From Mya arenaria (lineage: Eukaryota; Mollusca; Bivalvia; Myida; Myidae), in NCBI RefSeq assembly GCF_026914265.1, contig NC_069132.1, positions 34,838,932 through 34,902,931 of the forward strand: a DNA stretch of 64,000 nt, in the 5' to 3' direction. Every line of letters starts with the position of its first letter. The first letter of the stretch is position 1. The notes beneath the pieces are model-generated. The model saw nothing but the letters and a program-made list of their open reading frames with translations. It did no database searches and was not told the DNA's origin. A program made the position numbers and the translations under genes. Shown here one piece after another: positions 1 to 64,000 of the stretch.

Positions 1-1045
1 AAACTACAGTGTCAATACTAACAACAAATAAAAGTAACAACCAAAACAAATAAAAGTAACAACCAAAACAATTTACTTTTTTTGTCCCTTAGGGACCAGT
101 ATATCCATGGAAATCCGCGAATCCGTAGACAAATCAAATCCTAAAACATATCTCGAAGCTACCAAGAGTAACGGATTCGAAGAAAAGTATATACGATATG
201 TTCATTGATAAGATTACCCCTTATAAAGTCATACCTGACTGTTCAGTGTTCTCTTTGAGTACTTGTTTTAGTTTCTTGAGCAGATGCATGTCCCTGACCC
301 TCTTATTGTTTCTGTCACTGAAAACAAAAGATCCAAGAACAAATGTCTATCTGACAACAAGATATTGGGAATTGGTGCTATTGAATTATCAATGTTCAAT
401 TTGCCAACATTTTGCTTAATTAATTATACCATGAAATCATCGGAGGCAAGCCCTGCAGTCAACAAATCAGCTATGATCCCGTTTACAGGCACGAGGTTCA
501 AAGCATGACATACAGGCAACAGCAGGGGTTGGTGAATTACCTTTTGGTCATACTATATGAACTTGCATGTGAAAGATGAACCATATCATAAAATACAGAT
601 CCATGCTTTCATTTGACTGCAGACTTCAGATTTGCACACTTTAAATGATAATTGTCAAGTGCTTATGTTAAACTGAACATTGAAGTAAACTTTCTGATTG
701 TAAATTGCATTGACTTATGAAAAATTCTTGTATACTTGGAGTCATTATTAAACCTTGCATATTTGACACGGCAGAAAGTTCCTAGTTTCAGAATATAACA
801 ACCAGGAAGAACTAAGCCATAATATTAATCAGTCCCATGAAAGTGTCTCCAGAATAATTGAAAAAGACATGGGGCAGTATTGAAGAGCCACTTAAAATTT
901 GACTTAAATTAAACAATTTAATCTGAATGTTTTGATTGGTCTTAACAGTAAAATCAATTGGTCAATAGATTTAATGGAATCACTGAGGCATGTCTAAGGA
1001 CTACTAGTATATTGATTACAACCCAAATGCACACAAGAAACATAC
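1..1045. other. left edge, no recognised exon
   Basis: This stretch lies downstream of the last RAB3GAP2 exon visible in the window (minus strand). I looked for the next RAB3GAP2 exon and did not find one, so it is probably part of a long intron. A plus-strand open frame of 74 codons at 284-508 and a 33-codon frame starting with ATG at 109 have no similarity I recognise and no convincing splice context. They may be chance frames or fragments of a decayed element. Confidence 0.4.
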
Positions 1046-4000
1046 CTTAGAGCCAGGTGAAAGGGCACCTGTACTGTCTTCAGTGTACCATTCGGCTCAA
1101 TGAGGGCAACCTGGAAAGCCTTGATACGCACGCCCTTGCATGTGACGTTGTTAAGCCCGAGAATCCCGTGCGATATAGACACAAGCTGACAGTGTTTGCT
1201 CACATTGAAGGCTGCCACACGTGGGCCGTTCCCCGCCAACCATATCTGGGACAAATGATGGATATAATGCATGTGTCCTTTTCTATTATTTTTTCAAATT
1301 AAAAATTATGGTTTACATCGTTCATTGATAGCAGTATGCTAAGCAAAGTAATAGAAAATACCATGGCCGGTATTCATTTACGTTTGGAGTTTGAGACTGA
1401 GGCTCAGAAAAGAACTATCTTAGTTTTGTTGTCAAAATGCAATTATAGAGGCAACGATGCTATAAGTTTTTGAACCTTTTACAAATAATCAGTTCTACAA
1501 TCAAACAGACACCTTTGTAAAATATGGTTATATCAAGAAGATATTTTGAAACAATCAAAAATTCAGTTTTCGGAGCCTGAGTCTTAAATTCAGTCTTAAG
1601 ATATTAGTGACTATGGCCCTAATTTTTTAAAATATAATTTAGGGGAAGTGACCAGAATAACAAAGTAAACCATTAAATTTTGATCATTTAAAAATTAAAT
1701 ATGTGTATTATGCATTCAATGGTAAGGCTAATTACCTCAAGTATACCCCTGCGAGCAGCATAAATAACAAGGAACTGAGCACTACGGGACTGTCTGCTGG
1801 CAGAATGGGGGCCTTCCTCCTCCCTCACCTCCACCCACCCCACCTGGGCATCACGGTAACCTGTAACCATGGTGACAAAATTGGGAATACATGAGAGATT
1901 GTATTCATTGCTGTTTCTTTTTTATAAGATTAGCACTGGTAATGAAACAAGGTTCAATAGGTCCATCATTTCATTCAGGTAAATGTATAATTAGAATTCA
2001 GTCCAGATATTATGCATCCAAGCATTACTACCTAGTTTGAGAAGAAATGTCTAAGTTTGGGAATATAAATGCAAGTTTGACACGGCAGACAACAATAACA
2101 CTAGTCAAAATGATTTTATGTGTCTGGCATGCTGAGCAAGCCACTTTTAATCTATGTGAATAACTTTTTCAAAATAACAACTTTAACCCTTGCAGCAATG
2201 GTCTCTTTGAGAAAACCTTTCATAAATTGTATACTGCTACAACATCTACATAGTGTCAAAAACTGATTCTGCATATTAAAGCCTACGATATACTGAAACA
2301 CTAACCTTTCCACATCCTTGCAGCGACACCTTGAGCGACATCTATGAGTATTACCCTACCGAAACTGTCTGTGGTGGCAGCATAGGTGTTGTTCGGAGAC
2401 AGACTTACACATAGTCCTGCCCTTCGCTGATCAGGCAAGCCGAACCTGGATTAAATACACCATAGACCACCAAATTTTATACATGTATCATAAAAAAGGA
2501 AATATGTCTGAATCAGACCAAGGCTATTGATTTCATACTTTGGTATATTTTGCATCCAAAATTTATTGACAATAGCTTTTGAACAAGACTCTTACTTTAG
2601 GGGCAGTGGAGTGGCAGGTTCGATCTTTGGTTGCTTCTCCCCAGCACCCTCAGCCTTGCTCTTTGAACCAAATGTCAACCAGCCACTGAAAGTAACAAAA
2701 CAACGACATTATGTGTACAAATTTCCCCAGGGTTTTTATAAGGGTTTGTGTCAATTTGCTTTTCAACCATGTCATGAATATAAACCTAAGTGAAGAATTA
2801 CTTAACCAAAGATTGTCTTTGTTATAATAATGTTGTTGCAAATTTAAAACCTCACAAACTATGCCTTAATGAAAAGAAATGGTACTCAAATTGCAAAATT
2901 TAAACAATCTTCAGCATGTGTGGTCTCTTTTGTCAATCAGTTTGTACTCATCTGTTTAAGGTATTGGATATAAAAACACCTTGCCATTTCATTGAGCCAT
3001 TGGTATTAATGTAAAATTATGATGTCTGGAGACACCGTATAATTTGGTATCATTTGAAAGTGTATTGCAAACCGCTCATATACACCTCACATACATGCCC
3101 AAAAAACATTATTAATAAAGTTACGGTACATCAGTTTGAATTTTTGTTCTTTATTTCAACTGAAATTTGACATAAAACGATCGATTTTTCAATATTCCAT
3201 GACAAAATAAGCATTTTTTAAATATTTATTTTGCTTTTATTTTTATATATTCCTTTCCTCTCAATAAACCCTTATCAAATAATAGCAAAACAATACGTGG
3301 TCACCAGGCTTCCAAAATTTACATTACATACTTTTGATCAATTGCAAAGACAACTATAAAGTGATATGAATCTGTCTCAAGTCCATTTCCTAGGCATAAG
3401 CCTTTAGTACTGTCCTTTTAAGGACTAGAGAGGAATTCCCTGTAGGGGCTCAAACCCATAAAATACTTGGGTGAAATGCAGGCATAAATACAACAAGACC
3501 ACTCTCTCCCAATTTTGATGAGTACATGTTAATTTCAAAAATGTGCTTTTAAAACATAAATTACAGATATTTTGGCATACTAAGTATTAAATTTTGACTA
3601 CCATATCCAGAACTCCTAAAACCAAGTTTGATAACTTGAAACAAAATATCTTTTATGAATTTGAAACAAACTATCTTTTATAAATAAAGAAGTACCTGGC
3701 AGCCGACATGATAGCAGACTTGAGTTTACTGGCAACTGCAAATGCCACCTCAGACAGTATGGGTTGACTGCTACCCTGAAAAAAAGGACACAAAAGGATA
3801 CATTAGCATGTAGTTGATCAATAAAACGGGTCTAAAAAGAGATTAACACTGTCAGTTTATGAATATTCTCAAAATCAAATGTATCACCTTTGCCCATAAT
3901 TCTTCTAGTAACAGTCACCATGACCCTTGAATTTGACCCATAGGGGGCATCTGCTGACAATGACCAAAATAAGTTTGAAGACTCTATACCTAGTCATTCG

Positions 4001-7000
4001 AAAGCAATTGATCTTAAATGAAAGCACTGATAATATTTCTAGTTAGGGTCACATTGTCCCAAAAAGTAAAACACAAATCATCTACTGACCATGTCGAGTG
4101 TGCATACCAAGTTTGAAGACTCTACACCAAGTTGTTCAAAAGTGAACGATTAGAAATGAAAGTGCCCTTAATTTTCCATTGATCAGAAAGGAAAATGTTA
4201 TGACGCAAACAAAGACACCAGACAAAGTAATCCCAATGTGAATGCCTCGCAGGCGACACAATCAAAATCATAATTGTTCAGCTATTTTTTTTTTAACCAA
4301 ATTATTAGTAGACTTTAAATAATCCATAAATATAAAAGGGAAAGAAAAATATGTGGCCTACCTCAATGGCATAAAAGAATCCTGTGTAAGGCCCGACCCC
4401 GGCCATCAGGTAGATGGAGGCAGCAGGAGGGTTGGTCCGTATAGCACTTGTGTGGGAGTTCAATGATGCTAAAACCATCTGGTCAAAGGGGTTTGGGGTG
4501 TGCATTCCTGGTGGAAAAGTACATACTAGCCTATATATTAACATAAACATAGACATTTGAATGTTGACAACTCTAGCTTCAACTATACATTGTGTTTATA
4601 TCCTCCATAAAGCCCTATGGAATATATGTCTACTGTGGTGCAGTGGATATAATCCCCGAATGCAAGCCAAGAAGACACAGGATCGATTCCTGCTGCACCA
4701 CATTGTTTAATTCTTTTTATCTATTAATTTTCTTTGTTGACATATTTTTATAAAAGTGTTCATCTTATAACTTATCTCATTTATGTTCTTAGAATAAAAA
4801 CAGAATTATTAAATTTACATTTGATTACATAAAAACTCCAGCTAATGGGTGTTTGTAGACCAGATGGAAAGTACATGTTTGTAATAATTTACAGCTTGAT
4901 TCTGAATCAGTTTAAGCATGCATTCATCTTGCCAAACCATGCATACACAATTGCCAGGCATCTTGAAAGATTTACCAGATGGCTGATATTGAAAACATGA
5001 CATGTCTCACATTATTATAATACTGTAAGATGAAGCAAAAACAATTAAATGTACTTGTATACCTGTGGTGTGTGTATCACTGACAGACTCCATGTCTTGA
5101 GGGGCCCACTTCTTGTACGCCAGGGGTGGAGGCTGCAGGCTAGTCTCACCACTTGCTGTTGCTATAACAATAACAATAGCAAATTCACATGTTAACAGTC
5201 ATAATTAAACTAATTTAGAGGAATACCCAATTGTTATTCAATAAAGATTTTTTGGGGGGTTTACCAACCATGTCCAGTGCTCCAGCCAGGATTTGAAAAG
5301 GGCAGGGTGGAGTTTTGAAAAGGGCAAGCTACATGAGTCGTGTAGAGGTTGGGGTGGTTGTGGGGGGGGGGGGGGGGGGGTCTCCACCAGGTGTTTGCTT
5401 TTTTGTGGGGGGGGGGGGGTCTCCCCCTAGAATTTGTTTTGTTTTTATACTCAATTTAAAACATTTTCCATGATTTTCAGACTTATACATAATGGTGTTG
5501 TTGTTTTTTCTCAAAATTGAGAAGGGTGTGTTTTAATATCAAAATTAAAATTTGTCTTTTTGTCTGTGGTAGTATGATTGTACTTGTTTGGCATCTTCTT
5601 TAGTGCAATGTCAAATATTTCTTTTAAAAGTTTGTAAGATGAAGACAAAAACAACCACAGTTAAACATCAAATAAATAGATACACACAAAAAAATAAATA
5701 TAGGGGACGAATCTTAGTTTGGTACGATCGGGTTTGGGTACGAATGTTACATTCAGCCTGTTTGTTATTTAATTGTCTTTGGTAAAATAATGTTTAATAT
5801 GCTGATGTTTTAGAATAAAATGACAATAAAAATCACTACCCTGGTTTAAAAAATCACTTATTAAACATAGAACATTGATAAAATAACTCCGAAAATCGTT
5901 CTGATAAAATGGCGGTTTCGGCGAATTTTGACAAGATCGTGGACATGATAAGTAAATACTAAATAAAGCATCAACATAATTTTGTGGATTACAAAGAAAT
6001 TTTCATCATGAATATTTTATAAATAAACTTTCAAAACATTTACTGAAAAGGTGATGTATTTGATTGTATTAGCGCCACCTTTCTTATGTTTACATATCGG
6101 CAGTGTCGTCTGCTTCAAATCAACAATGTTGAAAATGGCAAGTCTCGTCTGTACAATACAATAAACAATTATTTTAAAAGATTTAATTGTGCTTCACAAC
6201 ATTTTTCACCATCCCTTCGCATTTTCTATCGCATTTTACGAACTTTCATCATTGGTTGAACAAGTTCTCAATGTATATTCTGATTGGCTGACATTCAATA
6301 GGCACGCCTCCTGCCGATGTTTCCCTATTTGGCTCTTCCTAATTATCGGATTAGTAGATGACCGATTATGAATACACAGGTCGTCTGCTCACTACACAAA
6401 TACACAATTAGCTGTCATATGACTTGGTCAAGGCACATGGAAAGATGAAAGGGCAGTACGGCATATTTTAAGCAATCAATGGGGGCATGGTGACACCTAG
6501 CGGGAACACTATTATCATAAGTATTACGTAATTTGTCTCAATTATGACAGCGGATTAAGGGCTGTCAATCTTTTATAATGATTTCAATAGTAAAAAGGGC
6601 ACTAACGGGATATTTGGGGCTAATAGAGCATTTGTGAAAAGGGCACTACTCAAAAAGGGGGCAGGGCGGTAAGAAAAGGGGCACGGGCGCTGCGCCATTG
6701 AAAAACGGGCTAGCTGGAGCACTGAATGTCACAAAACCAGTGACCTGAACAGATTTTAGTTGCTCTTGTGGTCATAATACTTGAAATTCTAATCTTAATA
6801 TATACCCACACCTAAAAATGTCTGGTGCCATAAACTACAGAGAGTTCGCACAACAAATGGTTTGAGACCAATTGAAAATGCCATGAATTATTTATCCAGT
6901 AACAATAATCATATGTGTAGCCAAAGGGGTACCCTAAGAAAGACAAGTTGGATTTCAATATCCATTTTCAAAATCTAACCTCTAGCGACTTGGTTCCTGC

Positions 7001-10000
7001 AGGCCTTCAATGCCTGGTAGAGACTGAAGCCGTCTATGGTGACCAGCACACGCTTGTACAGAATCACCAACTCTTCATGCTGTCAAGTAAAACATTAAAG
7101 TAGCATGACAATTCACAATAATGTGCAACACTCTTTTTGTTGAGATAGACTCACCATACAGTTGTCTATCACTGTCATTATACAATTTTTCCTTGAAAAT
7201 CATTAATGGTTATTGAGTGAGGATTGAGTTATGGCCAAGATTTAAGGTTTTTTACACTGACACTGCTATAGAGTTTTAGCTGAACAGTTATGAAAGGGTG
7301 TTGTACCCTATTGTTTTTTGGTAGCACCCTCCTAATCTAATGGAGACCAACATGTGCACCTGTCTGTTTCAAATTCTTTTCATCCGGATCTTAAGTTACC
7401 TTTACTTTTTCATTCCAAACTTTGGCTTCCTGCTTAACTACTGAATATGACAAAATATGTATGAACCTATGGACAAGTTTTGCATTTGCGCTTTGTTATG
7501 TTCTGTTCATATGCATGCCTGTTTTTTTGCAAGTATTCAAACTCATAACTTGTGCATATTATTAAACTCAGACAGAGCTTACATGCTCCATAATTTTATT
7601 ATATAGTACAAATCAATTACCTGTTCAGCAATACCGAGGTATCGTTTGGGTGTGTATGTGTTACATTTCAACTTCTGGACTGGTTCATTATGCAATTTCT
7701 GGGACAGAAGCAGGGTTCCAGTCTGTAAAAATATATATGCATTATTGAAACAATCTGCTATGCAACATCATGCTAGTCAACAGACTTTAATAAAATTCAA
7801 CATAATGACTTAATTAGTCGTGATTTGTAAACAATACTCTTTTGCCATGCTATACATATATGTGTATTATCTTTGGCAACATGTGTACCAAGTTTTATTT
7901 GAATAGCTTAAACTGTTTTTGAGTTATGACCATGATTAGAATATGTGTACTATGATGAAAAACACCAATGACTCCAAGGCTATCACAATACCCCCTATTT
8001 GTTTTTCAAAAAACAGATAAAGCTAAAAATGGATGTGCATTAATATAGAAATAATATCTGAGCACAAACATACAGCTTTGTATGTTTCTGCAAAACCTAC
8101 TAGAAATTAAGCAAAGAATCTATATAATAACAATTTTTATCAAATTACGCCAGACAGTTTATAGTATCATATATAAAGGTGTTATCATTGCAGGGACAAT
8201 AATCAATCAAAAATCCCAATCCTGAAAATAAAGTATGAGGGACATAGGCCTAAAGCAGCTGCAGGGTAGAGGGGCTTATACCCCATTTGTGATTGTTACA
8301 AAGCCATCCATTTCAAGGTACTTTTTACTATTTTAAATGCATATGTCAAATGATTTTTTGATTAATCCTGAAATTAATCCACTGAGTAAATGATACCACA
8401 TCATTTCAATATTACCCAAGTGATTTCCTACCCTTTCATGGCTTACTGAGTGAAAACGTTGAAAGATATCACATCATATCCTCAACAAGTTATTCAACAA
8501 CTGACCTCTGTATAGAATCTGAGGAAACCACTGGAGAAGCCCAACAGCACACATGTCCAGTCTGGCCCGCCCTGGGTGCTTCTCTTCTGGGAGGCAAGAG
8601 GAAGGCACATAACTGCTGTCACCTGCTCCCTGAGAATATTTATTGCTTTAATGATAATGATCAACTTTGTAGCATGCTTATATAAATGAATAAATTCAGT
8701 CTAGCCTCATCTGGGTGCTTCACTTCTGGAAGGCAATGTAAAGGACCATGACTACTATCACCTGCTCCTTGTAAATTCTTCTCTTTTGGCTTGAAGACTA
8801 CATTTTGGGTACTTTATTTGATACATTGTCAATTAGTCATATACTGCAAATGTGCTGCAAAATGAAACCACAGCGTTTCAAAAAAGAGAAATAAACAGTA
8901 TTTGATTTTGCATTTCAAATCGACACAAAAATGACAATTTCAGAGATATACATGATCTGTACAGGTGTTTATATGCTAAACATGTTTGAAAAATTGCCTG
9001 AATATAGGTATTCTTAAGTGAGTACTTACTCTGAATTATGAACCACTGAGCCTGACCAGACAGTATGGTACTGTGACATCACCTCTTCATTTCTGCTGTC
9101 AGCATTGTACTTTGCTGAGAAATGAGAAAAAATTCTTAATTACTTCATTTTTTCGTACTTGTCAAAACAGCATTTTTTTTTACCACATGTTTCTTTGCTT
9201 GAAAACTTTTATTTTATATAACACAAACTACCACTGGGTAGTGACTTGATATTAGAAAAGGAGTGTTAGATAAGCACAAATCCCCAATCCCCACATTTGC
9301 CATGCCTGTTCAAAAGCTGAATTTTACAGAACAGTGACACTACTTATTCTTATGTAAAGTAAAAAATTAATGGCAGAATTAGAGTTTGTTGCACCATAAG
9401 TCTAATTTCATTGACAAGTCTTGTAAAAAAATTATATTCAACACAAACAATTAAACAATTAAAAACACCTACGTGACAGAAGCACCAATTTGTCTTTCCT
9501 GGCGACAGCTATGAGATCAGCTGCTGGTGAAACTGATACAAGACATTCCTGGAGCCAGCGGTGGGCCTCTGAAGTTGCCTCCCCTTCCTGATCAGTGTCC
9601 GGAGTTGTTTCCCTTGACTCTTCTTCGGCATCCTCTCCCCAATCCTCCCAGTCCTCATCCCAGCCATCTGCCTCTTCTTATGACGTAAACAAGGGGTGCA
9701 AAATCAACCCAAAATTGGACAGTGAAAAAAACTGCTATGCACCATGAAATACATGACAACTAAAGGCTCATTATAGTTCCTAGCCACAATAAAGGACAAT
9801 AAGTAAAATGAACAGATCCATGGATTCCTTTTTAATTTTTATTGTGTATGTACATTGAATGTAGGTAAATAATGCTCTTTTTCATATGCACAAAAAGGTT
9901 GGGTATAAAAGACTGGCCGGACCTGACAAATACCGGACCAATGGAAATCAACCGAAATCTGCGTATCTATCCCCAAAAAAAAGTCGGGTATAAAAGACTG

Positions 10001-10784
10001 GCCTATCTGGAAGGTGTATTGAAATGTGAAAATATGCTTATTGTATTGTGGTGCATTTATAATTTCAATACAATTTGTATTTTTACAATACGTTTTAACA
10101 TGGTGCAACAATTAAATGTCGTCTGTTTCATGTTAACTAATTACAAATGATCAAACATAGGTTTCAGATAATGATCACAAATACTTGATATTGTACAAAA
10201 GAGGCAAATTCAAACAATTATTACTATTTCTAACGGAGAGGTTCCGTGAAATATAGCCAAGTAATTAGCGTCAAAAGTACAATTGCTTATTGTTTGACTT
10301 GTACATTTATTCTGGCAGAAGGTTTGTTATAGGTCCCTGATTAATTTGAGCTATTTTTGATGTACCTTTCTCTGTAGGGGTTTCTTTTTAATGAAAATAT
10401 TGTTAACATGGTGTCTATCCAAATATTATCAAGTATTATGCATTTGATACTAATATGTAATAAGCTGTTATATTTATTAAATGTTATTATTATGCTTTGG
10501 TACGGAAATGGTCCGGTCTGTCCAGTCTTTTATACCAAATCGAAATTCTGAAGACTTCCCAACAATTTCTGGACTGGAAATTGCGATGGTCTGGAATCCA
10601 TCCGATCTGGCCAGTCTTTTATACCCAATCCACAAAAATTGCTTATTTTCATACCCTTTTCTGCAGTATCTTTGTTTTTCTGTTTCACATTTGATTTTAT
10701 TGAGCCTCTAAGATCTGGAAATAAGTATTCCTGGAGTCCACAAACATCAATCAGCTGAATGCATGGAAGCAAATGACATGACAT
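1046..10784 (-). CDS. RAB3GAP2: RAB3GAP2, Rab3 GTPase-activating protein non-catalytic subunit, N-terminal ~541 codons (3' part outside window)
   Basis: Thirteen minus-strand exons join in phase: 10784-10655, 9676-9473, 9114-9030, 8629-8506, 7722-7621, 7079-6980, 5161-5063, 4507-4362, 3775-3696, 2685-2596, 2445-2306, 1860-1736, 1245-1046. The product matches the animal RAB3GAP2 family along its length: [20 protein letters not shown] with [58 protein letters not shown] and GILGLNNVT. The family protein pairs with RAB3GAP1 to regulate Rab3 and to activate Rab18 at the ER. The part seen here is the N-terminal beta-propeller-like region, roughly 40% of the usual ~1,390 residues. The start is the ATG at 10784 ([11 protein letters not shown]), followed by an aligned QEYLFPDLR segment. 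The last exon ends in phase 2 with a good donor (GTATGT), so the gene continues to the left. Exon 2 carries an acidic, Trp-rich stretch ([13 protein letters not shown]). Intron 1 holds an inverted-repeat element and intron 6 a hAT-like insertion. Confidence 0.95.
4635..4701 (+). repeat. tRNA-like sequence in RAB3GAP2 intron 7
   Basis: A 67-base segment starts GTGGTGC and ends GCACCAC, a perfect 7-base acceptor-like stem. It has an A-box-like GCAGTGGATA and a T-arm-like hairpin (CAGG ... CCTG) around ATCGATT. The anticodon arm is not convincing. It is probably a decayed tRNA or a tRNA-derived SINE head rather than a working tRNA gene. Confidence 0.4.
5275..6724. mobile_element. hAT-like non-autonomous element in RAB3GAP2 intron 6
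   Basis: The 1.45 kb block begins CAGTGCTCCAGC and ends with the reverse complement GCTGGAGCACTG. Such CAGTG termini are typical of hAT transposons. Inside, both ends are rich in repeated AAAAGGGCA motifs, and two poly-G runs (5362-5380 and 5407-5419) lie near the left end. No transposase frame is visible. The flanks share ATGTC in offset positions but I see no clean 8-base target duplication, so the hAT assignment rests on the termini alone. Confidence 0.5.
8699..8785 (-). pseudogene. decayed copy of the start of RAB3GAP2 exon 4
   Basis: About 140 bases upstream (gene sense) of exon 4, this stretch repeats the exon head with scattered changes. Shared blocks include GGAGCAGGTGA, CCAGAAG and GAAGCACCCAG. 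In the exon frame the copy has a stop codon where the exon has AGA, and it lacks the rest of the exon and its donor. An AG is kept at its acceptor position. It is not expected to be coding. Confidence 0.7.
9897..10631. mobile_element. nested terminal-inverted-repeat element in RAB3GAP2 intron 1
   Basis: The left end reads GGTTGGGTATAAAAGACTGG and the right end (10609-10631) is its near-exact reverse complement. A second, inner pair of the same motif lies at 9983-10003 and 10511-10542, also facing inward, so the element has doubled ends. Short open frames of 65-100 codons inside it run through these repeats and look non-coding. It fits a non-autonomous DNA transposon (MITE) formed by nesting or end duplication. 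Its right end is only 24 bases from RAB3GAP2 exon 1. Confidence 0.7.
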
Positions 10785-11331
10785 AATGTTGGCTATGTAG
10801 ACGATCTGAAATAGATAAATACAAGTTAGCACTCACTCAGATATTATAAAATATAATGATTTAAGACCAAACAGTTAATACCACATCAAATAAAGGTAAA
10901 AGGCAGGCACTTAAAAAGATCCTTCCAGTTCAGATGAAGAAAATATATTAATCTGGTTGTGTCATTGATTTAAAGGCAGCTACTGAGCTAAAAATAAATT
11001 GTGCTTCGTTTTATCCGAAGTTAACTCAAGTTACAATAAAACATTTACCAAATCGTAAAATGCCCAAACATCATACAAAATATGGAGTGTTTCAACAATT
11101 TAATTAATTATATTAAGAATAAAGGATAAATCTTTGGTGTAAACCCCAAATTAAATAGAAAATGTGGAAAAATAGAATTCGTCGTAAAAATTGACAAGTT
11201 ACCGGAAGTATATAATCCTTTTCAAGCTAAAGAAAATTGAACGCCAAGGAAGCATTTGCGAAATTCACAAACGATATAAATCTTATAGTTGACACATGGC
11301 GGGAAATAAAGATACATCAAATTATTGAAAT
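10785..11331. promoter_or_regulatory. shared 5' region between RAB3GAP2 and XRCC3
   Basis: The two start codons face away from each other with 547 bases between them. The interval must hold both 5' untranslated regions and at least the core promoters, unless non-coding first exons lie elsewhere. I see no CpG-rich block, and no convincing TATA box in a defined position. Co-regulation is an inference from layout only. Confidence 0.5.
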
Positions 11332-14300
11332 ATGTCAGAAATTGACGATTTAGATGTACAACAAAGATTAAAGAATGCATTAAGAAGAAGCAAGTACCAT
11401 TTTCTACCACCTTATCGATTATATGATTTAAATTACAATGACTAAAATTGTTTAAAGTTTAAACATAGTTTCTTAATCTTAGTTTGTGCCTAAAGTGGTT
11501 ATTGTGCCTCTCTAACTTAATAATTAGATGACATGAAGTAACATTTTAATGATAAAGAATGGGCGGAGTTAGCGAGGCTTCAGGTCATCCAATTGTCATA
11601 GAATACTACCTCATTGGCTGACACATTGTCAACGCAAGTATGATACAGTGTGTATCGGATGAGTGACAGTAGGCGGACCTTTAAATACACGCAAAAGTTG
11701 AAACTCTTAATGATTAAACTTAGTACTTAATGATTGCCTATCTGCAATTTTATTGGCTTAAAATGTAGGTTGCTTTCTTACATACACGATCATATTGAAA
11801 TGTAAACAATGACATTGTTTTGGACTACAGTAAAATTCATGCAATCCTAAGTCAGTTTTGTCTTTCATATTGTATTTGCAGGTCGATTAACAACTTTAAA
11901 GTCCATCCTGTATTTAACTGAACCGGTTGGTAATCTAGGGGCAGAAGATATTCAAACTATTAAGATTGCAGCTGCTAAAAAACTGAGTGTTTTGAAACCT
12001 GTAACAGGTAAAGGAAGTGTTTTTATAAAGTATTTGTTTACACTTTACATGTTATTACTTTTTGTTATGAAGTTAAAAGTTAATTCATCAAATCTTGTGT
12101 CTCAAATACATGTACATAATGATGTACATGACAAAAAAAGAGCAACCAGGAAACAATCTGTTTTATCAGCTTACTGGTTAGTAAAATGCATGGCCATTTA
12201 AAAACTGTGAAACATTGACCAGTGAACTGATACAAATATGAGATAATGTAAAAATAATTGTGCTTATTGTTGTGAAAAGACATCAAATTATTTCATGTCT
12301 ACAAGTTCAATGTGTAATTTCGCAAATGGCTTTCAGACTCTTCTGAAGATTTTGCATGATCTTGTATCTATATGTACATGTACAAGTGCCTGTCATGTTT
12401 TGCAACCTCTCTTTTATTTCATATTTTGAATGCTGCAGCTAATATATTTCTGAGACAATGCGATTCAACAAACATTTTTAAGGACTGCCACAAGAAATTA
12501 GGAACGTGAAGTTTTTATGTAAGGTAACTTTTTTCTCCTTTCTTTCAGCTCTAGAATTACACAAGTCTCCAAGGGAAAATCAAAGACTTACAACTGGATG
12601 TGGTGTGCTTGATCAAGCATTGAGAGGTTATTTTGTACTTAAGGGTTTTTAGCTTGTCTGTTTTTGTGTCCTCGGGATTGTTGTTGTCATGCAAAACCTT
12701 TATTGTGTAGCAGGACCTTAATTCTTGCTTTGATAATTGTACAGTTAAACCTGTTGTTAGACTAAAATAAACAAGGCATCTGCTCAAGCTGCTATTGCTT
12801 TTTGAATGACATGTTCGATCTTAATCTCATACTTTTTCATCATTCAGTCATAAGTCAATTGGCTGTTTTACCATACTGAGTAATTTACTGAGTAATTTGA
12901 AATTCATGCAAGAAATATTTTAACTTATACTGTACATTTTAGCTTGCTTAAGTCAGGATGAATTCCATACATAATTGTTCTTAATAAAGATTAATATATG
13001 TCATCCCCTACCAGTTTCAAAATAGATTTACCCTCCATCCATCCCTCTGTGTTTGTCCAGAAAAACTGGATGTTACCATAACTCAAAAAGTATGAGCTAG
13101 GTGAATTCAACTTGGTATGTAGATAGAGGGCTAAAAGGTAATTAATCTGGAAAAAAAATGGAAAGGAAATTTGAAACAGCATTATTTTCACTATGGCAAC
13201 AGTAGGCATAGTGGACTATCATATTATATTGCTAGCAATAAGCTGCGTTCTTGTTACTTCTATATTTGATATTGCCAGTCAATATTTTGACACATAAATT
13301 AACTTTTAATCACTGATACTTCTCAGGTGGTCTCCTGTGCAGGGGTATTACAGAGATATCTGGAGAGAGCTCTAGTGGGAAGACCCAGTTTGCTCTGCAG
13401 CTCTCACTCACAGCACAACTGGCTCCACTTTATGGGGGCCTTGATGCAGGTTTGTTCATGTATATTTATCCCTCTGGTAAAAGGGTCTCCTGTGCCTGGG
13501 TATTACAGAGATATCTAAAGAGAGTGTTAGTGGGAATACCCAGTTTGCTCTTTAGCTCTCACTTGCTGTTCAACTGGCTCCATTTTATGGGGGTTTAAAT
13601 GCAGGTCTGTTAATTTATGTAAGACTCGCTGACATAGTGCTGTGCTGGGGAGTTTAAGAAAATATGCATTAGCCTAAAGAAAAATAAATCTTTGAAAGTT
13701 AGACATTTCCTACTGGCTTGATAACAATTTTACAGTTTTACTATTATCATTATCTACACTATGTCTTGATAGAAAATAAGTTTAAAGCATGCAATCATTA
13801 ATAGTTTATTTTTATTAACAAAATATTGGTACATTTTTTTGTACGTTCCACCAGGAGCAGCCCCTGACCCAAGGTAACAAAAATGTAAATGAGGAAATAT
13901 AAAGCCTTAGCTGAGGTCTTAAAAATATTTTTCATATGTATTTCAAACTTATGATAAATCATATCGTCTACTCCAGGTACACTGTACATCTGCACCGAGG
14001 ATGCCTTTCCAAGCAAGAGGCTGTATCAGATGATCGAGAACTTCACAAGCCGGCATGGGAAGAAGCTGTGTACCCATGGTAACCTAGGGGACAAGATCTT
14101 CATAGAGCATGTGCCAGACTTTGTATGTTGTTCTTTGAAATATTTTACTATTAATTGGCATGAGACTAAAGATTGATTGAGTCCACCCTCTGTAATTAAC
14201 ATGTTTGTTTTACAGAAATAATCCATGAATTTAACTTGAGCTCTTGAGAATTTGTTTATAGAGGGCTCTTACATGTTTGCTTTGGTTCAAAAGTGAGAAA

Positions 14301-17300
14301 TATTCCAATCGTGGCGGCTCCATGTCATGTTTCCTTATAGTATGTTGATATGTTTGATGTTATTTCAAAAACAACATGTTGTTCAGATATTTAAAGTTTC
14401 CATTCAAAAGTCATGTTAATGTTAATTTATTTGAGCAGTCGACCAAAATGGACCTAGGACAAATTCTGAATATTTAACTATTACTGTTCAATCGTTGTAG
14501 ACCATAATAATACATTGTAGTACTACTATTATTTTGGTCTACAGTCTTTGACAAGTTTTATTTATATTCAGGATTTCTCCAAGATCCGTTTGGATAGACT
14601 GTGCTAACATCTCTTAAATCTGGGCTAGCACTCTGACACCTTTTAATTGCCACAAAACATGTCTTATTCTGGCACAGAAATTGTATTTCAACCCACAAAG
14701 CTCCAGTGTTTTATTTCATTTTACTTCAGGATAGCTTGATGCACTGTTTAACCCACAAAGCTCCAGTGTTTTATTACATTGTTTATAATAATTCAGGATA
14801 GCTTGATGCACTGTTTAACCCACAAAGCTCCAGCCTTAAATTACATTGTTTATAATAATTCAGGATAGCTTGATGCACTGTTTAACCCACAAAGCTCCAG
14901 TGTTTTATTACATTGTTAATAATAATTCAGGATAGCTTGATGCACTGTTTAACCCACAAAGCTCCAGTGTTTAATTACATTGATTATAATAATTCAGGAT
15001 AGCTTGATGCACTGTTTAACCCACAAAGCTCCAGTGTTTTATTACATTGTTTATAATAATTCTGGATAGCTTGATGCACTGTTTAACCCACAAAGCTCCA
15101 GTGTTAAATTACATTGTTTATAATAATTCAGGATAGCTTGATGCACTGTTTAACCCACAAAGCTCCAGTGTTTAATTACATTGTTTATAATAATTCAGGA
15201 TAGCTTGATGCACTGTTTCACCCGCAAAGCTCCAGTGTTTTATTACATTGTTTATAATAATTCAGGATAGCTTGATGCACTGTTTAACCCGCAAAGCTCC
15301 AGTGTTTAATTACATTGTTTATAATAATTCAGGATAGCTTGATGCACTGTTTAACCCGCAAAGCTCCAGTGTTTTATTACATTGTTTATAATAATTCTGG
15401 ATAGCTTGATGCACTGTTTAACCCGCAAAGCTCCAGTGTTTTATTACATTGTTTATAATAATTCAGGATAGCTTGATGCACTGTTTAACCCGCAAAGCTC
15501 CAGTGTTTTATTACATTGTTTATAATAATTCAGGATTGCTTGATGCACTGTTTAACCCACAAAGCTCCAGTGTTTTATTACATTGTTTATAATAATTCAG
15601 GATAGCTTGATGCACTGTTTAACCCACAAAGCTCCAGTGTTTTATTACATTGTTTATAATAATTCTGGATAGCTTGATGCACTGTTTAACCCACAAAGCT
15701 CCAGTGTTTTATTTCATTGTTTATAAAAATTCTGGATAGCTTGATGCACTGTTTAACCCACAAAGCTCCAGTGTTTAATTACATTGTTTAAAATAATTCA
15801 GGATAGCTTGATGCACTGTTTAACCCACAAAGCTCCAGTGTTTTATTACATTGTTTAAAATAATTCAGGATAGCTTGATGCACTGTTTAACCCACAAAGC
15901 TCCAGTGTTTTATTACATTGTTTATAATAATTCAGGATAGCTTGATGCACTGTTTAACCCACAAAGCTCCAGCGTTAAATTACATTGTTTATAATAATTC
16001 AGGATAGCTTGATGCACTGTTTAACCCACAAAGCTCCAGTGTTTTATTACATTGTTAATAATAATTCAGGATAGCTTGATGCACTGTTTAACCCACAAAG
16101 CTCCAGTGTTTTATTACATTGTTTATAATAATTCTGGATAGCTTGATGCACTGTTTAACCCACAAAGCTCCAGTATTTAATTACATTGTTTATAATAATT
16201 CAGGATAGCTTGATGCACTGTTTAACCCACAAAGCTCCAGTGTTTTATTTCATTGTTTATAATAATTCTGGATAGCTTGATGCACTGTTTAACCCACAAA
16301 GCTCCAGTGTTTTATTACATTGTTTATAATAATTCAGGATAGCTTGATGCACTGTTTAACCCACAAAGCTCCAGTGTTTAATTACATTGTTTATAATAAT
16401 TCAGGATAGCTTGATGCACTGTTTAACCCGCAAAGCTCCAGTGTTTAATTACATTGTTTATAATAATTCAGGATAGCTTGATGCACTGTTTCACCCGCAA
16501 AGCTCCAGTGTTTTATTACATTGTTTATAATAATTCAGGATAGCTTGATGCACTGTTTAACCCGCAAACCTCCAGTATTTTATTACATTGTTTATAATAA
16601 TTCAGGATAGCTTGATGCACTGTTTAACCCGCAAACCTCCAGTGTTTTATTACATTGTTTATAATAATTCAGGATAGCTTGATGCACTGTTTAACCCGCA
16701 AACCTCCAGTGTTTTATTACATTGTTTATAATAATTCAGGATAGCTTGATGCACTGTTTAACCCACAAAGCTCCAGTGTTTTATTACATTGTTTATAATA
16801 ATTCAGGATAGCATGATGCACTGTTTAACCCACAAAGCTCCAGTGTTTTATTACATTGTTTATAATAATTCAGGATAGCATGATGCACTGTTTAACCCAC
16901 AAAGCTCCAGTGTTTTATTACATTGTTTATAATAATTCAGGATAGCATGATGCACTGTTTAACCCACAAAGCTCCAGTGTTTTATTACATCGTTTATAAT
17001 AATTCTGGATAGCTTGATGCACTGTTTAACCCACAAAGCTCCAGTGTTTAATTACATTGTTTAAAATAATTCAGGATAGCTTGATGCACTGTTTAACCCA
17101 CAAAGCTCCAGTGTTTTATTACATTGTTTATAATAATTCAGGATAGCTTGATGCACTGTTTAACCCACAAAGCTCCAGTGTTTTATTACATTGTTTATAA
17201 TAATTCAGGATAGCTTGATGCACTGTTTAACCCACAAAGCTCCTGTGTTTAATTCATTGTTTATAATAATTCAGGATAGCTTGATGCACTGTTTAACCCA

Positions 17301-19769
17301 CAAAGCTCCAGTGTTTTATTACATTGTTTATAATAATTCAGGATAGCTTGATGCACTGTTTAACCCACAAAGCTCCAGTGTTTTATTACATTGTTTATAA
17401 TAATTCTGGATAGCTTGATGCACTGTTTAACCCACAACGCTCCAGTGTTTTATTACATTGTTTATAATAATTCAGGATAGCTTGATGCACTGTTTAACCC
17501 ACAAAGCTCCAATGTTTTATTACATTGTTTATAATAATTCAGGATAGCTTGATGCACTGTTTAACCCACAAAGCTCCAGTGTTTTATTACATTGTTTATA
17601 ATAATTCAGGATAGCTTGATGCACTGTTTAACCCATAAAGCTCCAGCGTTAAATTACATTGTTTATAATAATTCAGGATAGCTTGATGCACTGTTTAACC
17701 CATAAAGCTCCAGCGTTAAATTACATTGTTTATAATAATTCAGGATAGCTTGATGCACTGTTTAACCCACAAAGCTCCAGTGTTTTATTACATTGTTTAT
17801 AATAATTCTGGATAGCTTGATGCACTGTTTAACCCACAAAGCTCCAGTGTTTAATTACATTGTTTATAATAATTCTGGATAGCTTGATGCACTGTTTAAC
17901 CCACAAAGCTCCAGTGTTTTATTACATTGTTTATAATAATTCTGGATAGCTTGATGCACTGTTTAACCCACAAAGCTCTAGTGTTTAATTACATTGTTTA
18001 TAATAATTCTGGATAGCTTGATGCACTGTTTAACCCACAAAACTCCAGTGTTTTATTACATTGTTTATAATAATTCAGGATGGCTTGATGCACTGTTTAA
18101 CACACAAAGCTCCAGTGTTTTATTACATTGTTTATAATTCTGGATAACTTGATGCACTGCTTAACACACAAAGCTCCAGTGTTTTATGACATTGTTAATA
18201 ATTCAGGATAGCTTGATGCACTGTTTAACCCACAAAGCTCCAGTGTTTTATTACATTGTTTATAATAATTCTGGATAACTTGATGCACTGTTTAACCCAC
18301 AAAGCTCCAGTGTTTTATTACATTGTTTATAATTCTGGATAACTTGATGCACTGCTTAACACACAAAGCTCCAGTGTTTTATTACATTGTTTATAATTCA
18401 AGATATCTTGATGCACTGCTTAATCCACAAAGCTCCAGTGTTTAATGACATTGTTACTAATTCAGGATAGTTTGATGCACTGCTTAACCCACAAAGCTCC
18501 AGTGTTTTATTACATTGTTTAGACTTCAGGATAGCTTGATGCACGGCTTAATCCACAAAGCTCTAGTGTTTTTTTATATTGTTTATAATTCTGGATAGCT
18601 TGATGCACTGCTTAACCTACAATGCTCCAGTGGTTTTTCATATTGTTTATAATTCAGGATAGCTTGATGCACTGCTTAACCCACAAAGCTCCAGTGTTGC
18701 TGAAATCTGGGGCCATCAAGTTGATTGTGGTTGACTCTATAGCGGCCCATTTCCGTAGTGACTATGAGGGGCACGAGATGTACAAGCGGGCCCAGCACAT
18801 CGGGGCTCTTGGTACCCTGCTTTACACTCACAGTCATGAATACAACATTCCTGTTGTCTGTATTAACCAGGTAAGAGATATAGCTGACACATTCATATGA
18901 AAATTATGAAATTAAATTGAGAGTCGACTGTAAAATTGTTGTAACTATCTAAATTTATAGGACTAATTACAGTCCTGCTGGTACCCCTTTTTTTGTGAAC
19001 TCACATCTTTGCAAGCTGATGACAACTCTTGTATGTTTTTTTCAGTCATGTGGCATAACTCCTTAACAATTTTTGGATTGTTACACATGTGCATGTTGTC
19101 ACTTGTAACATGTATATTTTGTTTCATGATAATAGACTGGTTTTTGAAACAGACGCCAACACCAAGGCTATCAAAATACCATCACCAAACAGACATGCTT
19201 AATATCTATGTGTATAAATGTTCAGAATTTATAGTGTACATAAAAAGGCTAGGGATAAGTTCATCAAACAGAAACTATAGGAATCTTTATTGAAGATTTT
19301 ACCAGAGATTTTCCAAGGGGCGGACACAAATAAATCTGCATTGTTCTTCAAAAAAAAAATCACCTTTTATCAGTATTTATGATAATTGATTTCTTGATTA
19401 CAGGAAAGGTTTTCTTTCCATAACTTATAGTTACAGATATATACTAAAAAGGCTTGTCCCTGTGGTGTTTTTGTATCTTCTTCATAAATGAAACTAATAC
19501 TACCGTAATACTTCAACCCTTAGGTGACCAGTTCCATGAAACCTGAAGGTCGTCAGCTGATCCCCTCCCTGGGGCTGTCCTGGTCAAGCCAGGTGACCAC
19601 ACGCATCATGCTGACCCGGACTGACCGCTCACTGACCATCCAGCAGGAAAGTGCCCGTGGCCCCTTGGAAACCGTTGTCAGGGAGATGGAGATAGTTTAC
19701 GCCCCACACCTACCTCCGTTGACTGTGCCTTATGTTATTGACCATGAGGGCATGAAAGGATTTGCGTGA
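11332..19769 (+). CDS. XRCC3: XRCC3, RAD51-paralogue recombination protein, complete (329 codons)
   Basis: Seven exons join in phase: 11332-11389, 11882-12007, 12549-12626, 13327-13449, 13977-14122, 18658-18870 and 19524-19769 (stop TGA); total 990 bases. The protein is a RecA/RAD51-fold ATPase. The N-terminal helical region (DDLDVQQRLKNALRRSRL) aligns with human XRCC3. Exon 4 gives Walker A (GESSSGKT), exon 5 the YICTEDAFPSKRL motif, and exon 6 Walker B (LIVVDSIAAHFR) and VVCINQV. Exon 7 gives SLGLSWSSQVTTRIML and the family C-terminus APHLPP. Human XRCC3 has 346 residues. XRCC3 forms the CX3 complex with RAD51C and acts in homologous recombination in the nucleus. Intron 1 uses a GC donor. 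Exon 4 is followed by a decayed copy of itself, and intron 5 is almost filled by copies of the exon 6 acceptor region. Polyadenylation-type AATAAA motifs occur near 20,725. Confidence 0.96.
11390..11391 (+). other. XRCC3: non-canonical GC splice donor, XRCC3 intron 1
   Basis: The junction reads AGAA|GCAAGTA, a match to the GC-AG donor consensus. Only this donor leaves phase 1, which is what exon 2 (acceptor at 11882) needs to read RLTTLKSILYLTEP. Using the GT two bases downstream puts a stop into exon 2. Confidence 0.8.
13483..13604 (+). pseudogene. decayed duplicate of XRCC3 exon 4
   Basis: Thirty-three bases after exon 4 the exon is repeated almost end to end, including its donor-side GCAGGT. 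In the exon frame it reads GITEISKESVSGNTQFAL, then a stop, then LSLAVQLAPFYGGLNAG. Relative to exon 4 the Walker A lysine is changed (GKT to GNT), so it could not make an active ATP site even if included. The real exon carries no such changes. This is a tandem exon duplication that has decayed. Confidence 0.9.
14692..18657 (+). repeat. 67-base satellite made of the XRCC3 intron 5 / exon 6 junction, about 59 copies
   Basis: The unit contains an intronic tail (ATTGTTTATAATAATTCAG) followed by bases identical or nearly identical to the first ~40 bases of exon 6 (starting GATAGCTTGATGCAC). The last copy, at 18658, is the real exon, which runs on into LLKSGAIKLIVVD. Most units are 67 bases and differ at a few sites. 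Units to the right of ~18,120 are shorter (about 57-62 bases) and more diverged, and several share GCACTGCTTAA with the real exon, whereas the bulk reads GCACTGTTTAA. A transcript spliced to any decoy would meet a stop early in the next unit because 67 is not a multiple of three. Confidence 0.95.
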
Positions 19770-21119
19770 TATTATAAAATACAAGAGTTAAATGGGATGG
19801 TGAAATCTTTCAATGAATAGACATAATTTGAAACATGCTGAGAATACCTTCAGTAATGCATTAATCAATTTCCGGAATTAATATTAAGTAATACCTTTGC
19901 CTATTGTTAAGGAAGTCAAAATATTCTGTTCCTTGCTTTGTCAACTGATCAATAACAGTATCACAAACAATGTCATGGGCTTTTTGTGTTAACCAGGTCA
20001 ACCAATGATCATTGAATGTCCCTGTAATCCACAAATGATATTGTAATTTAATTGTAAGCATTACTATTACACAACAAAATCCACACATTTTTGGGACTAC
20101 CTACATTGGCTTGTTTTAGTTAACTTTTGTTTACCCATAGCAAGCGCCTCACCAAGGTTGACCATTTTTCATGAATCTTTACCAAACTTGGACATGTTTA
20201 TTGGCAAGATATTTCTCATAAGTTTCATAACCATCCTGATTGCATTGAGTTATAGCCCTGTAGTATTAAAAAATTGACCAATTTGACTGTATTTACTTTC
20301 TTTCGAAGATGGCCACTTTCAATCATAATTTTACCAATATTATTCAGTAATAGCCCAACTGATCCCTTAGGTAATTTTTGGAGTTATTGCCCTTTAATGG
20401 TCATAAGTTGACCTAAGTGACCTTGTCTGTTCTCCAACTGACCATTCTTTCTCCAAACCATTCAAACCATGGCTGCACTATTTACGGATAAAAAATATCC
20501 CCAGTAAGTTTGAAAACCAGCCTTGAACATATTTTGTTCTCATGCTTTGAGATGATCAAAGAATTGTTTATGAACTTAAATGATATACAATTATACCACT
20601 ATTGTTTGAAATTCTTTTTAAGCTTGAAATGAAATGAAGAATAATGTTCATGTTTTTTTTTAATAATATTATTTTGTTACTGACTGTTTATATGTAAAAT
20701 GCATTCCTAACAAGGGCAGCTTAATAAATGAAATAAATTTGTTTATGTATGTTTTTATTTTTCCTTTTTTGGCTAAGAATAATGGCATTTCAGTTTTCCT
20801 AAGTGAAGTTATTTAACACACAGTATGAAAAGAACTAGATTAAACTATAAAATATATGAATGCTGTAATAAAAAAGCAAGTCCTAGATGCAAAAACTGGT
20901 AATATATTTATAAACAGTTAGAAAAAAAAAGATTTGTTAAATCTGCTAATTACACATTCTCAGTTCTCATTGAAAAGATTTTGTGATTTTGTTGAAAATA
21001 ATAGCATGGATTTATATGTTAATACATGGAAAACTGTATAACCAGTGCAACTGGTCCTAGTGGACATGGCAGATAGGAGTTGAGAACATATCAATTATTA
21101 AAATCTTAATTTGTAACTG

Positions 21120-21460
21120 AGTCCTATGTATCAATTCCAATGCCTGTAAAATATAGAACAGCACTTGCTAAGTTTAGGTGCGGAGTAGCACCTCTTCGTC
21201 TGGAGACTGGCAGATATGTGAACGATAGATTCTGTCCTATACGTAAACAAGATGTTGAGTCAGAATTACATGTGTTCACTAAATGCTCTGCTTACCAACC
21301 ACTTATATACACTTTATGATAAAGCTACTAAGGATATCAATGTTGAGTTTGTTAACATGGATTATGTACATAAGTGTATTTTTTTTACTCTCAGATACAG
21401 ATATTGATAAATTAACCGCCAAAACCTGCTTTGTACAAGTAGTTAAGTGATAATCTTTTT
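21120..21460 (+). mobile_element. LINE-type retrotransposon ORF remnant (C-terminal end)
   Basis: The plus strand reads PVKYRTALAKFRCGVAPLRL then ETGRYVNDRFCPIRKQDVES and ELHVFTKCSAY. This pattern (FRCG, ETGRY, C..., H...C) is the C-terminal cysteine-rich tail common in invertebrate non-LTR retrotransposon proteins. It is followed by a frameshift and stop codons. No reverse transcriptase core is present, so this is a 5'-truncated, dead copy. Confidence 0.6.
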
Positions 21461-21886
21461 ATATGTATAATAGTTTCTTAGCTTAAATGAGTCATGTAGA
21501 TAAGATTAAGTTTTTAGAATAGACTTACCGGTAATTGTTTTTATCCTTTATCAACAATGTCGAGATATGTGTTTTTAGTCTCCTGTAATTCAATTTTATG
21601 AATGGATGTGCACTGAACTCTTAAATATTTGTATTTTATGTTTTGTCATGTTGTGTACATATGAGACATGAATAAACTATAAAACCACCTTTCAGATAGT
21701 GCTGTTTGGCATGAAGAAATTAACCAAACATACTATAGTCTAGGTAGGGTAGGTAAGGTAGGGTTTATTTTACAACACAAAGATGAGCAAGGAACATAAA
21801 CTTCAGAGATTTTATAGTGACAAAAATTTGAAATATTCTATATGCCTGCGATAAAGAACCATTCATGGGTTCTCAAGTTCAGGAGT

Positions 21887-22389
21887 AAAGGGGCTGTACT
21901 CCGTATGATAAAATAGCAGAAAAAAAGAAAATTGTTGAAAACTGACAAACTTGGCATCGATGTGTACAATGCATTGAAACTTACTATTAAACTGAAGTAC
22001 CACATAGTTTACAATTTATTTAAGTTTAGCAGTTATTTCGTATTTTTCCATTAAAAAAGATTACTGGGTATGTCTATCAGGTAGAATTCATTCCTTATGC
22101 GTGATTGGCTAGTCGGTGTTATCACGTGATATTACCGAGGTAGGTGTTTAGCTTAATTATGTCACCCAATTGGAGTAAGCCGTCTTAGCTCAGTGGATAC
22201 GATGCTGGACTGCAATTTTGGCGACACAGGTTCAAACATGGTCTCCGACACAAATTTTTTTTGGGGGGGGGGTCCTTTTTTTTACAATTATGATATCAAA
22301 TCGTAACACATTCTATTAGATAATTGTCCTGAGATTTGTTACAGAAAAAAAAAAATTTTGATGCCAATTTGATGTACAGCTCCTTTTAT
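21887..22389 (+). mobile_element. MITE carrying a tRNA-like module, copy 1
   Basis: This ~500-base element shares long identical blocks with 27421-27901. Its ends are inverted (AAAGGGGCTGTA at the left, CAGCTCCTTTTA at the right). Inside is a tRNA-like stretch with an A-box-like TAGCTCAGTGG at 22186-22196 and a diverged B-box (GGTTCAAACAT) at 22229-22239, followed by a T-rich run. Poly-G and poly-T tracts follow. The tRNA-like part is more decayed here than in copy 2. Confidence 0.75.
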
Positions 22390-22994
22390 CCTGAAATCAG
22401 GATTGAGAGCTTCAGACTGTTATTGTATAGTTTTCAAGATAGTTTTTCGCTTGGATATTTGCATTAAAAATGGGAAGTATCTGAAAATCATTCTCACTCA
22501 TCAGAGGTTTGATCATGATAAATCTTATGGTATGCATAGCATCATCACTCTGGTGAATGAGAATGCTTAAAATGAATATAAAGGGGTTGGAAATCATTAA
22601 AAAGAAGGTTTTTAGTACCTATACTCTGCTTTGGGCATAAATCTCTCATGCTCGAACAGAGCCCCCGCTAAATCTCAGGATTGAAAATTATCAGATGTTA
22701 AAAACCCCTTATCATTAACCATTCCTGGCTCCAAATTCTTGAAAAATCTTTAGTATTACAGGCTTAAATGTCTTATTTTATTAAGCCAATTTAATTACTT
22801 AAACTTTTGTATGAAATGAAAACTGAAAACGTTCATTTTAATTATCTTGAACATACTGTATTTTTATTTGAAATCTCAAAAATATTTCTGAGAATAAAAC
22901 CTAAATTGTACCCAAGCAGAACCTGTGTGCTATGCTTGATCCTGTTACAAGGGCCTTGAGATATTTCAAGAAATTAGGGCCTGGGTACTTAGTA

Positions 22995-23085
22995 CTTAAA
23001 AAGCGATGAAAACCAAAGAGGGGAATGAGCCAAGATCCTTCCAATCCAGAGTCTGACACTAACCACTCTGCCACTTCAACTGAGA
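22995..23085 (-). repeat. tRNA-derived SINE-like fragment
   Basis: On the minus strand the sequence reads AAGTGGCAGAGTGGTTAGTG, then CAGACTCTGGATTGG, as in the 5' half of a Leu/Ser-type tRNA with an A-box (TGGCAGAGTGG). The B-box is not recognisable, so this is a partial or decayed SINE head. Confidence 0.4.
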
Positions 23086-24151
23086 ATAAGGCTTTCGTTT
23101 CAAAGAATACATTTCTTTGTTATGACAAAATAATGTGTAAAGAAAATTCCTTACTACACATATATGATTTGGGTTAACATGAAAAATAAACAAAGATAAA
23201 ATGGTAAAATAATCTAACTTTATTGAAAAAACACTTAAAAAGTAACATAATAATATTGCATTTAACACAAATGTAAACAAAATCCATTAACAAAAATGTT
23301 AAATTAAGCACAAGAATCATGGCAGTGACAAGGTATAAAAAAAATTAAACCAAAAGCCATAGGAGCAAATGCCAATGCTCGTCAATTTGTCCAAGCCCTT
23401 TGAGGCATAACTCAGCAAATATTTTAGTCAGAGTAATGGGACTTGCTTCATATATGCCTACAGGTGTACAGAGTTTCATTTCAATATCTTAAACAATTTT
23501 CAAGTTACAGCCAACGGGAAAATACTGTTGCCGATGACAACAAGAAAATAACACAACTAACGCAGACTAATACTTCAACTCCCTAAAAACAACAAAGAAA
23601 AGCTAAAAAATAAAAACAGTATCATTCGAGGCCACAAGTCTTGCCATACCTCAATTAAATGTCATATCAATTATACATATCTGATCATATTATCCGACTC
23701 TTGATAATGCTATCGATTATAATACACGAAACTTACGCTTTTCTTTTTTAAATTCATCAATGGTCAGAACATAGAGCAGCTATGTGAACATTGCACAGGG
23801 GGGAGAGAAGAACTGATGTCGTGTCATCTTAAGTCTGTCTCCTTCACTAAACCATTGTAGCATTCACAGACCACAAGATGAAAAAAATGCTGTAGCACCA
23901 TTCAATTTCACAGCTTTTGATTTTTCACAACTTCAGTTTATTAACAAGTGAAATTAAACGCAAAATGCATTCAATTGCGTACGTATTCAATAATGAACTT
24001 TATTAAAATTCAAAAACAAAAACACGTTTTCACTAATCGGGAAATTTGTTAAAATAAATGCAAAGTGAAGATCTATTTAAAGTCAACATGTATAAAAAAA
24101 AATATATATGAAAATAAAAAGATGCTTATAAGTAAACTTGTTATTCTGACA

Positions 24152-24235
24152 AAATCCATCCCATCCTGTAAATAGGACATCAAGAAATCATCCACATGGA
24201 TTTGCTGCTTTCTTTGAGGTAAATCTTCAACATAA
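24152..24235 (-). pseudogene. decayed copy of the end of IARS2 terminal exon
   Basis: Just past the IARS2 stop codon, about 84 bases repeat the exon-23 tail and the bases around its stop (24257-24339) with many substitutions. Shared blocks include CCCATCCTGT, GCTTTCT and GTAAATCT on the plus strand. It lies in the 3' untranslated or flanking sequence and has no coding role I can see. Confidence 0.65.
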
Positions 24236-24258
24236 CCATTAATAGTAGCCAGTCTAAA

Positions 24259-44307
<20,049 letters not shown>

Positions 44308-45596
44308 GATTTGGAGTGGGCGCAGACATCTTGGGCATGCTACAATTATTTATCGAATGCTGTACTTCGATCGTCCATTATGCTATGTGGCAGTCAACGA
44401 TTTCCATATTTATTGTCGTCAACCCACGTGGACGTAAATATTACGCGTCACAGCCACATAGTAGAAATACGAATATTAGTTTTAAATTGTACGAGGTCAA
44501 ATTCTATGTAAAGTTAAAACATGGCTGCCAACCAAGATTCTTCATCCTCCGTAGAAATAGGAAGTAACCGCTGCATGAAGTTTTTATAGAACGCATTGTC
44601 TGCTACTCATTGAAGTATCCTCCCCTTAGTAATCTTGTTAAAGAAGTCTGTCCCAATGGAGAAATAACAAACACAGAATTATAATCAGTAAACTTTGTTT
44701 CGTCGATATATTAATGACAAATGTGTCGTCCTCAGTAGCTCAAAGGCTAGTTAATATGTTGGTCTTTACATCAAAATAGGTTTTTCATCAGTGTTCATTT
44801 TCTTTGGGTTAATATGGATAGCGTCCTTAGATATACGTATACGGTTTTTATTCTAAATATTTTGAGTTCTAAATATCATACATCCACCAGCGACCAACAT
44901 CGAACATCTGTATATACTTCACTGTATCATTATCAGTATTGAGGCATATATTGGCTTTAGTCATTTTAAAATGCCATCCAGGCTTCTGTTTTTAATGATG
45001 TTCAGGCTAAACATCATTAAAAAAAAGAAAAAGCCTTGACGGCATTTTAGAATTACTAATGTTGGCAAATAAGGAGTTTCAGTTAAATTTCACTTAAACA
45101 GGGGACAAAAGTGTGCTTGTATACATCGTCATTGGTCGTTGCCTCAGGTAGTGCAGAATAAAACCTGAAATCTGTTTTCTTGATCAACACAGTCATGTGC
45201 TTAAGGTGCTTGTATAAGGTGTTTAATGCTGATAGTCAGAAATACATACATGCCAATGATGATCTCAGAGAGTGAACACACAATTCAGAACCGGTTTTAA
45301 TGTGCAAATCAAGTTAAGGAATATTTATTTATAAAGTCGGGTTTACAACATATAGAACACAAGCTCTGGAGAGCTTTTAAAGCCGACTTGGGCAACAGTT
45401 CTACTTTTGTCAAACATGTAACAGGACTGGGTCACAAGATTCCTTATAAAAGGAGGGTGCTATTAATGTCTTCCTTATTTTTTAGTCATACATGATAGTC
45501 CCAAAAGTTTCATAATTGAATAGTGATGAAGTTATTCGTCTTAAAGCTATAAATAGAAATGTTGACAATTTGTATACCATTTCAGCAGCTAGCAAG
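44308..45596. promoter_or_regulatory. shared 5' region between IARS2 and ACTMAP
   Basis: IARS2 and ACTMAP start codons face away from each other with 1,289 bases between them. Promoters of both genes should lie here. A splice-acceptor-like CCATTTCAG at 45577-45585, just before the ACTMAP ATG, suggests a non-coding upstream ACTMAP exon somewhere in this interval. A long hairpin occupies 44961-45053. Confidence 0.45.
44961..45053. other. ~93-base imperfect hairpin
   Basis: Two arms of about 45 bases (TTTTAAAATGCCATCCAGGC on the left; AAGCCTTGACGGCATTTTAG on the right) pair with a few mismatches and a very short loop near 45005. The size and near-complete pairing resemble a microRNA precursor, but a folded-back MITE gives the same structure. 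There is no evidence of expression from sequence. Confidence 0.6.
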
Positions 45597-48500
45597 ATGA
45601 GTTCGCTGTCCAGTGAGCTAGATGAGGATTCTACGTATTCGCCCACCCTGTTCACCCCGCCCCCACTGGCTCCAGTCCCCCCTCCTCCACCTTTCTCCCG
45701 CACACATTATCACACAACCACAAATGGCATACAAACAGATGTCAACAACTCAGCCATCAGCTGTGAACCTGAAGCAGAAGGGCAAAGGGCCTATACATAT
45801 GCTTGCAGTGCTATACCGTTAGTATATTATATACACATTTGTAACCAATAAGTCTTATAAAGAATATAGTAAAATGGTATACACCCTGTTATTCTAAGGC
45901 CAAAATATTTTCCTCATCTTGTACTTAACAAATAAATGAATGATTAAACAATAAAAGTTTTTACTATATAATAAGAACAAATAATGTTTAAGTTGTTACT
46001 CTATAATAAGTATATATTCATATTCATTTATAGCAATACCATACATGTAATTTTATAAAGTCAGTTTTAAATTGATGATTATTAGGCTGTCTGAACATTG
46101 TGTCAAACCTGCCTTCCAACTTTTTTCCATTTTATTTCAGAGACAATTTAGAAAACTATGTTTGTGTTTCGTATCAAAGGAAAGTGGAACCTATTATTCA
46201 AAGTGGACCACAGTAAGAACCTAGCTGAACATTGAAAACTCTTTATCTATTATGAAAAATGCATAAATACCGTAATTCAGTGAAGTATGCAAAAAAATCC
46301 ATAACAACAGAAAAAACGCATGTAAGAATATAAGAACCAAAGCCAGTGACAAAATTTACAAAAACCCACTAGTATATTTAGCCAAATAATGAAATATGAC
46401 CCTAACATAATTTCTTGCAAAGTCAAACATGCCCAAAATGTATAACTAAATCTACATGTGCTAAATTAAAACAATGAAATTGTAGTTATATATATATTTG
46501 TATCAAACATACAATGTTTCTGTTTGTGTAGATGTGGTCTGGTTGCTCTGGCGATGGGGGAATCCATTCTGCAGCGGGAGGTGAGCCTTGACCAACTGAC
46601 CACCATCAGTCAGGCCCAGGGCTTCTCCAAGCAGGGGGAAATGTTCTCAGGTATAACATGTAGTTTATTGAAGCATAAGGGGTCATTGTGTGTGTCTAAA
46701 ATGTAAAATTATATCATACTTGGTACAATATATTCTGAAAAAAACGCACAATATTACATAAATTACTGACAAGGTTAAAAAGCCCAAACAATACCAGATG
46801 GGTAGAGCACATTTAGTTTTTAGCTCCACTGGCCGAAGGCCATGGAGCTTATGTCGTCACAGATTGTCCGTCGTGAGTGCGTGCGTGCGTGCGACATCTC
46901 CTCTGAAACTGATAAGCGGATTTTGACAAAACTTCACAGGAATGTTCCTTTGGTGGTCCTTTACCAAAATTGCTCAAATGGTTCCGGTCCATTGCACAAT
47001 ATGGCCGCCAGAGCTAAAAATAGCAAAATCTTTAAACGACATCTCCTCTGAAACGGTTCGGCAGATTTTGATGAAACTTGACAGTAATGTTCCTTGGGTG
47101 GTCCTTTATTAAAATTGCTCAAATGGTTCTGGTCCATTGCACAAAATGGCCGCCACAGCTAAAAATAGCAAAATCTTTAAACGACATCTCCTCTGAAACG
47201 GATAGGCAGATTTTGATGAAACTTGACAGAATTGTTCCTTGGGTGGTCCTTAACCAAAATTGCTCAAATGGTTCCGGTCCGCTGCACAACATGGCTGCCA
47301 GGGCAAAAAAATAGAAAAACCTTTAAAGAACATCTTCTCAGAAACCGATGATCAGATTTTGATGAAACTTAAAAGAAATGTTCCTTGGATGGTCCTTTAC
47401 CAAAATTGCTCAAATGGTTCCGGTCCATTGCACAATATGGCCGCCAGAGCTAAAAATAGCAAAATCTTTAAACGACATCTCCTCTGAAACGGTTCGGCAG
47501 ATTTTGATGAAACTTGACAGTAATGTTCCTTGGGTGGTCCTTTATTAAAATTGCTCAAATAGTTCTGGTCCATTGCACAATATGGCCGCCACAGCTAAAA
47601 ATAGCAAAATCTTTAAACGACATCTCCTCTGAAACGGATAGGCAGATTTTGATGAAACTTGACAGAATTGTTCCTTGGGTGGTCCTTAACCAAAATTGCT
47701 CAAATGGTTCCGGTCCGCTGCACAACATGGCTGCCAGGGCAAAAAAATAGAAAAACCTTTAAAGAACATCTTCTCAGAAACCGATGATCAGATTTTGATG
47801 AAACTTAACAGAAATGTTCCTTGGATGGTCCTTTACCAAAATTGCTCAAATGGTTCCGGTCCATTGCACAATATGGCCGCCAGAGCTAAAAATAGCAAAA
47901 TCTTTAAACGACATCTCCTCTGAAACGGTTCGGCAGATTTTGATGAAACTTGACAGTAATGTTCCTTGGGTGGTCCTTTATTAAAATTGCTCAAATGGTT
48001 CTGGTCCATTGCACAATATGGCCGCCACAGCTAAAAATAGCAAAATCTTTAAACGACATCTCCTCTGAAACGGATAGGCAGATTTTGATGAAACTTGACA
48101 GAATTGTTCCTTGGGTGGTCCTTAACCAAAATTGCTCAAATGGTTCCGGTCCGCTGCACAACATGGCTGGCAGGGCAAAAAAATAGAAAAACCTTTAAAG
48201 AACATCTTCTCAGAAACCGATGATCAGATTTTGATGAAACTTAACAGAAATGTTCCTTGGATGGTCCTTTACCAAAATTGCTCAAATGGTTCCGGTCCAT
48301 TGCACAATATGGCCGCCAGAGCTAAAAATAGCAAAATCTTTAAACGACATCTCCTCTGAAACGGTTCGGCAGATTTTGATGAAACTTGACAGTAATGTTC
48401 CTTGGGTGGTCCTTTATTAAAATTGCTCAAATGGTTCTGGTCCATTGCACAATATGGCCGCCACAGCTAAAAATAGCAAAATCTTTAAACGACATCTCCT

Positions 48501-51274
48501 CTGAAACGGATAGGCAGATTTTGATGAAACTTGACAGAATTGTTCCTTGGGTGGTCCTTAACCAAAATTGCTCAAATGGTTCCGGTCCGCTGCACAACAT
48601 GGCTGCCAGGGCAAAAAAATAGAAAAACCTTTAAAGAACATCTTCTCAGAAACCGATGATCAGATTTTGATGAAACTTAATAGAAATGTTCCTTGGATGG
48701 TCCTTTACCAAAATTGCTCAAATGGTTCCGGTCCATTGCACAATATGGCCGCCAGAGCTAAAAATAGCAAAATCTTTAAACGACATCTCCTCTGAAACGG
48801 TTCGGCAGATTTTGATGAAACTTGACAGTAATGTTCCTTGGGTGGTCCTTTATTAAAATTGCTCAAATGGTTCTGGTCCATTGCACAATATGGCCGCCAC
48901 AGCTAAAAATAGCAAAATCTTTAAACGACATCTCCTCTGAAACGGATAGGCAGATTTTGATGAAACTTGACAGAATTGTTCCTTGGGTGGTCCTTAACCA
49001 AAGTTGCTCAAATGGTTCCGGTCCGCTGCACAACATGGCTGGCAGGGCAAAAAAATAGAAAAACCTTTAAAGAACATCTTCTCAGAAACCGATGATCAGA
49101 TTTTGATGAAACTTAACAGAAATGTTCCTTGGATGGTCATTAACCAAAATTTGTTAAATGGTTCCAGTCCACTGCACACCATGGCTGCCAGAGCTAAAAA
49201 ATAAAAAAAACTTTATACGACTTGTCGTCGAAACCGATGACCTTTTTTCGATAAAACTTGACAGAAATGTTTGTTTGGTGCTCCTTTACTCAAATTGCCC
49301 AAATCATTTCGGTCCACTGCACAACATGGCAGCCAGAGCTATTAAAGTAAAAAAATTTTTTAAATAACTTCTCCTCAAAAATTGATGATTGTATTTCTAT
49401 GAAACTTGACGAAAATGTTCGTTAGGTGGTCTTTGCTTGAACCTTTTGGCCAGTGGAGCACAGGCATTGATGTGCCTCTTGTTGTCAAGTTTATGTGACA
49501 TTACAAAACTAATCCTTACACAACTAAGTTCTCTGCTAAAGATGAATCAGTCAGCTTAGAAATTGTACAGCATAAAGCTGGTACAGTTGTTATGTCTTTG
49601 AAGAAGAAGCTCTCCAAGTTCAATGCCAAAGTCCCTGTCTTTTTCAAATGTGAAAAGAGTGTAGTATTCCGATTTTTTCTATGTGTCCCTGTTGTGTAAA
49701 TATAATTTGTGTCCAATTATAATACAGTTACAGTCGGTTTATACTATAATGCGCAATAGTGCATTACTTGAAAATTGACATCTGAAGTTTTTAATTCATA
49801 TTGCATGGAATTTTGCCTAATATCCAATTTTGATCTTTTAGAAGATCATGATTATTTTTCAGCAAACAATATGGAACAGTTGGCGCGACTTGCCTTCGGA
49901 TGTAAAACCTCGGTACTGGACATTCGCGATGTTAGTGGGAAATGGGAGTTTCTCAACTGTCTTGCCAGGGGCGACATTTTGTTGGTGCCGTATGACCCAG
50001 ACAAGAACTATGTTCCTGTATTAAAGAAGGGTCATAAGGCACATTGGGCAATTGTTACAGGCAAGTTTGTATTTAAACTTACACTTAAGATGTATTATAC
50101 TTGTATTTAAACTTACACTTAAGATGTATTATATTGTATTTGAATTTACACTTAAGATGTATTATACTTGTATTTAAATTTACACTTAAGATGTATTATA
50201 CTTGTATTTAAATTTACACTTAAGATGTATTATACTTGTATTTAAACTTACACTTAAGATGTATTATACTTGTATTTAAACTTACACTTAAGATGTATTA
50301 TACTTTTATTTAAACTTACACTTACGGTAAGATGTATTATACACATTTTTATTTTTTGTCTAAAACCTGTGGAATGACAACTTTGTCGCCAATTTATTGA
50401 ATATTGCAGATCTGTCATTACAAGTATACTTATAATACAAATAAATAATATCAAACGTTTTATGCAAAGACAGTTTGTATTTTATTAGAATTCAATTTGA
50501 TATTGTTTAAGTCTGTATTTCTTATTCTATTGCCACTTGTCAATAAAATGAAACTCCATGAATATAAACTTGTATAACTTGGTCCTCCAAGACTAAATTG
50601 GATCGATTGATTTCTTTGCTATCAGTACTGTTTGCAGTATCAGTTGGATGGTAACCAGAATAGAAGATTATCATTCAATTCATAATTAATGTCTTTCAGG
50701 CTTTTTTGCTGCAATCAGTGATGACCAGATCTTAACAAGACTGCAGACTGGCAGTGTTAAGAAGGACTCTGAATTCTCCAACCTATACCACTGCTCCATA
50801 CCGCCTCTTCCCTCCAACACCGGGCGTGTTCTGCCTGCAGAGCCCAACATAACCCCGCGGGCATTATCGGCCATTGTTCCAGCCCGTCCACAAGGTGCTG
50901 TTGTGTCTAATAGAGCCATATCGGCCCGGACTTTGCCTGCGGAGCCACCCAAACTTCATGGGAAGGAAAACACTAAGTTGTGTCACAGTGTGGGGAATCT
51001 TTCGTCTCAGAAAACAGCTGGCGCAGTGACTACCTCAAACTCAGCAGCCTGTAGAAATCCCCTAGAAGCCGCCTCGTACATTCTAGTGTATGCTAAACAA
51101 GGGAAAAGCAAATACACAGGAATCTGGAATGCCAAGACGTTAGTTGAAAGCTGTTGTAACTTGATCGAGATAGACCCACAGAGGCTCAGGGATGAAGAGA
51201 ACTATGCTTTTCCGGATAAAGGTATTGAAGAGGAACTGTGTGGGAAGGTTGTGGTTTTACACGTTAAGAAATGA
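45597..51274 (+). CDS. ACTMAP: ACTMAP, actin maturation protease (C19orf54 family), complete (394 codons)
   Basis: Five exons join in phase (1,185 bases): 45597-45817, 46141-46212, 46532-46650, 49863-50060 and 50700-51274. The family is a cysteine protease that removes the acetylated N-terminal residue from nascent actin in the cytoplasm. The catalytic Cys lies in SGPQCGLVALAMG, split across the exon 2/3 junction. The His lies in KKGHKAHWAIVTG, and QGFSKQGEMFS, LVPYDPDKN and VYAKQGKSKYTGIWN are further family blocks. The N-terminus is proline-rich (FTPPPLAPVPPPPPF), as in vertebrate orthologues, which are ~351 residues. The extra length is a low-complexity linker in exon 5 before AASYILVYAKQGKS. 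The ATG at 45597 is chosen because upstream bases look like an intron acceptor and the in-frame extension lacks an ATG. Intron 3 holds a satellite and intron 4 starts with a GC donor. Confidence 0.93.
46822..49486 (+). repeat. satellite with 436-base higher-order period in ACTMAP intron 3
   Basis: Monomers of ~145 bases (GACATCTCCTCTGAAAC ... GGTCCATTGCACAATATGGC) are arranged in threes, and three-monomer blocks repeat every 436 bases (equivalent points at 47078, 47514, 47950, 48386 and 48822). Blocks are almost identical, while the three monomers within a block differ. The array lies between AGCTCCACTGGCC at the left (46822) and TGGCCAGTGGAGCA at the right (49447-49460), which are inverted, so it is probably the core of a mobile element. 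Open frames of 66-78 codons inside are repeat artefacts. Confidence 0.9.
50061..50062 (+). other. ACTMAP: non-canonical GC splice donor, ACTMAP intron 4
   Basis: The junction is TTACAG|GCAAGTTT, a full match to the GC-AG donor consensus. Joining here to the acceptor before 50700 gives AIVTGFFAAISDD in frame. Use of the GT four bases on would create a stop in exon 5. Confidence 0.88.
50066..50340 (+). repeat. ~34-base tandem array just inside ACTMAP intron 4
   Basis: About eight copies of a unit with ATTTAAACTTACACTTAAG and ATGTATTATACTT start five bases after the GC donor. Units differ by one or two bases, and the last carries a small insertion (TTACGGTAAG). No exon sequence is included. Confidence 0.9.
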
Positions 51275-51448
51275 ACAATGCTTCAGAGTATTGGATCACG
51301 AAACCCATGTAAAGAAATGAACAATGAATCAGTGTAGCCAATCATGTTACCCATGCAAAGAAATGAACAATGATTCAGTGAAGCGAATCGCGTTACCCAT
51401 GTAAAGAAATGAAGAATGATTTAGGATAGTGACTCACATTATCCATGT
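51265..51448 (+). repeat. 46-base tandem array starting at the ACTMAP stop codon
   Basis: Four units begin at 51265, 51310, 51356 and 51402, each with AAGAAATGAACAATG or a variant followed by CCCATGT/CCCATGC. The first unit contains the last two ACTMAP codons (AAG AAA) and the stop TGA. The other three lie in the 3' untranslated region. Similarity falls towards the right. Confidence 0.85.
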
Positions 51449-52711
51449 TAGTAGTCTGTATACTAGTGCTGTCTGTTAGACTGGAATTTACAAAGGTTGG
51501 TTAGCTTTTCATAAACATAAACAGAAAAACAGTGTGAAATTTTTGCTACTTAAGCGACTGTTTGCATATAATCAGATATGATGAGTTTGTTAAAATCTAA
51601 GGAATCGATATTTTGATTTTCTTTTCTTTTGTTTTACTTGAACATTGTAAATGGTTTCAAGTAATGGTTTCTTGTCATGTCCATATAATCTATTCAAAAA
51701 TAACATATACATGTACGTATATATAATATATTTTATTTTTGTAACACATACTTTCAATTGCTTTGTACGAAGTTAATTGAAAGTATATTATTAAGAATGG
51801 TGTCTTTTATCTTGTGTGATGTATCTGGTATAGAGCTTTAAAAGGATTTTTTTTCTCTGGTTTTCATGTCAAGAGCTTTATTTCTCAATCTATACTGCTG
51901 TTAAGATTATGGTGCTGAATCTTGCATATTTGATTATGCAATGTTACTTTCTGAACACAAATTAAATTTGACCGTTCATATTATTGAGTGATTATGATAA
52001 TTTGTAACACTTGTGTTCAATGTTTTTTCATCATTTTCTCACTTGGCATGGGTTGTAAAAATGAGTTCAGTGGAGGTAATTTTTCAGCTTTTGCAGGAAA
52101 AAGTTTAGGTATTATACTGTAATAGCTTTGGTTAAATTCAGCAAGGTGCAAAACGTTTAACCTTGGCAATATTTCAAAAAAGGGAAAAGATATTCTTATG
52201 AAACTTGGTACACATATTGACAGACTAGATATTTGTACCATGACCCAAAACTCTGGCATTACCATTTGTTGAGTTATGCCCTCTTTTGGCTGAAAAATGC
52301 AGATGAATTTAGGCATCTTATTTGCAATGCTCTTGTTTGTGAAATATTGTCCCCTGTTTGCAGACTATTGAAGCTATTTTGACATTATTGTAAATGGTTG
52401 CTAAGCAGTATTTAAACCAATCATAATAACTTTTTTCAATTCGATTACAAGACTTCTTCCACAGGACTCATTTCCGCTAACGTCACTTTTTTTAATTCTG
52501 GAAAAGTTTTTTTTTTCATATTCTTCTTCTCATTTGGAGTGTGGGTACAAGTCATTTTGTTTATTATCATTTATGAAGTATACATATGTAACCTGCTATT
52601 CACTGATTGGGAATGGGTGTTGACACTAACAGTAACAGTTGTAGTTGTTCTTGCACTTATTAATTCACGTAAGGAATTGTTATTTAGTATAGATGTGCAA
52701 TATTATCCATA

Positions 52712-52882
52712 CAGTGGAAACTCGCTATGTCAAACCCTGTAATCGGGACATTCTGGTTATGTCAAACTTTTTTCAAATTTTTCGGTTTAGTTATATTCTT
52801 TTTATTGCAGTTATATCGAATGTTCCTTATCTAAAAGTCTTGCCCAAGGTCCCAATGACTTCGACATAGTGAGCTTTGACTG
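52712..52882. mobile_element. 171-base pogo/Tigger-like MITE
   Basis: The left end CAGTGGAAACTCGCTATGTC and the right end, complement of CAGTCAAAGCTCACTATGTC, are inverted and flanked by TA. TA target sites and CAGT termini suit the Tc1/mariner-pogo group. No coding capacity. Confidence 0.6.
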
Positions 52883-54514
52883 TACAAATGAATGCATTTT
52901 CGAGCAATTGTACTCTGATTCATCATAACAGGACATGTTATCATGGTAACAATCCAGGGACGATATTCATAAAAGTCAATTTTTAAGTTAAGTATCAATA
53001 TAGTGACTTAGTGATTTCTGAAATACTTTATTATCATTGACTTCATTGAAAGTACATAGTTAAATGTTAAAGACAAGTAATTTTCTTTGAATTTGACTAT
53101 AAATATTCATGTATAAATATTGACTATAAACATGTTGGGGTAATGACTTGCTGTAAGATGGGAAATTACTTTTAAGAAGTTTTATGAATATCACCCCAGA
53201 AATGATTAAAATGTTATGTATTCACAAACATATATATTTTGTTTTCTCACACAAGTTATTTTTTCAGTTGAATGTTGATATACAAATGACCTTTCAATTG
53301 TGCTGACTTCCATATTATACTCTGAAGTCATGTGATTCATACCATCTTGTTAGTAAACCAAACATATATGCTAAATTATCCTGTAAAATCGCATTTCATG
53401 TATTCAAATGGCTGTAATGGGCGTTTCTTTGTTCTTGTATACGTACACTTGTTAAAGATTATTTTTGTTTTTTATTTCAATCAGAATTGTTGGGTTTATT
53501 TTCTGTTGTCTACTTATACGTGTATTACTGTATATCTGTGTTCCTAATTATATGTTCAAACTTTAATGTAAATTGTGCTTATTTCATTGACAATTAGTAT
53601 GCCAATGCACCACCTGGTTATAAATATTCATAATTGTTCAACCAATGAAGAGATTTACTTGTCACATGTCAACTCTGGAAAAAACAATTGCAGATGTGGA
53701 TTTGAATTATTTAAAAGAAAAAAAAATCTTTGTTCCAAAATCTATTGTAATCTGATTTGGGACATCAATTTCCAGATACTCAATTGGTTTAATGGTTGAT
53801 TTTATGTCATTCTTCTTAGAAAGGAGTTTTTATGTTGAATATTAAGATTTATTTATATTTTCATGGTTGTTGGCTTACATTTTTTATTCACATCATATGA
53901 TGTTAAACATACATTTAACTACTAAATCTGGCTATAATTTTGTGTACTAATTTAAGAAGACTTAGAATTGTTGCTTTCAGTTACATGATTTTGAGTTTAT
54001 AGACTCTTCAATTTGTTTTAAGTACCATGCACATGTTTTGGTAATGAAATATATTAAAGGATCTAGTTAACAACTTAGTTATCTGTAATATGTTTTTATT
54101 AGCTTTTTCATGTCCGTCCATAAGTATATTTGAGAAAACCGTCACATTTTATTTCTGACAGATGATTCAACTGAACTCAATTTTATTATAAATTAAAGCT
54201 TTCATCCTGAAAGTTTACAGTAACAATATCATTGCCAACTTGCTTTCTGAACTGATTTATGTTTTATTTATTTCAATCATGTTATTATTTGCGAAAAAAA
54301 GAACACACTCTTTGTATTATGCTATTTGAAATGAACCAAGCAACTTTGATATTATGTATGCTTGACAGTAAGACAGATTAAATGACTGCTATGAGATTTA
54401 CTAAGGGGATAATCAAATTGAGATTGATCTTAATTGCTCATGAAATTGATGTTTGTTGTAAGCTTTTTCTTTTTGACAAGATCTTTATATCAACTATGCT
54501 TTTAATACTGTCAT

Positions 54515-54665
54515 CGAAATTAGACTTTGGATGAACAAGCCCAAAATCTTAATCTAGTGCTTGGAACAAAAAAAATCAACAAGCCCTGCTATACGAAATC
54601 CAGGATTTCAGCAAGCCCGTAAAGCATTTTACCAGTGTATGGCTTGTGCTAATTTCCATAACTGT
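54515..54665 (+). repeat. dispersed repeat, copy B (partner at 24505-24660)
   Basis: It shares in order GGATGAACA, AAAATCTTAATCTAGTGCTT and GCTTGTGCTAATTT with the copy in the last IARS2 intron. No ends are defined. Confidence 0.5.
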
Positions 54666-55200
54666 TAATATCAATATAAATTTTGATTTACTTCTATACA
54701 TTACGGTACATATTTCTAAATCTGTTTGTTAACCATTATTTATTTATTTATTTCTCTGATTTCCGGAATGTTGTTCAGTGTATTAACAGATTGTTTTTCA
54801 TAGATATATTTATATATGTAACCAATTATTTGTAATAAACTATCTCGGCAGTATCAGTTTTGTACTCTTTTTCCAAGCTAACAATCAAACCTCTTGACTC
54901 CTGTTCATGTATAGGTCTGTTTAAGTGTTGGTTAGATGTTTTGTCATATGATTTATTGGGCAGTAGACCTTGCCTGGAGAATAGTTTGACCTATGAAGAG
55001 AAAACTAGTGGTTGGTTGTACTTTCCCTATGTATGACCCCAATTGTTTTTGGGGGTCAATAGGTCAAGCAAGGCTCCATCAACAGTGTAAAAACTTAGTC
55101 AGCATAGGAACTTATAATGCAGTTTGGCATAAGGCCATGAAACTTCTGAGGTGGATCATCTTGACTAGTAGACTGACCCCTAATGTCAGCACAATAACTT

Positions 55201-56070
55201 AACAAGAAACGCCGCAATGCGACGAAACCAGGTTTTCAATGATTGACAGAAGAACTTCAGCCTTGTCTGTTTTTCTATTTTTTGTAACAGTGACCTTGAC
55301 CATAGGGACCCCAAACGCAATCACATGAAAGATATCCATAAACTCTTCCTTTATACCAAGTTTGGTCACGGTATGTGGACCCTAACTAAAGTTATTAAGT
55401 TGCAACCATTTTCTATTTTTAGTAACAGTGACCTTGATCTTGACTCTAGGGACCCCAAATGCATTCCCATGAAAGGTATCCATAAACTCTTCCTTTATAC
55501 CAAGTTTGGTCAAGATATGTCAACCCTAACTTAAGTTATTCAGTTTCAACCATTTTTCTATTTTTAGTAACAGTGACCTTGACCCTATGGACCCCAAACG
55601 CACTCCCATGAAAGATATCCATAAACTCTTCCTTTATACCAAGTTTGGTCTAGATATGTGGACCCTAACTAAAGTTATTCAGTTTCAACCGTTTTTCTGT
55701 TTTTAGTAATAGTGACCTTGACCTTGATCCTAGGGACCCCAAACGCAATCCCATGAAAGGTATCCATAAACTCTTCCTATAGACCAAGTTTGGTCAAGAT
55801 ATGTCAACCCTAACTAAAGTTATTCAGTTTCAACCGTTTTTCTGTTTTTACTAACAGTGACCTTGACCTTGACCCTAGGGACACCAAACGCAATCCCATG
55901 AAAGGTATCCATAAAATCTTTGTATAGACCAAGTTTGGTCAAGATATGTCAACTCTAACTGGAGATATTGTTTCATAGGTGAGTTTGACACCGCCCGGCC
56001 GCCCTGACGCCCGTCTGCCTGAACAATGACGTTTGTCATTCTAATAACTATGTGCAAACCTGGTTAAAAA
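55201..56070 (+). mobile_element. composite element with ~140-base tandem core
   Basis: Five units contain GTAACAGTGACCTTGACC (near 55287, 55423, 55567, 55706 and 55852), GGGACCCCAAACGCA, ATCCATAAACTCTTCCT and ACCAAGTTTGGTC. It starts near ACAAGAAACGCCGCAATGCG and AACCAGGTTTTC and ends with a GC-rich tail (CACCGCCCGGCCGCCCTGAC) and AACCTGGTT, an inverted match to the start. The core phrase is shared with the element at 30214-31081. Confidence 0.6.
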
Positions 56071-57611
56071 GCTTTAAAGGGGTCGATTGTATTGTTGTAT
56101 GAGCCATATTGAGTTTGGGGTCAGCAGGTCAAGGTCACAAGTCATCTTCCAATTTATTCATTTTAAATCTAGCACTGTTTCTAACAAGGCAGCACTATGG
56201 GAACATAGTTAATTTCATCCAATCTTGACATGCCTTGCTCAATATGTTGATGGGCATAATAACACACAATTTCAATAACCAGTCTGACTGCATTAGTTAC
56301 TTCTAAAATTACGACCCTTAAACTGACAATATTAAACCAATTAAACTTGTATTTTCCATATGATAATAGTAATGTCTTGAATAGTTTTATAATTTGTCAG
56401 TTACTCAAGTCATAGCTCTTCAACTGTCAAAATTTGACCAATCCCTTCTTCTACTGAACCTTTATGCATGCAATCTGAAATAAACTGGGTCACAATATTT
56501 TTTTCTTTGTATATCACGTCCAGAAACAAACAAGGAACTTCTTCAGTAACTTCTGTTTAATGACCCTTTGGCCACTCTGCCTTGTGGTAATTTTAGTAAC
56601 ATTAAGGCCACGACCCCAACTTTCTTTCTTCCAAAAAAACAGACAACTAATATTAGTGGGAAATCTGACAATAATATCTTCATATATTAGGAATCTGAAG
56701 ATCACAATAAAGTAAACTATTCAACATGGCCTTGGCAGGAAACCATTTTGATGAAATAAAATATCTGGCAATGTCATCAGAGCAAGTCTTGTAAGGATAA
56801 CTGGACCGAGGTTACTAAATGTACAACAAAACAAATGCAAATTGAAATTTATTAAAATGTACGCTCAAAAGAAGAGTTATTTACAATGAACATATTTACA
56901 CAAATATATCTTATATCTACAGTACATAACAACAGTTGCAAATGACGAAAAGAAAATTTGACAGCATTTTTTTAAATGTTAGTTTTTTAGTATGTTTTTT
57001 TATGTTGCTTATTTTTAAAAAATAAAATGATGCAAAATAAATTCATATCATTCCCTTGTATTATAAATAAAATCTGAAAATGCTTTAAGATGATAATCAT
57101 TTGAACAACTGCAAGTTTAGCAGACAGTTTATTTATCAAAATAAAACAAAAAAACATTGAGAATTTCAGAAATAAAAGATGAAATGCAGCAGACTTTATT
57201 CAAAGATTTTCTACAGAAACAAGAAAAAAACACATTAAAGAACAGACATAGTTGTGTTTTATATAACTGAGATGTGCGGTTGATTACAACCAGACATTTA
57301 ATCACTGTTCAATATACTTGCATAATTTCCTCATACCAGTAATTATTTCCTAGTACATTAGTACAAGACTGTTCACATGTTAAACATATTGTCGATTTAA
57401 AATCACCCTAGCTGAAAGAAGGAGAAATTTCAGGCTCTGAATTTCTAGAACTGACATACCAATACATACATACATGTATATTAATGAAATAGTGCTGGAA
57501 AATAGCTGAAAAACATAAAGGGGGAAGATTTCATATATATAAAATAAAAAGCATCTGTTTAAATATAGATTACTTTTTTTATATTAAAGCGCTAATGATT
57601 TGTATCATATA

Positions 57612-57729
57612 CAGTTGAACCCAGTTGGCTCGAATTCCCAGGGTCCGCCGAAAATACATCAAGCTTCGCAAAAATCGAAGTCAATAAGGAAATCAAGCCA
57701 GGCAAATTCTAGCCAACAGGGTTAGACTG
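57612..57729. mobile_element. 118-base pogo/Tigger-like MITE
   Basis: The end CAGTTGAACCCAGTTGGCT and the complement of CAGTCTAACCCTGTTGGCT are inverted and flanked by TA. Same end style as 52712-52882 but a different interior. Confidence 0.6.
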
Positions 57730-58588
57730 TACATTTGTGCAGCAGGTATTACAAATTTGGTGCCAAAATCAAGGATATTTATCTATTTTTTTGTCAGATG
57801 AAAACGTCAAATTCAAAGGTTTCGCATGGAAATTATTTTACTTATTCCGGAAGTACATTTTCCATTGAAAAGTCTTAAAAGCTAAAATTTAAACCCTCAA
57901 GTGCACCAATGGCCTCATATCATTACTGCAGGATTGTTGTAATCAGGAGTACTATTTTTAAAGCTTTTTACCCCAAGAATCTTAGTATGGGCCCCAGTGT
58001 GTGAAAACCCATGAAATACCAGTTTCTGGTTAAATTCATAATTATTGTAATTCATTTGTAATTAATGATCATCTTGCCCATGGCATCAACCAAAGGTAAG
58101 TGCTCTTAAGTTTTTATTATCAGTACCGGTACTTCAATTCTTTAAAGCCTTTTATCAATAAACTTTTAAGATTAACATTTTTTACCTCTTGAGGTGTAAA
58201 GAGAAATTTTTCATTTTAACCTAGGCTGGGATGGTATTTCAGCATCTATCTGATTTATTACAAAAATTAAGGTTGTTTTTTATAGCGAAAGCTTGTACAT
58301 GTTAAACCATGCTTTTGAAATATTTACAACCAGGTGTAAAACAAAACCTAAGTAATAATTAGATTGAACAATTTACTATCATCCTTTGGTTAAGTTCTGA
58401 AATTTTGATATCATGGCATTACTTTGCCCATTTAAAGTGACTGGGAAACATGCTTATTGTTTTAATTTATGAATGTGAATAATTCAATGTTTTAAATAAA
58501 TGAGGAAATCATATTGTAATGAAAAGTTGCATCAGCAAAGACTTGAAATAATATACATGCCCCGAAAACAATACTTATGTACTTGTCA

Positions 58589-61500
58589 TCACTTGACAGC
58601 CTCGCTCATTTCAGAGTCCACAAAATTTTGCTCATCTTCAGAATTGGTTTTTATTGATCGAGGGATTTCAGCGGACATATTCTGTTTTTCATTCTCCCCA
58701 ATTTTCCCACGCTCATTCGCATCATTCTTTCCCAAAATTCCTGGCACTCTTTCAATACCTGCAATTTTTAACATTCGACTCTGAATACTATCACCTGATT
58801 CTTTGATAGGGTCCTGCTCTTTGGATCCCACAAACTCTTCCTCCTCTTCATCTTCCATTGGTTCCCACACTTTTGAAGTTTTCTCAGCCTTACCAGAACC
58901 CTCCCCCTTTGACCTTCTTCTTAACTTAGATCCATCCTCACTACGATGTCTATCTCTCTTCTCTCTCCTGCCTGACCTATGCCTATCTCTACTCCCCGAC
59001 CTATGTTTTCCCTTACTTCTAGACCTCGACCTAGAATGTCTCCTATCTCTTTCTCTAGGTTTCTCCCTGTGTTCCCCACTCTTGCTCCTAATCCTCTCTC
59101 CACTCCTGTCCTCCCTTTCCCCACTTCTATTCCCCCTCCCCCCACTCCTATCCTCCCTCCCTCCACTCTTATCCTCCCTTTCCCCACTCCTATCCCCTCT
59201 CCTCCCACTCCTATCCTCCCTCTCCCCACTCTTTTCCCCCCTCCCTCCACTCTTATCCTCCCTTTCCCCACTCCTATCCCCTCTTCCCCCACTCCTATCC
59301 TCCCTCACCACCTCCTCCTTACTCACATGCCTTCCCCTGATCCTTTCCTCCCTTTGTTTCTCCTTCATCCTCCTGTCCCGATCCCTTTGCTCCCTCTCTT
59401 TATCCCTCAATTCACGCTCACTAACACTCACCCCCTCCATCTCCTCCACCCCCTCTCCAGCCCCTTTCTCCCTGTTCTCCTTCCCATCTCTTTTCACCCC
59501 CTCCTCTCCCCCACTTTCCTCCTCTCCACTACCATCATCCTCCTCCTCATCGTCTTCATCATCGTCGTCTTCCCCTTCATCGTCTTTGTCACCTCCCACA
59601 TGGCTCATCATCTCATTGATCTCTTCTTCAAGTTTTTTGCGGCGGTTTTCTATCATAGCTGCAACATAGTGGAATGAATTTTATTGGTTATGAAAATATT
59701 TCATGATTGGATTACCGGTACTACACATTTGGTACTACAGGTTTATAAACCTATATAATTTTATGTGTAAACCAAGTCTCCTGCCAGATAGGCATGTACA
59801 TGTACAAGATGCAGCATTTAAATGTTTCATAAAAACAGAGTGAGACAAAATCAAACTACCCAAAATCAATCCCTCAATGTGACCTGAAAGTGGGCTGTAT
59901 TCAAAAAGCTTCTTAGATTAACCTTAACTTTAAGGATAGAGTTCAAGCGTTTTCAACTTTTCATAGGACAGTAAAATAAGTTTGCCATTAAACTGAATGG
60001 AATCACTTAGGCATGTCTAAGGACATGAACCTTATTGAATATGACTTAGGGAATACAAAGAACAATGAGTGAGTGCATTATTCTTACCATCAACAGCTGA
60101 CTTGGTGTCCTCCAGTTTAGATTCTGAATCTTCTGTAAGGATTTTGGGCATGTAAAACAAGCAGGGTTTGGCCTTAGTCAGGATAAAGTTCTGTAACTTC
60201 TTCGTTTCTCGCTCCCAGTTTTCATGCTGAAAATTTAAGTGAATAATCAAGTAATCTCATTTCTCGAAATGAGATTATTTGATTTTACTCCAGATTATAT
60301 GATAGGATAGATAATAAATGAATAAACATAACAGTTTTGCAGTTATTTAATTTTGAAAAAATAATAAGCAAGAGTGACTTTGTATAAGTTATCATAACTT
60401 ACTTCACAATCGTTGTAAAATATATAATGTTTAAACTAAGCATACAATCAAATTCAACCTACATTATGAACCATCTCCATCTTCTGTTCGATGGTACGAA
60501 TGCGGACTTGTTTGCGCCGCCTCTCCAGGAAGAGTTCTCTTCTCTCCTGAATTATCTCTTCTTTCTCCTGCAGGAATTTCTCCTCTAGCTTCTTCTCTAT
60601 CTTGACCCTCTGTTCTTCCTGAAAGCATCCAGCACAGGGTTTTAATTAATGATTACAGTGAAAATAAGACTTAAGAGTATTTTCAATTTCTATTTTTTTT
60701 TATTCTAAGTGTAATTTAATTTTGACACTCACCCATGAATTTGCAGAGCCAAAAAAAGAATTTCCTAATTTAAAGGACAGGCCAGGTTTGTTTTCCAATA
60801 TCAATTTAAAGGGTCAAAATTTGCCCCATGCGCAATTGATAGCCCTGCCTTGGGCTAATGGGCTCATGTTTTAAGGTCATATATATGTGTATAAAGTAGA
60901 TTGTATCATTTCTGAAGAATTTGATTTCCATAAAAAGGAAATTTGTAACAACGTCCTTTATTACCTTATCTTTAGATTCTTTCGACTCATCTTTGAACTT
61001 CTGAAGCGTTCCTAGTATCATGCCAAACATTCTTCTGTTTCTGTAATGAAAAATACAAAACTCATCAAGGTTCAAATTCATATTTTACATATAATTACCG
61101 GGTATGTTCTGTATCAGGATATAAACTAACAAGCTGGCATTCAAAGGAATGTTTACAAAAAGAAACTGAATCAGACAGTTATTGCAATTTTTTTTTCAGA
61201 AATTGAAATTATATCCCTCCTACATTTAAACAGATTTTATTAATAATTTCTATTCCATGTTTTGTTCCAACCATTTTAGGACAAGGGTTTGGGTCTTTCT
61301 GTTTGGAAAACAATTTATCATGTGTATTACTGGCATAATTTGGAATTCCTATTTTTCCTAAAAATGTAACAGGAATGATACAAGAAATTGACAGTGAAAG
61401 ACTGTCGTAACTTTTGTTCCTGTAAGAAAAACCTAAATCATTCCTCACCAAAACCTTTTCAGGATCTCAATTTCATGCAGTTATCTTTTTCAACTCTGAA

Positions 61501-63723
61501 AGATTTTCCTTAAATGGCAGTTTGGGAATGTTCTTTTTACATTTAGGAAATAAGTACATGTTTTCATATTGGGAGTGGGTCTAAATGTTGGTGTTACACC
61601 GCGCCTGATAGCCATGCCGACACAGCTGTCATAAAATATGAACCCTGCATGCTACCATGCTACACACGTGACATAAAAACCATCAACACAGCCTGCATGT
61701 CATTATTGATATTGGAAAACAAACCTGGCCTGTCCTCTGCTGTCCTTATTTTGTGCCTCAATTGAGACTGTTCTTGAACGTTCTTCCCGGGGGGTAGTGG
61801 CAACCACTGATGACTGGAGAGCGGGCTAAAACATACAGTCATGTCATTTCAGGATAAGGCAACATGTGACAAAATGCAAAAAAGTTACTTTAAATGGCAG
61901 GAGAAAATTTCAATTAAACTTTTCCAGGTTTTGATTTAACACAATTATTTTTCAAAAAATAATGCTGTATTTCTCTTTTTTACAAAGTTAATTCATGTTG
62001 AAATACTTCTTGTTTACGAATATTGATTTCTCAATTTAACTGTATATGATATCATGCTTGTTAAATTCAGTATTCATTTAATAGATGACCATTATTACAA
62101 GTACTGGAATACAGTACTTAAGTTTGTAGGGCTCCATAAAAACAGGTTTAAATTTACCTAGCCATGATCAGCAACCAGGCCTAGACCAAGTCAGAAACAA
62201 GACCAATGCAAACAGATGACAAATGCTCATTCCCTTGTCAATCAAGGGGCATTACTTGTTAATTATAAAGTTCATGTTTTATGATCTTGCTATACATAAG
62301 CATTTGCCACTGGTAAAATGGGTTTTTTTCTGAAAACACTTCAAGGTAATAACAAGAGAAGAGCCCTACTCTGTTTCTGGTGTCCTCCTCATCCCCGCTG
62401 TCCTGTCCTCGTGCTCGACCTCGACGCATTGGACCCAGTCTGTAATCACACAAAAGAGTTATCATTGTTCACATAAATCATAAAAAAACTCCAACAGTAT
62501 TTATAATACCTATTATTAAAGCATACACATTGATGTCTTCAGCAATGGGATCGCCAGATGAATTTTCATTAAATATTATAAAAAGCTTCTAATGACCACT
62601 TTAAATTTCTCTCTCATTTAAACAGTGCTTAGCAGCTTACTCTGCCATTCTTTGCAGGGGACATGAAAACAACAATTACAAGATACTAATTAAAAGCTAC
62701 TACAAATTATGTAAAATAGTGAAATACCTTGCAAAGGCTCCTCCTCTACTTGGTCTGGGTCGCTGGTCTCCTGGTTGAATCCCTCTTCTGGATGATAATG
62801 GTATTGTTAAAAGATGTGACGATATGTACAGATCAAATGTCAAAAATCATCTCAAAGTTTCAAACTCTTATTAATTTATTTTTTTACCTGTTTTCAAATT
62901 GTTAAAGATGGCAGTATCATAACTTTAAAATACATAATTATTTACCACGTAATGTACGTTGACTTTCTATTTGTATTTACGGCAGTATTATTGTATGGAG
63001 TCATTATGTTGAAACTTTTTTCTGATATATGCTGTGTTTTTTTAAGGTATAAATAATGGAAAAAAAGCATGGTTAATTTAGTTGAACTTATTTTGGTGGA
63101 GTTTTTTTTCTTCTTGTTTATGTAATTCTTGGTGTCAAAAGTGATAAGTAACTGACATTACTTTCTGTATTATCTGAAATATTTTATTGCATTAATGATT
63201 GTAGGTTTAAGTTTTTGTTTGTTGCACTTCGCTTGTTTTTGTGGAATCTGATATGTCTACTTAAATTAATTACTAGTTTATTTGTCTTTGATTTATAAGG
63301 AACTTGAATATGTTTGAATTGTCAATACATTTATAATGCTCTAGTGTTTGGTGTTATTTAATAAGATGTTTTCTGGAAGATTACAAATTAAGTTGTTTTT
63401 TTTTCAAATGGTCCATAGGCTTAAGTTTCAATGAGCAGAGGGATAATTAAAAAATAAATAAACACCAAATGTTATAAAATTGGAAAAGAAGATCTTAGTA
63501 CAACTTTGTTTTTTGATAATGCTTATAAATGTGATGCTAATTAAGTTCCCTTTATTCAATAAAGAAATATTATTCATATCTAATATTATAAAATGCTAGA
63601 AATAAAGTGAACCTTGCAATGTTGAATAAGCGATTCTCAGCCATCCTTGTGTTGCCTTCTCCCCTGGGTTGAAATTCCCTTGATGTATTCCCCACTGAGA
63701 CTCTACGAGCTGGTCCCTGCGGC
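58589..63723 (-). CDS. PNN: PNN, pinin, last ~593 codons (5' end outside window)
   Basis: Eight exons join in phase: 63723-63613, 62787-62728, 62439-62370, 61825-61725, 61040-60965, 60618-60463, 60226-60088 and 59658-58589 (stop TGA). Pinin is a nuclear-speckle and exon-junction-associated splicing factor, also known at desmosomes in vertebrates. The conserved core is clear: RPALQSSVVATTPREERSR, NRRMFGMILGTLQKFKDES, a charged coiled coil (ERRELFLERRRKQVRIRTIE), then LTKAKPCLFYMPKIL. The long last exon encodes an acidic stretch (EGEDDDDEDDEEEDDGSGEE), an RE/RG/RS-rich tail with RHSRSRSRSKGKH, and a C-terminus ending SEMSEAVK. The first exon here begins one base into a codon, so the N-terminal coiled coil (about the first 40 residues in human) is beyond the right edge. 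The long open frames on the opposite strand of the last exon are shadows of its biased codons. Confidence 0.93.
59095..59302 (-). repeat. PNN: coding minisatellite in the PNN tail
   Basis: Units of ~12 and 24 bases encode alternating SGERED(K/R), SGGRGD(R/K) and close variants, about ten times between REDRSGGRGDRSG and SGERIRSKSGEH. The frame is unbroken. It leaves open frames on both strands. Length variation between individuals is likely. Confidence 0.85.
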
Positions 63724-64000
63724 CTGCAACATCAACAAAAAGTAATATAGGACAAGCCTACATTATAACACCAGTGCTTTTAATAAAAATTATCAAAAAG
63801 CTGTGCTACATAAAATCCAGAATTTAGCAAGCCCTGATTTTGTTTCCCTCTTTATTTCAACAAATGCATCAATGTTAAATTCACTTTTTTATATATAGAG
63901 CTACAGATCATTTTTTTACTTAAAGTGTATTTTTCAGCCTTATGCAATCTAGTAAAGAGAACGGTACACCCTTGGGTCATTCATTAAAGTGTGATGGCGA
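63724..64000. other. right edge, PNN intron
   Basis: The bases right of the PNN exon at 63613-63723 look intronic (AT-rich, with a GTTGCAG acceptor at the exon border). I see no further PNN exon. A short stretch near 63,800-63,840 resembles the dispersed repeat at 24.5 and 54.5 kb. Confidence 0.5.

Follow-up and report, generated by a model that had tools for sequence, protein, structure and literature searches.

β-Globin constructs with duplicated 3′ splice sites reportedly go back to Reed and Maniatis in 1986. When the proximal copy in such constructs carried 14, 55 or 205 nt of exon, the distal site was used exclusively; splicing was very inefficient, and occupancy of both acceptors was described as inhibitory (PMC5389562). 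In amphioxus, 'mirages', which are minisatellites built from an exon–intron boundary, are described in Adh3 and in the globin genes BflGb6 and BflGb9, and RT-PCR suggests that they leave splicing undisturbed (PMC3087553). In ABCA7, intron 18 contains a VNTR of up to about 427 units. The site of the second unit is sometimes used, with retention of one unit, alongside canonical splicing, and the alternative forms exceed the canonical one in some brain tissue (PMC5954066).

An array of this general kind lies in the XRCC3 gene of the bivalve Mya arenaria. It comprises 60 copies of the end of intron 5 joined to the 39 coding bases that open exon 6, namely 59 decoys and the true exon (positions 14692–18698 of the window, the whole 64,000-nucleotide stretch of DNA that was analysed). 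The initial annotation of this DNA knew of no described case, but the amphioxus mirages share the architecture, being likewise minisatellites of an exon–intron boundary (PMC3087553). As read from its sequence, we regard the clam array as a mirage, and it is likely that splicing mostly ignores the decoys and that the acceptor is picked by exon definition.

The XRCC3 gene and its array

XRCC3 in the window (the C11 gene) was modelled by hand as seven exons with an open frame of 329 aa, and the model protein is identical to P0002, 'XRCC3-like protein [Mya arenaria]'. Giving exon 1 a GT donor broke the frame, and a GC donor opened it again. Skipping of exon 6 would be in frame (213 nt) and would drop the Walker B region. 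The features are as follows.

11332..11389, + strand: XRCC3 exon 1 (hand gene model); intron 1 has a GC donor (GAA/GCAAGT)
11882..12007, + strand: XRCC3 exon 2 (hand gene model)
12549..12626, + strand: XRCC3 exon 3, 26 residues, missing from isoform X2 (P0003)
13327..13449, + strand: XRCC3 exon 4 (hand gene model)
13977..14122, + strand: XRCC3 exon 5, with a weak donor (TTT/GTATGT)
14692..18657, + strand: mirage array of 59 decoys, 42 with AG at the splice position
14692..14768, + strand: left edge of the array with decoy unit 1, whose acceptor (preceding 14730) scores highest in the array; common to the C16 paralogue
18143..18657, + strand: exon-end decoys 52–59, seven of the eight of the 64-bp type, five of the eight without AG at the splice position
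18658..18870, + strand: real XRCC3 exon 6, 213 nt, in frame; its donor (CAG/GTAAGA) has the top score of the gene's six
19524..19769, + strand: XRCC3 exon 7 including the stop (hand gene model)

TRF reported a single array (14725–18698, period 67, 59.7 copies, 95% matches), and a count anchored on the exon start gave 60 copies, of which the last (18658) is the real exon 6. Each tandem unit spans the boundary, with 28 aligned intron columns and 39 exon columns, so that the exon-derived part is 39 nt long (41 with a common TT). Units are mostly spaced by 67 bp, once by 66 bp, and by 64 bp for the eight at the exon end, counting the real exon. The array terminates on the exon 6 acceptor and does not include the exon 5 donor at 14123. 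These results agree with the initial annotation, which had derived the array from the exon 6 acceptor and placed about 59 copies before the real exon. Its description of these copies as about 59 decoy 3′ splice sites holds for their number, but AG at −2/−1 is missing in 17, leaving 42 canonical decoy acceptors; 16 of the 17 read TG, and unit 56 reads AA with AG one base later. That use of a decoy would truncate the protein was also borne out: read from the decoy start, all 59 meet a stop after 18–45 codons, 45 of them after 23.

The inner units are homogenised (adjacent units between 2 and 50 differ on average at 2.2 of 67 positions), and unit 1 and most of units 52–59 are divergent. The mean distance between units is lowest at lag 1 and dips slightly at lags 17–19 and 25–26; a higher-order repeat was rejected, as no lag from 5 to 39 gave a run of four identical units. 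A search for older, degenerate units to the left of the array supported none, the alignment score lying within that of shuffled sequences (52/300 at or above). Between the exon parts of the decoys and the real exon there are 38 nonsynonymous codon differences and 61 synonymous ones, 52 of the latter being one common TGC/TGT difference; these parts look unconstrained.

A paralogue and the history of the array

An XRCC3 paralogue on C16 (exon 6 junction at C16:13961446) has an open frame of 329 aa and the same array with the same left edge, and the array is therefore older than the duplication of the gene. Decoys number seven in this paralogue versus 59 in the C11 gene. The coding sequences differ by 10 nonsynonymous and 11 synonymous changes (dN 0.013–0.015, dS 0.038–0.049), which indicates coding constraint (binomial p 0.004, with the neutral share of nonsynonymous changes estimated at 0.765), and the introns diverge by 5–12% at aligned positions. 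The idea that the start of exon 6 changes faster was rejected: its first 39 nt differ at 3/39 positions, compared to 18/948 (p 0.046), or to 3/174 in the rest of exon 6 (p 0.076).

The 64-bp type makes up most of the C16 array as well as the exon-end units in C11, consistent with the earlier view that the units next to the exon are older. The same view had the array expanding outwards from the exon, which is not supported: the counterpart of the amplified 67-bp type in C16 is unit 2, at the end of that array away from the exon, and old age applies to the leftmost unit too, in which the paralogues show two differences. Growth was thus internal. We propose that the minisatellite was seeded when the intron 5/exon 6 boundary was duplicated in tandem in an ancestor of Mya arenaria, before XRCC3 itself was duplicated into the C11 and C16 genes, and that one interior 67-bp unit type would later have amplified to give 51 of the 59 decoys in C11.

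AG at −2/−1 is kept in many but not all units (42/59 in C11, 6/7 in C16). The −2 column is the joint most variable of the 67, varying in 16 of 58 inner decoys in 11 runs, and is equalled by column 4 (16, in 13 runs). Loss of AG affects 9/13 of the last decoys versus 8/46 elsewhere (Fisher p 0.0007, for a cut picked post hoc and units that are copies of one another), while cutting at the last 5, 8 or 10 decoys gives p 0.14, 0.037 and 0.026. This depletion toward the exon is not repeated in C16, where a single decoy of the seven lacks AG. The spread of a weak acceptor type and the many losses of AG may hint at selection. A more far-reaching version, which we consider doubtful, is that splicing filters the growth of an intragenic satellite. 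Amplification would then have been open only to a weak acceptor unit (the 67-bp type, with AG intact and a poor pyrimidine tract), decoys would preferentially lose AG, mostly near the exon, and sequence would pass back and forth between the decoys and the first coding bases of exon 6. Through this exchange, turnover of the array would alter residues of a repair protein (L184I in the C16 gene).

Choice of the acceptor

Splice sites were scored with acceptor and donor weight matrices that are not trained on Mya arenaria. By these scores the real acceptor is outscored by three decoys in each gene (57, 58 and 1 in C11). In C11 the real site outscores the bulk 67-bp units and is itself far outscored by decoy 1, which is the top-scoring acceptor in both arrays. 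The earlier picture of some 60 nearly equal acceptors therefore fits poorly. The suggestion that a stronger pyrimidine run singles out the last copy is not supported, since three decoys outscore it in C11 and the real site of C16, with an intron part one position off decoy 5, lacks a run of this sort. The real acceptor of exon 6 in C11 is the weakest of the gene's six (4.67 versus 5.77–13.27), and among the six donors of each gene that of exon 6 scores highest (11.3 bits in C11, 9.7 in C16). The best GT within the arrays scores 1.2 among 224 in C11 (at 18630) and 0.4 among 27 in C16. As donors in use by the model also score low (C11 exon 5, 0.8; C16 exon 1, −0.1), the best array GT is no worse than these.

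A branch-point motif did not discriminate: yTnAy is found at −18 to −24 in nine of the twelve sites compared, namely both real sites and seven decoys. Both copies of decoy 1 have the motif at −17 or closer only, and it is missing from −43 to −9 in C16 decoy 3; poor branch-point placement may weaken these three despite their scores. Folding of the RNA of units 31–35 gave no signal of hidden decoys (z +0.88).

We favour exon definition because the real acceptor fails to outscore its rivals and no donor of the gene is stronger than that of exon 6. Exclusive use of the distal acceptor in the β-globin constructs (PMC5389562) and the undisturbed splicing suggested for amphioxus mirages (PMC3087553) also speak for the decoys being ignored. 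Behind the 39 nt of exon that each decoy offers there would be no good donor, and the last copy alone would head a full 213-nt exon ending in a strong donor; nearness to this donor and to the exon body, rather than the acceptor motif, would then select it. Among the ideas of the initial annotation, selection through sequence further inside the exon would fit best. The three Mya proteins among the matches listed (P0002, P0003 and P0004, the C16 product) all use the last copy, according to an annotation that may rest on protein homology. Against exon definition, decoys 57 and 58 in C11 and 5 and 6 in C16, which score near or above the real site, would head exons of 405 and 341 nt that are still definable. 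Moreover, the distal choice in β-globin did not depend on exon length, as even the 205-nt copy lost (PMC5389562). The array itself probably has no function and is a tolerated by-product.

It is unlikely that the array is costly, with a sizeable share of C11 transcripts using decoys (and meeting a stop, then decay) or skipping exon 6, and with C16 supplying most XRCC3. The stops behind all 59 decoys, an exon 6 length that is a multiple of three, the open C16 gene, and the low-scoring real acceptor and weak exon 5 donor of C11 would all fit, as would the inhibition of splicing in vitro by double acceptor occupancy (PMC5389562) and the human ABCA7 gene, where a longer donor-containing VNTR is reported to accompany lower expression and increased skipping of the exon that follows (PMC5954066). 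On the other hand, the C11 frame is open, the splice sites of exon 6 are intact and, as weak evidence, neither a decoy-spliced nor an exon-6-less product occurs among the three Mya proteins in the 120 of 136 matches listed. Were the decoys instead poison acceptors, used as a regulated switch that lowers XRCC3, retention of the array in both paralogues and a top-scoring decoy 1 whose intron part is the same in both genes would be expected, and both are observed; copy numbers of 59 and 7, exon parts that look unconstrained and the loss of AG from 17 of 59 decoys make this very improbable.

An assembly artefact, in the array or in its length, is suggested by a long run of similar units whose copy number comes from a single assembly. 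We think this highly unlikely, given 40 distinct unit sequences among the 59 decoys, a clam assembly (taken to be the one analysed) described as PacBio FALCON-Unzip, and the separate short array at C16.

Comparison with described arrays

The clam array comes closest to the amphioxus mirages. The BflGb6 unit joins the 3′ end of an intron to the 5′ part of an exon, splice signals are kept in many but not all units, and edge units escape homogenisation, all as in the clam (PMC3087553). The clam genes have 59 and 7 decoys, compared to 6 and 3 units in two BflGb6 haplotypes, and the clam array is common to two paralogues, unlike the amphioxus mirages as described (PMC3087553). Boundary repeats of this kind are already known, and what is new is the open C16 paralogue with a seven-decoy version. 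Literature searches, made with terms other than 'mirage' itself, found no mollusc mirage; amphioxus was the sole group described with them in that literature (PMC3087553), to which a bivalve would now be added.

The ABCA7 array also includes the authentic splice site, but there a donor is repeated, downstream of its exon, and the 25-bp unit is intronic, with no coding bases described in it; the clam repeats an acceptor and 39 nt of exon (PMC5954066). As the donor of the upstream exon is excluded from it, the clam array is not of the ABCA7 type. As a natural experiment, the gene pair bears on the way in which cells recognise the correct splice site; it would show to what extent exon definition prevails over acceptor strength, and what size of array a gene tolerates within itself. 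The β-globin constructs, like the clam array, set acceptor copies with a shortened exon before the full exon, but they are engineered and have two copies (PMC5389562); in the clam the duplicated-acceptor experiment would have been carried out by nature, 59-fold in one gene and 7-fold in its sister.

The XRCC3 gene and its acceptor array

A DNA search of its own genome placed the window at C11:34838932-34902931, where it holds a plus-strand XRCC3 gene with seven coding exons. Translated, these exons give a protein that matches 'XRCC3-like protein [Mya arenaria]' (P0002) without a single difference over 329 aa. The top three PDB matches are all XRCC3, and the Pfam Rad51 domain found in the product backs this identity. 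The features of concern here are as follows:

14123-18657, + strand, intron 5, the final 4 kb of which is the array
14692-18657, + strand, array of 59 decoy copies of the acceptor region
18658-18870, + strand, real exon 6

The acceptor-derived array that the initial annotation described ahead of exon 6 was confirmed, with 59 decoys and the real exon counted. Units join intron sequence that closes with TTCAG, or a variant of it, to the first 39 bases of exon 6 coding sequence. Most decoys (51) belong to a 67-bp type. At the exon end, seven are of a 64-bp type, whose intron portion has three bases fewer; the one remaining decoy, unit 1, is a shorter copy. Every decoy frame reaches a stop after 18-45 codons, ahead of the stretch LIVVDS, which we take to be Walker B. 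The splice position reads AG in 42/59 decoys, TG in 16/59 and AA in one. Decoys with TG could in principle still act as acceptors, since 13 of the 16 have an additional AG a few bases downstream (GATAG), and human TG acceptors exist, as described in part of PMC2374985, only as alternatives and no more than 28 nt from an AG acceptor.

The C16 paralogue and array growth

With 201 bases of the array as query, the own-genome DNA search gave at least 30 matches (counts being lower bounds), all at the C11 locus or at C16:13960992-13961486. The latter lies in a complete XRCC3 copy, with seven exons identical in length to those of C11 and 329 aa open. The annotated product matching this gene, P0004, has 294 aa and is missing 35 residues that exons 3 and 4 encode; there our hand model disagrees with the annotation. 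A protein search of the genome returned 15 matches. Apart from a single weak one on C17, they were XRCC3 exons and exon 4 copies at the two loci. The exon 4 copies are a second exon duplication within XRCC3, present in both paralogues: a decayed, stop-interrupted tandem copy lies in intron 4 at 13481-13621, with its counterpart at C16:13959923-13960066. The intron 1 donor (11389-11390) is GC in the C11 gene and GT at the same place in C16.

The C16 array has seven decoys before the real exon, with AG intact in six. It shares its starting junction with the C11 array, and unit 1 differs between them at 2 positions; the array is therefore older than the gene duplication. Aligned intron positions of the two genes are 5-12% different, compared with 21/987 coding positions (10 nonsynonymous, 11 synonymous), a nonsynonymous deficit (p 0.004 in a binomial test that took a neutral share of 0.765, our own estimate). 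On average over the two lineages, the coding sequence has thus been kept under constraint during the time when both genes had decoys.

C16 unit 2 is the only 67-bp-type unit in that array and is one base from C11 unit 23; apart from unit 1, the remainder is of the 64-bp type. In C11, then, a single interior type from the left-hand side was amplified, with older types remaining at either end of the array. Such growth is ordinary satellite behaviour and does not support the outward expansion from the exon proposed initially. The start of the real C16 exon is nearest to C16 decoy 6 (3 differences). Relative to C11 the two share a pair of neighbouring differences, of which one turns Leu184 into Ile. 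These comparisons suggest sequence exchange between decoys and the beginning of the exon 6 coding part. Amplification of a weak type and frequent loss of AG hint at selection on decoys, although units copy one another and C16 lacks the AG pattern.

Features that could mark the last copy

The initial annotation offered a stronger pyrimidine run or exon enhancers as what might rescue the last copy. Scored with a generic weight matrix, the real C11 exon 6 acceptor (4.67 bits) is the lowest of the gene's six. Most C11 decoys with AG score 2.29 bits; decoys 1, 57 and 58 reach 9.72, 5.03 and 6.05. The real C16 acceptor scores 7.10 bits, and C16 decoys 1, 3 and 5 score 9.72, 7.38 and 7.63. Independently of the matrix, the intron parts of C16 decoy 5 and of the real site in that gene are alike at all but one aligned position. 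Branch-point-like motifs, compared between real and decoy sites, did not single out the real site, although a well-placed motif may be absent from three decoys, namely decoy 1 in C11 and in C16 and decoy 3 in C16. Acceptor strength thus does not mark the last copy, and the pyrimidine-run explanation is unsupported, as several decoys outscore the real acceptor in both genes.

The exon 6 donor is the top-scoring donor of XRCC3 in both copies (11.3 bits in C11, 9.7 in C16). Among 224 GTs of the C11 array, the highest score is 1.2, with all others at or below -0.1, and the best of 27 in the C16 array reaches 0.4. A low score does not preclude use, since the exon 5 donor scores only 0.8 in both genes. 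If no GT in the array closes it, any decoy exon would have to run to the exon 6 donor, giving by arithmetic 341 nt for decoy 58, 405 nt for decoy 57 and more for the others. The exon 6 donor could in this way mark the last copy, and rescue by the exon body together with the donor is our best inference from sequence.

Other repeats in the window and known systems

A 34-bp array (50060-50324, 7.6 copies) lies within a gene whose product carries a Pfam ACTMAP-like (actin maturation protease) domain. No more than 10 bases ahead of the array stands a probable GC donor, ACAG|GCAAGT, identified by eye. A 46-bp array (51266-51448, 4 copies) starts in the apparent final codons and stop (AAG AAA TGA) of an open frame (50690-51274) that is perhaps part of the same gene. 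It repeats these codons and the stop into the 3' flank, and looks like a duplication at a stop codon akin to the amphioxus exon-intron boundary minisatellites termed mirages. The 21/42-bp array at 59093-59306 is probably a repeat within coding sequence; it lies in a 363-codon minus-strand open frame (58589-59680) rich in Arg, Glu, Ser and Gly, for which a Pfam search gave no match. A 2.4-kb array (46892-49341) has nested periods of 145, 291 and 436 bp, and further 145-bp arrays occupy 30400-31004 and 55269-55960.

What is notable in the clam XRCC3 array is its scale (59 decoys), the paralogue pair with 59 and 7, and its age relative to the gene duplication. The initial statement that no such case had been described was wrong: amphioxus mirages share the architecture, and passages of PMC3087553 refer to prior mirages in the Adh3 gene and to comparable structures in further amphioxus genes, and RT-PCR is reported there to suggest that splicing is not disturbed. 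The human ABCA7 VNTR, as portrayed in part of PMC5954066, is a donor-side counterpart of the clam acceptor array. A bench model for the proposed mechanism is provided by duplicated beta-globin acceptors: in the sections of PMC5389562 that describe them, the distal site was used exclusively when the upstream copy carried 14, 55 or 205 nt of exon, a choice independent of exon length, while splicing was very inefficient and was inhibited where two acceptors were occupied concurrently.
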